Shown piece by piece: positions 1 to 64,000 of a stretch of DNA of 64,000 bases. The DNA is from Candidatus Faecalibacterium gallistercoris (GTDB taxonomy: Bacteria > Bacillota > Clostridia > Oscillospirales > Ruminococcaceae): NCBI GenBank assembly GCA_019116585.1, contig DXBJ01000005.1:1-64000 (forward strand), in the 5' to 3' direction. The notes under the pieces were generated by a model. That model was not told where the DNA came from and did not search any database. It worked only from the letters and a program-made list of their open reading frames with translations. The first letter of the stretch is position 1. Every line of letters begins with the position of its first letter. The position numbers were made by a program, and so were the translations under genes.

Positions 1-84
1 CCTCCCCCGGAGGAGGAAAAGCGGCTGGATAAGGTAAAAGAGCCGCCCCACAAACGCCGGAGCTTGGAACGGGAGGAACGATGA
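1..84 (+). CDS. C-terminal end of an upstream CDS (partial, mobilization-region protein of unknown identity)
   Basis: Open from base 1: PPPEEEKRLDKVKEPPHKRRSLEREER*. The TGA at 82-84 overlaps the ATG of the next gene (ATGA), as in a translationally coupled mob operon. Confidence 0.55.
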   Translation, partial: PPPEEEKRLDKVKEPPHKRRSLEREER

Positions 85-428
85 CGAAGAAACGCCGCCG
101 CCCGATCCACCTCCATGTGATGGTGTCTGAAGAAGAGCAGGCGCTGATCCGGGAGCGTATGGCCGAAGCGGGCATCCGAAACATGGGGGCCTATATGCGG
201 AAAATGGCCCTCAATGGGTATGTGCTCCATGTTGACCTGTCACCCGTCCAGGAGCTGGTGTCGCTCCAGCGGCGGTGCTCCAACAATCTAAACCAGGTGG
301 CGATCCAGGCGAATACCTACGGCGGCATTTACCCAGAGGAGATCAAGGTGTTGCAGCGGGACTATGAAAAGCTGTGGCGGCCCCTGTCTGATCTTCTGGA
401 AAAGCTCTCCGCCATTGTGCGGCTCTGA
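81..428 (+). CDS. mobC: MobC-family plasmid mobilization relaxosome protein
   Basis: 115 aa; ribbon-helix-helix-like N-terminus followed by 'VQELVSLQRRCSNNLNQVAIQANTYGGIYPEEIKVLQRDYEKLW', typical of MobC in Firmicute mobilizable elements. Confidence 0.85.
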   Translation: MTKKRRRPIHLHVMVSEEEQALIRERMAEAGIRNMGAYMRKMALNGYVLHVDLSPVQELVSLQRRCSNNLNQVAIQANTYGGIYPEEIKVLQRDYEKLWRPLSDLLEKLSAIVRL

Positions 429-461
429 CCCCGGGGCGGCCCTGTGCCGTTCCCCAGCTAT

Positions 462-494
462 CTCCACCTCTGAACAAAGTGTTCAGAGGTGGAG
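462..494. repeat. Perfect 14-bp inverted repeat, 5-nt loop
   Basis: CTCCACCTCTGAAC-aaagt-GTTCAGAGGTGGAG, just downstream of mobC at the boundary with AT-rich DNA. Confidence 0.85.
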
Positions 495-654
495 TAGATT
501 ATTTCGGATTACCATGTTATACTAAAAAAGTAAAAGCTAATGGATAATTTAGGATTATAAATATAAGGCTTCTTATAGGAATTAAAAAGGAAGTAGAAAA
601 TGTTACACACCTAATAGCATAAGCAAATAACTACGGCATAGGGGCGGTTGCAAA

Positions 655-1527
655 ATGAGTGAGAATAATTTTAATAATGAATCCTATCGCGCATTGGTAA
701 GTGATCTAATCAACGATGCTTTTTATCTTGAGGGAGTTTCCCGTAGGGGTGTCATCGCAAAAATCAGGCAATATGCAGAAGTTGTGGTGAGAAGAATTTT
801 AGACTTATCACCAAATGAAACGGTTGAATTAGGCAACGGAAAACTTCAGCATAAAATTAAGGAAAAAAACAATCCACTTTTATTGAGAGCAGTCAAAGAC
901 ATAAACAAAATAGGCTCTGAATGTACTCATACTAAATCAACCAGAGAAATTAGTGAAGATGATGTAACTAATACCATAAATAGGCTGTTTGATCTGTACG
1001 CATCCGTTTTGATAGAGTATTTCACAAAATATGAGTTTGGAACAAATCTGCAGGTTGTATCCAGCTTTTCAATTTTACCGCCTATTATTAGGTACATAAC
1101 ATTGAATTACCTTTACGATAAAAATCCAAACAATCTTATGGTGATAGATAAATTAGCATTAGTCCTTCTGAAAGCACTCAACAAAGATGCTGCAATCAAT
1201 TGGTTGAAAGACCGCAAAGAAGTCCTCGAAAAAATACAGTCTGTTTCACCAGACGCTCATAAAGCTATTATAGAAAAATACGGCGAAGAGTGTGCAAATT
1301 TACTATGCGAAAACGCCCCCAATATGTATGAGCTTTGTGTTGAGAGAGTTAATTCAGTTGAAAATGCGCTTGATAAAAGAGGAATACTATATAATGACTT
1401 TGAAAGTGCAATTACAATTTATCAAAAAAATGGAATTATAAGTGGCTCATCCCCAGAGATTAAAGAGTTTAATTCTATAATGGAATTTTTATACCTTGGT
1501 AGAAAAGCACAGTGTGAACTTAATTAA
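655..1527 (+). CDS. AT-rich orphan cargo protein, possible HEPN/DUF4145-like or abortive-infection-type protein
   Basis: 290-aa ORF in markedly AT-rich DNA between mobC and the relaxase; segment 'LLRAVKDINKIGSECTHTK' resembles the G-x(n)-H stretch of DUF4145-like proteins. Family assignment is tentative. Confidence 0.6.
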   Translation: MSENNFNNESYRALVSDLINDAFYLEGVSRRGVIAKIRQYAEVVVRRILDLSPNETVELGNGKLQHKIKEKNNPLLLRAVKDINKIGSECTHTKSTREISEDDVTNTINRLFDLYASVLIEYFTKYEFGTNLQVVSSFSILPPIIRYITLNYLYDKNPNNLMVIDKLALVLLKALNKDAAINWLKDRKEVLEKIQSVSPDAHKAIIEKYGEECANLLCENAPNMYELCVERVNSVENALDKRGILYNDFESAITIYQKNGIISGSSPEIKEFNSIMEFLYLGRKAQCELN

Positions 1528-1638
1528 ACCCTATTGCTTTAAAATTTAGTTATTCTTGACTTTGAAATTAATTGTTGAGAAGTCTTTAAGCGGTTGCTTT
1601 TTGCAGCCGCTGTTTTTCTATTGGGAGGGGGGTACTCC

Positions 1639-2592
1639 ATGGCTACAACCTACATCCGGCCCTACAAGGTAGCGGCGGGAAAAACTGCTGTCCAGACGAT
1701 GGAGGATCGGTTTGCCTACGGGCTTAATCCGAAAAAGCTGGGGGACGTGTCTGCCTACCGCTGCGATCCGGCATCCGCCCCCGCTGAGTTTCTTCTGACA
1801 AAGAGCCAGTACCAGGCAGAAACGGGCCGGGCCGTAGAGTGCGGTGCCCTGTTCTTTCAGATCCGGCAGGCGTTTCTTCCTGGCGAGGTCACGCCGGAGG
1901 AAGCCAACAAAATCGGCTATGAAACGGCCATGCGCTGGACAAAAGGTAAGTACCAGTTTTTCGTTTGTACCCACATCGACAAGGGCCACATTCATAATCA
2001 CATTTATTACAACTCCGCGGCCTTTGACCGCTCCCGGAAGTTTCACAACTTCATCGGCTCCAGCTTTGCGGTGCGGCGGCTCTCTGACCGGGTGTGCATT
2101 GAGCACGAGCTGTCTGTTATCCAAAATCCGAAACAGCACAGCAAGGGCCGCTTTCTCCACTATGGCCAGTTGATTGGAGAAAAGCCGCCCACCGCGCAAC
2201 AGCGGGTGCGGCTGGCCATCGTGGAGGCCCTGGGGAAAAAGCCCGCCGACTTCCCGACGTTCCTGCGGCTCATGGAGGAGTCCGGCTTTGCGGTGAAGCA
2301 TGGGCGGGGCGGTGTGATCTCGTTCCTGGCCCCTGGGCAGGATAAGTACACCCGCCTGCGGGCTTCTGTCCTGGGCCCCGGCTTTGATCCCAATGACATC
2401 CGGACGGTGATTGCCGGGGAGCGTCCGATCCCGGAGCTCCCGAAGGACAGTCCGGCTCCGCCCCGGCGTGTCAATCTGATCATCGACATTCAAGAGCGCA
2501 TGGCCCAGGGCAAGGGCCCACCACTGAACAATGTCCCGGCGCTGTCGACCCGGCTCCTGAAAAAGGAACTGGACAAAGTGTTGGACGCTTGA
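1639..2592 (+). CDS. MobA/MobL-type relaxase, probably C-terminally truncated
   Basis: Contains 'FFVCTHIDKGHIHNHIYYNSAAFD' (HxDxxHxHNH relaxase motif III). ATG at 1639 after a G-rich RBS. C-terminus changes character after 'QERMAQGKGP'. Confidence 0.85.
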   Translation: MATTYIRPYKVAAGKTAVQTMEDRFAYGLNPKKLGDVSAYRCDPASAPAEFLLTKSQYQAETGRAVECGALFFQIRQAFLPGEVTPEEANKIGYETAMRWTKGKYQFFVCTHIDKGHIHNHIYYNSAAFDRSRKFHNFIGSSFAVRRLSDRVCIEHELSVIQNPKQHSKGRFLHYGQLIGEKPPTAQQRVRLAIVEALGKKPADFPTFLRLMEESGFAVKHGRGGVISFLAPGQDKYTRLRASVLGPGFDPNDIRTVIAGERPIPELPKDSPAPPRRVNLIIDIQERMAQGKGPPLNNVPALSTRLLKKELDKVLDA

Positions 2593-2732
2593 GAGCTGGC
2601 GTCCCTCCAGCGACGCTGCACTAACAACAACCAAGTAGCGATTCATGTGAACACCTATAGTGGAATTACCCCGACGAGAGTAAGGCACTGCAACGGGACT
2701 TTGCTGACCTTTATAAATGGACTACCCTGTAA
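2593..2732 (+). pseudogene. Frameshifted remnant of a second mobC
   Basis: Frame 1 reads ELASLQRRCTNNNQVAIHVNTYSGI; a shifted frame continues PDESKALQRDFADLYKWTTL*. Together they match MobC QELVSLQRRCSNNLNQVAIQANTYGGIYPEEIKVLQRDYEKLWRPL. Confidence 0.8.
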
Positions 2733-2945
2733 GATAATGCGGGAAACAATATAGACCTTCGGGGGGTACTGCTTGCTTGAGTACAGATGCAGGCGGCTGA
2801 ATAGCATATACGAACTTGGGTCGAGTTTTACAAAAACAAGTCGAAAATACGGGCCTTTTGGCAAAAATTAAGATCGCAAAGGGGTATAGCTGGTTTGGGT
2901 GCAGCTGAAAAATGCCCGTTGCTTTGCGCCGCTTATGAAAAAAGA

Positions 2946-2980
2946 AAAGCCTTGAAAACATCGTGTTTTCAAGGCTTTTT
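2946..2980 (-). terminator. Intrinsic terminator (bidirectional) downstream of tRNA-Ala
   Basis: AAAGCCTTGAAAAC-atcgt-GTTTTCAAGGCTTTTT. Confidence 0.75.
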
Positions 2981-2984
2981 GTCT

Positions 2985-3060
<76 letters not shown>

Positions 3061-3230
3061 ATATTTGGTTTTGTTTTGGCGTCGTGGCCGGTGGTCTTGA
3101 CCGGCGACGTCAGTTATTATAGCAGAGGCGGGGGGAAATGTCAACAGGTTTTTTGCATTTTTTTGCAAAAAAGCCGCCCGTGTCAAAAACGGGCGGCAAA
3201 GCGTTGATTTTGCAGGGGCTGGGCGGGAGG

Positions 3231-3806
3231 TCAGGCGGGCTTGCGCTCCTGGCTGGCGAACAGCTGGGGCGCCGCCTTGCAGACCAGCACCGCGGCGACC
3301 ATGGTCAGCAGGGTCTCGGGCACCATATAGCTGGCGTTGTAGCCCAGGCTGTAGGTCCAGGCGGCCAGGCCCTCGTTCAGGTTGCCCCAGACCAGCACGC
3401 CGGACAGGAAGCTGCACAGGAACCGCAGCAGGCCCACCATAAAGGTGCCGAAGGCCACGCCCACCATCCGGTTGTGGAAGGGACGGGCGAACAGCTCGGC
3501 CAGGCCCAGCGCCATAAAGGCCAGGACGTAGTCCAGCAGCACCTCGCCCAGGAAGTAGAGGAAACTGGGCACCGGGGGCGCATAAAAGCCCAGCAGCATC
3601 TGCAGCAGGCTGTTGACAAAGCCGGTGAACAGGCCCCACTTGACCCCGTGCCGGAAGCTGACCAGCACGAAAGGCAGCATGCTCAAAAAGGTGACGGCGC
3701 CGCCGTTGGGCAGCTCGTAGATCTTGATGTTGGACAGCACGGTGCCGGCCGCGATCATCAGGGCGCATTCGACCAGGATGCGGGTTTTGGAATAGGTTTT
3801 TGTCAT
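3231..3806 (-). CDS. thiT: Energy-coupled thiamine transporter S component ThiT
   Basis: 191-aa membrane protein 'MTKTYSKTRILVECALMIAAGTVLSNIKIYELPNGGAVT...', ThiT-like, downstream of a TPP riboswitch. Confidence 0.9.
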   Translation of the reverse strand: MTKTYSKTRILVECALMIAAGTVLSNIKIYELPNGGAVTFLSMLPFVLVSFRHGVKWGLFTGFVNSLLQMLLGFYAPPVPSFLYFLGEVLLDYVLAFMALGLAELFARPFHNRMVGVAFGTFMVGLLRFLCSFLSGVLVWGNLNEGLAAWTYSLGYNASYMVPETLLTMVAAVLVCKAAPQLFASQERKPA

Positions 3807-3837
3807 GAAGGGATCGCTCCTCGCTCAAAATAGTACA

Positions 3838-3876
3838 CAAAAACAAATGCGCCCGCTGGCGTGCAGCAGGCGCATG
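3838..3876 (-). terminator. Riboswitch expression-platform terminator
   Basis: Minus strand ATGCGCCtGCTG-cacg-CCAGCgGGCGCAT followed by TTGTTTTTGT, between aptamer and thiT start. Confidence 0.75.
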
Positions 3877-3904
3877 GGGTGTTTACAAAACCGGACGTTC
3901 CGCA

Positions 3905-3985
3905 AACTTACCTACGCCGGCATTACCCGGATCAGGTTGAAGGGTGCTCCGCGCAAGCGGATCTCAGCCTTTCGGCGCCCCTGTT
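3905..3985 (-). ncRNA. TPP riboswitch (THI element)
   Basis: Minus strand contains GGGGCGCCGAAAGGCTGAGAT...ACCCTTCAACCTGATCCGGGTAATGCCGGCGTAGG, the canonical TPP aptamer core. Confidence 0.95.
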
Positions 3986-4001
3986 TTCATGTCCAAAGTC
4001 A

Positions 4002-4029
4002 AGTATAGGCGCGGCGGGCAAAATGTCAA
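4002..4029 (-). promoter_or_regulatory. Sigma-70-type promoter for TPP riboswitch-thiT
   Basis: Minus strand TTGACA - 16 nt - TATACT. Confidence 0.75.
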
Positions 4030-4158
4030 GCCCCCCGGACGATATATCAGCCCTGACGGTTCCCTTTTGGGGGCGGATGCGGTATAATGGGGCCAGTTCA
4101 AGGGCCCGGGCCGGCAGGCCCGGCCGGGAAACCGGACGGAAGGAAAGGCGGCGGCAGC

Positions 4159-4950
4159 ATGAAGATCACAGCACTGGTGGAAAATACGGTCTCCGGGCAG
4201 CGGGCGGAACAGCTGGGCCTGGGCAGGGAACACGGCCTGTCTCTGTACATCGAGGCCTGCGGGCACAGGATCCTGTTCGATATGGGGCAGAGCGGCCTGT
4301 TTGCCCGCAACGCGGCGGCGCTGGGGGTGGATCTGGCAGCGGTGGACCTGGCCGTGCTGTCCCACGGGCACTACGACCACGGCGGCGGGCTGGCCCGCTT
4401 CCTGGAGCTGAACGGCGCCGCGCCGGTCTACCTGAACGAACATGCCTTCGAGCCCCACTACCACGGGTCCGAACGGTACATCGGGCTGGACACCGCCCTG
4501 GCCGGCAGCCCCCGGCTCTGGTTCACCGGGGACGAAGCGGAGCTGGCCCCCGGGCTGACCCTTTTCACCTGCAACGGCCGGCCCCGGCGGCACGACCTGG
4601 GCAGCTTTGGGCTGACGGTGCTCCGGGACGGGGCGTTCCGGCCGGAGGACTTTTGCCACGAGCACTACCTGCTGATCCGGGAGGCGGGCCGGCGGGTGCT
4701 GATCAGCGGATGCTCCCACAAGGGCATCCTGAACATCGTGGACTGGTTCCGGCCCGACGTGCTGGTGGGGGGCTTCCATTTCAATTCCCTGCCGCTGGAC
4801 GACACCCTGGCCGCCTACGCCCGGGAGCTGGAGAGCAGCCCCACCGTATTTTACACCTGCCACTGCACCGGCCGGGATCAGTATGCCTTTATGGCCCGGT
4901 CCATGAGCCGGCTGCACTACCTGTCCACCGGGCAGACCATCCAGCTGTGA
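4159..4950 (+). CDS. MBL-fold metallo-hydrolase
   Basis: MKITALVENT...; contains 'LSHGHYDHGGGL' and 'ISGCSHKGILNI' metal-binding motifs. Confidence 0.88.
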   Translation: MKITALVENTVSGQRAEQLGLGREHGLSLYIEACGHRILFDMGQSGLFARNAAALGVDLAAVDLAVLSHGHYDHGGGLARFLELNGAAPVYLNEHAFEPHYHGSERYIGLDTALAGSPRLWFTGDEAELAPGLTLFTCNGRPRRHDLGSFGLTVLRDGAFRPEDFCHEHYLLIREAGRRVLISGCSHKGILNIVDWFRPDVLVGGFHFNSLPLDDTLAAYARELESSPTVFYTCHCTGRDQYAFMARSMSRLHYLSTGQTIQL

Positions 4951-5041
4951 TCCGACCGAAAAACAGGCCGCGGACCCTCCTGCAGGAAGGTTCGCGGCCT
5001 GTCTGGCGTTTCCGGTCCGGGCGCCGCCGGCGGGCGGGGCC

Positions 5042-6130
5042 TCAGCGCTTGATGTCGTAGTTCATGTTCATCAGGTTGCGGATGGTGTTGACGTCGTCGG
5101 TGATGTTGGCGTCGCCGTGGATGGTGTGCTTGATGGCGCTGCTGGCCACCGCAAAGTTGATGATGTCCATGGCCTTATAGTTGTGCAGCATGGCGTAGAT
5201 CAGGCCGCTGGCAAAGGCGTCGCCGCCGCCCACACGGTCCAGGATGTTGAAGGTGAACAGCTTGCTCTCAAAAGTATGGCCGTCCAGCCACATGAAAGCC
5301 TTCAGGCTGTTCTCGCTGCCGCTGTGGGCGTAGCGGACATGCCGGGCGATGCACTTCAGGTTGGGGTACCGCTCGATGAAGTGCTGGAACACCTCGTCCT
5401 GCTGCTCGTAGCTGGGCTGCAGGGGCACGCCGTCCTTCCAGTCGCCCTTCGAGTGGTCGTTTTCGTCCTTCCACAGGTGGTAGGGCTCGATGCCCAGCAG
5501 CACGTCCACGTAGGGCAGGCACTCGGTGCAGAAGTCCCGGGCCTCCTCCCAGCTCCACAGGCTGCTGCGGAAGTTGCCGTCAAAGCTGACGGTCAGGCCC
5601 TTGGCCTTGGCCACCTTGAGCATGTCCATCACCAGGGTGCGGCAGTTGGGGGCCAGGGCCGGGGTGATGCCGCTGAGGTGCAGCCAGTTGAAGCCGTCCA
5701 GCAGGGCGTCCAGGTCCACGCGGGAAAAATCGTACTCGGTGATGGCGCTGTGCTTGCGGTCGTAGGTCACTTTGGAGGCGCGGATGCCGTAGCCCGTCTC
5801 CAGATAGTAGGTGCCCAGCCGGTGGGTGGGCACGTCCTGCTGGGTGGCCAGGATCATGGGGGTGCAGTGCACGTCGTTGGAGCGCAGCCACCGCACCGCG
5901 CTCTTGCCCAGGCTGTTGTTGGGCACCACGCTGAAAAAGGTGCTGTCCACGCCCAGGTTGGCCAGGGCCAGGGCAATGTTGGCTTCGCTGCCGCCGTAGC
6001 TGGCTTCAAAGCTGGAGGTCATGCGGATCTTCTCGTAGTTCGGCGGGGTCAGGCGGAGCATGATCTCGCCGCAGGTGATGAATTTGGGCGCGTTGGTGTC
6101 AGGGCTCAGCAGAGGGTTGTGGTGTTCCAT
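5042..6130 (-). CDS. PfkB-family sugar kinase, 2-keto-3-deoxygluconate kinase-like
   Basis: 'FITCGEIMLRLTPP' N-terminus, 'YGGSEANIALALANLG', and C-terminal 'NILDRVGGGDAFASGLIYA' PfkB signature. Confidence 0.85.
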   Translation of the reverse strand: MEHHNPLLSPDTNAPKFITCGEIMLRLTPPNYEKIRMTSSFEASYGGSEANIALALANLGVDSTFFSVVPNNSLGKSAVRWLRSNDVHCTPMILATQQDVPTHRLGTYYLETGYGIRASKVTYDRKHSAITEYDFSRVDLDALLDGFNWLHLSGITPALAPNCRTLVMDMLKVAKAKGLTVSFDGNFRSSLWSWEEARDFCTECLPYVDVLLGIEPYHLWKDENDHSKGDWKDGVPLQPSYEQQDEVFQHFIERYPNLKCIARHVRYAHSGSENSLKAFMWLDGHTFESKLFTFNILDRVGGGDAFASGLIYAMLHNYKAMDIINFAVASSAIKHTIHGDANITDDVNTIRNLMNMNYDIKR

Positions 6131-6331
6131 GAGGACTCCTCCTTATCATTTTCCGGTAGCAGGATGCGGCCGGACTGCCGCACGATCGATCTTGTATCCA
6201 TTATATTGCTTTTTGCTCCGGATTTCAAGCAGGCTTGCCAAAGTGGGCTGCAACAAGATGCCAAATTTTCGTCAAATCTACTGTGCATCTGGTCGAAACC
6301 GTGTGCGTACGTCGTTTGGGGCGTGCCGCTT

Positions 6332-7246
6332 TTACACGCCGGTCAGGTCGAAGTCGGGGGTGTATTCCTCTCTGGCGCTGCTCTTCTGCTGCATGTAGCC
6401 GGCGGCCAGCCCCTTGTCCACTGCGTAGTTGACCACCCGGCGGTACTCGTAGGTGGTGATGCGGCGGCCGATGCCCTGCTCCGCCGCCCGGTAAAAGGGG
6501 GTGTACTGGCTCATCAGGCTGGGGATAAAGCAGCCGGGGTCGGCGTCGTTCCAGGCGGCCATCTGGTCCAGCACCGCAAAGCTGTCCTCCACCTGCCCCG
6601 GCAGGGCCAGGTGCCGCAGGATCACGCCCCTGCGCAGGATGCCTTCCCCGTCCAGGACCGGGCGGCCGGCCTGGGCCATCATGGCCTCGATGGCGGTTTT
6701 GGCCACCTGGAAATAGTCGGGCGCGGCCGACAGCCGGGCCGACAGGGCAGGGGAGGCGTATTTCAGGTCCGCCAGCCAGACGTCCACATAGCCCTGCCAC
6801 CGGCCGACGCTCTCAGCCGTCTCGTAGCCGCCGGTGTTGCAGACGATGGGCAGGCGCAGCCCGGCGGCCCGGGCCTGGTCCAGCGCGGCGGTGATCCAGG
6901 GCTGCCACTGCCCCGGGGTGACCAGGTTGATATTGTGGGCCCCCTGGCGCTGCAGCTCCAGAAAAATGCCGGCCAGGCGCTCCACGGTGATCTCCTTGCC
7001 AAAGCACTGGGCGCTGATGGGGTAGTTCTGGCAGTAGCAGCACTTGAGGGCGCACCCCGAGAAAAAGACGGTGCCGCTGCCCCGGGTGCCGCTGATGCAG
7101 GGCTCCTCCCAGAAGTGGAGGGCGGCCCGGGCCACTTTCAGGGCGCCGGCGGCCCCGCAGTACCCGGCCTGCCCGGCGGCCCGGTCTGCCCCGCAGCGGC
7201 GGGGGCAGAGGGTGCAGCAGGCCGGGATGGTGAATGTTGTTGGCAT
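6332..7246 (-). CDS. Radical SAM protein (PflA-like)
   Basis: 'GSGTVFFSGCALKCCYCQNYPIS' (CxxxCxxC); N-terminal 'CCTLCPRRCGADR' Cys-rich segment. Confidence 0.88.
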   Translation of the reverse strand: MPTTFTIPACCTLCPRRCGADRAAGQAGYCGAAGALKVARAALHFWEEPCISGTRGSGTVFFSGCALKCCYCQNYPISAQCFGKEITVERLAGIFLELQRQGAHNINLVTPGQWQPWITAALDQARAAGLRLPIVCNTGGYETAESVGRWQGYVDVWLADLKYASPALSARLSAAPDYFQVAKTAIEAMMAQAGRPVLDGEGILRRGVILRHLALPGQVEDSFAVLDQMAAWNDADPGCFIPSLMSQYTPFYRAAEQGIGRRITTYEYRRVVNYAVDKGLAAGYMQQKSSAREEYTPDFDLTGV

Positions 7247-7378
7247 AGTGCATAAAGTCCCTTCCAAAAGATTTACAGGCTCGGCCTGCAAACAGTATAC
7301 CATTTTTTGCCCCCGCCGTGTTATACTGATAGAAAAAACTTGCAGCAGGCGCCGGATGCGCGCAGGGAGGGCACAGGG

Positions 7379-9385
7379 ATGCGAACCGAAACCGAAGAGA
7401 TCCGCCGTAATTTGAAATATCTGAACCTTTTGGCCCGGGACTACCCGTCCCAGGCGGCCGCCGCCAGCGAGATCATCAGCACCCAGGCGCTGCTCAAGCT
7501 GCCCAAGGGCACCGAGCATTTCATGAGCGACCTGCACGGGGAAAACGAGGCCTTTGTCCATATCCTGAACTCGGCCTCGGGGGTGATCCGCGAAAAGGTG
7601 GACCAGGTGCTGGGGCAGGGGGTGCCCGCCGCCGAGCGGGCCGAGCTGGCCACCCTGATCTATTACCCCGCTGAAAAGCTGCCTCAGCTCAAGGCCCGGC
7701 AGCCCGGCGAGGCCGCCCTGGAGGGCTGGTACGGCGAGACGCTGTTCCGGCTGATCGACATCTGCCGGCTGGTGTCCTCCAAGCACACCCGCAGCTATGT
7801 CCGGGCCTGCTTGCCCGCAGGGTGCGGCTATGTGCTGGACGAGCTGCTCCACGCCCACTTTGAGGACCACGACAAGGACCTCTATTACGGCCAGATCGTG
7901 GGCAGCATCATCGAAAACGGCCGGGCCGACCGCTTCATCACCCGGCTGTGCGAGCTGATCAAGCGGCTGGCGGTGGACAAGCTGCACATCGTGGGGGACC
8001 TGTTCGACCGGGGCCCCCGGCCGGACATCATCCTGGACCTGCTGCTGCGCCACCACAGCGTGGACATCCAGTGGGGCAACCACGATGTGGTCTGGATGGG
8101 CGCGGCGGCGGGCAGCCCCCTGTGCTGCGCCACCGTGATGAAAACGACCCTGGCCTACCACAACCACGGGATGCTGGAGGACAGCTACGGCATCAACCTG
8201 CGGCACCTGCAGCGGCTGGCCGACCACTACTACGGCGGCGACGACCTGACCATCTGGATGCCCCACACCGACGCCGCCCGGGGCCCCTACACCGAGGGGA
8301 TGCTCCACCGCTGCGCCGTCATGCACAAGGCCATCTCCATCATCATGTTCAAGCTGGAGTGCGCCGTCATCGACCGCAACCCCGACTTCCAGATGGAGGG
8401 CCGGGACTACCTGCGCCGGATCGACTTTGCCCGGGGGACGGTGGACATCGCCGGCCGGCAGTATCCCCTGCGGGACACCAGCTTCCCCACCGTGGACCCG
8501 GCCGACCCCGCCGCCCTCAACCCCGACGAGCAGCTGGTGCTGGACAAGCTGGTGGTCTCCTTCCGCCAGAGCGAAAAGCTGCAGCAGCACGTCCGCTTCC
8601 TGTACGCCAAGGGCAGCGTCTACCACATCGAAAACGGCAACCTGCTCTACCACGGGGCGGTGCCCATGACCGAAAAGGGGGCCTTTGCCGCCGAGCGGTT
8701 CGAGGGGCGGCTGTACGCCGGCCGCGCCCTGATGGACTACTGCGACGAGCGGGCCCGGCGGGGCTACTACGCCCCCGAGGGCAGCGCCGCCCGCCAGAGC
8801 GGCCAGGACTTTTTGTGGTACCTGTGGTGCGGCAGGCTGTCGCCCCTGTTCGGCCGCAGCGCCATGACCACCTTCGAGCGGCTGTATGTGGCGGACAAGG
8901 CCACCCACACCGAGGTCAAGGACCCCTACTACACCTGGTACAATGAGGAGTCGGCCTGCCGCCGCATCCTGGCCGAGTTCGGCCTGCCGGGGTCCTGCCA
9001 CATCATCAACGGGCACGTGCCGGTGCAGGAGAAAAACGGCGAAAGCCCCCTCAAGGGCGGCGGCCGGCTGATCGTCATCGACGGCGGGTTTTGCCGCGCC
9101 TACCACGAAAAGACCGGCATCGCCGGCTACACCCTGACCTATTCCAGCCGGGACATGTCCCTGCGGACCCACCAGCCCTTTGTCAGCGCCGAAAAGGCCA
9201 TCACCGAAAACATCGACATCGTCTCCCGCGAAAACGTCCTGGAGCAGGAGAACCGCCGCGTCCTGGTCGAGGACGTGGACGAGGGCGAGATCCTGCGGGA
9301 AAAGGTCCACGACCTGAAACAGCTGGTCATCGCCTACCAGCTGGGCTGGATCAAGGAGGCCGAAAGTCAGGACCGGGTCTGGTGA
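7379..9385 (+). CDS. fbp: Fructose-1,6-bisphosphatase, class III
   Basis: 668 aa; 'MSDLHGENEAFVHIL', 'LHIVGDLFDRGPRPDIILDLL', 'DIQWGNHDVVWMGAAAG' metallophosphatase motifs and the class III N-terminus. Confidence 0.93.
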   Translation: MRTETEEIRRNLKYLNLLARDYPSQAAAASEIISTQALLKLPKGTEHFMSDLHGENEAFVHILNSASGVIREKVDQVLGQGVPAAERAELATLIYYPAEKLPQLKARQPGEAALEGWYGETLFRLIDICRLVSSKHTRSYVRACLPAGCGYVLDELLHAHFEDHDKDLYYGQIVGSIIENGRADRFITRLCELIKRLAVDKLHIVGDLFDRGPRPDIILDLLLRHHSVDIQWGNHDVVWMGAAAGSPLCCATVMKTTLAYHNHGMLEDSYGINLRHLQRLADHYYGGDDLTIWMPHTDAARGPYTEGMLHRCAVMHKAISIIMFKLECAVIDRNPDFQMEGRDYLRRIDFARGTVDIAGRQYPLRDTSFPTVDPADPAALNPDEQLVLDKLVVSFRQSEKLQQHVRFLYAKGSVYHIENGNLLYHGAVPMTEKGAFAAERFEGRLYAGRALMDYCDERARRGYYAPEGSAARQSGQDFLWYLWCGRLSPLFGRSAMTTFERLYVADKATHTEVKDPYYTWYNEESACRRILAEFGLPGSCHIINGHVPVQEKNGESPLKGGGRLIVIDGGFCRAYHEKTGIAGYTLTYSSRDMSLRTHQPFVSAEKAITENIDIVSRENVLEQENRRVLVEDVDEGEILREKVHDLKQLVIAYQLGWIKEAESQDRVW

Positions 9386-9725
9386 GGGGCGGCCCCGGCC
9401 CCCAAAGGAACGGCCCGCCGTGAAAAGGCGGCCGCTCCGCGGCGCGCGCAGACCCGCCTTTGCCGGCCGGGCGGCGCACGCTGCGGGGAATATTCTGTAT
9501 AAAAGGGAGAAAATACACGAATGTATTTGGAGAATCTGGGCAAAACAGAAAATAAGAGCAAACTCCGGGCCTGAAACTTTGCTTTTTTTTGCAAGTTGTG
9601 TATAATAGGGTAGCCGCAATGGGCGGCGGCACGCAGCTGCCGCCCCAAAAACCGGCCTGCCATGGTGGATTTATGGCGGGGCCATGCAAGCTGCGGTGTG
9701 GGACGTGTTTTTTTCTGCGGACCCC

Positions 9726-11030
9726 ATGAAGGAGATCATTACTTTGGAGAAGTTTGTTATTACAGGCGGCAGGCCGCTGATGGGCGAGGTCGATATTTCG
9801 GGCGCGAAGAACGCGGCGGTGGGCATCCTGCCCGCCACCATCCTGGCCGCCGGTGTCTGTGTGATCGAGAATCTGCCCAACATCAGCGACGTGTCCGTCA
9901 GCCTGAACATCCTCAGCGCCCTGGGCGCCCAGGTGCGGATGCTGAACCGCAACACCTACGAGATCGACACCACCCATCTGGTGGGCACCAATGTGCCGGA
10001 CGACCTGTCCCGGCAGATGCGGGCCAGCTATTATTTCCTGGGCGCGCTGCTGTCCCGGTTCGGCCGGGCGCAGGTGGCCATGCCCGGCGGCTGCAACCTG
10101 GGGCCCCGCCCCATCGACCAGCACCTGAAGGCGTTCAGCGCTCTGGGCGCCCAGGACAGCGTGGATTACGGCATGATCACCGTCCGCGCCAAAGAAAAGC
10201 TGCAGGGCGCGCGGATCTTTTTTGACAAGGTCAGCGTGGGCGCGACCATGAACGCCATGCTCTCCGCCGTCATGGCCGAGGGCCAGACCGTGCTGGAAAA
10301 CTGCGCCAAGGAGCCCCATGTGGTGGACCTGGCCAACTTTTTGAATATGTGCGGGGCCGACGTGCGGGGCGCGGGCACCGACGTGATCAAGGTGCGGGGG
10401 GTCAGCCAGATGCACGGCTGCACCTACAGCATCATCCCCGACCAGATCGAGGCCGGCACCTATATGGTGGCCGCGGCGGCCACCGGCGGCGACGTCCTGA
10501 TCCGGAACGTCACCCCCAAGCACCTCGAGCCCATCACCGCCAAGCTGCGCCGCTGCGGCGCCGAGGTGGAGGAATTTGACGACGCCGTCCGGGTCACCCG
10601 CACCGGCGACATCCTGCCCACCAAGATCAACACCATGCCCCACCCGGGTTTCCCCACCGATATGCAGCCCCAGATGGGGGTGCTGCTCAGCGTGGCCAGG
10701 GGCACCAGCACCATCACCGAAGGCATCTGGGACAACCGCTTCCGCTACGTGGACGAGCTGCGCAAGATGGGGGCCAACATCCAGGTGGACGGCCAGGTGG
10801 CCGTCATCGAAGGGGTGGAGCGGCTGCTGCCCGCCCCGCTGCGGGCCAGCGACCTGCGGGCCGGCGCGGCCATGGTGATCGCGGCCCTGATGGCCGGCGG
10901 CACCAGCGAGATCGAGGAGATCGGCCACATCGAGCGCGGCTACGAGAACATTGTGGAAAAGCTGCGGGGCCTGGGGGCCGACATCCGCAAAGTGGAGCGG
11001 GTGCCCGCCGCACTGGACCAGGCTTTGTGA
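9726..11030 (+). CDS. murA: UDP-N-acetylglucosamine 1-carboxyvinyltransferase
   Basis: 'FVITGGRPLMGEVDISGAKNAAVGILPATILA', EPSP synthase-like repeat architecture. Confidence 0.93.
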   Translation: MKEIITLEKFVITGGRPLMGEVDISGAKNAAVGILPATILAAGVCVIENLPNISDVSVSLNILSALGAQVRMLNRNTYEIDTTHLVGTNVPDDLSRQMRASYYFLGALLSRFGRAQVAMPGGCNLGPRPIDQHLKAFSALGAQDSVDYGMITVRAKEKLQGARIFFDKVSVGATMNAMLSAVMAEGQTVLENCAKEPHVVDLANFLNMCGADVRGAGTDVIKVRGVSQMHGCTYSIIPDQIEAGTYMVAAAATGGDVLIRNVTPKHLEPITAKLRRCGAEVEEFDDAVRVTRTGDILPTKINTMPHPGFPTDMQPQMGVLLSVARGTSTITEGIWDNRFRYVDELRKMGANIQVDGQVAVIEGVERLLPAPLRASDLRAGAAMVIAALMAGGTSEIEEIGHIERGYENIVEKLRGLGADIRKVERVPAALDQAL

Positions 11031-11162
11031 GACCATAAGGGCTGCGGGCGGCCCGGTCAGAAACCAAAAAGCCAGGGGGGAGCACCTTCTGCCGCAAATG
11101 CGCCGGCAGGGGCGGGTCCCCCCTGGAGTTGTGTTGTGTGAGGCAGGGAGGGCCTCGTAGGG

Positions 11163-11960
11163 ATGGCAGAATTTATCTCCCTTTATTCCGGTTCGTCGGG
11201 CAATTGCAGCGTGGTCCGCAGCGGCGGCGCCTACCTGCTGGTGGATATGGGCAAGGGGGTGCGGGTCACCACCGGGGCCCTGCGGGAAGCGGGGCTGGAT
11301 GCTTCGGACTGCAGGGGCATCCTGGTCACCCATGAGCACAGCGACCATGTCAAAGGTCTGGGCACCTTCCTCAAGCGCCATCCTCTGCCGGTCTACGGCG
11401 CCGGGCCCACCCTGGCGGCGCTGGAGGCCGCGGGCCTTTTGCCGGCGGCCTGCCCGGTCTGCCTGCTGGACCCCGACCGGGGCGAGGAGGCCGACGTGGC
11501 CGGGTTTGGGGTGCGGGCGTTCCCCACCAGCCACGACGTACCCTGCGTGGGCTACCGCATCACCACCCCCGACGGCAAGACCATGGCCATCGCCACCGAC
11601 CTGGGCACCCTGACCCCCGCCGTCCACGCCGCCCTGGACGGGTGCGATCTGGTGGCGCTGGAGAGCAATTACGACCCCTACATGCTGCACAACGGGCCGT
11701 ATCCCTATTACTTACGGGCGCGCATCGAAGGGCCGCGGGGGCACCTGTCCAACGACGAGTGCAGCGAAAAGCTGCTGGAGCTGGTGCAGGGCGGGTGCGA
11801 AAAGTTTGCCCTGTGCCACCTGTCCCAGGAGAACAACACACCGCCCCTGGCGCTGCAGACGGTGTTCACCACCTTTGGGGCGGGGGGCGTGGTGCCGGGC
11901 CGGGACTGCATCGTCCAGACCCAGCGCCGCAGCGAGGTCAGCCCCACCCTGGAATTTTGA
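11163..11960 (+). CDS. walJ: MBL-fold hydrolase of the WalJ/YycJ type
   Basis: 'MAEFISLYSGSSGNCSVVRSG...LLVDMGKGVR...ILVTHEHSDHVKGLGTFLKRH'. Confidence 0.85.
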   Translation: MAEFISLYSGSSGNCSVVRSGGAYLLVDMGKGVRVTTGALREAGLDASDCRGILVTHEHSDHVKGLGTFLKRHPLPVYGAGPTLAALEAAGLLPAACPVCLLDPDRGEEADVAGFGVRAFPTSHDVPCVGYRITTPDGKTMAIATDLGTLTPAVHAALDGCDLVALESNYDPYMLHNGPYPYYLRARIEGPRGHLSNDECSEKLLELVQGGCEKFALCHLSQENNTPPLALQTVFTTFGAGGVVPGRDCIVQTQRRSEVSPTLEF

Positions 11961-11969
11961 GCGAAACGG

Positions 11970-11998
11970 TTGACAAAAGCCGTGCGTATGCTTATAAT
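11970..11998 (+). promoter_or_regulatory. Sigma-70-type promoter for T-box-alaS
   Basis: TTGACA (11970-11975) - 17 nt - TATAAT (11993-11998). Confidence 0.85.
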
Positions 11999-12009
11999 TT
12001 AACTGGTGC

Positions 12010-12306
12010 GGGCCGCCGCAAGGCCCCCCGCGCCCCAAAATCGATCAAAGCAACTTGGCTATGACAGGGCCAGGGATGTGATCCGGCCGTACAGAGAGCG
12101 GGCCCCTTTTTGCAAGGCGGCTGAAAGGCCCGCCGGCGCTGCGCACCCCATGCCACCCTCGAGCTCCCGGTGAGACAAGCCGGGCGCGGCGCAGCGTTAT
12201 TGCGGCAAAAGAGGCGGCGGTCTTGGCATCGCCGCAAATTGGGTGGTACCACGGAGCAGTTACGGCAGCCTTCGTCCCTTTGCCGGGGCGGGGGCTGTTT
12301 TTGTTT
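12010..12306 (+). ncRNA. T-box leader upstream of alaS
   Basis: T-box core 'AATTGGGTGGTACCACGG' (~12237-12254), then a terminator-like stem AGCCttCGTCCC...GGGGCGggGGCTGTTTTT; located between a promoter and alaS. 5' boundary approximate. Confidence 0.9.
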
Positions 12307-12419
12307 CCGCCGCGCTGCCGTGTTTACGCCCCGGGGTGCGATGCTTCCGGGGCAGCCCTGCCCCTCTGCGCAGGCAGGGCGGACCCCAACGAGAAAGGCT
12401 AGCAAGGAGAGAATCGTTT

Positions 12420-15080
12420 ATGCAATGGACCGGTTTGAATGAACTGCGTGAAAAATACCTGACCTTTTTTGAGGGCAAGGGCCACCTGCGCCTGGGCAGT
12501 TTCCCCCTGGTGCCCAAGGACGACCCCAGCCTGCTGCTGATCAACAGCGGCATGGCCCCCATGAAGAAGTGGTTCCTGGGCCAGGAAGAGCCCCCCCGCC
12601 ACCGGGTGACCACCTGCCAGAAGTGCATCCGCACCCCCGACATCGAGCGGGTGGGCATCACCGCGCGGCACGGCACCTTCTTCGAGATGCTGGGCAACTT
12701 CTCGTTCCAGGATTACTTCAAGGAAGAGGTCATCCCCTGGGCCTGGGAGTTCCTGACCGGCGACGAGTGGATGGCCATCCCCAAGGACAAGCTGTATATC
12801 TCGGTCTACCTGGACGACGACGAGGCCTACGACATCTGGACCCGGAAGGTGGGCATCGCCCCCGACCACATGGTCCGCATGGGCAAGGAGGACAACTTCT
12901 GGGAGCACGGCTCCGGCCCCTGCGGCCCCTGCTCCGAGATCTATTTTGACCGCGGCATCGAGTACGGCTGCGGCAAGCCCACCTGCGGCCCCGGCTGCGA
13001 CTGCGACCGCTTTATGGAGATCTGGAACCTGGTGTTCAGCCAGTTCGACTCGGACGGCAAGGGCCACTACGAGCGGCTGCCCCGGCCCAACATCGACACC
13101 GGCATGGGCCTGGAGCGTCTGGCCTGCGTGATGCAGGGGGTGGGCAACCTGTTCGAGGTGGACACCGTCCAGAGCGTGCTGCACCATGTCGAGCACATCG
13201 CCGGCAAGACCTACGGCCAGAATGAAAAGACCGATATTTCCATCCGCGTCATCACCGACCACATCCGCAGCTGCACCTTCATGGTGTCGGACGGCATCCT
13301 GCCCTCCAACGAGGGCCGCGGCTATGTGCTGCGCCGGCTGCTGCGCCGTGCGGCCCGCCACGGCCGCCTGCTGGGCATCCAGGGGCCCTTCCTGGTGGAC
13401 CTGGTGGAGACGGTGATCCGCTCCAGCGAGAGCGCCTACCCCGAGCTGCGGGAGCACGACGCCTATATCAAGAAGGTGATCGGCACCGAGGAGGGCAACT
13501 TTGCCCGCACCATCGACGCCGGCATGAACATCCTCACCGGCCTGATCGACGCCATGGAAAAGGCCCACCAGCACGTGCTGAGCGGCCTGGATGTCTTTAA
13601 GCTGAACGACACCTTCGGCTTCCCCCTGGACCTGACCCGCGAGATCGCGGCCGAGCAGGGCCTGGAGGTGGACGAGGAGGGCTTCCACGCCGAGATGACC
13701 AAGCAGAAGGAGCGCGCCCGGGCCGAGCGGCTGAAAAAGAACATCTCGGGCTGGAGCGCCGACCTGTTCGGCGAGCTGACCGCCGCCCCCACCGTCTTTA
13801 CCGGCTACGACACCCTGACCGACACCGGCGTGGTGGTGGCCCTGTCGGACGAGGAGACCCTGACCGACGGCATCGCCACCGACGACCAGGCCAAGGAGGG
13901 CGTCCTCGTCGTCCTGGACAAGACCCCCTTCTACGCCGAGATGGGCGGCCAGACCGCCGACCACGGCGTCCTGACCGGCGACAACTGCACCCTGCGTGTG
14001 CTGGATGTGAAAAAGACCCCCAAGGGCTATTTCGTCCACACCTGCGTGCTGGAAAACGGCTTTGTCCGGGTGGGCGACACCCTGACCGCCCAGGTGGACA
14101 GGGAATACCGCTGGGCCATCGCCCGCAACCACACCGCCACCCACCTGCTGCAGGCGGCCCTGCGGGAGGTGCTGGGCGACCATGTCCACCAGGCAGGTTC
14201 GTACCAGGACGCCCATGTGACCCACTTCGACTTCACCCACTTCAGCGCCGTCACCCCCGAGGAGCTGGCCAAAGTGGAGCGGATCGTCAACGACAAGATC
14301 TTTGAGGCCCTGGACGTGCAGGTCCGCTCGATGCCCCTGGACGAGGCCAAGAAGATGGGCGCCATGGCCCTGTTTGGCGAAAAGTACGGCGAGATCGTCC
14401 GGGTGGTGGACGTCTGCGGCTGGTCCACCGAGTTCTGCGGCGGCACCCATGTCCAAAACACCGCCCAGATCGGCTGCTTCAAGATCATCAGCGAGTCCTC
14501 GGTGGCGGCGGGCATCCGCCGCATCGAGGCCGTCACCGGCAAAAACCTGCTGATGCGGGCCAACGCCAACGAGCTGGTGCTGCGCACCACCGCCGCCGCC
14601 CTCAAGGCCAACAACCTGGCCGACCTGGCCGCCCGGGCCGAGGCCGTCATGGCCGAAAACAAGGCCCTGGCCAAGGAGCTGGACGCCGTCAAGGCCGAGG
14701 TGGCCGCCGCCAAGGTCCAGAGCCTGTTTGAGAGCGCCGAGGACGTGAACGGCGTCAAGATCATCACCGCCTACTTCTCCGGCACGGCCAGCGGCACCCT
14801 GCGCGGGATGTGCGACACCCTGCGGGACAAGGCCGTCAAGCCGGTGCTGGCTGTCCTGGTGGGCAGCGACGGCGGCAAGATCACCATGGCCGTCTCGGTG
14901 AACAAGCTGGCTCAGGAAAAGGGCCTGAAGGCGGGCAGCATCGTCAAGGAGCTGTCGGCCATCGCCGGGGGCAAGGGCGGCGGCAAGCCCGACTTTGCCA
15001 TGGCCGGCCTGAAGGACCCCAACAAGATCGACGAGGCCCTCCACGCCGCCGCCGAAGTGGCCGCCAGCCAGATGAACTGA
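12420..15080 (+). CDS. alaS: Alanine--tRNA ligase
   Basis: 'LREKYLTFFEGKGHLRLGSFPLVPKDDPSLLLINSGMAPMKKWFLG', C-terminal DHHA1-type domain. Confidence 0.97.
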   Translation: MQWTGLNELREKYLTFFEGKGHLRLGSFPLVPKDDPSLLLINSGMAPMKKWFLGQEEPPRHRVTTCQKCIRTPDIERVGITARHGTFFEMLGNFSFQDYFKEEVIPWAWEFLTGDEWMAIPKDKLYISVYLDDDEAYDIWTRKVGIAPDHMVRMGKEDNFWEHGSGPCGPCSEIYFDRGIEYGCGKPTCGPGCDCDRFMEIWNLVFSQFDSDGKGHYERLPRPNIDTGMGLERLACVMQGVGNLFEVDTVQSVLHHVEHIAGKTYGQNEKTDISIRVITDHIRSCTFMVSDGILPSNEGRGYVLRRLLRRAARHGRLLGIQGPFLVDLVETVIRSSESAYPELREHDAYIKKVIGTEEGNFARTIDAGMNILTGLIDAMEKAHQHVLSGLDVFKLNDTFGFPLDLTREIAAEQGLEVDEEGFHAEMTKQKERARAERLKKNISGWSADLFGELTAAPTVFTGYDTLTDTGVVVALSDEETLTDGIATDDQAKEGVLVVLDKTPFYAEMGGQTADHGVLTGDNCTLRVLDVKKTPKGYFVHTCVLENGFVRVGDTLTAQVDREYRWAIARNHTATHLLQAALREVLGDHVHQAGSYQDAHVTHFDFTHFSAVTPEELAKVERIVNDKIFEALDVQVRSMPLDEAKKMGAMALFGEKYGEIVRVVDVCGWSTEFCGGTHVQNTAQIGCFKIISESSVAAGIRRIEAVTGKNLLMRANANELVLRTTAAALKANNLADLAARAEAVMAENKALAKELDAVKAEVAAAKVQSLFESAEDVNGVKIITAYFSGTASGTLRGMCDTLRDKAVKPVLAVLVGSDGGKITMAVSVNKLAQEKGLKAGSIVKELSAIAGGKGGGKPDFAMAGLKDPNKIDEALHAAAEVAASQMN

Positions 15081-15140
15081 GGCCCGAAGCGCCTGCAAAA
15101 GCGCATCAATCATAAACCCCCATGAAAGGAGCTGTCTGCC

Positions 15141-15482
15141 ATGGAAGATTGCCTGTTCTGTAAGATCGCCGCGGGCCAGGTGCCCTCGAACAAGCTGTAC
15201 GAGGACGACCAGCTGCTGGCCTTTTACGACATCGACCCCCAGGCCCCCATCCATTTTCTGGTCATCCCCAAAAAGCACATCCCCTCGGCCGCCGCGCTGA
15301 CCGAGGAGGACGGGGCCCTGCTGGGCCACATCTTTGCCACCATCGCCAAGCTGTGCGCGGACCTTGGCTGCACCGGCGGGTACCGCATCGTCTCCAATGT
15401 GGGCGAGGACGCGGGCCAGAGCGTCAAGCACCTGCACTTCCATGTGATGGCAAAGCGCCCCATGGGCTGGCCCGCAGGCTGA
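15141..15482 (+). CDS. HIT-family (histidine triad) protein
   Basis: 'DCLFCKIAAGQVPSNKLYEDD' and 'VKHLHFHVMAKRPMGWPAG' (HxHxH). Confidence 0.93.
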   Translation: MEDCLFCKIAAGQVPSNKLYEDDQLLAFYDIDPQAPIHFLVIPKKHIPSAAALTEEDGALLGHIFATIAKLCADLGCTGGYRIVSNVGEDAGQSVKHLHFHVMAKRPMGWPAG

Positions 15483-15510
15483 GCCGGGGCCTGAAGGAGG
15501 ATCATAACCA

Positions 15511-16050
15511 ATGGCTGAAACGTATACTTTGAAGGTCGCGGGCCTGACCCGCGAGCTGACCATCTGCAAGGTGAACGACCACATGGACATTGCGGCCTTC
15601 ATCATGCTGGGCGACACCGAGCTGACCGTGGCCGCTGCGGCCGAGCTGCTGAAAAAGTGCCCCGAGTTCGACATCCTGCTCACCGCCGAGGCCAAGGGCA
15701 TCCCCCTGGCCCACGAGATGAGCCGCCAGAGCGGCAAGCCCTATGTCTGTGCCCGCAAAAACGTCAAGCTGTATATGAAAGACCCGGTGGTCGTGGAGGA
15801 TCAGTCCATCACCACCGAGGGCAAGCAGAAGCTGGTCATCGACCGCAAGGAGCTGGACGAGATGAACGGCAAGCGGGTGCTGGTGGTGGATGACGTGATC
15901 TCCACCGGCGGCTCCCTCAAGGCGCTGGACGCCCTGGCCGAGCAGACCCATTGCGACATCGTGGGGCAGGCCGCCGTCCTGGCCGAGGGCGACGCAGCCA
16001 AGCGCCAGGACATCATCTTCCTGGAGCCGCTGCCCCTGTTCTTCCACTGA
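15511..16050 (+). CDS. Phosphoribosyltransferase, adenine phosphoribosyltransferase-like
   Basis: PRPP-binding motif 'RVLVVDDVISTGGSLKALDAL'. Confidence 0.85.
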   Translation: MAETYTLKVAGLTRELTICKVNDHMDIAAFIMLGDTELTVAAAAELLKKCPEFDILLTAEAKGIPLAHEMSRQSGKPYVCARKNVKLYMKDPVVVEDQSITTEGKQKLVIDRKELDEMNGKRVLVVDDVISTGGSLKALDALAEQTHCDIVGQAAVLAEGDAAKRQDIIFLEPLPLFFH

Positions 16051-16054
16051 TGGG

Positions 16055-18277
16055 GTGAGGCGGCCGGTCTGCGTGCTGTTTGCCGGTGCGCTGGGCACGC
16101 AGCTGATCGCTGCTTTTGAGCCGCAGGCGGGCTTTTGGCCCCTTGCGGCTCTTTTTGGTCTGGGGCTGCTGGTGCTGCTGGCCGGGGGCAGGGCCCGGGG
16201 CTGGGGGCTCTGGCTGTTGCTGGGCGCGGCGCTGGGGCTGGCCTTTTCGGCCCGCACCGGGGCGCAGTTCGACGCCCTGACCGCGGCTTACGGCGGGCGG
16301 ACGGTCCGGCTCACCGCCACGGTGGAGGACGTCCAGGAGGGCTATACCCGCTCCACCGTCCGGGCCCGGCTGCGGGTATCGGAGGTGAACGGAGAGCCGG
16401 CGGCCTTCTGCTGCCAGTGCGACGGGCTGCCGCTGAGCCGTGCCGGGGAGCAGGTCGAGGGCTGGTTCAGCCTGGAGGCGCCGGCCCCGGCAGACCGGCC
16501 CGGCCGCTACGCCGACGAAGTGGCGTTCCTGGCCGGGTACGAGCGCCGGTTCCGCCGGCTGGGCCCGGGGCCCGGCTTCCGCGCCTGGTCGGCCCGGCTC
16601 CAGAGCCGCCTCAGCGAGGCGCTGTGCCAGGGGCTGGAAGGGGACGAAGCCGGCGCCCTGGCGGCCATGATCGTAGGGGACCGCACCCGCATCAGCAGCG
16701 AACTGAATAGCGCCTACCGGGCGGCGGGGCTGTCCCACGTGCTGGTGGTCAGCGGGATGCACGTGACCATCCTGTGCGGGGTGGCCCTGCCGGGCATGGA
16801 CCGGCGAAAATGGCTGGAACAGGGCCGGCTGCTGGCGGCCCGCCTCCCCGGCCGGATGGGCCGGAAACTCCACCGGCGGCTGGGGGTCCGGCTGGCCCGT
16901 CTGGAACTGGCCCCGCCCAGGCCGGCCCGGGGCGGCTTTCACCCGGGGATGGTGTGGCGCGAGCGGATCGCTGCGCTGTGGCCGGTGGTGCTGGCGGCGC
17001 TGCTGACCGGCATCACCGGGTTCACCCCGTCGGTGCTGCGGGCGGGGGCGGCGGTCTGCATCGGGGCGCTGGGGGTCTGGCTGATGGCCCCCGCCGACCC
17101 CCTGACCAGCCTGGCGCTGGGCGGGCTGTGGATGAGCGCCTTCAACAGTTACGCCGTCTGCGACATCGGCTTCGAGCTGTCCTTTGCGGCGGTGGCGGGC
17201 ACCCTGGCCGGGGCGGAGCTGGTCCGCCGCCGCGCCGCCCGCCATCCCGCCCGGGAGGAGGACGCTCCCCGCCGGTCCCTGCCTGTGCGTCTGGCCGCCC
17301 GGGCCTGGGACGCCTTTTGGGAGGCCGGGTGCATCACCCTCTGCGCTTCGGCGGCCACCTTCCCGGTGCTGGTGCTGCGGGGGCTGAGCACCAGCCCCTA
17401 CGCTTTGCTGTCGGGGGTGGCGGTGCTCTGGCTGGTCCAGCCCATGATGGTGCTGGGCATCGCCGCGGCCCTGGCCGGGCTGGCGCCGGCGCTGGGGCCC
17501 GTCTGCCGGGCCTGCGCCTGGGGCGCGGCCTTTCTGGTGCGGCTGCTGAACGGCTGGGCCCGGATGGTAGCGGGCTGGCCGGGGGCCGAGCTGGCCTTCG
17601 ACACCGGCTACGCCGCCCTGGTCTGCCTGGGCCTGATGGGCCTGTGCTGGCTGGCGTTCCGGTGGCGGGTGCGGGCCCGCATCTGGCTGCCCGCCCTGCT
17701 GCTGGCCGCCGGGGCAGGCATCGGCGCTGGGCTTGTCCTGAACCGGGACGTGGTCCGGGTGGAGCTGATCGGCGGGGTGCGCACCCCGTCGGTGGTGCTG
17801 GCCCAGAACGACCAGACGGTGGTTCTCTACCGGGGCGGCAGCAGCGGCCGCAGCGCGGTGGAGCGCTGGCTGGCGCGCCACGGACAGGAGCAGGCCACCC
17901 TTCTAGTAGACCTGCGCCTGGACCCCGCCCGGAACAGCCAGCCTCCGGCCCAGCGGGTGGTCACCCCGGGGCGGTTCGAGCCCTACACCGATTTCCAGAC
18001 CGCCCGGGGCGGCATCCGGCTGGATCTGCTGCGCACCAGCGGGGGCGTGGGGGTCCGGGTGACGGTGGACCGCTGGCAGCTGGGGGCCGTGAGCGGAGAC
18101 TTTGAGCTGGCCGGCACGGCGCAGGTGGACTGGCTGCTGGCCTCGCCCTCGGCGCCCGGAGCCTTCCGCTGGGAGGAGATGCTGGCCCTGGGGCATTACG
18201 ACTGGATGCGGCCCGACGCCCCGCCCGCGCCCTCCCGGCTGTGGCTGCGGCCGGGAGGCGGGACCAAAGCGCGATAG
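16055..18277 (+). CDS. ComEC/Rec2-family competence membrane protein with degenerate C-terminal domain
   Basis: Competence-domain signature 'LSHVLVVSGMHVTILCGVALPG', many TM helices; GTG start at 16055. C-terminal MBL-like region lacks HxHxDH. Confidence 0.85.
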   Translation: MRRPVCVLFAGALGTQLIAAFEPQAGFWPLAALFGLGLLVLLAGGRARGWGLWLLLGAALGLAFSARTGAQFDALTAAYGGRTVRLTATVEDVQEGYTRSTVRARLRVSEVNGEPAAFCCQCDGLPLSRAGEQVEGWFSLEAPAPADRPGRYADEVAFLAGYERRFRRLGPGPGFRAWSARLQSRLSEALCQGLEGDEAGALAAMIVGDRTRISSELNSAYRAAGLSHVLVVSGMHVTILCGVALPGMDRRKWLEQGRLLAARLPGRMGRKLHRRLGVRLARLELAPPRPARGGFHPGMVWRERIAALWPVVLAALLTGITGFTPSVLRAGAAVCIGALGVWLMAPADPLTSLALGGLWMSAFNSYAVCDIGFELSFAAVAGTLAGAELVRRRAARHPAREEDAPRRSLPVRLAARAWDAFWEAGCITLCASAATFPVLVLRGLSTSPYALLSGVAVLWLVQPMMVLGIAAALAGLAPALGPVCRACAWGAAFLVRLLNGWARMVAGWPGAELAFDTGYAALVCLGLMGLCWLAFRWRVRARIWLPALLLAAGAGIGAGLVLNRDVVRVELIGGVRTPSVVLAQNDQTVVLYRGGSSGRSAVERWLARHGQEQATLLVDLRLDPARNSQPPAQRVVTPGRFEPYTDFQTARGGIRLDLLRTSGGVGVRVTVDRWQLGAVSGDFELAGTAQVDWLLASPSAPGAFRWEEMLALGHYDWMRPDAPPAPSRLWLRPGGGTKAR

Positions 18278-18290
18278 ATGGGAGGTAGCT

Positions 18291-19322
18291 ATGCCTGCTG
18301 AAAGCAAGCTGGCGGCCCTGGTGGAACAGGGCTGCACCGTGTTTTATTTTTATTCGACCGAGCCCTATCTGGTGCGGCAGGCGGTGGGCGCGGCCTGCGC
18401 CCTTCTGGCCCGGGACACCGGCGAAGAGGTGACGGTGCTGGACGGGCCTGCCCCCGATGTGGAGCAGCTCATCACCGCCGCGGGGACCATCTCCTTTTTC
18501 GGGACCCGGCGGGTGGTCTGCCTGCCCGAGCTGGACCCCGGCGCCTACAGCGAAAAGGATCTGGAGACCTTTGCGGACACGGTGTCCGATGTGGAAAACG
18601 CGGTGCTGGTGTTTGGCAGCGTCTTTGAGGCCGACCGCACCGGCAAGGCCAAACCCGGCAAGCGTGCCCAGCGGGTGATCGCCCAGTGCAAAAAGCTGGG
18701 CTGGGCCGAAGAGCTGGTCAAGCCCGGCCCCTCGGAGCTGCGCCGGATGATGGCCGGCCGCGCCGCCGCCCAGGGGGCGGAACTGTCGGGCCCCGCCGGC
18801 GCGGCCCTGCTGGAGCGCTGCGGCGAGGACCCCTACCTGCTGGAAAACGAGGTGGACAAACTGGCCGCCGCCGCCGGGTACGGCGTCATCACGCCGGCCC
18901 TGGTGGCCGAGATGGGGGTGGTCAGCCTGGAGGCCGACGTCTTTGAGATGGTGCGGCTGATCACTGCCCGCAACGCGGCGGCCGCCTGCAAAAAGCTGCA
19001 CGTCCTGCTGCGCCTGGGCAACGAGCCCATCGCCGTCACCGCCGCCATGATCGGCAGCTACGTAGACCTTTACCGGGTCAAGCTGGGCCAGCAGCACAAA
19101 AAGAACTACAGCGCCGTCTTTAAGGATTTTGGCTACAAGGGCAGCGACTACCGCCTCAAGCGCTCGGCCCAGACGGCGGCAGGCTACACCCTGCCCCAGC
19201 TCCGGGCCTGCCTTGGCATCCTGCTGGAGCTGGACCAGGCCCTGAAAGGCCAGCCCGTGGCCCCGCAGATCCTGTTGGAGACGGCCCTGTGCCGCCTGGC
19301 CATGGAAGGGGGCGGCCGATGA
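18291..19322 (+). CDS. holA: DNA polymerase III subunit delta
   Basis: HolA-like 'FYFYSTEPYLVRQAVGAAC...', 'LLERCGEDPYLLENEVDKLAAAAG', 'RLGNEPIAVTAAMIGSYVDLYRVK'. Confidence 0.88.
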   Translation: MPAESKLAALVEQGCTVFYFYSTEPYLVRQAVGAACALLARDTGEEVTVLDGPAPDVEQLITAAGTISFFGTRRVVCLPELDPGAYSEKDLETFADTVSDVENAVLVFGSVFEADRTGKAKPGKRAQRVIAQCKKLGWAEELVKPGPSELRRMMAGRAAAQGAELSGPAGAALLERCGEDPYLLENEVDKLAAAAGYGVITPALVAEMGVVSLEADVFEMVRLITARNAAAACKKLHVLLRLGNEPIAVTAAMIGSYVDLYRVKLGQQHKKNYSAVFKDFGYKGSDYRLKRSAQTAAGYTLPQLRACLGILLELDQALKGQPVAPQILLETALCRLAMEGGGR

Positions 19323-19936
19323 GCGCCCCCGAACGGATCCACACCGGCCGGGTGCTGGTGGTGGAGGGCAAATACGACGCGGCCCGCCTGGCCCGCCTGA
19401 CCGACGCCATGATCCTGCCGACCGGCGGCTTTGCCATCTTTTCGGACCGGAAGCGCCAGCAGCTGCTCAAGGAGCTGGCGGCCCGGAACGGCCTGATCCT
19501 GCTGACCGACTCGGACCGGGCGGGCTTCCAGATCCGCACCTACATCACCAACCTGGTGGGGGCGGAGCGGGTGGTCCAGGCCTATGTGCCCGCCCTGCCC
19601 GGCAAGGAGCGCCGCAAGGCCGCCCCCGGCAAGGAAGGGCTGCTGGGGGTGGAAGGGGTGCCGGATGAGCTGATCCGCAAAAGCCTGCGGGACGCCCTGG
19701 GTCCCGAGGCCGGGCCGGGGAGCCCGGCCGTCCGGCCGGGCCGGGCCATCACCTACGTCGACCTGTACGACTGGGGCCTGTCGGGCACGGCCGGCGCGGC
19801 GGAGCGCAAATACCGCCTGCTGGAAGCCCTGGGCCTGCCGCCCCGGCTTTCCAAAAAGGAAATGCTGGAGGTATTCAACCGACTGTATACGTTCGAGCAG
19901 CTGGACGCCCTGGTCCAGGCTGCCGGCGAGGGATAA
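19319..19936 (+). CDS. Toprim-domain protein, ribonuclease M5-like
   Basis: 'VLVVEGKYDAARLARLTDAMILPTGGF' and 'LILLTDSDRAGFQIRTYI' Toprim motifs; ATGA overlap with holA. Confidence 0.8.
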   Translation: MSAPERIHTGRVLVVEGKYDAARLARLTDAMILPTGGFAIFSDRKRQQLLKELAARNGLILLTDSDRAGFQIRTYITNLVGAERVVQAYVPALPGKERRKAAPGKEGLLGVEGVPDELIRKSLRDALGPEAGPGSPAVRPGRAITYVDLYDWGLSGTAGAAERKYRLLEALGLPPRLSKKEMLEVFNRLYTFEQLDALVQAAGEG

Positions 19937-19938
19937 AA

Positions 19939-19990
19939 AGAAGGCTCCTCTTCCCGCTGCGTGCCGGCGGAAAGGGGAGCCTTCTGTCTG
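19939..19990. terminator. Bidirectional intrinsic terminator
   Basis: AGAAGGCTCCtcTTCCCGC...GGCGGAAaGGGGAGCCTTCT between convergent genes. Confidence 0.75.
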
Positions 19991-20014
19991 TTCAGGGCCG
20001 GGCAGGCCGGGCCG

Positions 20015-20386
20015 TCACATCCCGCACTCGATGGCCTGGCACAGCGCGGCCAGGTCCGAGCCGGCCAGCAGCTCGAAGCGGACGGTCCCCAGGCCTGAGA
20101 ACCACAGCTGCAGCTCGCCGTCCAGGTCGGCCAGGCCGGCCGACTCGATGGCGTAGGCCTGGATGCGCCGGTAGGGCAGGATGGTGAAGGCTTTCTTCAT
20201 CCCGGTGACCCCCTGCACATTGACGGCGATGACCCGGCGGGTGGTAAAGACCACCCCGTCGCGGACGCTCTGGAAGGTCTGGACGATCTCTTCGCCGGGG
20301 CACAGCAGGGGCGCGACCAGTCGGTCCAGCTTGGAATCCTGGACCGGGCGGAGCTTGAGATAAGTGGGGTTTTCAAAGTCGATCAT
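20015..20386 (-). CDS. PH-domain (bPH_1-like) protein
   Basis: 'GEEIVQTFQSVRDGVVFTTRRVIAVNVQGVTGMKKAFTILPYRRIQAYAIES'. Confidence 0.75.
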   Translation of the reverse strand: MIDFENPTYLKLRPVQDSKLDRLVAPLLCPGEEIVQTFQSVRDGVVFTTRRVIAVNVQGVTGMKKAFTILPYRRIQAYAIESAGLADLDGELQLWFSGLGTVRFELLAGSDLAALCQAIECGM

Positions 20387-20891
20387 GGGGCTGCACCTCT
20401 TTCTTGGTTGTTTGAGTGGTGAATAAGGCCAGGGCCTGGCGGAAGTCCCGGCGGCGGAAGCCGCGGCGGCTGTCCACCAGGACCAGATGGGGCCGGAGGG
20501 CCGGCACGGCGGCAAACTCGTCGGCGCGGTCGTCCAGGATGACATAGGGCGCCGGCGGGTGGTCTGTGACCCAGGCGGCGATCTCCTCCCCTTTGCTGAC
20601 GCCCAGGATGGGGGCAATGCCGGCCACCGGCGCGCCGTGGGCCGCCAGGCAGTCGTAAAGGTTTTGCAGGATGCGGCCGGTGAAAAGATCGCCGTCCTCC
20701 AGGGCGTACCGCCAGGAGGAGGACAGCACCACCTGCGCGCCGGTGCGGCGGACCAGCTTTTGCAGCCAGAACAGGGCGACGGGGTCGAAGAACTGGCGGT
20801 CCATGGGGCGGCGGAACACCTGGTCCAGCCGGACGCTCAGAGGGGTGCACAGCACGCCGTCCACATCGAGGAAAAGGACGGGTCGGGGCAT
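20373..20891 (-). CDS. HAD-like hydrolase
   Basis: 'VLFLDVDGVLCTPL', 'VVLSSSWR', 'YVILDDRADEF'. Confidence 0.82.
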   Translation of the reverse strand: MPRPVLFLDVDGVLCTPLSVRLDQVFRRPMDRQFFDPVALFWLQKLVRRTGAQVVLSSSWRYALEDGDLFTGRILQNLYDCLAAHGAPVAGIAPILGVSKGEEIAAWVTDHPPAPYVILDDRADEFAAVPALRPHLVLVDSRRGFRRRDFRQALALFTTQTTKKEVQPHDRL

Positions 20892-21082
20892 AGGGGCGGC
20901 CTCCTTTCCTCTTTATCATAGCACAGGGGCGGCCCGGGAGCAAGGCGTTTTGGCCCGGGGCCGGCAAATGGGCGGGATCGGGATAAAACCGGGCGGTAAT
21001 CTGGTAGATAGCCGCCTCCCCTTATGGTATGATGGAGGCAGTAAAAGGGCTGCAAGCCCATATCTGCAAAGGAGGAACCCCG

Positions 21083-21886
21083 ATGCGCCCTGACCTGAAA
21101 CTGGTGGCCGTCGATGTGGACGGCACGTTCGTGCGCTCCGATTACACCTACGATGTCCCGCGCTTCCGGCGCATCCTGGCCCGCATGGAGGCGGCCGGGT
21201 GCCGGTTCGTGGTGGCAAGCGGGAACCAGTATTACCAGCTGCGGGACCTGTTCCCCGACTGCGCCGAAAAGCTCGCCTTTGTGGCCGAAAACGGCGCTCT
21301 GGTCAAAGACCGTGAGGAACTGGTCTTTGCCGCCAGCATCCCCCGGCAGACGGTGGATTTTGTGGTCGACGTCTGCCGGGAGTACCCCGAAGTGAAAAAC
21401 GTGCTGTGCGGGCTGCACAGCGCCTACTGCCAGCGGGGGACGGTGAGCCAGGCCTTTTTCGACCTGACCCACATCTACTACCACCGCCTGCAGTGGGTGG
21501 ACGATTTCAAGGCGGTGGAGGACCAGATCCTGAAGTTTGCCCCCACCGTCCCGGAAGAAAAGACCTGGGACTACTACCATCTGTTCCGCCGCCGGCTGGC
21601 GGGCAGGGTCGAACCCACCACCAGCGGCCACGGCTCCATCGACCTGATCCTGCCCGGCTGCCACAAGGCCTCCGGGCTGCGGCGGCTGGTAGAGCGGTGG
21701 GGCATCACGCCGGAGCAGTGCGTTGCCTTCGGGGACGGGGGCAACGACATCGAGATGCTGCGCTACTGCGGGCACAGCTACGCCATGGCGAACGCCCCCG
21801 CCGAGGTGAAGCAGGCCGCCCGGGCCGTCTGCCCCTCCAACGAGGAGGACGGCGTGCTGTCCACCCTGGAAACACTGTTTGGATAA
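21083..21886 (+). CDS. Cof-type HAD-IIB hydrolase
   Basis: 'LVAVDVDGTFVRSDYTY' and 'CVAFGDGGNDIEMLRYCGHSYAMANAPAEVKQAA'. Confidence 0.9.
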   Translation: MRPDLKLVAVDVDGTFVRSDYTYDVPRFRRILARMEAAGCRFVVASGNQYYQLRDLFPDCAEKLAFVAENGALVKDREELVFAASIPRQTVDFVVDVCREYPEVKNVLCGLHSAYCQRGTVSQAFFDLTHIYYHRLQWVDDFKAVEDQILKFAPTVPEEKTWDYYHLFRRRLAGRVEPTTSGHGSIDLILPGCHKASGLRRLVERWGITPEQCVAFGDGGNDIEMLRYCGHSYAMANAPAEVKQAARAVCPSNEEDGVLSTLETLFG

Positions 21887-21922
21887 GGCCGGCCCCTGCG
21901 CCGGCCCGGCGGCAATTCCCGA

Positions 21923-21951
21923 TTGACGAAACGCCCCAAACGCGGTATACT
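21923..21951 (+). promoter_or_regulatory. Promoter of tRNA-Pro
   Basis: TTGACG - 17 nt - TATACT immediately upstream of the tRNA. Confidence 0.8.
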
Positions 21952-21963
21952 ATACTCTGCCGC

Positions 21964-22039
21964 CGGGGTGTTGCGCAGTTGGTAGCGCGCCTGCTTTGGG
22001 AGCAGGAGGCCGCGAGTTCGAGTCTCGCCACTCCGACCA
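21964..22039 (+). tRNA. tRNA-Pro (anticodon TGG)
   Basis: CGGGGTGTTGCGCAGTTGGTAGCGCGCCTGCTTTGGGAGCAGGAGGCCGCGAGTTCGAGTCTCGCCACTCCGACCA; anticodon stem CCTGC/GCAGG, loop TTTGGGA, encoded CCA. Confidence 0.95.
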
Positions 22040-22050
22040 TCGGCCCAGCC

Positions 22051-22090
22051 GCCCCCGTACCTTTGCACAAAAGGTACGGGGGCGGTTTTG
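22051..22090 (+). terminator. tRNA-Pro terminator
   Basis: CCCCCGTACCTTT-gcac-AAAAGGTACGGGGG then cGGTTTT. Confidence 0.8.
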
Positions 22091-22093
22091 CTT

Positions 22094-22259
22094 TAGGGTG
22101 TATCTGAAAACTCCCCAACGCTGTTCTATTCTACCAAAAAGCCCCATCTGCTGCGTTGCATTCGCTTGCATTCCACCAAGGAGTGCGGCGCTCATGCGCC
22201 TTGCATCTGGCGCTTTTTGGCGAATATCCCAGCATTTTTGACTTCTCAGATACACCCTA
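22094..22259. mobile_element. MITE-like element, 166 bp, with long imperfect inverted repeats
   Basis: Perfect 14-bp termini TAGGGTGTATCTGA / TCAGATACACCCTA extending as an imperfect repeat for about 58 nt per side (shared GCTG, TATTC, CCAAAAAGC, TGC blocks). No ORF of its own. Confidence 0.8.
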
Positions 22260-22967
22260 GGCTGCCGGCGGGGTGATGGCGGCGGCGTCTTCGGCGGTGA
22301 GGTAGCCGAACTTGACCATCTGGCCCACCACGTACTGCTGGCGCTGGGCCGCAAGGTCAGGGTTGGCGGTCAGGGAATAGACCGAAGGGGCGTTGGGGAT
22401 GCCGGCCAGCAGGGTGGCCTCGTAGGGGGTCAGCTGGGCGGGCTCCTTGCCAAAATAGCCGGCGCAGGCGTCGCGGATGCCGTAGTAGCCGTCCCCAAAA
22501 TAGATGGTGTTGACGTACAGCTCCAGGATCTCGTCCTTGGTGCAGGCGTCCTCCAGGCGGAAAGCCATGAATACCTCCGCGATCTTGCGGGTGAAGCGTT
22601 TTTCCTGGGTGAAAAACAGATTTTTTGCCACCTGCTGGGTGATGGTGCTGCCGCCCTGGTCCAGGCTGCGGGTGCGCAGGTCGTGGACCGCCGCCCGCAG
22701 GATGGCGATGGGGTCGATGCCGCTGTGCTGCGCAAAGCGGTGGTCCTCCACCGCCACCACCGCGTCCAGGTACAGCGGGGGCAGCTGGTCGATGGGGGTG
22801 TAGCCGGGGTCTGCCTGGACGGCGGCTATGGTGGCCTCCAGGCTCCGGGCGTCCAGGGCCTGGCGGTACATCTTGTAGCCCAGGGCGGCCAGCAGGCAGC
22901 CGCCGGCCAGCGCACCGGCCAGCGCCAGGCTCAGCAGCCGGGCCAGGATCTTGACAATGGTTCTCAT
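22257..22967 (-). CDS. Monofunctional peptidoglycan glycosyltransferase (GT51)
   Basis: 'AVVAVEDHRFAQHSGIDPIAILRAAVHDLRTRSLDQGGSTITQQVAKNLFFTQEKRFTRKIAEVFMAFRLEDACTKDEILELYVNTIYFGDGYYGIRDACAGYFGK', with all GT51 signature motifs; N-terminal TM helix. Confidence 0.93.
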   Translation of the reverse strand: MRTIVKILARLLSLALAGALAGGCLLAALGYKMYRQALDARSLEATIAAVQADPGYTPIDQLPPLYLDAVVAVEDHRFAQHSGIDPIAILRAAVHDLRTRSLDQGGSTITQQVAKNLFFTQEKRFTRKIAEVFMAFRLEDACTKDEILELYVNTIYFGDGYYGIRDACAGYFGKEPAQLTPYEATLLAGIPNAPSVYSLTANPDLAAQRQQYVVGQMVKFGYLTAEDAAAITPPAA

Positions 22968-23226
22968 GGGATACCTCTCGCAAATGCTGATGCAACGGGC
23001 GGGCGGCCGCCCGCCGTCTTTATTATAACGCGGCCAGGGAGGGTTTGTCTGCATTTGCAGGGCAAACACAAGGGAAAATTAAGCTTCTGTTCAAAGTTTG
23101 CAAAAAATCCGGCAAGACCTTGCCCTGCGGGCCGGGCACGCTGCTTGATTTTGCTTTGAGATTGCACGCCCCCGATAGCCCCGGCCCCCGGCTTGTGGTA
23201 CAATAGAGGCAAAAGGAGGCGCGTGT

Positions 23227-23937
23227 ATGAGCGATACGGACAAGACCATCCTGATCGTGGACGACGAGGCCGAGCTGCGGGAGATGGTGCGGGCCATCTT
23301 TACCCGGGCGGGATACAGCCGGGTGCTGACGGCGGGCTCGGGGGCCGATGCCCTGGCCGTCTGCACGGCAGGGCAGCCGGACATCGTGATCCTGGATGTG
23401 ATGATGCCGGGGATGGACGGCTTTGAGGTGCTGCGGCAGCTGCGGCAAAGCAGCAGCGTGCCGGTGCTGATGCTGACGGCCCGGGGAGAGGCCGAGGACA
23501 AATTTACCGGGTTTGAGTGCGGGGCCGACGATTACCTGGCCAAGCCCTTTCTCCCGCGGGAGCTGCTGTTCCGGGTGCAGGCCATCCTTCGGCGGACCAG
23601 CCCCGCCGCCGGGCGGATGGTCCGGCTGGCGGCCGCCGAGGTGGATCTGGAAAACGCCGCCGCCCACCGGGACGGGCAGGTCAGCCCCCTCACCGCCAAG
23701 GAGCTGCAGCTGTTCCGCAAACTGTACGAGAACGCCGGCCGCATCGTCACCACCGGAGCCCTCTGCGAGGCGGTCTGCGGGCCGGTCTGGCAGGGGTACG
23801 AAAGCACCCTGGCCACCCATATCCGCCACCTGCGGGAAAAGATCGAGGCCAACCCCTCCCGGCCGGTGTCCATCGTGACGGTCAAGGGGCTGGGCTACCG
23901 GCTGGACCTGCCCAGCCCGAAGGGGGCGCCGCGATGA
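23227..23937 (+). CDS. OmpR-family response regulator
   Basis: 'ILIVDDEAELREMV', 'DIVILDVMMPGMDGFEVL', 'LTARGEAEDKFTGFECGADDYLAKPF', winged-helix C-terminus. Confidence 0.95.
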   Translation: MSDTDKTILIVDDEAELREMVRAIFTRAGYSRVLTAGSGADALAVCTAGQPDIVILDVMMPGMDGFEVLRQLRQSSSVPVLMLTARGEAEDKFTGFECGADDYLAKPFLPRELLFRVQAILRRTSPAAGRMVRLAAAEVDLENAAAHRDGQVSPLTAKELQLFRKLYENAGRIVTTGALCEAVCGPVWQGYESTLATHIRHLREKIEANPSRPVSIVTVKGLGYRLDLPSPKGAPR

Positions 23938-25307
23938 ATCCGGTCCGGCGATTTTTCCGGCGGTATGTGCTTTCCACCGTGGGGCTTCTGGCGCTGCTGC
24001 TGGCGGCCAACATCCTGCTGATCGTGGGGCTGCTGCTGATCAGCGAGGTCACGCCCCCGCGGGAGAGCTTTTCCATCACGGCGTTCTGCGGCCATCTGAG
24101 CCAGGGCCCCGACGGCTGGCAGGCCGACGCCCAGGCCACGGCCATGCTGGACCCCGACGCCTGGGCCATGGTGCTGGACCCGGAGGGCAACGTGGTCTGG
24201 GAGTACCGGATGCCCCAAGAGCTGGCCCGCCACTACAGCGCCGGAGCGGTCGCCATGTTCAGCCGCTGGTATCTGGAGGACTGGCCCATGACCGTCTGGG
24301 CCCAGGACGACGGCAGCCTGGTGGCGGTGGCCCAGCCCAAGGGCACCATGGTCAAGTACTATCTGTCCATGGACAAAAGCTATTTCGGCTTTCTGAGCAT
24401 GCTGTTCAGCGTGGTGTTCTACGCAAACCTGCTGCTGATCGTGGTGCTGTTCCTGCACAGCGCCCGCCGGGTGGAAAAGGCGATGGACCCCATCCTCAAC
24501 GGCATCAACAGCATGGTCAGCGGCAAGCCGGTCCACCTGCGGGAGGACGGGGAGCTGGCCGAGATCAGCGCCGGGCTCAACCGGGCCGCGGCCTACATCG
24601 TCCAGAAAGACAACACCCGGGGCGACTGGATCCGGGGTATATCCCATGATATCCGCACGCCCCTGTCGGTGATCCTGGGCTATGCCAGCGAGCTGGAAGA
24701 AAACCCCGCCCTGCCCGGAGCGGCCCGGGATCAGGCGGCGGTCATCCGCCGCCAGAGCGAAAAACTGACCGGCCTTGTGGCCGACCTGAACCTGACCACC
24801 AAGCTGGAATATGCCCTGCGCCCCCTGGAGGTCAAGCAGCTGGACCCGGTGGAGCTGGCCCGGCAGGCCGTCAGCGAGGTGCTGAACAGCGGCCTGGCCG
24901 ACGCTTACACCCTGACCTTTACCGAGGCGGCGCCGGGCGCCCGCATGACGGTGGAGGGGGACCCGGCCCTGCTCAGCCGGATGCTGGCCAACCTTTTGCA
25001 CAACAGTGTAGACCATAACCCCGGCGGCTGCGGCATCGAGGTGATGGTGGGTCCCGCCGCCACCGGGGGCTGCGTCTTTACGGTGGCGGACAGCGGGGTG
25101 GGGGTGAGCGTGGACAAGCTGCGCATCCTCAACCGGGGCGCGCCGGTGGCCAGCACCCAGGCCGCCGACCCGGAAAGCGGGGCCGAGCACGGGCTGGGCC
25201 TGCGGATCGTGCGGCAGATCGTCCGCGCCCACCACGGCCGCCTGACCTTTGCCGCCGCGGCGCCCCACGGCCTGATCGTGCGGGTGTGGATCGGAGGGAA
25301 GGGGTAA
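23934..25307 (+). CDS. Sensor histidine kinase
   Basis: Two TM segments; 'WIRGISHDIRTPLSVILGYASELEE' H-box; HATPase 'ANLLHNSVDHNPGG', 'GLGLRIVRQIVRAHHG'. Overlaps the RR (ATGA). Confidence 0.95.
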   Translation: MNPVRRFFRRYVLSTVGLLALLLAANILLIVGLLLISEVTPPRESFSITAFCGHLSQGPDGWQADAQATAMLDPDAWAMVLDPEGNVVWEYRMPQELARHYSAGAVAMFSRWYLEDWPMTVWAQDDGSLVAVAQPKGTMVKYYLSMDKSYFGFLSMLFSVVFYANLLLIVVLFLHSARRVEKAMDPILNGINSMVSGKPVHLREDGELAEISAGLNRAAAYIVQKDNTRGDWIRGISHDIRTPLSVILGYASELEENPALPGAARDQAAVIRRQSEKLTGLVADLNLTTKLEYALRPLEVKQLDPVELARQAVSEVLNSGLADAYTLTFTEAAPGARMTVEGDPALLSRMLANLLHNSVDHNPGGCGIEVMVGPAATGGCVFTVADSGVGVSVDKLRILNRGAPVASTQAADPESGAEHGLGLRIVRQIVRAHHGRLTFAAAAPHGLIVRVWIGGKG

Positions 25308-25400
25308 GCCCCGCGCCCTGAGATCGCTGCCGGGACGCAGATGAAAAAACTCCTTGCGTTTTAGCATCATTATGATAAAATGGAAGCGGGAGGTGTTTTT

Positions 25401-25679
25401 ATGAAGATGATACGTCCGGTTTCTGATCTGCGAAACCATTTTGCGGATATTTCCAAAACGGTGCACGAAACTTCACAGCCCGTCTTTCTGACCAAAAACG
25501 GGTATGGCGATATGGTCGTCCTCAGTATGGAAGCCTATGAAAACCTGCAGCTGGAAAGCGAGATCTACACCAAACTGCAGGCGGCGGAACGGGAAGAGGA
25601 AATGACCGCCGCCCGCTGCACATCGGAGGAGATCCTTGCAGGTGCGGAAGCGATCCTGAAAGAGAACCATGCCGTATAA
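25401..25679 (+). CDS. Phd/YefM-type antitoxin
   Basis: 'MIRPVSDLRNHFADISKTVHETSQPVFLTKNGYGDMVVLSMEAYENL'. Confidence 0.88.
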   Translation: MKMIRPVSDLRNHFADISKTVHETSQPVFLTKNGYGDMVVLSMEAYENLQLESEIYTKLQAAEREEEMTAARCTSEEILAGAEAILKENHAV

Positions 25680-25983
25680 ACTGTATTACTTGTCCTGTGC
25701 ACAGCAGGACATCCTGGATGTGGTCCGCTATGTCGGCGTCACGCTGCAAAACCCCGATGCAGCCAGGCGTATGGTCAGACGGTTCACGGCGGCGGCCGAA
25801 AGTGTCTGTTCCATGCCGTATGCCCGCCCGGTCTATATACCGGTGCGCCCGCTGAAGTATGAGTACCGCAAGCTCATTGTCGGCAGCTACCTGATCTTTT
25901 ACCGGGTCGATGAACGGGCTGGCGCCGTCATCGTCAGCCGGGTCATCTATGGAAGGCGCAGCGTGGAGCGCCTGCTGGACTGA
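25669..25983 (+). CDS. RelE/ParE-family toxin
   Basis: 'YKLYYLSCAQQDILDVVRYVGVTLQNPDAARRMVRRF...KLIVGSYLIFYRVDERAGAVIVSRVIYGRRSVERLL'; overlaps the antitoxin. Confidence 0.88.
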   Translation: MPYKLYYLSCAQQDILDVVRYVGVTLQNPDAARRMVRRFTAAAESVCSMPYARPVYIPVRPLKYEYRKLIVGSYLIFYRVDERAGAVIVSRVIYGRRSVERLLD

Positions 25984-26101
25984 CCTGCCCTGCGCGGCAT
26001 GAAATAGCGCTGGCACTCCCTTTGAAATTGTGCTATAATAGGTAAAAATCCGATTGTGCCCACAAGTGGGGCGCAGCCCGGGCGCCTTGGGGGGATGTGT
26101 C

Positions 26102-26869
26102 GTGTTTTCCAATGAAGAGATCCAGAGCCTGAACGCCCTGGAAATGTCGGTGTACAATTACGTGGCCAAAAACCGGTCGAAAGTCGCCTATATGAAGATA
26201 CGGGAGCTGGCGGCGCAGGCCCATGTTTCCACCACCACCGTGCTGCATATGTGCAAAAAGTTCGGCTGCGACGGCTACACCGAGTTCAAGCTGCGGCTCA
26301 AGCAGGAGATGCTGCGGGACAAGCGGGACGTGGCAGACCTGGACATCTCGGCGTTGCAGGATTTTCTGGCCCGGCTGTCGGCCCCGGCCACCCAGGCCCA
26401 GATCGACGGCGTGGTAGAGCTGCTGCGGCAGATGGGGCATATCCTGTTCATCGGGGTGGGCAACAGCAGCATCCTGGCCCGGTATGGGGCCCGGTACCTG
26501 TGCAACGTGGGCTGTTTTGCCACCGCCATCGACGACCCCTTCACCCCCATCGGCAGCGTGGTCAACACCCAGGCCAGGTTTGACCGTGTGGCGGTGGTGG
26601 CCCTGTCGGTGTCGGGGGAGACGGGGGAGCTGCTGGGCATGGTCAAGGCCCTCAAGGAGCGGGGATGCACCATCGTCTCCATCACCAACAGCGCCAGCTG
26701 CACCCTGGCCCGGATGAGCGATCACAACCTGAACTATTATATGACCGACGTGCGGCTGAACGGGTACTTCCAGCTGACCTGCCAGGCCCCGGTGATCTGC
26801 CTGCTGGAGATGATCGGCCGGCGGCTGTACCAGCCCGGCCCCCACGATACCTTTACCGAAGTCAAATGA
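26102..26869 (+). CDS. MurR/RpiR-family transcriptional regulator
   Basis: N-terminal HTH 'MKIRELAAQAHVSTTTVLHMCKKFGCDGYTEFKLRLKQE' plus SIS domain. Start inferred as GTG 26102. Confidence 0.88.
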   Translation: MFSNEEIQSLNALEMSVYNYVAKNRSKVAYMKIRELAAQAHVSTTTVLHMCKKFGCDGYTEFKLRLKQEMLRDKRDVADLDISALQDFLARLSAPATQAQIDGVVELLRQMGHILFIGVGNSSILARYGARYLCNVGCFATAIDDPFTPIGSVVNTQARFDRVAVVALSVSGETGELLGMVKALKERGCTIVSITNSASCTLARMSDHNLNYYMTDVRLNGYFQLTCQAPVICLLEMIGRRLYQPGPHDTFTEVK

Positions 26870-26922
26870 AAACCGGCCCTCCTCCCTGCCTGCAGCGGCA
26901 AAGAGGGGGGCCGGTTTTTGGC
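26870..26922. terminator. Bidirectional terminator
   Basis: AAAACCGGCCCTCCTC...GAGGGGGGCCGGTTTTT between convergent genes. Confidence 0.8.
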
Positions 26923-26939
26923 GTCGTGCCGCGGGGGTG

Positions 26940-28784
26940 TCACGACAGCTCGAACATCCCGTTGTACAGCTGGTAGTATTCGCCCTTCTGGGCCAGCAGG
27001 GCGTCGTGGTCGCCCCGCTCCACCACCTGGCCGTGCTCCAGCACGATGATGGCGTTGGCGTTGCGGACGGTGGACAGCCGGTGGGCGATGACAAAGACGG
27101 TGCGGCCCTCCATCAGCTGGTCCATCCCTTTTTCGATCAGGGCTTCGGTGCGGGTGTCGATGGAGCTGGTGGCCTCGTCCAGGATCAGCACCGGCGGGTC
27201 GGCCACCGCTGCCCGGGCGATGGCCAGCAGCTGCCGCTGGCCCTGGGACAGGCTGGCGCCGTCCGAGGTGATGCGGGTGTCGTAGCCCTGGGGCAGGCGC
27301 CGGATGAAACTGTCGGCGTTGGCGATCCGGGCCGCGCGGACGATCTCCTCCCGGGTGGCGTCCAGCTTGCCGAAGCGGATGTTGTCGGCAATGGTGCCGG
27401 TGAACAGGTGGGTGTCCTGCAGCACGATGCCCAGCGACTGCCGCAGCGAGTCCTTGGCGATGTCCCGCACGTCGATGCCGTCGTAGGTGACGCTGCCGGC
27501 GTCGATGTCGTAAAAGCGGTTGATGAGGTTGGTGATGGTGGTTTTGCCCGCGCCGGTGGAGCCCACGAAGGCGATCTTCTGGCCGGGCTTGGCGTACAGG
27601 CTGATGTTCTGCAGGATGGGGCGGCCTTTCTCGTAGCCAAAGGTGACGTCGTGGAACCGCACGTCCCCCCGCAGGGGCACCAGGGAGCCGTCCGGCTTCT
27701 GCCAGGCCCAGCGGCCGGTCTTTTCGGCGCAGGCAGTCAGGGTGACCCCCTCGCCCCGGGTGTTCACCAGGCGGATCCTGCCCTCGTCCACCTCGGGGGG
27801 CAGGCGCATGGCCTCAAAGATGCGCTCGGCGCCGGCCATGGCCGCCAGCAGGAAATTGCTCTGCTGGGTGAACTGGTTGATGGGCATGGCCGCCTGCCGG
27901 ACAAACACCAGATAGCTGGACAGGCTGCCGATGTCGGTCATGCCCCGCAGGGCCATCAGGCCGCCCACCACCGCCACAATGGCGTAGTTGATATAGGAGA
28001 TGCTGACCACCGCCGGCACCATGGTGGCGGCGTAGCTCTGGGCCCCGGTGCCCGCCTGGCGCAGGGCCTCGTTTTTGGCCTGGAAAACGCGCAGGTTGGC
28101 CGGCTCGTGGTTAAAGACCTTGACCACCTTCTGGCCGCTGACCATCTCCTCGATGTAGCCGTTGACGTCGCCCAGGGCGGCCTGCTGGGTGGTGTAGTAG
28201 GAGGTGCTGCGCTTTGCGCTGAACCGGATATACAGGAACATGGCCGCATAGCCCACCACCACGATCAGGGACAGCTGCCAGTTGAGGATGAACAGCAGCA
28301 CCAGGGTGCCCGCCAGCTGGATGAAGCTCTGGATGGTCATGGCAAAGCTGTTGTTCAGCGCGTCGGCCACCGTGTCCACGTCGTTGGTGAAATAGCTCAT
28401 GATGTCGCCGTGGAGCTGGGTGTCGAAAAAGCGCAAAGACAAAGACTGGATGTGGGCGAACAGATCCCGCCGGATGTCGTACAGCACCTGCTGGGCGGCG
28501 TAGACCATGGTCTGGGTGTAGCCGAAGGCGGCCAGCGCCCCCACCCCGCAGATGGCGGCGGTGGCCAGCACCCCGCGGGCCAGGGCGTCCACATCCCCGG
28601 CGCCCACGCTGTTGACCACCGGGCGGATCATATAGGTGCCCAGCAGGTTGCCCAGGGCGCTGACGGTGACCAGCACCGCCACCGCCAGGAACAGGAACTT
28701 GTGCCGGCCCATATAGGCCAGCAGGGTCCGGAAGGTGAACCAGAAGTTTTTCGGCTTTTTACCGGTGATCTGCCGTGCTGCCAT
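26940..28784 (-). CDS. ABC exporter half-transporter (ATP-binding/permease), subunit with consensus Walker B Glu
   Basis: Walker A 'GSTGAGKTT', signature 'SLSQGQRQ', Walker B 'VLILDEATSSIDT'; six-TM exporter domain. Confidence 0.93.
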   Translation of the reverse strand: MAARQITGKKPKNFWFTFRTLLAYMGRHKFLFLAVAVLVTVSALGNLLGTYMIRPVVNSVGAGDVDALARGVLATAAICGVGALAAFGYTQTMVYAAQQVLYDIRRDLFAHIQSLSLRFFDTQLHGDIMSYFTNDVDTVADALNNSFAMTIQSFIQLAGTLVLLFILNWQLSLIVVVGYAAMFLYIRFSAKRSTSYYTTQQAALGDVNGYIEEMVSGQKVVKVFNHEPANLRVFQAKNEALRQAGTGAQSYAATMVPAVVSISYINYAIVAVVGGLMALRGMTDIGSLSSYLVFVRQAAMPINQFTQQSNFLLAAMAGAERIFEAMRLPPEVDEGRIRLVNTRGEGVTLTACAEKTGRWAWQKPDGSLVPLRGDVRFHDVTFGYEKGRPILQNISLYAKPGQKIAFVGSTGAGKTTITNLINRFYDIDAGSVTYDGIDVRDIAKDSLRQSLGIVLQDTHLFTGTIADNIRFGKLDATREEIVRAARIANADSFIRRLPQGYDTRITSDGASLSQGQRQLLAIARAAVADPPVLILDEATSSIDTRTEALIEKGMDQLMEGRTVFVIAHRLSTVRNANAIIVLEHGQVVERGDHDALLAQKGEYYQLYNGMFELS

Positions 28785-30513
28785 CGGCGCCGCCTCCTTT
28801 CATCTGGGAATGATAGATCTCCTGGTAGATGGGGTCGGAGGCCAGCAGCTGGCTGTGGGTGCCCACCGCGTGGATGCGCCCGTCCTCCAGCACCACGATC
28901 TTGTCGGTGTTCATCACCGAGGTGACCCGCTGGGCGATGATGATCTTGGTGACCCCGGTCAGGGCGGCCAGGGCCTTGCGGATCCTGGCCTCGGTGGCGG
29001 TGTCCACCGCGCTGACCGAGTCGTCAAAGATCAGGACCCGGGGCTTTTTCAGCAGGGTGCGGGCGATGCACAGCCGCTGCTTCTGCCCGCCCGACACGTT
29101 GACGCCCCCCTGGCCCAGGTCGGCGTCCAGGCCGCCGGGCATCCGCTGCAAAAATTCGTCGGCGCAGGCCGCCCGGCAGGCGGCCCACAGCTCCTCGTCG
29201 CTGGCGCCGGGGTTGCCCCAGAGCAGATTTTCCCGCACGGTGCCCGAAAACAGGACGTTCTTTTGCAGCACAATGCCCACCGCGTCCCGCAGGGCGGTCA
29301 GGTCGTACTCCCGCACGTCCCGGCCCCCCACCAGCACCCGGCCCTCGGTGGCGTCGTACAGCCGGGGGATCAGCTGGACCAGGGTGGACTTGGCCGACCC
29401 GGTGCCCCCCAGGATGCCCACCGTCTCGCCCGGCTGGATGACAAGGTCAATGCCGGCCAGGGCGTATTCGGCGGCGTCGGGGTGGTATTTGAAGGAGACG
29501 TGCTCAAAGGCCACGCCTCCGTCGGGGATCTCGGTGACGGGGTGGGCGGGGTTTGCCAGCTCCACCTGCTCGTCCAGCACCGCGGCGATGCGGTGGGCGC
29601 TGGCCAGCGAGCGGGTCATCAGCAGGAACACGTTGGAGATCATCATCAGCGAGTTCATCACCTGCAGCACATAGCTCAAAAAGCTGGTCAGGCGGCCCAC
29701 CGTCAGGCTGCCCTGCAGGATCATGTTGCCCCCGAACCAGAGGATGGACACCATGGCGGCGTACATGGTCAGCTGGAAAGCCGGCAGGTTGAGCACCGCC
29801 GTGCGGAAGGTGGTCATGCTGACGTCCATCAGCTCGGTGTTGACGGCCTGGAACTTCTCCTCCTCGTACTCACCCCGGACAAAGGCCTTGACCGCCCGGA
29901 TGGCGGTCAGGCACTCCTGCACCACCGTGTTCAGGTGGTCCATGGCCTGCTGCAGGCGGGCGTACAGGGGGGCGATCCGACGCACGATGAAAAACAGGAT
30001 GACGCCCAGCACCGGCGCGCAGACAAAAAAGACCGCCGCCAGGCTGGGGCTCATATAAAAGGAGAGGGCCACCCCCAGCACCAGCATGGCGGGGCCCCGC
30101 ACCATGGGCCGGAACCCGCCGTTGATGGCGTTCTGCACCACGGTGACGTCGGTGGTCATCCGGGTGATGAGGGAGGATGTCTCAAAGTGGTCCAGGTTGC
30201 CGAAGGCGTAGGCCTGCACCTTGGCGTATTCGGCCTGGCGGATGCGTGCGCCGAAGCCATAGGAGGCCCGGGCGGCGTACCGGGCGTACAGCAGCCCGGT
30301 GATCAGGGCCAGCACCGCGCAGACGGCCATTTCCACGCCGGTCCACCCGATCTCCCGCACGTCCCCGTGGGCCACCCCCTGGTCGATGATGTCGCTCATC
30401 AGGATGGGGATCACCATTTCAAAGGCGCTTTCCACCACCACCAGCAGCATCCCCAGGGCCATGTCCCGCCGGTAGGGCCCCATATAGCCGAAGAGGCGTT
30501 TCAAATCGTTCAT
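28759..30513 (-). CDS. ABC exporter half-transporter, partner subunit with non-consensus Walker B (Asp)
   Basis: Walker A 'GGTGSAKST', signature 'VSGGQKQR', Walker B 'VLIFDDSVSAVDT'; overlaps the downstream partner. Confidence 0.93.
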   Translation of the reverse strand: MNDLKRLFGYMGPYRRDMALGMLLVVVESAFEMVIPILMSDIIDQGVAHGDVREIGWTGVEMAVCAVLALITGLLYARYAARASYGFGARIRQAEYAKVQAYAFGNLDHFETSSLITRMTTDVTVVQNAINGGFRPMVRGPAMLVLGVALSFYMSPSLAAVFFVCAPVLGVILFFIVRRIAPLYARLQQAMDHLNTVVQECLTAIRAVKAFVRGEYEEEKFQAVNTELMDVSMTTFRTAVLNLPAFQLTMYAAMVSILWFGGNMILQGSLTVGRLTSFLSYVLQVMNSLMMISNVFLLMTRSLASAHRIAAVLDEQVELANPAHPVTEIPDGGVAFEHVSFKYHPDAAEYALAGIDLVIQPGETVGILGGTGSAKSTLVQLIPRLYDATEGRVLVGGRDVREYDLTALRDAVGIVLQKNVLFSGTVRENLLWGNPGASDEELWAACRAACADEFLQRMPGGLDADLGQGGVNVSGGQKQRLCIARTLLKKPRVLIFDDSVSAVDTATEARIRKALAALTGVTKIIIAQRVTSVMNTDKIVVLEDGRIHAVGTHSQLLASDPIYQEIYHSQMKGGGADGSTADHR

Positions 30514-30584
30514 GCAATTTCTCCTCAAAAAGGTGTTTTCGCCTGTTATAACACGGCGAAAAGGGAAAGTCAAGCGGAGGGCCC

Positions 30585-31175
30585 TCACTCCCGCAGGTCG
30601 GCGTTCCAGTCGTAAATGACGCCGGTGGCGGCGTCCATCTCAAACTCGTACTTCATGCCGCCGCCGCAGGCTTCTCCCTCGTAGCGGAGGCGGCCGTCGC
30701 TGTGCTCCTCCCGCAGGGCGATGTCCCCGGCCTCGACGCCGGGGGCTTTGCTTTGCAGGATGGCTTTGGCCTCGTCGGCGGTGACGGGGCTGCCGCCCAG
30801 GCGGTCCAGCCATTCGTCGTCCACCTCGTAGTCGGCCCCGACGATCCGCCCGCCGGAGAGGGCCACCTCAAAGTCGTAGTCGCCGTATTCGGTCTCGAAC
30901 TCGATGTCCCAGAGGGGGATGCCGTTGTCGCCGTCTCGCTCCACCTTGACGTTATAGGCGTCCGCCTCGGGGACCGAGGCGTTGGCCAGGGCGATGGCCA
31001 GGGCCTCGTCCCTCGAGATCTCGCCGGAGGGCGGGGCCTCCTGGCCGTTTTGAGCAGAGGGGGCCGGCGGGGCGGCGGGCGCGGGGGCCCGGGCCGTCCG
31101 GCCGGGGGAAGCGCAGGCGGTCAGGGCGCAGGCCGCCAAAACGGCGGCTGCAAGGGCGGCGGTCAGGTTTTTCAT
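30585..31175 (-). CDS. PepSY-domain lipoprotein
   Basis: Lipobox 'AAVLAACALTACASP'; two PepSY-like repeats 'ISRDEALAIALANASV...' and 'VTADEAKAILQSKAPG...'. Confidence 0.82.
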   Translation of the reverse strand: MKNLTAALAAAVLAACALTACASPGRTARAPAPAAPPAPSAQNGQEAPPSGEISRDEALAIALANASVPEADAYNVKVERDGDNGIPLWDIEFETEYGDYDFEVALSGGRIVGADYEVDDEWLDRLGGSPVTADEAKAILQSKAPGVEAGDIALREEHSDGRLRYEGEACGGGMKYEFEMDAATGVIYDWNADLRE

Positions 31176-31326
31176 GGCAGGGCCTCCTTTCTGGCTGCTG
31201 CTTTTATTGTAACAGAAGGGCGCGCCGTGCGCCATCGGTATTTTTGCCGGGGGCGGGGCCGCTTTTTTCTTGCATTTTTCGCACCGGGATGCTACAATGA
31301 GAAACCGGATGAAAGGGGGTTTTTCG

Positions 31327-32295
31327 ATGCGATACGCACTGTTCAATCAGCCGGCCGTCACCATTTACGACCAGCCCCAGACGGTGGGGCGGGACCAGGA
31401 GGGCCGGCGGTTTTTCCCCATCGGGGACCAGGGCCTGTACGGCCAGAGCTGCCAGGTGCTGGCAGAGGACTCAGACGAGCTGCTGGTGCCGGTGCGCACC
31501 TTTTACGGCTATCCCGGCTATGTCCGCCGGTTTGAGCTGAACGTGGTCACAGAGAAAGAGCTGCGGGCCTACCTGGCCGCGCCCGCGGTGATGGCGGCCC
31601 GCTCCGCCGACCTGCTGGACAGCCCCCGTGTGGACGGGCTGTTCCTGCAGACGGTGGGCCGGGGGGCGCGGCTGCGGCTGGCGTCCCTGCCCGACGGGGA
31701 AGAAACGCCCGCCGGCTGGACCAGGGTGCTGCAGGTGAACGGCCAGCCGGCCTGGGTGTGGGAACAGTCCCTGGAGCCGCTGTGCTGGGAGGAGGACGCC
31801 GTCTTTGCCCAGCGGGAGGGCCTGCCCTTTGACGACGCCCTGGCCCAGGCCCTGGGGACCGAGCCCGGGCGGCTGGTGCGCCGCGCCCTGGACCGCTGGC
31901 ACGGGGGCAGCGAGGAAGCCTTCCGCCGGGCCGTGTGCGAGACGGCCCGCAAATACCTGGGGGTGCAGTACCGCTGGGGCGGCAAAGCCTGGGACGGGGT
32001 GGACTGTTCGGGCCTGGTCAGCGATGTGTATATGCAGAACGGCGTGCTGATCTACCGCAACGCCCGGATCGAGCCGGGCTGGCCCATGCGCGCCGTCCCC
32101 CGCAGCCAGGCAAAGCCGGGGGACGCCCTTTATTTCCCGGGGCACGTTGCCCTGTATCTGGGGCAGGGGATGTACATCCACGCCACCGGGGCGGCGGCCA
32201 GCGGCGGCGTGGTGCTGAACAGCCTGGACCCGGCCAGCGCCTTCTACCGGGCGGACCTGGACCAGAAGCTCACCGCCGTGGGCACCATTTTTTGA
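31327..32295 (+). CDS. NlpC/P60-family peptidase, no signal peptide
   Basis: 'YLGVQYRWGGKAWDGVDCSGLVSDVY', 'ALYFPGHVALYLGQGMYIHAT'. Confidence 0.9.
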   Translation: MRYALFNQPAVTIYDQPQTVGRDQEGRRFFPIGDQGLYGQSCQVLAEDSDELLVPVRTFYGYPGYVRRFELNVVTEKELRAYLAAPAVMAARSADLLDSPRVDGLFLQTVGRGARLRLASLPDGEETPAGWTRVLQVNGQPAWVWEQSLEPLCWEEDAVFAQREGLPFDDALAQALGTEPGRLVRRALDRWHGGSEEAFRRAVCETARKYLGVQYRWGGKAWDGVDCSGLVSDVYMQNGVLIYRNARIEPGWPMRAVPRSQAKPGDALYFPGHVALYLGQGMYIHATGAAASGGVVLNSLDPASAFYRADLDQKLTAVGTIF

Positions 32296-32312
32296 GCGAG
32301 GAGGCGCGCCCT

Positions 32313-33302
32313 GTGAAAGTATTTGACCTGCACTGCGACACCCTCAGCGAGATGCGCCGCGCCGAACAGGCCGGCCGGCCCCTCAGCTTTGCCCGCAGCG
32401 GCCTGCACATCGACCTGGAAAAGCTGGAGGCGGGGGACTATATGCTGCAATGCTTTGCGGCGTTCGTCGATCTGGGCTCGGGGGAGGACCCCCTGGTCAC
32501 CGCCCTGGAGGAGATCGACCTGTTCAAGCGGCTGATGGCCGCCAGCCCCGACCGGATCGCGCCGGTGTACGCCGCCGGCGACATCGCCCGGAACGCCGCC
32601 GCCGGCCGGATCAGCGCCATGCTGACGGTGGAGGAAGGGGGCTGCTGCAAAGGCAGCCTGGGGGTGCTGCGCCGGCTGTACGAGCTGGGGGTCCGGATGA
32701 TGACCCTGACCTGGAACTACGACAACGAGCTGGCCGCCTCCAACGTGAAGGAGAAGGCACCCTTCGTCTGGCCCTGCCCGCCCGATGCGGACCACGGCCT
32801 GACCGAAACGGGCCTGGCCTTTTTGGCCGAGATGGAGCGGCTGCACATGATCGTGGATGTGAGCCACCTGTCCGACCGGGGGTTCTGGGACGTGGCAGAG
32901 CACAGCACCCGGCCCTTTGCGGCCAGCCACTCCAACTGCCGGGCGCTGGCCCCCCACTGCCGCAACCTGACCGACGAGATGATCCGGGCCATGGCGGAGC
33001 GGGGCTGCATCGCGGGGCTGAACTACTGCACCGCCTTCCTGGACGACCAGCCCGACCCGGCGGCCTGCCGCAGCACGGCGGCCCTGATCGCCCGGCATGC
33101 GGCCCACTTCAAGCAGGTGGGCGGCGCCGGCATGATCGCCCTGGGCAGCGATTTTGACGGCATCAGCGGCCCGCTGGAGCTGGACAGCTGCGCCCGGGTG
33201 CCCCTGCTGGCCGACGCCCTGCGCAAGGCCGGCTTTACCGAGGACGAGTTGGAAGGCGTCTTTTGGCGCAACGCGAGGCGATTCTTTGAGGAGAACTTGT
33301 GA
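32313..33302 (+). CDS. Membrane dipeptidase-type (M19) dipeptidase
   Basis: 'VFDLHCDTLSEM', 'MLTVEEGGCCKGSLGVLRRLYELGVRMMTLTWNYDNELA', 'IVDVSHLSDRGFWDVAE', 'IALGSDFDGI'. GTG start. Confidence 0.9.
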   Translation: MKVFDLHCDTLSEMRRAEQAGRPLSFARSGLHIDLEKLEAGDYMLQCFAAFVDLGSGEDPLVTALEEIDLFKRLMAASPDRIAPVYAAGDIARNAAAGRISAMLTVEEGGCCKGSLGVLRRLYELGVRMMTLTWNYDNELAASNVKEKAPFVWPCPPDADHGLTETGLAFLAEMERLHMIVDVSHLSDRGFWDVAEHSTRPFAASHSNCRALAPHCRNLTDEMIRAMAERGCIAGLNYCTAFLDDQPDPAACRSTAALIARHAAHFKQVGGAGMIALGSDFDGISGPLELDSCARVPLLADALRKAGFTEDELEGVFWRNARRFFEENL

Positions 33303-33346
33303 GCCGCCGCCGCTGCGGCGGAAGGGCGGACCCGGAAAGGAACTTT

Positions 33347-34210
33347 ATGGACAAACATATGACGCTGGAAAAGCGGATCGCGGCGGAGCTGTATTCGTAC
33401 CACGGGCAGATGAGCGTGTTTGTGGACGACCTGCAGGGCCGCACGGTGGAGATCGGGGCGGACGAGACCTTCGAGACCGCCTCCACCATCAAGGCCTATA
33501 TTCTGGCGGCCCTTTACCTGCAGGCCGGCCGGGGCAAAGCCAGCCTGGACCAGACCATCACCTACCGCCCCGAGCACTTTGTGGACGGCTCGGGGATGCT
33601 GCGGGCCCTGGGCGTGGGCGCGGCCCTGAAGGTGCGGGACGCCGCCACCATGATGATCATCTGCTCGGACAACATCGCCACCAACATGGTCATCGACTAT
33701 TTGGGGCTGGAGACCATCAATGCGTGTATCCGGGAGCTGGGCTTTGCCCACACTGTTCTGCACAACCCTCTCCACTTTGACCGCTACGACAGGCTGGGCA
33801 CCACCACCCCGCGGGACTATGCCGCCCTGTTTGCCCGGCTGGCCCGGGGGGAGCTGGTCAGCCCCGGGGCCAGCGCCGAAATGCTGTCCATCTTCCGCTC
33901 CCAGCACTACAACGCCATGCTGACAGCCGGCTTCCCGCCCTACTATCTGGACTGCGAGGAGACCGGCGACCCCGAGCTGATCTGGGTGGCCAGCAAGAGC
34001 GGCAGCATGGACGCCTGCCGCAACGACGGCGGCATCGTCCACACCCCCTACGGGGAGTATGTGATCGTCCTGATGAATAAAAACTTTGACGACATCATTG
34101 AATACAACGCCCACCCGGCCATGGTCTACGGGGCCAGGGTCAGCCGGATGATCCTGGACCAGATCCTGGCCTGCGAGGGGCGTTTGTGGCTGACCGGCGC
34201 AGAGGACTGA
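33347..34210 (+). CDS. Serine hydrolase of class A beta-lactamase fold, no signal peptide
   Basis: 'ETASTIKAY' (SxxK), 'CSDNIATNMVI' (SDN), 'ASKSGSMD' (KSG). Confidence 0.87.
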   Translation: MDKHMTLEKRIAAELYSYHGQMSVFVDDLQGRTVEIGADETFETASTIKAYILAALYLQAGRGKASLDQTITYRPEHFVDGSGMLRALGVGAALKVRDAATMMIICSDNIATNMVIDYLGLETINACIRELGFAHTVLHNPLHFDRYDRLGTTTPRDYAALFARLARGELVSPGASAEMLSIFRSQHYNAMLTAGFPPYYLDCEETGDPELIWVASKSGSMDACRNDGGIVHTPYGEYVIVLMNKNFDDIIEYNAHPAMVYGARVSRMILDQILACEGRLWLTGAED

Positions 34211-34235
34211 CCGGCGGCCTGGAGGGGAGGAACGT

Positions 34236-35009
34236 ATGGAACCTGTTGCGATCAGCGGGCCGATGATGCTCTTTTTGATCTGCATGACCGGCTTTGCAGG
34301 GGTGGTGGACTCGGCGGCGGGGGGCGGCGGGCTGATCAGCCTGCCGGCCTATCTGTTTGCGGGGCTGCCGGCCCACTACACCTATGGCACCAACAAATTC
34401 AGCGCCGCCTGCGGCACCACCTTTGCCACCGCCCGCTTTCTGAAAAGCGGCGCGCTGGACCTGAAGGTGGGCCTGCTGGCTGCGGCGGGCAGCTTTGCGG
34501 GCAGCGCGGCGGGCTCGCACCTGGCGGTGCTGCTCAGCGACGGCACGCTGCGCCTGATGATGCTGTGCATCCTGCCGGTGGCGGCCGTCATCATCCTCAC
34601 CCGCTGGCAGACTCCCGACCGGGACGAGGGCGCCCAGCCGCTGACCGGCGCCCGCGCCCTGCTGGCGGCGGCCATCGGGGCGGGCATCGGCTGCTACGAC
34701 GGCCTGTTTGGGCCGGGCACCGGCACCTTTGCCATCATCGCCTTCAGCACCCTGATGGGGTACGATATGCGGAGGGCCAGCGGCAACGCCAAGCTGCTCA
34801 ACCTGGCCAGCAACTACGCCAGCCTGGCCACCTATCTGGCGTCGGGGCTGGTGGTGTTCCACATCGCCATCCCCTGCGCCATCAGCGGCATCGCGGGCAA
34901 CCTGATCGGCTCCCGCCTGGCCCTCAAGGGGGGCGCAAAGGTCATCCGGCCCATGATGCTGGTGGTGCTGGTGCTGCTGCTGGGCCAGCTGACCACGGAG
35001 GTGCTATGA
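34236..35009 (+). CDS. TSUP family (TauE/SafE) transporter
   Basis: 'GFAGVVDSAAGGGGLISLPAYLFAGLPAHYTYGTNKFSAACGTTFATARF', repeated in the second half. Confidence 0.9.
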   Translation: MEPVAISGPMMLFLICMTGFAGVVDSAAGGGGLISLPAYLFAGLPAHYTYGTNKFSAACGTTFATARFLKSGALDLKVGLLAAAGSFAGSAAGSHLAVLLSDGTLRLMMLCILPVAAVIILTRWQTPDRDEGAQPLTGARALLAAAIGAGIGCYDGLFGPGTGTFAIIAFSTLMGYDMRRASGNAKLLNLASNYASLATYLASGLVVFHIAIPCAISGIAGNLIGSRLALKGGAKVIRPMMLVVLVLLLGQLTTEVL

Positions 35010-35509
35010 CAGACTACGAGCTGATGGGCGCGGCCCTGGCCGAGGCCGAAAAGGCCGCCGCCCTGGGGGAAGTGCCGGTGGGGGCGGTGGTGGCCCGGCG
35101 GGGCGAGATCGTGGCGGCGGCCCACAACACCCGCGAGACCGAAAAAAACGCCGTCCACCACGCCGAGCTGCTGGCCATCGACCGGGCCTGCCAGGCCCTG
35201 GGGGGCTGGCGGCTGTGGGAGTGCGAGCTCTTTGTCACCCTGGAGCCCTGCCCCATGTGCGCCGGGGCCATCATCAACAGCCGGCTGCGGCGGGTGGTGT
35301 ACGGTGCGGCCGACCCCAAGGCAGGCTGCTGCGGGTCGGTGACCGACCTGTTTGCCCTGCCGTTCAACCACCGCCCCGCCGTGGAGCGGGGCCTGCGGGC
35401 CGCGGAAGCCTCGGCGCTGCTGGAGGCTTTTTTCGTCCGGCTGCGGGCCGAGCGGGGCAAACGCCCGAAATGGCGCAAGCCTTCCGCGCCCTCCGGCGGG
35501 GACCTGTGA
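35006..35509 (+). CDS. tadA: tRNA-specific adenosine deaminase
   Basis: 'VHHAELLAID' (HAE) and 'TLEPCPMCAGAIINSRLRRVVYGAADPKAGCCGS' (PCxxC). Confidence 0.93.
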   Translation: MTDYELMGAALAEAEKAAALGEVPVGAVVARRGEIVAAAHNTRETEKNAVHHAELLAIDRACQALGGWRLWECELFVTLEPCPMCAGAIINSRLRRVVYGAADPKAGCCGSVTDLFALPFNHRPAVERGLRAAEASALLEAFFVRLRAERGKRPKWRKPSAPSGGDL

Positions 35510-35702
35510 GAGAGGGGAGAAAATTTTCGTCCCCCTCTTTTCTTTTTCGCACAAAAGGTGTATAATATACACTGGTATCTTGCCGAAAGCACCCGCTTTT
35601 TTGTCCGAAAATGCCGCAGGGCCGGCGATTCCGGCAGGGAAAGTACAGGCGGCGGGACGGCGGGCGGCAAGGCATCCAAATGTCATTCAGGAGTAACAGC
35701 CC

Positions 35703-36701
35703 ATGCATGAAGAGGATTTTGAGCTGACCTTTGATCTGGAACCGCTCGAACCGGCCCCGCAGCCCAAGGCTGCTGCGCCGGCCGTCCCCGTGCCCCGGGC
35801 CGCCGCGTCCCAGCCCCGCCCCCCGGCGGAGCCCCCGACGCCCGCCCCGGCAAAAACGGCTGCACAGCCCCATCCGGTCCCGCCGGCCCGTCCGGCGGCC
35901 CAGGAGGCTGCGCGGCCTGCTGTGTCTGTCCGGGAGACGGAGAAGCCCCGCCCCGCCCCTGCCGCCCACACGGCGGCGCCGGCCCGGGGGGTGCTGATCT
36001 CCGGCGGGGACCGGGGCATCGGCGCGGCTGCGGCCCGCGCCTTCTACGAGGCGGGGTACCGCGTGGCGGTGCTCTACCACACCAACGCCCAGGCTGCGGC
36101 CGCGCTGGAGGCCAGCCTGCCCGGCTGCATCGCCCTGCAGTGCGACGTGGCCAGCCGCGCGGCCTGCGAGTCCGCCTTCACGGCGGCCGAGATCATGCTG
36201 GGCCATGTGGACGTGCTGGTCTGCAACGCCGGCATCGCACAGCAAAAGCTGTTCACCGACATCACCCCCGCCGAATGGCAGCATATGCTGGACGTCAACC
36301 TGACCGGCGCGTTCCACCTGTGCCAGCTGGCCCTGCCCGGGATGATCCGCCGCAAATGGGGGCGCATCCTGACGGTGAGCAGCATGTGGGGCCAGACCGG
36401 CGGCAGCTGCGAGGTCCACTATTCGGCGGCCAAGGCCGGCCTCATCGGCCTGACCAAGGCCCTGGCCCGGGAGGAAGGCCCCAGCGGCATCACCGTCAAC
36501 TGTGTGGCCCCCGGCGTCATCGACACCGACATGATGGCGGCCTTTACCCCCGGAGACAAGGCCGCCCTGGCCGAGGAGACCCCCGTGGGCCGGCTGGGCA
36601 ATGCCCAGGAAGTGGCCCGGGCCCTGCTGTTCCTGGCAGGGGAGGAGGCCGGCTACATCACAGGGCAGGTGTTTGGGGTGAACGGCGGGCTGGTGATTTG
36701 A
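35703..36701 (+). CDS. SDR-family oxidoreductase (FabG-like) with ~95-aa Pro/Ala-rich N-terminal extension
   Basis: '[24 protein letters not shown]', '[11 protein letters not shown]', '[18 protein letters not shown]'; extension precedes the Rossmann start. Confidence 0.88.
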
Positions 36702-36747
36702 GCAGCCGCAGGCTGCCTGGCCTTTTGAGCGAAAAGGAGAGTATACG

Positions 36748-38139
<1,392 letters not shown>

Positions 38140-38224
38140 TCCGGCCCGGGCGCATCTTGCATAACGGCCCGAAATATGGTATACTACTGCATGGCGTGTC
38201 CTGTCCGGCGCGCCATGCCTTCGA

Positions 38225-38295
38225 TGCGCCATCGCCAAGCGGTAAGGCAGAGGACTTTGACTCCTCCATCGCAGGTTCGACTCCTGCTGGCGCAA
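38225..38295 (+). tRNA. tRNA-Gln (anticodon TTG), CCA not encoded
   Basis: TGCGCCATCGCCAAGCGGTAAGGCAGAGGACTTTGACTCCTCCATCGCAGGTTCGACTCCTGCTGGCGCAA; acceptor TGCGCCA/TGGCGCA; loop CTTTGAC. Confidence 0.92.
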
Positions 38296-38304
38296 CTTGA
38301 TAAG

Positions 38305-38352
38305 ACCCCGCATGGATGCCTGGAACACCAGGTGTCCATGCGGGGTTTCTTC
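38305..38352 (+). terminator. tRNA-Gln terminator
   Basis: ACCCCGCATGGA-tgCCTGGaacaCCAGGtg-TCCATGCGGGGTTTCTT. Confidence 0.8.
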
Positions 38353-38376
38353 GTTTCCGGCTTCCGGCGCATAAAG

Positions 38377-38410
38377 AAAAGGGCCTTCCCTTTTGGGGGA
38401 AAGCCCTTTT
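38377..38410 (-). terminator. Terminator of the second ABC exporter operon
   Basis: Minus strand AAAAGGGCTTTCCC...GGGAAGGCCCTTTTCTTT. Confidence 0.7.
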
Positions 38411-38436
38411 GGTTTGCCGTGGAAACTGGCTGCGGA

Positions 38437-40359
38437 TCAGTCCAGCTCCAGCGCGCCGGTGTACAGCTGGTAGTAGGTGCCGTGCTGGGCGATCAGCTGG
38501 TCGTGGGTGCCGCGCTCGATGATGCGGCCGTGGTCCAGGACCATGATGGCGTCGGCGTTCTGGACGGTGGACAGCCGGTGGGCGATGACAAAGGTGGTGC
38601 GCCCGGTCATCAGGGCGTCCATGCCCCGCTGGACGATGGCCTCGGTGTGGGTGTCGATGGAGCTGGTGGCTTCGTCCATGATCATGACCGGGGGATCGGC
38701 CACCGCCGCCCGGGCAATGGCCAGCAGCTGGCGCTGGCCCTGGGACAGGTTGGCGCCGTTGCCGGTCAGCATGGTGTTGTAGCCGTCGGGCAGCCGGCGG
38801 ATGAAGTCGTCCGCGCCGGCCAGCCGGGCCGCAGCGATGCACTCCTCGTCGTGGGCCTCCAGGTTGCCGTAGCGGATGTTCTCCATCACGGTGCCGGTGA
38901 ACAGGTTGGTGTCCTGCAGCACGATGCCCAGCGAGTGGCGCAGGTCGGCCTTTTTGATCTTGCGGATGTTGATGCCGTCGTAGCGGATCTTGCCGTCCTG
39001 GATGTCGTAGAAGCGGTTGATGAGGTTGGTGATGGTGGTCTTGCCCGCGCCGGTGGAGCCTACGAAGGCCACCTTCTGGCCGGGCTTGGCGTACAGCGAA
39101 ATATCGTGCAGCACCGTCTTTTCGGGGGTGTAGCCGAAGTCCACGTCGTAGAAGCGGACGTCGCCCCGCAGGCGGGTGTAGGTGATGGTGCCGTCGTGGT
39201 GGGGGTGCTTCCAGGCCCAGACGTTGGTCCGCTCGGGGTATTCCTCGAGGGTGCCGTCGGCGTTCTCCCGGGCGTTGACCAGGGTGACGTAGCTGTCGTC
39301 GGTCTCGGGCTCTTCATCCAGCAGGGCGAAGATGCGGTGGGCGCCCGCCAGGCCCATGACCACCATGTTGACCTGGTTGGACACCTGGCCGATGGCGCCG
39401 GCAAACTGCTTGGTCATGTTCAGGAAGGGCACCACGATGCTGATGTTCAGGGCCATGCCCGACAGGCTCAGGTTGGGCGCGCCGTTCAGCAGCAGAGCGC
39501 CGCCCACCAGGGCCACCACCACGTAGGTCACGTTGCCCATGTTGCCCAGCAGGGGCATCAGGATGTTGGCGTAGCGGTTGGCCTTTTCGCTGTTTTCAAA
39601 CAGCTCGTCGTTGACCTTGTCAAAGTCAGCCTTGGCGCCCTCCTCGTGGCAGAACACCTTGATGACCTTCTGGCCGCTCATCATCTCTTCCATAAAGCCT
39701 TCGGTCTTGGCGATGGTGATCTGCTGCTGGAGGAAGTATTTGGACGAGTGGCCGCTGACGTAACGGGCGGTGAAGAACATCACCACCACGCCGCACAGCA
39801 CCACCAGGGCCAGCCAGATGCTGTAGTAGATCATGATGCAGAACACGCTCAGCAGGGTGATGGCCGAGATCATCAGCTGGGGCAGGCTCTGGCTGATGAG
39901 CTGGCGCAGGGTGTCGATATCGTTGGTGTAAAAGCTCATGATATCGCCGTGGCTGTGGGTATCGAAGTAGCGGATGGGCAGGTCCTGCATGTGGTCGAAC
40001 ATCTTCTCGCGCAGCTTGGCCAGGGTGCCCTGGGTGATGATGGCCATCAGCTGGTTGAAGGCCGCGCCGGCCGCCAGGCTGATGACATACAGGGTGATCA
40101 GGATGGTCACCAGCCGGAAGATGGTGCCGGATGCGGCGGCCCAGTCGCCGGTCTTATAGGTGGACTCCACCACGGCGATGGCGTTCTGCATGAAAACAGA
40201 GGGCATCGAGCTGACGATGGCGTTGACCAGGATGCAGCCGATGGTCACCGGCAGCAGGACCGGGTAAAAGGAAAATACGGTGCGGATCAGACGGGGCATG
40301 ACCCCCTTGGGGGCCCGCTTGCCCCGCTCGGTGGTTGCATTATTCGGCATCCTTGTCAC
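38437..40359 (-). CDS. ABC exporter half-transporter, subunit with consensus Walker B Glu
   Basis: 'GSTGAGKTT', 'NLSQGQRQLLAIARA', 'VMIMDEATSSIDT'. Confidence 0.93.
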   Translation of the reverse strand: MTRMPNNATTERGKRAPKGVMPRLIRTVFSFYPVLLPVTIGCILVNAIVSSMPSVFMQNAIAVVESTYKTGDWAAASGTIFRLVTILITLYVISLAAGAAFNQLMAIITQGTLAKLREKMFDHMQDLPIRYFDTHSHGDIMSFYTNDIDTLRQLISQSLPQLMISAITLLSVFCIMIYYSIWLALVVLCGVVVMFFTARYVSGHSSKYFLQQQITIAKTEGFMEEMMSGQKVIKVFCHEEGAKADFDKVNDELFENSEKANRYANILMPLLGNMGNVTYVVVALVGGALLLNGAPNLSLSGMALNISIVVPFLNMTKQFAGAIGQVSNQVNMVVMGLAGAHRIFALLDEEPETDDSYVTLVNARENADGTLEEYPERTNVWAWKHPHHDGTITYTRLRGDVRFYDVDFGYTPEKTVLHDISLYAKPGQKVAFVGSTGAGKTTITNLINRFYDIQDGKIRYDGINIRKIKKADLRHSLGIVLQDTNLFTGTVMENIRYGNLEAHDEECIAAARLAGADDFIRRLPDGYNTMLTGNGANLSQGQRQLLAIARAAVADPPVMIMDEATSSIDTHTEAIVQRGMDALMTGRTTFVIAHRLSTVQNADAIMVLDHGRIIERGTHDQLIAQHGTYYQLYTGALELD

Positions 40360-42115
40360 CTCCTGCCTGAGGATTATTGGACTTGCGGTTCTGGGTGAGG
40401 TACAGCTCGCGGTAGACGTCGTTGGACTGCATCAGCTGGTCGTGGGTGCCGATGGCGGCGATGCGGCCGCCCTCCATCATGACGATGCGGTCGGCGTCCT
40501 GGACGCTGGCCACCCGCTGGGCGATGATGATCTTGGTGGTCTCGGGGATAAACTCCCGGAAACCCTGACGGATCAGGGCGTCGGTGCGGGTGTCCACCGC
40601 GCTGGTGGAGTCGTCCAGGATCAGGATCCTGGGTTTCTTCAGCAGGGCGCGGGCAATGCACAGGCGCTGTTTCTGGCCGCCCGAAACGTTGGAGCCGCCC
40701 TGCTCGATCCAGGTGTCGTATTTCTGGGGGAACTGCTGGATGAACTCGTCGGCCTGGGCCAGGCGGCAGGCCTCCTCCATCTCGGCGTCGGTGGCGTTGG
40801 GGTTGCCCCAGCGCAGGTTGTCCTTGATGGTGCCCGAGAACAGCACGTTCTTCTGCAGCACCACGGCCACCTGGTTGCGCAGGGTCTCCAGGTCGTACTT
40901 GCGCACGTCCACGCCGCCCACTCTGACGCTGCCTTCGGTGACGTCGTACAGGCGGGGGATCAGCTGGATCAGGCTGGACTTGGACGAGCCGGTGCCGCCC
41001 AGGATGCCGATGACCTCGCCCGACTTGATGTGCAGGTCGATGTCGGACAGGGCGTTGCGCTCCGCCTTTTTGGAGTATTTGAAGCTGACGTGGTCGAAAT
41101 CCACGCTGCCGTCCCGGACCTCGGTCAGGGCGCCGGCGGGGCTGGTGAGGGTGCTCTCCTCGCTCAGCACTTCCACGATACGCTCGGCCGACTCCTGCGA
41201 CATGGTGATTATGGTAAAGACCATGGACAGCATCATCAGGCTCATCAGGATCTGGAAGCTGTAGGTCAGCATGGAGGACATCTGGCCCACGTTCAGGTCC
41301 AGGCCCATGGTGGTGATGACGGTGTAGGAGCCATAGGACATGACAAAGACCATGCCCGCATAGACGCAGAACTGCATCATGGGGCCGTTCAGGGCCATGA
41401 TCCGCTCGGCCTTGGTGAAGTCGCGCTGGACGTTCTCGGCCGCGGCGGCAAACTTCTTTTTCTCGTAGTCCTCACGGACGTAGCTCTTGACCACGCGCAT
41501 GGCCTGGACGTTCTCCTGCACCGAGTCGTTCAGGGCGTCGTATTTGCGGAACACCCGGCGGAACAGCGGGGTGGCCGCGCGGATGACCAGCAGCAGCCCG
41601 ATCAGCAGCAGGGGAATGGTGAACAGGAAGATCATGGCCAGCCGCCCGCCCATGATAAAGCCCATGGCAAAGGAAAAGACCAGCATCAGGGGGCAGCGCA
41701 CCGCCACCCGGATGATCATCATGTAGGCCAGCTGGACGTTGCTGATGTCGGTGGTCAGGCGGGTGACCAGGCTGGACACCGAGAACTTGTCGATGTTCTC
41801 AAAGGAATAGTCCTGGATCTTGTAGAACATATCCTTGCGCAGGTTGCGGGCAAAGCCGGCGGAAGCGTTGGCGCAGGTGGCGCCGGCCGCGCCGCCGAAG
41901 ATCAGGGAAATGACGGCCATCACCAGCAGCACCGCGCCGTAGCGGACGATGACGTCCATCGAGCAGCCCGCCTGCATCTGGTTGACCAGGTTGGCGATCA
42001 CAAAGGGGATCGCGCACTCCAGGACGACCTCCACTGTCACCAGCAGGGGCGTCAGGATCGAGGTCTTCTTGTACTCGCGGATGCTGCGGGACAAGGTCTT
42101 AACGATCGAATTCAT
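40340..42115 (-). CDS. ABC exporter half-transporter, partner with Walker B Asp
   Basis: 'GGTGSSKSS', 'NVSGGQKQRLCIARA', 'ILILDDSTSAVDT'. Confidence 0.93.
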   Translation of the reverse strand: MNSIVKTLSRSIREYKKTSILTPLLVTVEVVLECAIPFVIANLVNQMQAGCSMDVIVRYGAVLLVMAVISLIFGGAAGATCANASAGFARNLRKDMFYKIQDYSFENIDKFSVSSLVTRLTTDISNVQLAYMMIIRVAVRCPLMLVFSFAMGFIMGGRLAMIFLFTIPLLLIGLLLVIRAATPLFRRVFRKYDALNDSVQENVQAMRVVKSYVREDYEKKKFAAAAENVQRDFTKAERIMALNGPMMQFCVYAGMVFVMSYGSYTVITTMGLDLNVGQMSSMLTYSFQILMSLMMLSMVFTIITMSQESAERIVEVLSEESTLTSPAGALTEVRDGSVDFDHVSFKYSKKAERNALSDIDLHIKSGEVIGILGGTGSSKSSLIQLIPRLYDVTEGSVRVGGVDVRKYDLETLRNQVAVVLQKNVLFSGTIKDNLRWGNPNATDAEMEEACRLAQADEFIQQFPQKYDTWIEQGGSNVSGGQKQRLCIARALLKKPRILILDDSTSAVDTRTDALIRQGFREFIPETTKIIIAQRVASVQDADRIVMMEGGRIAAIGTHDQLMQSNDVYRELYLTQNRKSNNPQAGGDKDAE

Positions 42116-42148
42116 GCCTCGTGTACTCCTCCTTACATACTTGCATTT

Positions 42149-42177
42149 GTTCTTGCGCGAACATTTCGGCTGCGAAC
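42149..42177. promoter_or_regulatory. Two tandem candidate MarR operators upstream of the ABC genes
   Basis: GTTCTTGCGCGAAC (42149-42162) and TTTCGGCTGCGAAC (42164-42177); same 14-nt layout as the site upstream of marR. Confidence 0.65.
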
Positions 42178-42629
42178 TAATCAGGGCCGGGGCTCTGGGC
42201 GCCGGCCGCGTCCAGGTTCCGGATCATAGCGGCCAGCGTCTCTTTGAACAGCTGGACCTGCCCCTCCGACAGCCCCCGGGTCAGCAGCATCTCGGTCTGG
42301 CGCAGGCAGGCCCGCACCTCGGCGTCCAGCTCGGCGGCCCGCGGGGTGGGCACCAGGTTTTTCAGCCGGGCGTCGCTGGGCACGCTCTCCCGCCGCAGCA
42401 GGTCTTTCTCTTCCAGCTGCTGCAGGATGCCGGTGGCCGTCGAGCGGCTGAGGCTGAACACCTGCTCCACATCCCGCTGGAACACCGGCCCCTCGAGGCA
42501 GTGGTCCATGATGTAGAACATCACCCTGCTTTGGATGGCTGTGATGCCCAGCCCCTGCAATGTGACGTTCAGCCGCCGTTTGAGCATACGGGACAGCAGG
42601 TTGATCTGTGCGCCGCAGTCCTTTTCCAA
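42177..42629 (-). CDS. MarR-family transcriptional regulator
   Basis: 'LNVTLQGLGITAIQSRVMFYIMDHCLEGPVFQRDVEQVFSLSRSTATGILQQLEEKDLLRRESVPSDARLKNLVPT'. Confidence 0.9.
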   Translation of the reverse strand: MEKDCGAQINLLSRMLKRRLNVTLQGLGITAIQSRVMFYIMDHCLEGPVFQRDVEQVFSLSRSTATGILQQLEEKDLLRRESVPSDARLKNLVPTPRAAELDAEVRACLRQTEMLLTRGLSEGQVQLFKETLAAMIRNLDAAGAQSPGPD

Positions 42630-42672
42630 TGTATCCCACCCCCTTGCGTCCAGGGAACCCCCCCTGTTTATA

Positions 42673-42686
42673 GTTCGGGTACGAAC
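42673..42686. promoter_or_regulatory. Candidate MarR operator upstream of the marR gene
   Basis: Perfect inverted repeat GTTCG-GGTA-CGAAC. Confidence 0.65.
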
Positions 42687-42901
42687 AATAGATTACAGGT
42701 TTTTCATGGTATTGTCAAGGATGCGCCTTCCATTTTTCACATTTTTTTCACTTGCAGTCTTGCACAAAAATTATTGTTAAACTTTGTACAAAGTGTGGGG
42801 CGGCGCTGCGCCTCCCCGGCGCGGTTTCACTCTCGACAAACCGGCCGCCGGACGGTATAATAAAGAACGGACAGCGTTTTAGAGCAAAGGAGAGATTTTG
42901 T

Positions 42902-44419
42902 ATGCCGCGTCGCATCCAGCCCCAGATCCGTCCGGCTTTTGTGGAGCAGGCAGTCCGCAGCAACTGGGCGCTGACAAAGGTCATCTCGGTGTTTGCAGTC
43001 GGGGTAGAACTGTTCAATATCATACGGGTCATCTTTTATTCGCCGTCCGGCCTCACGACCCCCAACAACTGGACCTATTTTGCTTTTTATGCCAGCCTGT
43101 TTTTGGCGGCGGCCGTCTTTTTGTGCGCCGATGCCCTGGGCAGCCGGAACCTGAGCCTCAAGGTCCGCTATGGCATCCTGCAGTTTGCCGGCAGCTTCTT
43201 TGTGCTGTGGCAGGCCCTGTTTGCGGCGTTCGACCTCAGCACCTCCCTCTCGGTGGGCAAGATCAGCGGCGTGGCGACCATGGTGGCCTTTGCCGCCCTC
43301 TTTCTGATGGAGCCCGTCTATGCGGTGGTGAACATCACGGCGGGGTACCTGATCATGCTGGCCTACCTGGCCACCCTGAACGACCCGGGCGCGGTGCTCA
43401 ACTACGTCATCGTGGGCATGATGACCCTGGTGATCTACTTTGCCCGCTACCACGGCATCTGCACCGAGCTGACCCAGGCCGGCCGGATCGAGGACATCAA
43501 CCGCGCCCTGGAGGAGACGGAGGAGCAGTTCCGCCTGAGCAGCGAGCAGTACGACCTGCTGCTCCGGCAGGGCAACCTGATCGCCTTCCGGTGGGACATC
43601 AAAGAGGATGTGATCCGTTTCAGCCCCGCGTGGAAAGACGTGTTCGACCTGCCCCAGCAGATCGACCACATCCGGGACAAGGTCGAGACCGGCCAGCGGC
43701 TGAACGATCAGCAGAAAAAGACCCTGCTGCGCTGCCTGACCGAGGCTTACACCACCGCCGCTTACCAGAAGCAGGAGGTGTTGCTGCCGGTCAAAGAGGG
43801 CAGGGAGCGCTGGTTCGAGGTGCATATAGCCTTCCAGCACGGCAGGGACGGCCAGCCGGTGGTGGGCGTGGGCCTGCTGTTTGACATCATGGGCCAGAAA
43901 GACCGCATCCTGGAGCTGGAAAAGGAACTGTCCATGGATGCCTTTACCAGGACCCTGAACAAGACCGCCCTGGAAAGCTACGGCACCCGCCGCCTGGCCC
44001 AGCTGGGGCCGCGGCAGCAGCTGACCCTGCTGATCCTGGACATGGACGACTTCAAGACCATCAACGATACCTACGGCCACCAGGCGGGGGACCACGTGCT
44101 GGTCCAGCTGGCCAGCCTGATGAACGCCCTGGCGCCCGCCCGCTGCCGGGTGGGACGTCTGGGCGGCGACGAATTCGCCGCCATTTTCGACCCGCCCTGC
44201 ACCCGCTACACCGCCGAAAACTACGCCGCCCGGCTGATCGAAGCCGTGCGCAGGATCGAGTGGGAGGGCAAGCCCCTGCCCGCCGCCTGCAGCATCGGCA
44301 TTGCGGCCTGCCCCGGCGGCGGCGCCTACGACGCCCTGTATGCCGCTGCCGACAAAGCCCTGTACGAGGCCAAGCGGCAGGGCAAGGGCCGGTATCGTTT
44401 TGCCGGCAGCCAGCCGTGA
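42902..44419 (+). CDS. Membrane-associated diguanylate cyclase (GGDEF) with PAS-like region
   Basis: Several N-terminal TM helices; 'LTLLILDMDDFKTINDTYGHQAGDHVLVQLASLM', 'VGRLGGDEFAAIF'. Confidence 0.92.
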   Translation: MPRRIQPQIRPAFVEQAVRSNWALTKVISVFAVGVELFNIIRVIFYSPSGLTTPNNWTYFAFYASLFLAAAVFLCADALGSRNLSLKVRYGILQFAGSFFVLWQALFAAFDLSTSLSVGKISGVATMVAFAALFLMEPVYAVVNITAGYLIMLAYLATLNDPGAVLNYVIVGMMTLVIYFARYHGICTELTQAGRIEDINRALEETEEQFRLSSEQYDLLLRQGNLIAFRWDIKEDVIRFSPAWKDVFDLPQQIDHIRDKVETGQRLNDQQKKTLLRCLTEAYTTAAYQKQEVLLPVKEGRERWFEVHIAFQHGRDGQPVVGVGLLFDIMGQKDRILELEKELSMDAFTRTLNKTALESYGTRRLAQLGPRQQLTLLILDMDDFKTINDTYGHQAGDHVLVQLASLMNALAPARCRVGRLGGDEFAAIFDPPCTRYTAENYAARLIEAVRRIEWEGKPLPAACSIGIAACPGGGAYDALYAAADKALYEAKRQGKGRYRFAGSQP

Positions 44420-44444
44420 CCTTTTTGCCCCAAAAATCATAAGA

Positions 44445-44488
44445 AGCCCCCTGCCCGTCTTCACAGATGGGCAGGGGGCTGTCTGTTG
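44445..44488. terminator. Bidirectional terminator-like hairpin
   Basis: AGCCCCCTGCCC...GGGCAGGGGGCT between convergent genes. Confidence 0.65.
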
Positions 44489-44510
44489 TTGAAAAGGGGG
44501 GACTTTTCGG

Positions 44511-45950
44511 TCAGAACTTTTTCCAGGTCTCGGGCACGAACAATAGCAGGAGCGGGAACAGCTCCAGCCGGCCGGCCAGCATATCGAAGGTCAGCACCAG
44601 CTTGGAAAAGCCGGAGTACAGCCCAAAGTTGGTCATGGGGCCCACCCCTTCCAGGCCGGGGCCGATGTTGTTGAAGGTGGCCGCCACCGCCGTGAAGTTG
44701 GTCACCAGGCTTTCGCCGTCCAGGCTGACCAGCAGCACCGACACCGCAAAAAGGATCACGTAGGCCGCCACAAAGACGTTGGTGGAACGGATGGTCTCCT
44801 GGTCCACCGGCTTGCCGTCCACCCGGACGGGGGTGACCACGCTGGGGTGGAGGGTCTGGGCGATCTCCTTGCGGATGCTCTTGGCCAGGATGACCAGGCG
44901 GCTGATCTTCATGCCGCCGCCGGTGCTGCCGGCACAGGCGCCGATGAACATCAGCAGCACCAGGATGCTCTTGGCAAAGGAGGGCCACTGGTCAAAATCG
45001 CAGGTGGAAAAACCGGTGGTGGTGATGATGGACCCCACCTGGAAGGCCGCCTGCTGGATGGCCGTCAGCAGATCGGGGAACAGGCCCCGGATGTTCCAGC
45101 TGATAAGGGCGATGGCCGCCAGGATGACCCCGAAATACCAGCGCACCTCCTCGATCAGCACCTTGCGGAACTTGCCCCGGATGAGGTAGAAGTAGGCGCT
45201 GAAGTTGACGCCGAACAGGATCATCGAGATGGTGGTGACCACCTGGATGTAGGGGGAGTAGCTGGCCATGCTGTCGTTTTTGATGCCAAAGCCGCCGGTG
45301 CCTGCCGAGCCGAAGGTGATCAGCAGGCTGTCCATCAGGGGGCAGCCCCCCGCCAGCATAAAAACGATCTGGATGACGGTCATGCCCAGATAGATGGTGT
45401 AGAGGATGGCGGCGGTCTGGCGGACGGAGGGCACCATTTTTTCCACCTGGGGGCCGGGGCTTTCGGCTTTCATCAGATTGACATGGCTGCCGCCGGTCAG
45501 GGGCAGCACCGCCAGCAGAAAGACCAGGATGCCCATGCCCCCGATCCAGTGGGTGAAGCTGCGCCAGAACAGGATGCCCATGGGCAGGCTTTCGACATCG
45601 GCCAGCACCGACGCGCCGGTGGTGGTGAAGCCGGACACCGTCTCGAACAGCGCCTCGATGGGGTCGGGGATGGCGCCCGACAGCACGAAGGGCACCGCCC
45701 CCATCACACTGATGAGCACCCAGGTCAGGGCGGCGGTGACGCAGCCCTCCCGCATATAAAAGATCTTGCGGCGGGGCTTGATGCGGGTCAGCGCGCCGCC
45801 GGTCAGGCCGCACAGCACGATGGTGAACAGGAACACCTGCAGCACGTCCCACTCCCCGTAGAGCGCGCTGACCAGGGCGGGCAGGCCCATCAGGGCGCCC
45901 TCGCACAGCAGGATGTAGCCCAGCAGCCGGAATACGATGGCGTAATTCAT
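44511..45950 (-). CDS. trkH: Trk/Ktr-type potassium uptake protein TrkH
   Basis: 'GFTTTGASVL', 'FGSAGTGGFGIKNDSM', 'ITTTGFSTCDFDQWP', 'GACAGSTGGGMKISR' selectivity-filter repeats. Confidence 0.93.
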   Translation of the reverse strand: MNYAIVFRLLGYILLCEGALMGLPALVSALYGEWDVLQVFLFTIVLCGLTGGALTRIKPRRKIFYMREGCVTAALTWVLISVMGAVPFVLSGAIPDPIEALFETVSGFTTTGASVLADVESLPMGILFWRSFTHWIGGMGILVFLLAVLPLTGGSHVNLMKAESPGPQVEKMVPSVRQTAAILYTIYLGMTVIQIVFMLAGGCPLMDSLLITFGSAGTGGFGIKNDSMASYSPYIQVVTTISMILFGVNFSAYFYLIRGKFRKVLIEEVRWYFGVILAAIALISWNIRGLFPDLLTAIQQAAFQVGSIITTTGFSTCDFDQWPSFAKSILVLLMFIGACAGSTGGGMKISRLVILAKSIRKEIAQTLHPSVVTPVRVDGKPVDQETIRSTNVFVAAYVILFAVSVLLVSLDGESLVTNFTAVAATFNNIGPGLEGVGPMTNFGLYSGFSKLVLTFDMLAGRLELFPLLLLFVPETWKKF

Positions 45951-47329
45951 CTGCGCGCGCCCCCCTGCCCGGCCACGATGTCCCGCAGGTCATGCAGGCC
46001 GTGCTGTAGGGTGACGACGATGACGGTATCCCCCAGCTGGATGGTGTCGCCGCCGCGGGGGATGATGATCTGGTCCCCGCGGGTGATGCAGCACAGCAGC
46101 AGGTTGGGCTTCAGGTGCAGCTCGCTCAGGGGCACGCCGGTGGCCGGGCTGACCTCGTGGACGGTGAACTCCAGCGCCTCCACCCGGTCGTCCAGGATGC
46201 GGTACAGGGTCTTGATGTTGCTGCCGGCCTCGTTTTGCAGGGCGCGGACATACTGGACGATAAAGTCGCAGGTCATGTACTTGGGGTAGATGACGCTGCC
46301 CAGGTCAAAGCTGTTCAGGATCTCGTCGAACTCCAGCCGGTTGATCTTGGTCACCCGCTTGGCGTCCGAGTGGTTGCTGGCAAACAGGGACAGCAGGATG
46401 TTCTCCTCGTCCATGTTGGTCAGGGCCACGAAGGCCTCGGCCGAGGCCAGCCCCTCGCTGAGCAGGAAGCTGCGGTTGGAGCCGTCCTCGCACAGGATCT
46501 GGGCGGCGGGCAGCTCCTCGGCCAGATAGTCGCAGCGGGCCAGGTCCCGCTCGATGATCCGCACCTTGATCCTGTTCTCCAGCAGGTACTGGCTCAGATA
46601 GAAGGCGATGGCCCCGCCGCCCACGATCATGGCGTTTTTGACCGGGGCCACCGGGATGCCCAGCCGGGTAAAGAACTGCTGGGCCTTGTCCGGCGTGGCC
46701 AAAAAGGTGACCAGGTCCCCGCTGCGCAGCACAAAACTGCCGTCCGGGATGGTGACGGTCTTGCCCCGCTCCACCGCGCAGACCAGGATGTCGCACCCCA
46801 TCCGGGCGGGGATGTCGCGGATGGGCATCCCGTCCAGACCGTGGGCCTGGGTCAGGGCAAACTTGATCAGCTGGACCCGCCCCCCCGCAAAGGTGTCGAT
46901 CTTGGACGCCCCGGGGAAGCGCAGCAGCCGCGAGATCTCCATCGCGGCGCTCATCTCGGGGTTGATGATGGCCGAGATGCCGGTCTGCTGGCGGATAAAG
47001 TCCAGCTCGTGGCTGTAAGACGGGTTGCGCACCCGGGCGATGGTGTGGCGGCTGCCCGCCTTTTTGGCAAACATGCAGCACAGCAGGTTCAGCTCGTCCG
47101 AGCCGGTGATGGCGATAAAGACGTCGTTGTCCTCGATGCCCGCCTCGGACAGGGTGGCGATGGACGAGCCGTTGCCCACCACCCCCAACACGTCGTAGGC
47201 CTGGACGATCTGCTCCACCCGGGCCTTGTTGGTGTCGATGACGGTGACGCTGTGGCCCTCTTCGCTGAGCTGGCGGGCCAGGGCTGTGCCCACCTTGCCG
47301 CCGCCCACAAGTATGATCTTCACATGCAA
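45947..47329 (-). CDS. trkA: Trk system potassium transporter TrkA
   Basis: Two RCK repeats: 'KIILVGGGKVGTALARQLSEEGHSVTVIDTN' and 'NAMIVGGGAIAFYLSQYLLENRIKVRIIERD'; overlaps trkH. Confidence 0.93.
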   Translation of the reverse strand: MHVKIILVGGGKVGTALARQLSEEGHSVTVIDTNKARVEQIVQAYDVLGVVGNGSSIATLSEAGIEDNDVFIAITGSDELNLLCCMFAKKAGSRHTIARVRNPSYSHELDFIRQQTGISAIINPEMSAAMEISRLLRFPGASKIDTFAGGRVQLIKFALTQAHGLDGMPIRDIPARMGCDILVCAVERGKTVTIPDGSFVLRSGDLVTFLATPDKAQQFFTRLGIPVAPVKNAMIVGGGAIAFYLSQYLLENRIKVRIIERDLARCDYLAEELPAAQILCEDGSNRSFLLSEGLASAEAFVALTNMDEENILLSLFASNHSDAKRVTKINRLEFDEILNSFDLGSVIYPKYMTCDFIVQYVRALQNEAGSNIKTLYRILDDRVEALEFTVHEVSPATGVPLSELHLKPNLLLCCITRGDQIIIPRGGDTIQLGDTVIVVTLQHGLHDLRDIVAGQGGARR

Positions 47330-47437
47330 GCATCCTTTCTCTCAAAAACGCGCCGGGCCGCAGCCCGGAAGCTGTCTGTATTCTAGCACACTTTGGGGGA
47401 AAGGTCTATAGACAGGCAGTCTGCTGCGGTCCGGGGC

Positions 47438-47469
47438 ACAAAAAATCCCCCGTCCGGCGGACGGGGGAT
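47438..47469 (-). terminator. Terminator downstream of the J-domain gene
   Basis: Minus strand ATCCCCCGTCC-gcc-GGACGGGGGATTTTTT. Confidence 0.85.
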
Positions 47470-47494
47470 GTGTCGGTGTGGATGTGCCGGCGTG

Positions 47495-48256
47495 TCAGAA
47501 CGGCCGGTAGAAGAACCAGCGGTTGCCGCAGCAGCAGTTGCACAGCAGGTTGAGCAGGATCATGGACCAGCACCACCGCATGATGCCGCCGCCCCCGGAG
47601 GAGTAGGTGGTCTGGGCGCGGTAGCTCTGGCCGGGGTCCTGCATCCGGTTCAGGTGGGCGCGGTACTCGGTGTTGTTGGGGTCCAGCTGGACGGCCCGGC
47701 GGGCGTCCTGCAGGGCGTCGATGGCCCGGCCCAGGCCCTCGTTGGCCAGGCTGGACAGGTAGTACCAGCGGGCGCTGCGCTCCCGCTGGGCGTCCAGGAC
47801 GCGGCGGGCCTCGGCGTAGCGCCGGTTGACGATATAATTGCGGGCCGCCTGCATCTCGACGGAGTCGGCGCCGGAGGCGCTGGGGCCCTGCTGGCTGTAG
47901 CCGCCGTACTCAAAGCCCCCAAAACCGCCGAAGCCTCCAAACCCGAAGGGGTCGAAGCCATAAAAACCCCCGTCGTAGCCGCCCTGACCGTAGCTGCCGC
48001 CCTGCTGGTAGCTCTGCTGGCTGTAGCCGCCGTAACCCTGCTGGCTGTAGCCGCCCCCTGCGCCGGGCTGGGGGCCGGTGTCCCCCTTGACGATGGCGTC
48101 GTAGGCCGCCTGCACCTCTTTGAAGTGCTCCTCGGCGGTCGGGTCGTTGGGGTTCAGGTCAGGGTGCCAGCGCTTGCACTGGGCGCGGTAGGCCTTTTTG
48201 ATCTCTTCCTCGCTGGCACCCCGCTGGATGCCCAGGACCTCATAGGGATCTCTCAT
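47495..48256 (-). CDS. DnaJ-domain protein with Gly/Tyr/Gln-rich linker and TPR-like C-terminal half
   Basis: '[34 protein letters not shown]' (HPD), then '[30 protein letters not shown]...'. Confidence 0.9.
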
Positions 48257-48368
48257 TCAAACGTTTCCTCACAACTCTCTATGCTGGCGGGGGCGTGCCC
48301 CGGATCACTCACAAATCGAAACTATTCTAGCCTATCGGAGCGCGAAAAGCAAGCCCCCGGCCCCCGGT

Positions 48369-49208
48369 TCAGGGGGTCTGGGGTTGTTTTTTTCGGTTTT
48401 TTACGTTGTATTTGAGCCATATGCCGGAATAGAGGATGTTTTCCAGCAGATCGACGTCCTCCACGCAGGGCAGACGGCGGAAAGCCGCCGCCGCCCGGGC
48501 CAGCAGCAGCTCGAAGATCTCCCGCATCTGCTGCTCGTAGTCGGGGGCGGCGGCAAGGCTTTTCAGGGGGTTGTAGGCCCCCCGGCGCTTGTCCCGCTCC
48601 AGGTCGTCCCAGGCGTCCAGCAGGTAGATGTATTGGCCGATGGATGCCCCGATGGTCCGCAGCTCGCCGGACCACCGGTCCTGCCGGTAGTCGAACAGCT
48701 CGGCCATCAGCCCCCCAAAGCTGCCCGCCACCAGGTCCAGGTCCTCGCAGCCGGCGGCCTCGTATTCCGCCAGCTGGGCCAGCCCCTCGGTGATGGCCCG
48801 GCACGGACGGGGCCAGCGGGCCTCCACCGCCCGGCGGTGCTGGTCCAGCATTTTCATATAGCCGAGGCCCACCGGGCTGCGGTCGTCCTCCCATTTGTCC
48901 CTGGCGCTGTAGTAGTGCAGGGCCAGCCCGATGTCGGCGCAGTAGTCGGTGGGGCCGCTGTAGCGCCAGTCGATGGGGCGGATGGGGTGCACCGGGCACC
49001 GCCCATGCCCGGTGACGGCGGGGGTCTCGCCCTCGTACAGGCTGGACAGCAGCAGGTTGAGGAAGGTCAGGTCGTAGCTGAGGGTCAGCCGCCCGGCCAT
49101 GCCGTGCAGCGCCGATGCCCGGCGGCACAGCCCGCAATAGGCGGTGCGGTACCGCCAGCGGGTCTCCGGGGTCATGGTCTGCTGGTCGGGTATGATATAG
49201 CCGAACAT
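48369..49208 (-). CDS. DUF5685-like protein
   Basis: 'MFGYIIPDQQTMTPETRWRYRTAYCGLCRR', 'YLLDAWDDLERDKRRGAYNPLKSL'. Family name from memory of the pattern. Confidence 0.75.
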   Translation of the reverse strand: MFGYIIPDQQTMTPETRWRYRTAYCGLCRRASALHGMAGRLTLSYDLTFLNLLLSSLYEGETPAVTGHGRCPVHPIRPIDWRYSGPTDYCADIGLALHYYSARDKWEDDRSPVGLGYMKMLDQHRRAVEARWPRPCRAITEGLAQLAEYEAAGCEDLDLVAGSFGGLMAELFDYRQDRWSGELRTIGASIGQYIYLLDAWDDLERDKRRGAYNPLKSLAAAPDYEQQMREIFELLLARAAAAFRRLPCVEDVDLLENILYSGIWLKYNVKNRKKQPQTP

Positions 49209-49209
49209 A

Positions 49210-49605
49210 TCAGCTCTTTTTGATGAACTGGGTGCCGCACCGGGGGCAGGAGATCTCGATCCGGCCCCGGCCCTTGGGCACCCGCAGCATCTGGCGGCAC
49301 TTGGGGCAGCGGTAGTAGCGGTAGGTGTTGCGGTCGGCCCAGCGCCGTTTGACCCCTTTCCACTTGCCGGCCAGCCGCTCCTGGAAGGAGCAGAACCTGT
49401 AGTTCTCCTCGGTGCGGCGGGAGATGTTGCGGCTGAAGGTGCGGAAATAGCAGTAGATCAGCGCGGCCAGCCCCAGCCAGGTGAACAGCCCCAGCCTGGT
49501 GAGCAGGCTGACCAGCAGCAGCGCCACCGCCAGGATGCTGAGGAACTGGTTCAAGGCGTCGGTGCCGTACCGCCCTGCCATGAACTGACGGAATTTTTCA
49601 CGCAT
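49210..49605 (-). CDS. Small membrane protein with C-terminal zinc ribbon
   Basis: Hydrophobic segment followed by 'YYRCPKCRQMLRVPKGRGRIEISCPRCGTQF' (two CxxC). Confidence 0.85.
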   Translation of the reverse strand: MREKFRQFMAGRYGTDALNQFLSILAVALLLVSLLTRLGLFTWLGLAALIYCYFRTFSRNISRRTEENYRFCSFQERLAGKWKGVKRRWADRNTYRYYRCPKCRQMLRVPKGRGRIEISCPRCGTQFIKKS

Positions 49606-49746
49606 AAGTAAAATACCCCCTGTAAAGGCCCTCCCGCGTTGGCAGGCAGGAGGGCGGAGTGTGAATCGTATTGGTTACAGTATGCCAGATGGAAATGATA
49701 AAAGTTTGAACAGACTGCAAAGCAACCGTAAAAACCCGCGGAAAAC

Positions 49747-52158
49747 CTAGTTTTCCCGCCGGCGGATGATGACGGAGGCCTCGGTGTCGAGGGCCCCCTC
49801 CATCCTGCAGTGCACCGTGGCGCGGCCGGCCACCCCCTCGGTGGCAAGGTACGCGCCGGCCATGCCCCCCCGCAGGGGGACGACGGAGGGCCCGATCAGG
49901 TGGGCGGGGCCCTCCACCGAGAGCTGGACCGCCTCGCTGCAATAGGGCAGCAGGCAGCCGTTCTGGTCGATGGCCCGCAGGGCGATGGCGGCGCAGTCCC
50001 AGGCGGGGCCGTCGGTGAGGATGGCGTTGCGGACGGTGCACTCCAGCCGGACCCGCTGCACCGGCTCCTGCACCACGGTGCGGACCACCCGCTCCCGCCA
50101 GACCGCTTCGAACCGGAAGGCGCCCGGCGGCCCTCCCAGCGTCCCGATGTAGGTGCGGTAAAGCCGGCCCAGGGTGGCCTCGTTCATCCGCAAAGCGCGC
50201 ATCAGGCGGGACAGACGGGCCCGCAGCAGAGGCGAAGGGGCGGCGGGGTCCCGCCGCAGGGCGTTCAGGCAGGCGGCCAGCTGGACCGCTTCGCCGTGGG
50301 CGATGCCCTCGTATTTTTCCAGCAGGGGGCCCACAAAGTCGTCGATCTGGATGGGCGGGTGGGCCAGGGCGGCAAACCGGCCCTGGCGGTCCGGGGTGAA
50401 CACGGCGATCAGGTCCCCGTCCCGGTACATCCGCACCGCGTCGGCGTTGGTGAAAGCCCAGCACCCCCCGGGGTACCCGGCGGGCATGTCCCCGAAGGCC
50501 GCCGCCGGCGATACCTCCAGCACGATGTCGGAGGGCACCCGGGGGGACTTCTGGCTGGCAAAGACGGCGGCCGCCAGCTTGGGGTTGCGGAACAGGTCCA
50601 TCACGCCCTGGTAGCTGACCCGGTCCCCGCTGCCGTAGGCGGGGTGGACGTTGTAGTCGGTCATGCACCAGCCAAAGCTGCCGGCCACCCCCGGCTGGGC
50701 CGACGCATCGTTGAGGACGGCGGCGTAGCGCAGCGCCTGGCTCAGCCGGGCGGCCCCGCTGTCAAAGCTCTTGGCGGGGTACATCATCCCGCCGTACCCG
50801 CTGACGAGGTAGCCCCGCCGCATATCGGGGGTGACGCTGGCTTTGGGCAGGCAGCCCGCCCCCGCCCCGGCCCCCGCAAAGGAAAAGTCGTCGTAGGCGT
50901 ACACGTCCTCCAGCAGCTGGCTTTTTTTGGTGCGCCGGGTGCCGGCGGTGGGCCGGGTGGGGTCCAGCCGGCGGGCGGCTTCGTTGGTCTTTTTGTAAAA
51001 TGCGTCGTCGTCGGCGCTGCCCGCCACCCGCACCCCCCACAGGAACACGCTGGGGTGGTTGCGGCACTGGCAGACCATCTCCCGGCAGTTCTGCAGGGCC
51101 TGGGCCTTCCAGGCGGGGCCGCCGATGTGCCGCTGGCCCGGCATCTCCACAAAGGCCAGCAGGCCCAGCTCGTCGCAGGCGTCCAGAAAAGCGGGGCTGG
51201 GCGGGCAGCAGCACCGCACCGCGTTGCAGCCCAGGTCTTTTTTCAGCACCTGGGCGTCCATCCGCTGGAGGCTGTCGGGCATGGCGTAGCCCTGATAGGG
51301 CCAGCTCTGGGCCCGCACCAGGCCCCGCAGCTCGGTGCGGGCGCCGTTCAGGTACAGCCCGCCGGCCACGAACTGGATGGTGCGGAACCCGAAGCGGATC
51401 ACCTTCTGGTCCAGCACGCGGTCGGGCAGGCCGCTGGTGCCGGGGCGGATCAGCCGCACGGTCAGGGTGTACAGGGTGGGGTGCTCGCAGCTCCAGGGCT
51501 GGACCCCGTTCAGGGTGCCGCTGATGGGCAGGGCCAGCTCGCCCATATAGGCGGCCCGCCGCCCCGAGGGGGCGCGGATCTCGGCCTCCAGCGCGCAGCC
51601 CACCGTCTCGCCCTCGGCGGCGGAATAGATGCGGAACGCCCCGTCCATCCCCGCCTGGATGAACACATCCCGCAGCCAGGCGTTTTCTTTCACGTCCAGG
51701 CAGACCCCGCGGTACAGCCCGCCGTAGGTCAGGGCCTCGGTCTGGCCGCCAAAGGGCGGGATGTCCAGGGTCTCGCGGCTGTCGCAGCGGACGGCCAGGA
51801 CGTTTTCTTCCCCCAGGCGGACCGCCCCGGTCAGGTTGACGGTAAAGGCGGTGTACCCGCAGGCGTGGTGGCCCACCCGCTGGCCGTTGCAGTAGACAGT
51901 GGCCTCATGGGCCGCCGCCCCAAAGGTCAGCAGCAGGGTGCGGCCCTCCCAGCTTTTGGGCGCAGTGAACACCCGCCGGTAGCCGCTGACCAGCTGATAG
52001 TCGTTTTCGTTGCAGTAGTTAAAGGGCAGCGTTTTGACGGTGTGGGGCAGGCGGACCGGCTCCAGGGGCAGGCCGCAGGCGGGCTCCAGCAGGGCCGGGG
52101 TGAACTGCGGGGTGAAAGACCAGCCGTCGTTCCAGTCAAAATGTTCGGTGCGTTCCAT
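49747..52158 (-). CDS. Glycoside hydrolase family 2 protein
   Basis: 'FDWNDGWSF...PHTVKTLPFNYCNENDYQLVSGYRRVF', 'NHPSVFLWGVRV', 'GSFGWCMTDYNVHP'. Confidence 0.88.
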   Translation of the reverse strand: MERTEHFDWNDGWSFTPQFTPALLEPACGLPLEPVRLPHTVKTLPFNYCNENDYQLVSGYRRVFTAPKSWEGRTLLLTFGAAAHEATVYCNGQRVGHHACGYTAFTVNLTGAVRLGEENVLAVRCDSRETLDIPPFGGQTEALTYGGLYRGVCLDVKENAWLRDVFIQAGMDGAFRIYSAAEGETVGCALEAEIRAPSGRRAAYMGELALPISGTLNGVQPWSCEHPTLYTLTVRLIRPGTSGLPDRVLDQKVIRFGFRTIQFVAGGLYLNGARTELRGLVRAQSWPYQGYAMPDSLQRMDAQVLKKDLGCNAVRCCCPPSPAFLDACDELGLLAFVEMPGQRHIGGPAWKAQALQNCREMVCQCRNHPSVFLWGVRVAGSADDDAFYKKTNEAARRLDPTRPTAGTRRTKKSQLLEDVYAYDDFSFAGAGAGAGCLPKASVTPDMRRGYLVSGYGGMMYPAKSFDSGAARLSQALRYAAVLNDASAQPGVAGSFGWCMTDYNVHPAYGSGDRVSYQGVMDLFRNPKLAAAVFASQKSPRVPSDIVLEVSPAAAFGDMPAGYPGGCWAFTNADAVRMYRDGDLIAVFTPDRQGRFAALAHPPIQIDDFVGPLLEKYEGIAHGEAVQLAACLNALRRDPAAPSPLLRARLSRLMRALRMNEATLGRLYRTYIGTLGGPPGAFRFEAVWRERVVRTVVQEPVQRVRLECTVRNAILTDGPAWDCAAIALRAIDQNGCLLPYCSEAVQLSVEGPAHLIGPSVVPLRGGMAGAYLATEGVAGRATVHCRMEGALDTEASVIIRRREN

Positions 52159-52430
52159 CTGGCGTTTGCTCCTCCCTGTCCGGGCAGGACCGGATTTTAC
52201 ATAATAAATCAGTCTTATAGTAGCACAAAGATATGAACGAATAAAGAATCCGCGCCGCCCTTCTGAAAAATTTTTGGCGAAAACGGGGACAACCGCGCCG
52301 CCCCAGGCCCCAAGGCTTGACAACCGCGCCCCGCTCTGCAATAATGAAGGGAACAAGGCGCCCGCCGCGGCGCAGAGCAGCAGCTGGCTGAACCATAAAA
52401 GGCAGTGATGGATGAAAGGAGCGGATACAG

Positions 52431-53003
52431 ATGCGCGTGATCGCAGGAGAGGCCCGGGGCCGCCGGTTGGAGGCGCTGCCCGGCACAGATGTGACCCGCC
52501 CGACTCTGGACCAGGTCAAGGAGGCGATGTTCAGCATCGTACAGTTCGACCTGCCGGGGGCCCGGGTGCTGGATCTTTTTGCCGGCAGCGGCCAGCTGGG
52601 CATCGAGGCGCTGTCCCGCGGGGCGGCGCGGTGCGTTTTTCTGGACCAGAACCGGGAGGCGGCCGCCGTGGTGATGCGCAACTGCAAGGCCTGCGGCCTG
52701 TTTGACCGCAGCCGGGTCAGCGTGGGGGATGCCGCGCGCTGGCTGTCGGCCTGCCATGAGATGTTCGATCTGGTGCTGCTGGACCCGCCTTTCCGCCAGG
52801 GGATGCTGGAGGAGATCCTGCCCGCGGTGGAAAAGGTGGTGGCGCCCGGCGGCATCGTCCTGTGCGAGAGCGAGGCAAAGCTGGTCCTGCCCGCCGAGGT
52901 GGGCAGCCTGGTGCTGCGCAAGCAGTACCGCTACGGCCGCGTGCTGCTGTGGCGGTATACAAAGCCCCGCCCCGCCGAAGCGGAAGGGGGAGACACCGTA
53001 TGA
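52431..53003 (+). CDS. rsmD: 16S rRNA (guanine(966)-N(2))-methyltransferase RsmD
   Basis: 'MRVIAGEARGRRLEALPGTDVTRPTLDQVKEAMFSIVQ', 'VLDLFAGSGQLGIEALSRGA', 'LVLLDPPF'. Confidence 0.95.
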   Translation: MRVIAGEARGRRLEALPGTDVTRPTLDQVKEAMFSIVQFDLPGARVLDLFAGSGQLGIEALSRGAARCVFLDQNREAAAVVMRNCKACGLFDRSRVSVGDAARWLSACHEMFDLVLLDPPFRQGMLEEILPAVEKVVAPGGIVLCESEAKLVLPAEVGSLVLRKQYRYGRVLLWRYTKPRPAEAEGGDTV

Positions 53004-53464
53004 ACGTCAACGAACTGTTGGACACCATTGAAGATACTCTGGCCGAAAGCGCCAATATGCCCCTGTCGGGGGGCAAGCGGATCGTGGACGTGGACCAGAT
53101 CCAGGAATACCTGGACGAGATCCGCGCCAACCTCCCCGGCGAGCTGCGCCAGGCCCAGGCCATCGTCAACGACCGGGGCCAGATCGTGGATTCGGCCAAC
53201 GCCCAGGCCAAGGCCATCATCCGCCAGGCGGAGGAGCGGGCCCGGGTGCTGGTGAGCGAGTCCGAGATCGTCAAAAGCGCCCAGCAGCGGGCCGCCGAGA
53301 TCATGGCCCAGGCCCAGGCCGAAAGCCGCACCCTGCGCCAGACCACCGCGGACTACTGCGACAATATGCTCAAGACCACCGAGGAGACCATGATCGCCAA
53401 CGCCTCCCAGGTCAAAAATGTCCGCGCCAGCCTGCGCCAGCAGCCTAAAAAACAGCAGCCGTGA
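53000..53464 (+). CDS. Coiled-coil protein of unknown function
   Basis: 'MNVNELLDTIEDTLAESANMPLSGGKRIVDVDQIQEYLDEIRANLPGELRQAQAIV...AQAKAIIRQAEERARVLVSESEIVKSAQQRAAEIMAQAQAES'; overlaps the rsmD stop. Confidence 0.8.
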   Translation: MNVNELLDTIEDTLAESANMPLSGGKRIVDVDQIQEYLDEIRANLPGELRQAQAIVNDRGQIVDSANAQAKAIIRQAEERARVLVSESEIVKSAQQRAAEIMAQAQAESRTLRQTTADYCDNMLKTTEETMIANASQVKNVRASLRQQPKKQQP

Positions 53465-53486
53465 ACGGCGATGTCCGTCCGGCCCA

Positions 53487-53520
53487 GAGCCCCTGCCATG
53501 CCGGCAGGGGCTTTTTGCTT
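53487..53520 (+). terminator. Intrinsic terminator
   Basis: AGCCCCTGCC-atgc-CGGCAGGGGCTTTTTGCTTTT. Confidence 0.88.
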
Positions 53521-53605
53521 TTGGACAGGCTGCGGAAATTTGGCGGAAAAAGTCGGGCGAAAACTATTGCATTCACCGGGCTGATTTGTTACAATAACTT
53601 TATCA

Positions 53606-53631
53606 GTGGAGTAAAGTAGGGAAAAGTGGGG
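53606..53631 (+). promoter_or_regulatory. Candidate MraZ operator (three 10-nt-spaced direct repeats)
   Basis: GTGGAG-taaa-GTAGGG-aaaa-GTGGGG, immediately upstream of mraZ. Confidence 0.8.
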
Positions 53632-53670
53632 AGCGATCCCCACCCCATCCCACACAAGGGGGCGGTCAGG

Positions 53671-54090
53671 GTGTTCTTTGGACGGTACGACTGCGCCATC
53701 GACGCCAAGGGCCGGCTGAACTTTCCGGCCAGGTTCCGGGAAGGGATGGGCGAGAGCTTTGTGGTGATGGAGTGGCTGGACCAGTGCCTGTTCGCGCTGC
53801 CCATGGCCGAGGTGGAGCGCATCTCGGAGCGGCTGGGCGCGGACGAGCTGATGGACAGCTGGGAGATCACCGGCGACCTGTTCAGCACCGCCTGCGAGGT
53901 GACCCCGGACAAGCAGGGGCGCATCCTGCTGCCCGCCAGCCTGCGGGCCTACGCGGGCCTGGGCAAGACGGTGGCCGTCATCGGCAACCGCAACCATGCC
54001 GAGATCTGGGACGCCGCCCGCTGGGACGCCCGCCGCGCGGCCGTCACCAACGAGCAGCGGGCCGCCCGCCTGCGCGAGCTCCACATCTGA
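53671..54090 (+). CDS. mraZ: Transcriptional regulator MraZ
   Basis: 'VFFGRYDCAIDAKGRLNFPARFREGM...DKQGRILLPASLRAYAGL'; GTG start inferred. Confidence 0.93.
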   Translation: MFFGRYDCAIDAKGRLNFPARFREGMGESFVVMEWLDQCLFALPMAEVERISERLGADELMDSWEITGDLFSTACEVTPDKQGRILLPASLRAYAGLGKTVAVIGNRNHAEIWDAARWDARRAAVTNEQRAARLRELHI

Positions 54091-54127
54091 AACGATTCCG
54101 ATCTTGCCGGGAAAGGAGGCGAGCCCC

Positions 54128-55096
54128 ATGAACGACGAACAGACCCAGCAGGCATTCGACCCTGCCTCCTTCGAGCATGTCCCGGTGCTGCTGGACGAAT
54201 GTCTGGCGGGGCTGGCCATCCGGCCCGACGGGATCTACCTGGACGGCACGGCAGGGGGCGCGGGCCATTCCCGGGCCATTGCCGGCCGGCTGGACCCCGC
54301 GGCAGGCGGCCGCCTGATCGCCCTGGACCAGGACCCCGACGCGGTGCTCACCGCCCGCCAGCGGCTGGCAGGGCTGCCGGCCACCGTGGTGCAGACCAAC
54401 TTCCGCTATGCGGCCGACGCTCTGGCCTCGGTCGGGGTGGAGGCCATCGACGGGGCGCTGCTGGACCTGGGGGTCTCCAGCCACCAGCTGGACGACGCGG
54501 AGCGGGGCTTTTCTTACCGGGCCGACGCGCCGCTGGATATGCGGATGAGCCAGGAGGGCACCACCGCCGCCGACCTGGTCAACACCCTGGACCGGGAGGA
54601 GCTGGCCCGCATCCTGCGGGACTACGGCGAAGAGCCCTATGCCTGGCAGATCGCCGGCAAGATCGTGGAGGCGCGGGCCCAGGCCCCCATCGAGACCACC
54701 CTGCAGCTGGCGGGGCTGGTGGCTTCGGCCATGCCCCCGGCGGTCCGGCGCAAGGACAAAAACCCCGCCCGGCGCAGTTTCCAGGCCCTGCGCATCGCGG
54801 TCAACCACGAGCTGGACGCTCTGGACGAGGGCTTGGACGCCATTTTCGGCGCGCTGAAACCGGGCGGACGGTTCTGCGTCATCACCTTCCACTCTCTGGA
54901 GGACCGGCTGGTGAAAAACAAGTTCCGCCGCTGGGCCACCGCCTGCACCTGCCCGCCCGAGTTCCCCGTCTGCGTCTGCGGCGGCAGGGCAAAGGCAACG
55001 CTGATCACCCGCAAGCCCATCGAGGCAAACCCCGACGAACTGGCCGGCAACCGGCGCAGCCGCTCGGCCCGGCTGCGGGTCCTTGAAAAACGATAA
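54128..55096 (+). CDS. rsmH: 16S rRNA (cytosine(1402)-N(4))-methyltransferase RsmH
   Basis: 'HVPVLLDECLAGLAIRPDGIYLDGTAGGAGHSRAIAGRL', 'GALLDLGVSSHQLDDAERGFSYRADAPLDMRM'. Confidence 0.96.
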   Translation: MNDEQTQQAFDPASFEHVPVLLDECLAGLAIRPDGIYLDGTAGGAGHSRAIAGRLDPAAGGRLIALDQDPDAVLTARQRLAGLPATVVQTNFRYAADALASVGVEAIDGALLDLGVSSHQLDDAERGFSYRADAPLDMRMSQEGTTAADLVNTLDREELARILRDYGEEPYAWQIAGKIVEARAQAPIETTLQLAGLVASAMPPAVRRKDKNPARRSFQALRIAVNHELDALDEGLDAIFGALKPGGRFCVITFHSLEDRLVKNKFRRWATACTCPPEFPVCVCGGRAKATLITRKPIEANPDELAGNRRSRSARLRVLEKR

Positions 55097-55143
55097 TCCA
55101 CGCCCCCGCACACAGGGCGCGTAAACAAGAGGAGAGACAGATC

Positions 55144-55662
55144 ATGGGTCAGCCTGCATACGATTACAACTACAACGGCATCACTTTAGGACAGGCAGTC
55201 CGCCGCCCGGCCCCCCAGCCCGAGCGGCGGCCCGACCTCCGGGTGGAGCAGGGCGGCAAAGCCGCCATCTCGCCCCTGCGCGCCATGATGCAGCACGGCG
55301 TGCAGATCCTTGCGCTGGGGCTTCTGGCCGGGCTGTCGGTGGCGCTGCTGTTCAGCGAGGCCCGCATCGTCGAGCTGAGCGGGGACATCCGCCAGGCGAA
55401 GGCGGCCCTGATCTCGGCCCAGAGCCAGAACGATTATTACACCACCACCCTCAACGTCCAGTCCAGCATTTCCAATGTGGAGAGCGTGGCCGGCCGCCTG
55501 GGCCTGATGAAGATCGACGACAGCCAGATCACCTACATCCGCCTGGACGACCAGAGCGTCCTGACCCGCCGCGAGTCGGCGGTGGAAAAATGGACCGATA
55601 CCCTTCAGGCCGGCGTGACGTCCCTGCTGCGGACCATGGACCCGCCGGCGGACGCCGAATAA
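55144..55662 (+). CDS. FtsL-like cell division protein
   Basis: Single TM then a coiled-coil/FtsL-like segment, 'ESVAGRLGLMKIDDSQITYIRL'; position between rsmH and a division PBP. Confidence 0.75.
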   Translation: MGQPAYDYNYNGITLGQAVRRPAPQPERRPDLRVEQGGKAAISPLRAMMQHGVQILALGLLAGLSVALLFSEARIVELSGDIRQAKAALISAQSQNDYYTTTLNVQSSISNVESVAGRLGLMKIDDSQITYIRLDDQSVLTRRESAVEKWTDTLQAGVTSLLRTMDPPADAE

Positions 55663-55680
55663 AACGATCATACCCGGGGA

Positions 55681-55708
55681 AGCGTGCGTCTGCGCACGCT
55701 TTTTCGGT
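55681..55708 (+). terminator. Intra-operonic terminator-like hairpin
   Basis: AGCGTGCG-tctg-CGCACGCTTTTTCGGTTT: 8-bp stem, tetraloop, T-run. Confidence 0.75.
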
Positions 55709-55747
55709 TTCTGACGCTCCGGCAGGGGCGCCAGGCAGGAGAAGCGA

Positions 55748-58240
55748 ATGAAAGAAGCGATCAACCGGCGCCGGCGGGGGACCATGCTCCGCCGTGACCC
55801 CGACTCGGCCCCCATCCCCCGCAAGACCAGGAAATGGGGCCTGGCCGTATCCATCGGCCTGGTGCTGCTGGGCACCGCCATCGTGGTCAACAGCCTTTAC
55901 GATATCCAGATCCGCAACGGCGAGATGTACAGCCGCTACGCCAGCGACCAGCAGCTGCTGGACACCACCATCCAGGCCACCCGGGGCGAGATCTACGACG
56001 CCACCGGCAAGGTGCTGGCCTCCACCAGCGTGGTGTGGGACATCTGGTGCGACCCCAGCTATTCCACCGCACTCTACGACAGCCAGACCATCACCTCCAC
56101 CGACCCTGCCACCGGCGGGGAAGTGGAGTCCACCGTCCGCACCCTGGACGCCGCGGCCTGCGGCGAGATCAGCCGGGAGCTGACCCTCCGCCTTCTGTCG
56201 GGGGACGGCGTCAGCCTGGACAAGGTGGACACCACCTCCCAGGCGTATGCCCAGCAGTACGAGGCCATCTATGCGGCCCTGAGCAAGATCGACTCCTCGT
56301 ACCAGGTGCTGGCCGAAAAGGTCAACAACGCCGTCAAGGAGTCCATCGAGCAGTACGTCTCCGACCGCAACGCCATCAAGGGCAGCGGCCGGCTGTCCCT
56401 GTCCTCGTCCCGCACCTACCAGCGCAATTATCCCTACGGGGCGTTTGCGGCGTCGGTGCTGGGCTTTACCAATGCGGACGGGGAAGGCTTTTACGGGCTG
56501 GAAAAATCCTACGACGATATCCTGTCGGGAACGGACGGCCGGACCGTCACCATCCGCAACGCCCGGGGCAACGCCATCGCGGACGGCGGCGCCGTCACCT
56601 ACGACGCCAAGGACGGCGACAGCCTGGTGCTGACGCTGGACACCACCATCCAGGAAGTGGTGGAAAAATACCTGAACGAGGCCATCGCCGCCAACACCGT
56701 CGAGAACCGGGGCTGCGCCGTCGTGATGGACGTCAACACCGGGGGCATCCTGGCCATGGCTTCCAAGCCGGATTTCGACCCCAACAACCCCAACGACTAC
56801 ACCCCCATCCAGGCGTATCTGGAAGAGCTGGTCCGGGCCGAGCCCGAGCTGTACGGCATCTATCTGAAAAACGAGGACGGCACCTTTGTCACCGACGAAA
56901 ACGGCGACCGGATCCTGGACCCCGACGCCGATTACTCGGGCTATTTCCGGGACATCATGTGGAAAAACAAGACCATCACCGAGCTGTACTATCCCGGCAG
57001 CGTCTTTAAGGTCATCACCGCGGCCATGGGGGTGGACTCGGGCAACGCCACCTACAACACCACCTTCAACTGCAGCGGTGCCTATGCCGTGGCCAAGGAG
57101 ACCTACCACTGCGCCGGGCGCCACAGCCACGGCACCCAGAACCTGGCCGACGCCCTGCTGAACAGCTGCAACATCTACTTCATCCAGCTGGGCCAGCGGA
57201 TCGGGGTCCAGACCTTTTACGACTACTTCAAGGCCTTTGGCTTTACCGAGCGCACCGGCGTGGACCTGCCCAACGAGACCAGCTACATGCAGTACTACAC
57301 CGACCAGAACATGGGCGAGGTGGAGCTGGCCTCCTCCGCTTTTGGCCAGTCCATGGCGGTGACCCCCCTGCAGGTGTGCACGGCGGTGGCGGCGTCGGTC
57401 AACGGCGGCTATCTGGTCACCCCCCATGTGGTGGACCAGATCGTGGACGCCAACGGCAACGTGGTGGAGCAGATCGGGCCGGGCGTCCGCCGCCAGGTCA
57501 TCAGCGGCAGCGCCAGCGAGACCATCCGCCAGATCATGGAGCACGAGGTGGGCGACGGCACCACCCGCAGCGGCGGCTACCGCGCCTATGTGGCGGGCTA
57601 CCGCATCGGCGGCAAGTCGGGCACTTCCGAGCTGCTGAACATGGACCGGCGCGCCGACGGCGACTACAAAAAGGCGGCCTCCTTCGTGGCGGTGCTGCCC
57701 GCCGACGACCCCCAGATCCTGGTCTATGTCATGCTGGACGACCCCAACAACGTCAACAGCGACTACTCCTCGGTGCTGGCGGCTCCGGTGGTGGGCAACA
57801 TCATCAGCGAGATCGCGCCCTACCTGGGGGTGGCCACCGACGGCATCGACCGCAGCGGCCAGACCGTCAAGGTGCCCAACCTGATCGGCACCGAGTGGAG
57901 CAACGCCCAGGTCAACCTCAATATCCGGGGCCTGGCCCATCACCTGGTGGAAAGCGAAGGCGGCAACACCGCCGCCCCCGTCACCTGGCAGTACCCCACG
58001 GCGGGCGCCGAGGTGCCCAGCGGGACCACCATCTACCTGTACACCGACACCTACACCGGCCAGACCGCCCAGGTGCCCGACCTGACCGGCAAGAGCGCCG
58101 ACTTTGCCCGCCAGATGCTGCAGGCGGCCGGCTTCAACTGCATCGTCGAGGGCAGCGCCTCCGGCCTGGTGCAGGCCCAGAGCGAGGCCCCCGGCTCCAC
58201 CGCCCAGCTGGGCACCATCGTGACCATCACCTGCGGGTGA
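55748..58240 (+). CDS. Class B penicillin-binding protein with two PASTA domains (SpoVD/PBP2-like)
   Basis: 'YYPGSVFKVITAAM' (SxxK), 'LLNSCNIYF' (SxN), 'GGKSGTSEL' (KSG), C-terminal 'VKVPNLIGTEWSNAQVNLNIRGL' and 'AQVPDLTGKSADFARQMLQAAGF'. Confidence 0.94.
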   Translation: MKEAINRRRRGTMLRRDPDSAPIPRKTRKWGLAVSIGLVLLGTAIVVNSLYDIQIRNGEMYSRYASDQQLLDTTIQATRGEIYDATGKVLASTSVVWDIWCDPSYSTALYDSQTITSTDPATGGEVESTVRTLDAAACGEISRELTLRLLSGDGVSLDKVDTTSQAYAQQYEAIYAALSKIDSSYQVLAEKVNNAVKESIEQYVSDRNAIKGSGRLSLSSSRTYQRNYPYGAFAASVLGFTNADGEGFYGLEKSYDDILSGTDGRTVTIRNARGNAIADGGAVTYDAKDGDSLVLTLDTTIQEVVEKYLNEAIAANTVENRGCAVVMDVNTGGILAMASKPDFDPNNPNDYTPIQAYLEELVRAEPELYGIYLKNEDGTFVTDENGDRILDPDADYSGYFRDIMWKNKTITELYYPGSVFKVITAAMGVDSGNATYNTTFNCSGAYAVAKETYHCAGRHSHGTQNLADALLNSCNIYFIQLGQRIGVQTFYDYFKAFGFTERTGVDLPNETSYMQYYTDQNMGEVELASSAFGQSMAVTPLQVCTAVAASVNGGYLVTPHVVDQIVDANGNVVEQIGPGVRRQVISGSASETIRQIMEHEVGDGTTRSGGYRAYVAGYRIGGKSGTSELLNMDRRADGDYKKAASFVAVLPADDPQILVYVMLDDPNNVNSDYSSVLAAPVVGNIISEIAPYLGVATDGIDRSGQTVKVPNLIGTEWSNAQVNLNIRGLAHHLVESEGGNTAAPVTWQYPTAGAEVPSGTTIYLYTDTYTGQTAQVPDLTGKSADFARQMLQAAGFNCIVEGSASGLVQAQSEAPGSTAQLGTIVTITCG

Positions 58241-58363
58241 GGGCGCAGGCGCCGCGGCAAACGTGAAGGATGCGCGAAAACCGCACAGCTCTACTTGCCA
58301 CGGGTGCACCGTACAATTTATAATAGGAATATCTGGCAATATACAGAAAGGGGATAGGAACGA

Positions 58364-59770
58364 ATGGAAAAGATCGCAGCAAAAACCCTTCTGGCAGGGC
58401 TGACGCCTGCCGGAACCATCGACGGGGACCAGATGGTCTCCCTGGTGACCACCGACAGCCGGGAGGTGAAGCCCGGGTGCATTTTTGTGGCGTTCCCCGG
58501 CGAGCGCTTCGACGGGCATGATTTTGCCGCCCGGGCGCTGGAGGCCGGGGCGGCCTGGGTGGTGCTGAACCACCCGGTGGAGGGCGTGCCCCAGGAAAAG
58601 ACCATCCTCTGCCCCGACAGCTACCAGGCCATGATGCAGATGGGCGCGAACTACCGGGCCCAGTTTGCCCCCAAGGTGGTGGGGGTGACCGGCAGCGTGG
58701 GCAAGACCACCACCAAGGAGTTCTGCGCCACGGCCCTCAGCGCCCTGGGCAGCACCATCAAGACCGAGGGCAACCAGAACAACGAGCTGGGCCTGCCCCG
58801 CACCCTGTTCCAGATCGACGCCGGCACCCGGTACGCCGTGGTCGAGATGGGGATGAACCATGCCGGCGAGATCAGCCGGCTGTCCCGCTGCGCCCGGCCC
58901 GACGTGGGCGTCATCACCTGCATCGGCCTGTCCCATATCGGCAACCTGGGCAGCCAGGAGAACATCTGCAAGGCCAAGCTGGAGATCTGCGACGGGATGC
59001 CCGAGGGCGCGCCCCTGGTGCTGAACTACGACGACCCCTTCCTGCGCAAGGCGGAGCTGCCCGCCCATGTCCGGCCCGTCTGGTACAGCATGACCAGCCA
59101 GGAGGCCGACGTTTGCGCCTCCGCCATCCGGCAGGAGAACGACGGCATGAGCTTTTTGCTGGACGACGACGAAAACGGCTGCTTCATGGTCCACATCCCG
59201 GCGCTGGGCCGCCACAATGTGGCCAACGCCCTGGCGGCCTACTGCGCCGCCAGCCAGCTGGGCCTGACCCCCAAGGAGGCCATCCAGCAGATGAAGCAGT
59301 TCCGCCAGACCGGGATGCGCCAGCATATGCTGGACTGCCACGGGGTGCGGATCATCGAGGACTGCTACAACGCCAACCCCACCAGCATGCGGGCGGCCCT
59401 GGCCATGTTCAAGGATTATCCCTGCAAGCGCCGGTTCGCCGTGCTGGCCGATATGCTGGAGCTGGGGGACGAGGCCCGCACCGAGCACGAGGAGCTGGGC
59501 CGCCTGGTGGCCCAAAGCGCCGTGGACGTCCTGATCACCTACGGCGAGCTGGCCCACCGCACCGCCACCGTGGCCGCCGCCAAGGGGGTGCGCACCATCC
59601 ACGCCCACAATTACGACGAGATCGCGGGCTTCCTGGCCAAGGCCACCGCCCCGGGGGACGCCGTCCTGTTCAAGGGCAGCCGGGCCATGGCGCTGGAAAA
59701 CGCCGTCGAGCGGCTGCAGGCCCTGAAGGACGCCCAGGCCCTTGCCGGCGAAAGCGGCGAACAATCCTGA
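58364..59770 (+). CDS. murF: UDP-N-acetylmuramoyl-tripeptide--D-alanyl-D-alanine ligase
   Basis: 'VVGVTGSVGKTTTKEFCATALSA', 'GNQNNELGLPRTL', 'EMGMNHAGEISRLS', 'IIEDCYNANPTSMRAALAMF'. Confidence 0.95.
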   Translation: MEKIAAKTLLAGLTPAGTIDGDQMVSLVTTDSREVKPGCIFVAFPGERFDGHDFAARALEAGAAWVVLNHPVEGVPQEKTILCPDSYQAMMQMGANYRAQFAPKVVGVTGSVGKTTTKEFCATALSALGSTIKTEGNQNNELGLPRTLFQIDAGTRYAVVEMGMNHAGEISRLSRCARPDVGVITCIGLSHIGNLGSQENICKAKLEICDGMPEGAPLVLNYDDPFLRKAELPAHVRPVWYSMTSQEADVCASAIRQENDGMSFLLDDDENGCFMVHIPALGRHNVANALAAYCAASQLGLTPKEAIQQMKQFRQTGMRQHMLDCHGVRIIEDCYNANPTSMRAALAMFKDYPCKRRFAVLADMLELGDEARTEHEELGRLVAQSAVDVLITYGELAHRTATVAAAKGVRTIHAHNYDEIAGFLAKATAPGDAVLFKGSRAMALENAVERLQALKDAQALAGESGEQS

Positions 59771-59788
59771 CATTCGGAGAGTACACAC

Positions 59789-60802
59789 ATGATACGTTTT
59801 GCCTTGATCGTGGCGTCGGTGCTGGGGTTTGCCCTGACCGCCGCGGTCGGGAATCTGCTGACGCCCCTGCTGCGGGCCCTGGTCCCGCCGGAAAAGGAAA
59901 ACGCCCCTGACCCCAAACCCGGGCAGGACCCCCCCGAGCCCTCTGCGCCCCGGGGCCTGCCCACCATGGGCGGCCTGTGTTTCATCATCGGGACCCTGGC
60001 CGCCGTGGGGGTGGGCTGGGCGGTGGTCTGCATGGTCCAGCCCGAGCTGCTGGGCGGCGGCCTGACCGGCCGGCTGATGCTGGGGCTGGGGGGCGGCTTC
60101 CTGCTGGGGGCGGCGGGCCTGGCCGACGATCTGGCCCGGCTGCGGCCCCGGCAGGTGCTGGGCCTGCGCACCGGGCCCCGCCTGGCACTGGAAGCCCTGG
60201 CTGCCGCCGGCACGGTGGCGGCCCTGTGGCTGGGGGGCTGCATGCCCACCGGCCTGACCCTGCCCCTGGCGGGCTACTGCGAGCTGGGCGGGGCGGCGGC
60301 CCCTCTGTGGGCGCTGCTGCTGCTGGCCCTGGCCGAATCGGCCCGGCTGGCCGGCTCGGCCGACGGGGCGGCGGCCGGCGCGTCCTTTGTGGCCATGCTG
60401 GGCCTGATGGGGGCCGAGACGATCCTGGGCTTTTTCCCGCTGGCCGTGCTGCCGGCGGCTCTGGCCGGGGCGCTGATGGCCTTTCTGCTGTGGAACTTTT
60501 ACCCCGCGCGGCTGCTGCCCGGGGCGGTGGGCTGCCTGTTCCTGGCCGGGGCGGTGGGGGCCATCCCCCTGTCCATCGGCCGGGGGGATCTGGCTTTGCT
60601 GCTGGGGCTGCCCTTTTGGGCCGAGGGCCTGGCCGCCCTGCTGCAGGGCATCTGGCGCCGCGCAAAGGGCCGCCCCCTGTTCAAGGCCGGCAGCCTGGAC
60701 GCCTGGCTGCGCCGGAAGGGCGGGCCGGTGTCGGTGTTTTATGTTTTTTGCGCGCTGGCGCTGGCGGGCGCTCTGGCCGCCCTGCGCACCGCGCAGCTGT
60801 AA
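59789..60802 (+). CDS. MraY-like membrane protein, probably catalytically inactive
   Basis: Retains 'GLPTMGGLCFI' and 'LADDLARLRPRQVLGL' but has 'RLAGSADG' for NLTDGLDG, 'WNFYPARLLPGAVGCLFLAG' for FNxYPAxxFMGDxGSLxLGG, and lacks the HHH motif; dcw position between murF and ftsW. Confidence 0.85.
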   Translation: MIRFALIVASVLGFALTAAVGNLLTPLLRALVPPEKENAPDPKPGQDPPEPSAPRGLPTMGGLCFIIGTLAAVGVGWAVVCMVQPELLGGGLTGRLMLGLGGGFLLGAAGLADDLARLRPRQVLGLRTGPRLALEALAAAGTVAALWLGGCMPTGLTLPLAGYCELGGAAAPLWALLLLALAESARLAGSADGAAAGASFVAMLGLMGAETILGFFPLAVLPAALAGALMAFLLWNFYPARLLPGAVGCLFLAGAVGAIPLSIGRGDLALLLGLPFWAEGLAALLQGIWRRAKGRPLFKAGSLDAWLRRKGGPVSVFYVFCALALAGALAALRTAQL

Positions 60803-60868
60803 GGCCCCCGCATGGGGCAGTCGAAGATGCCCGGGCAAGGCGGCCCGGGCGGAAAGGTAGGTGTTAGG

Positions 60869-62203
60869 ATGGCAGTGGCAAGACGCCGCACGGACCCCAA
60901 CGGCCCGGTGGTGGTCCTCCAGCGGGACCCCGGGCCCTGGACCCCGCTGACCATCGGCTGGCTGGCAACGCTGGGGCTGATCGTCGTGTTCGGGCTGGTG
61001 ATGCTGTTCAGCGCCAGCTATACCACGGGCTATCTCCGGATGGGGGACAGCTATCACTACATCAAGTCCCAGGCCCTCTACGCCCTGATCGGGGTAGGGG
61101 TGATGTTCCTGTTTTCGTATTTTGACCTGCGGTTCATCCGCAAGTTCGTGTGGGCAGGCTACCTGATCAGCCTGGTGCTGCTGGTGGCGGTCCTGTTCTG
61201 CGAGCCCCTCAACGGCTGCCGCCGCTGGCTGAACATCAAGGGCCTGCCCACCCTGCAGGTGTCGGAGCTGGTCAAGTTTGAGATGATCCTGCTGACGGCC
61301 CATCTGGCCAGCCGCACCCCCCACCCGGTCGCGCCCCAGGAGGGGCCCGGCGCACGCCGCAGGGTGGGCAGCGTGGGGGGCTGGCTGTACCAGAAGATCG
61401 TCCGGGAGCTGGCCGTGCCCCTGCTGCCCCTGGTGCCGGTGGTGCTGCTGCTGGCCCTGGAGCCCCATATGTCGGGCATCGTGCTGATGTGCGCCATCGT
61501 GGGCAGCATCCTGCTGCTGAACGGCAGCGGCGGCATCATCACCTACGGCGGGGCCCTGGGGGCGGGCTTCCTGCTCGAGACGGTGCTGTCCCACATCGAC
61601 TCGATCCCCTACCTGCAGGAGCGTCTGGACGGCTGGACCAGCGACCTGGACAAGATGACCGACCAGACCCTGCAGAGCCTGTACGCCATCGGCTCGGGCG
61701 GGCTGACCGGCCTGGGCCTGGGCAACAGCGTCGAAAAACAGCTCTGGCTGCCCGAGTGCACCAACGATTTTATCTTCAGCGTGGTGTGCGAGGAGCTGGG
61801 GTTTGTGGGGGCGGTGGTGGTCATCCTGCTGTTCGTCCTGCTGCTGGTGCAGGGGTTCCTGATCGCCTTCCAGGCGGCCGACCGGTTCAGCACCCTGGTG
61901 GGGGTGGGCATCATGGCCCAGGTGGGCTGGCAGGTGTTCTGCAATGTGGCGGTGGTCACCAACACCCTGCCCAACACCGGCATCAGCCTGCCCTTCTTCT
62001 CCTCAGGCGGCACCAGCCTGCTGCTTTTGATGGCGGAGATGGGGGTCATGATCCACATCGGCCGCAACGGCGCCCGGGCCGCACAGGCCCGCCGCGCCGC
62101 CCACGAGGCCCGGCAGGAGCAGGCCCAGCGGGCTGCAGCCCGCCCGCCCATCACCCTGGACAGCGTCCGGCGGCAGGCTTCCGGCCACCGCGCGGGGATC
62201 TGA
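60869..62203 (+). CDS. ftsW: FtsW/SpoVE-type SEDS glycosyltransferase
   Basis: 'VMLFSASY', 'GCRRWLNIKGLPTLQVSELVKFEM', 'GLTGLGLGNSVEKQLWLPECTNDFIFSVVCEELGFVGAV', 'NTLPNTGISLPFFSSGGTSLL'. Confidence 0.95.
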   Translation: MAVARRRTDPNGPVVVLQRDPGPWTPLTIGWLATLGLIVVFGLVMLFSASYTTGYLRMGDSYHYIKSQALYALIGVGVMFLFSYFDLRFIRKFVWAGYLISLVLLVAVLFCEPLNGCRRWLNIKGLPTLQVSELVKFEMILLTAHLASRTPHPVAPQEGPGARRRVGSVGGWLYQKIVRELAVPLLPLVPVVLLLALEPHMSGIVLMCAIVGSILLLNGSGGIITYGGALGAGFLLETVLSHIDSIPYLQERLDGWTSDLDKMTDQTLQSLYAIGSGGLTGLGLGNSVEKQLWLPECTNDFIFSVVCEELGFVGAVVVILLFVLLLVQGFLIAFQAADRFSTLVGVGIMAQVGWQVFCNVAVVTNTLPNTGISLPFFSSGGTSLLLLMAEMGVMIHIGRNGARAAQARRAAHEARQEQAQRAAARPPITLDSVRRQASGHRAGI

Positions 62204-62315
62204 GCGGCTCAAATGCAACACAGGCGGTAAACTGCCTGAATGAATATCCCGTCCGTAAACCAAACGGGCGGGATCGTTGGCGCAGTCCGGCACACCCGGA
62301 CAGGAGGAATCAACC

Positions 62316-63443
62316 ATGCGCGTATTGATCGCTGCCGGCGGTACGGCCGGCCATATCAACCCGGCCCTTGCCATTGCGGGGGCGCTGCGGGCGGCCGACC
62401 CCGCCGCCGAGATCCATTTTGCCGGCCGCAAAGAGGGGATGGAATACCGTCTGGTGACCCGGGCGGGCTATCCCTTCCATCACATCGAGGTGACGGGCTT
62501 CCAGCGGCGGCCCTCGCTGGAAAACCTGCGCCGCAATGCCGTCACCGTGTGGAACCTGGCCCGCTCGGGGCCCCGGTGCCGCGCCATCCTGCGGGAGGTG
62601 GAGCCCGATCTGGTCATCGGGTGCGGGGGCTACGTCTCCGGGCCGGTGGTCCGGGCGGCGGCCAAACACGGCATCAAGACCGCCATCCATGAGCAGAACG
62701 CCTTCCCCGGCGTGACCAACAAGCTGCTTGCCCCGGAGGTGGATCTGGTTTTCGCCGCGGTGCAGGCCGGGGCCGACCGGCTGGGCGCCCCCGGCAAGAC
62801 CGTGGTGGTGGGCAACCCCGTCCGGCCCGAGGTCTTTGCCTGGGCCCGCCGCCGGGAGGAAGCCCGGGCCAACCTCCACGCCGGGGACCGGACGGTGATC
62901 CTCTCCTTCGGGGGCAGCCTGGGGGCCCGCCGCATCAACGAGGTGGTGGCCAGCCTGTGCGCCTGGGAGCAGAAGGAAAAGCGGAACATCCTGCACCTGC
63001 ACGCCACCGGCCAGTACGGGGTGCAGCTGTTCCAGGACCTGGAAAAGGAAAAGGGCTTTGCCCGGGGAGAGGATCTGGTGGTGCGGGAGTACATCGACAA
63101 TATGCCCGAGCTGCTGGCCGCGGCCGACCTGGTCATCAGCCGGGCGGGCGCCCTGACCCTGGCCGAGCTGGAGGCCGCCGGCCGCGCGGCCATCCTGATC
63201 CCCAGCCCCAACGTGGCCGAAAACCATCAGTACTACAACGCCCTGGAGCTGGCCAAGGTGGACGCCGCCGTGGTCATTGAGGAAAAGGACCTCACCGGCG
63301 AAAAGCTGGTGGCGGAGGTCCGCACCCTGCTGGACGGGGAGGGCAGGCTGGCCCAAATGGGCCGGAACGCCCGCACCCTGTCGGTGGACGACAGCCTGGA
63401 CCGGATCGTGGCCCGGCTGCAGACCCTGGTGCACACCCCGTAA
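62316..63443 (+). CDS. murG: UDP-N-acetylglucosamine--N-acetylmuramyl-(pentapeptide) pyrophosphoryl-undecaprenol N-acetylglucosamine transferase
   Basis: 'MRVLIAAGGTAGHINPALAIAGAL', 'VIGCGGYVSGPVVRAAAKHGIKTAIHEQNAFPGVTNKLL', 'VISRAGALTLAEL'. Confidence 0.95.
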   Translation: MRVLIAAGGTAGHINPALAIAGALRAADPAAEIHFAGRKEGMEYRLVTRAGYPFHHIEVTGFQRRPSLENLRRNAVTVWNLARSGPRCRAILREVEPDLVIGCGGYVSGPVVRAAAKHGIKTAIHEQNAFPGVTNKLLAPEVDLVFAAVQAGADRLGAPGKTVVVGNPVRPEVFAWARRREEARANLHAGDRTVILSFGGSLGARRINEVVASLCAWEQKEKRNILHLHATGQYGVQLFQDLEKEKGFARGEDLVVREYIDNMPELLAAADLVISRAGALTLAELEAAGRAAILIPSPNVAENHQYYNALELAKVDAAVVIEEKDLTGEKLVAEVRTLLDGEGRLAQMGRNARTLSVDDSLDRIVARLQTLVHTP

Positions 63444-63526
63444 AAGCGTCCGCCCCGGGGCAGGGAAAAGGGGACCGGCCCTGAAGCGCGGCCGGAAACA
63501 TCCCCCAGGAAAGGAGGCGGCGCGGT

Positions 63527-64000
63527 ATGCCCGCTAAAAAGCGAAAGCGGCCCCGGCCTGCCGCCCGCCCGGCCCAGGGCGGCCGTCCCGGATCGGCCCG
63601 CCCCGTCCGCCCCCCGCAGGAGGCAGGCGGCGGACACCGGCCTGAGCTGTACGATTACCAGAACCCCAACCCGTCCCCCGCCTACCGCGGCGGCGGGATG
63701 TACCGGGACAACACGGTGGAGTTCCCCACCGGGCGCACCCGGCCCCCGGCCCGGGCAGGGGGGCAGGCGCGTCCGGCCCGCCCCGCCGCCCGTCCGGCTC
63801 GCCCTGCCGCCCGCCCGGTGCAAAGCGCCCGGCCCGCCCAGCGCCGCCCGGCCCAGCCGGTGCAGCGCCGGGAGGCGCGCCGCCGCCGCAGGGTCACCCG
63901 CCGGATGCTGCGCCGCCGCCGGATGCTGCGCCGCCTGACCGCGGTGGCTCTGGTTCTGTGCGTGGCCGCCGCCGGCATCTACCTGACCATGACCATGCTG
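63527..64000 (+). CDS. Start of an FtsQ/DivIB-like protein (partial, runs off the window)
   Basis: Open from ATG 63527 to the window end; long basic Ala/Pro/Arg-rich N-terminus, then a TM helix 'LTAVALVLCVAAAGIYLTMTML'; dcw position after murG. Confidence 0.6.
   Translation, partial: MPAKKRKRPRPAARPAQGGRPGSARPVRPPQEAGGGHRPELYDYQNPNPSPAYRGGGMYRDNTVEFPTGRTRPPARAGGQARPARPAARPARPAARPVQSARPAQRRPAQPVQRREARRRRRVTRRMLRRRRMLRRLTAVALVLCVAAAGIYLTMTML

Follow-up and report, generated by a model that had tools for sequence, protein, structure and literature searches.

How is lipid I made in a bacterium whose dcw cluster carries, at the mraY position, an MraY-like gene without the catalytic motifs, and why has that gene been kept? 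MraY is regarded as universal, single-copy and essential, and as a target for antibiotics. The window analysed here, a stretch of 64,000 nucleotides from Candidatus Faecalibacterium gallistercoris (contig DXBJ01000005.1), contains such a gene. It was pointed out in an original prediction made from the DNA alone.

An MraY fold between murF and ftsW

The ORF begins with an ATG at 59789 and its stop codon ends at 60802. It is placed tightly between murF, which ends at 59770, and ftsW, which starts at 60812, in the Faecalibacterium dcw cluster. The genes of this region are:

55748..58240, + strand, class B PBP (FtsI/SpoVD type) with PASTA domains (ORF and profile matches)
58364..59770, + strand, murF, upstream neighbour (TIGR01143, 406 bits)
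59789..60802, + strand, degenerate MraY (dMraY), 337 residues, predicted MraY fold without catalytic residues
60812..62203, + strand, ftsW, downstream neighbour (FTSW_RODA_SPOVE, 242 bits; longest ORF, start codon uncertain)
62316..63443, + strand, murG (TIGR01133, 268 bits, over the cut-off)

Profiles recognize murF, ftsW and murG as family members, in line with the earlier view that all three are intact. dMraY itself matches Pfam Glycos_transf_4 (PF00953; 53.5 bits, E 3.6e-14) and mraY TIGR00445 (65.7 bits, E 5e-18) without reaching the equivalog cut-off of 192 bits, and phmmer aligns it with the solved MraY structures 5jnq, 8g01 and 4j72. An AlphaFold model built from an alignment of 15 Faecalibacterium sequences has a pLDDT of 73 and a pTM of 0.75. 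Search for structural similarities with Foldseek gave MraY structures as best PDB matches (query TM 0.66-0.80, E 1e-9), followed by DPAGT1. These profile and model matches indicate that dMraY has the MraY fold, and the kinship first noticed from framework motifs is not due to chance. Its close relatives in public genomes all belong to Faecalibacterium. Compared with TIGR00445 MraY (4J72, 5JNQ, 8G01), dMraY shares the fold, the length, the murF-ftsW position, the DD pair, YPA and the helix framework. In contrast, it has no Mg2+ Asp, no NxxD pocket and no HHH, and scores 66 bits against the cut-off of 192.

Residues were read in an alignment with 35 intact MraY of the family, to which the Aquifex numbering was tied through PDB alignments:

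59960..59974, + strand, PTMGG block, residues 58-62, kept (alignment)
60125..60130, + strand, D113-D114, the kept Asp pair, Aquifex D117/D118 (alignment)
60137..60139, + strand, R117 for the Lys of DDYxK (Aquifex K121); R in 24/25 Faecalibacterium
60179..60181, + strand, R131 for an invariant Lys (Aquifex K133, phosphate-site residue); R in 25/25 Faecalibacterium
60335..60373, + strand, E183-A195, the former NxxNLTDGLDGLA pocket, now E183..R186..G189..D192 (alignment)
60431..60496, + strand, helix 215-236, under the strongest constraint of all segments (pN/pS 0.04), running into WNFYPA
60524..60526, + strand, A246 for the Mg2+-coordinating Asp (Aquifex D265) (alignment)
60698..60706, + strand, D304-A305-W306 for HHH (Aquifex H324/H325/H326); W306 fixed in 25/25 Faecalibacterium

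The motif readings of the original prediction were all right: PTMGG and DD are kept; NLTDGLDGLA, the Asp of GD and HHH are lost. Within the PTMGG block, T59 is the kept equivalent of Aquifex T75. The DD pair varies within the genus, as it reads ED in 5 of 25 Faecalibacterium sequences. In the pocket, R186 replaces N190 and G189 replaces D193, D196 is kept as D192, and both E183 and R186 are fixed (25/25).

In MraY, Mg2+ is bound by D265, and the DDD motif has been reported to be critical (PMC6606608). D117, K121, K133 and D265 were proposed to surround the phosphate of C55-P (PMC4790310, where D177 is printed, taken here as D117). W253, F254 and Q260 touch C55-P at the dimer interface (PMC9046198); we equated WNFYPA of dMraY with these three positions by counting from D265. 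dMraY conserves its phosphate side (D114, R117 and R131) and the interface helix but has lost the side for UDP-sugar and Mg2+. Because D265 is lost together with N190 and HHH, translocase activity is very unlikely, and dMraY, judged from its residues, would be catalytically inactive.

A second MraY-type protein outside the dcw cluster

The original prediction placed an active MraY elsewhere in the genome. A search of this genome (2.34 Mb, 93% complete) for other PF00953 proteins returned a single one, MraY2, on contig C38 (L001:1243-2211). It has YLDDAS, NCTDGVDGL and LMGDAGS, so that the catalytic motifs DD, NxxDGxDG and GD are all present as expected. In its C-terminal loop, PLHDH, the first and third His are kept and the middle one is Asp. 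Among the orthologues, DD, N-C-x-D-G-x-D-G, MGDAGS and H-D are kept throughout, and the third His of H-D-H varies only in G019 and G084. MraY2 scores 91.2 bits with mraY TIGR00445 (cut-off 192, not reached), 58 with archaeal MraY and 47 with WecA, and its PDB matches are MraY structures only. Like MraY, it belongs to the PNPT superfamily, with an MraY-like motif order and C-terminal loop. It differs by HDH for HHH, by [PA]RG[AS]G or similar for PTMGG, and by its location outside the dcw cluster. We infer that MraY2 makes lipid I.

No conserved cell-wall partner was found in the MraY2 gene neighbourhoods across genera. In several genera, MraY2 adjoins phosphatidylserine synthase and decarboxylase-like genes (L211, L213, L216, L217, L221, L226), and in g21 a convergent class B PBP gene lies beside it; these neighbours were named by eye.

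Three states of the dcw copy

At least one high-scoring MraY2 copy is present in 30 of 31 Faecalibacterium genomes, nearly all of which have exactly two PF00953 genes. In the remaining genome, the fragmented G018, MraY2 lies in pieces at contig ends. In the family survey, 38 of 199 genomes have no MraY above the cut-off; four of these look like assembly problems and the other 34 fall in 12 genera. G102, G189 and G216, where no MraY of any kind was detectable, were treated as assembly gaps. G181 was rejected as a genome without MraY, its canonical gene being split over contig ends.

The dcw loci were retrieved and the ORF between murF and ftsW was read in each. Three states were observed. First, genera g15, g32 and g51 have an intact dcw MraY as well as MraY2; in one g32 genome of this state, MGN already replaces MGD. 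Second, Faecalibacterium and nine other genera have a decayed dcw ORF with MraY2. Uninterrupted decayed copies were found in 50 genomes of 10 genera, the whole Faecalibacterium genus being counted, and one copy is split. The split copy (G024, L074:6971-8010) consists of two overlapping frames, either by a real frameshift or by an assembly error in a genome that is 79% complete. Third, in g45 and g55 (six genomes, 99% complete) the dcw copy is deleted and murF abuts ftsW. MraY2 is the only PF00953 protein of these genomes, and the peptidoglycan pathway is kept. Since they retain murF, ftsW and murG, they provide the strongest argument for MraY2 as the lipid I synthase.

Wherever the dcw copy was found decayed or deleted, the genome possesses MraY2, except for G076 (L183), which has the decayed dcw copy only, MraY2 being absent from a 99% complete assembly. 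An assembly gap is likely in this case, because the gene adjoining MraY2 in related species is also missing.

No decayed lineage retains the pocket Asn or the middle His. The Mg2+ Asp is gone from all these lineages except G019, without a common replacement. G019 is an intermediate within Faecalibacterium that keeps GDTGS and LTDGIDG and has ED for DD and HAE for HHH. The decayed copies of g27, g47, g52 and g86 (L175, L177, L180, L183, L185-L187, L192, L193, L195, L198) have an insertion of 8 residues where the NLTDGLDG loop used to be. H-x-H is mostly kept there, the pocket often has an acidic residue, and Glu or Gln often stands for the Mg2+ Asp. These copies form a distinct sub-type, whose activity might be kept or changed.

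Repeated decay and origin of MraY2

On a tree of concatenated PBP, MurF, FtsW and MurG, decayed lineages adjoin canonical-only lineages: Faecalibacterium and G046, g83 and G108, g21 and G119, and g23 and G070 (the last with a support of 83 only). A single clade of decayed genomes was rejected by the AU test (p 2.1e-4), and parsimony requires at least five changes for the decay. As a reservation, an independent-pairs test gave five pairs for and none against, with a p of 0.06. That decay had occurred several times was not foreseen in the original prediction.

The MraY2 tree conflicts with the concatenated tree, for example in placing g21 within the g45/g55/g86 group and in joining a copy from a different family, f22, to g15. 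This conflict suggests horizontal spread of MraY2. Built quickly and with some forks left open, this tree does not settle the direction of transfer. Outside the family, in the order sample, MraY2 matches of at least 390 bits occur only in two f22 genomes. In both (G434 and G376; L235, L236), MraY2 stands beside an intact dcw MraY; it likely came there by horizontal transfer.

Purifying selection on dMraY

Over 12 Faecalibacterium pairs, the pooled pN/pS of dMraY is 0.273 (989/3514 synonymous and 659/8579 nonsynonymous; Fisher p 9e-177), close to that of ftsW (0.254). The corresponding values are 0.179 for murF, 0.120 for murG and 0.107 for MraY2, which evolves more slowly than dMraY. In nearly all pairwise comparisons of close relatives, the decayed copy has a dN/dS of 0.07-0.36; one pair of very low divergence gives 0.5. 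Within dMraY, the N-terminal loop is least constrained (pN/pS 0.63) and helix 215-236 is almost frozen. Moreover, 31 residues unlike those of most intact MraY are nevertheless fixed in 24 or all of the 25 Faecalibacterium sequences; in or near the old active site, they include R131, E135, E183, R186 and W306. Catalytic residues are thus lost across the genus in an ORF that stays under purifying selection, as had been proposed. This selection and the fixed derived residues make dMraY look functional.

Could dMraY still be a slowly decaying relic, kept by translational coupling only and without function as a protein? The genes abut closely, and the degree of decay varies by lineage, with G019 as an intermediate; the gene is deleted in g45 and g55, and the frame of G024 is split. 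However, a mere spacer would leave its amino acids unconstrained. A pN/pS of 0.27 is not neutral, one helix is at 0.04, derived residues are fixed, and against the one split frame stand 50 open ORFs over 10 genera. We therefore rejected dMraY as a pseudogene, the alternative under which the original prediction would have failed, and consider a relic unlikely. Instead, we conclude that dMraY is a recurrently evolved, retained pseudoenzyme.

Does dMraY have an activity?

The original prediction also allowed for changed chemistry. A gain of catalytic activity, perhaps towards a different lipid-linked substrate, could be read from the charged residues E135, E183, R186 and R131 fixed in or near the old pocket in Faecalibacterium, and from the pocket-loop insertion in g27, g47, g52 and g86. 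Yet the lineages have no new motif in common, the Mg2+ ligand is lost everywhere except in the intermediate G019, and two genera have deleted the gene. This weakens the idea, and we hold a gain of activity to be decidedly improbable.

dMraY might also still synthesize lipid I by means of an unusual active site, while MraY2 would make another lipid-linked sugar, destined for a different polymer. The operon position, the kept DD and D192, the purifying selection and G076, which appears to have the dcw copy only, are consistent with this. On the other hand, the Mg2+ Asp, the pocket Asn and HHH are gone, with replacements that differ per lineage; six g45/g55 genomes have MraY2 alone; and it is MraY2 that retains the motif set and evolves more slowly. 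A dMraY that still synthesizes lipid I is very improbable.

A probable retained pseudoenzyme and a proposed displacing enzyme

The reading that we prefer, and regard as likely, combines a vertically inherited pseudoenzyme retained for a non-catalytic role with a horizontally spread MraY2 that makes lipid I. dMraY would descend vertically from an ordinary dcw MraY. Lipid I would come from the divergent MraY2, apparently spread horizontally and encoded outside the dcw cluster. With MraY2 in the genome, the dcw copy would no longer have required its catalytic residues and would have lost them, independently in several Ruminococcaceae lineages including Faecalibacterium. What kept dMraY would be a non-catalytic role that MraY still had to fill. 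The original interpretation, an active MraY elsewhere and a retained dcw copy, gains support from both MraY2 and the purifying selection; a non-catalytic part as carrier-lipid binder or regulator, which it suggested for dMraY, would fit. On balance, we lean towards the wider statement that MraY2 repeatedly displaced the dcw MraY in gut Ruminococcaceae and that the displaced protein mostly became a conserved, non-catalytic protein of cell-wall assembly.

What this role might be is the least certain part. Interactions of MraY with itself, MurG, Mur ligases, FtsQ and PBPs have been reported (PMC8566892, PMC4929429). Tentatively, dMraY could act as a membrane scaffold in a MurF-MurG-FtsW assembly, with its binding of undecaprenyl phosphate or lipid I retained; it could do so either as a homodimer or together with MraY2. 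A scaffold or carrier-lipid-binding role is perhaps somewhat short of an even chance. The deletions in g45 and g55 imply that the role is not essential everywhere. R340 is critical for MraY dimerization (PMC9046198); an argument from this dimer-interface residue was dropped, as R340 is not conserved in this family, not even in those intact members that were inspected.

Structures of MraY show T75 and H325 in contact with inhibitors (PMC6606608). Both positions are changed in MraY2, which may therefore differ in its response to nucleoside antibiotics. That dMraY serves as a decoy for MraY-targeting agents (protein E-type phage lysis proteins, nucleoside antibiotics), with a resistant MraY2 lacking T75 and having Asp at H325, is extremely improbable, since dMraY itself has lost most of the inhibitor pocket.

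Precedents and implications

In the literature searched, which covered few subscription papers, we found no earlier account of a catalytically dead or displaced MraY. Planctopirus limnophila likewise has two mraY genes per genome, mraY1 and mraY2 (PMC10632474). According to the accessible part of that report, both single deletions are viable and most peptidoglycan genes are non-essential, unlike the present case, and that part does not describe catalytic decay. Pseudoenzymes of bacterial envelope biogenesis are already known; the dead or displaced MraY is the new part. Inactive LytM factors (PMC8416486) and bacterial pseudokinases (PMC12599244) are conserved dead enzymes acting as regulators, envelope biogenesis included. 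As far as the accessible portions of these two sources go, they differ in having hydrolase or kinase folds, with neither a membrane sugar-1-phosphate transferase nor replacement by a second copy.

In the whole genus Faecalibacterium, which comprises major gut commensals, and in several genera related to it, lipid I synthesis appears to depend on another enzyme, changed at residues that MraY inhibitors contact. Annotation based on position would call the wrong gene mraY in these genomes. The dead dcw MraY, repeatedly retained, amounts to a natural separation-of-function experiment. If our reading is true, the structural role of MraY is separated from its chemistry, and its part in a MurF-MurG-FtsW assembly becomes directly testable.

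Two minor features of the window were noted. An antisense open frame of 2021 residues (55529-61594, - strand) spans the dcw genes; it was rejected as a gene, being expected from the high GC codon bias. Just 5' of murF, a promoter-like TTGCCA-18-TATAAT (11/12) lies at 58295-58324 on the + strand, where a murF-dMraY-ftsW-murG transcript may begin.
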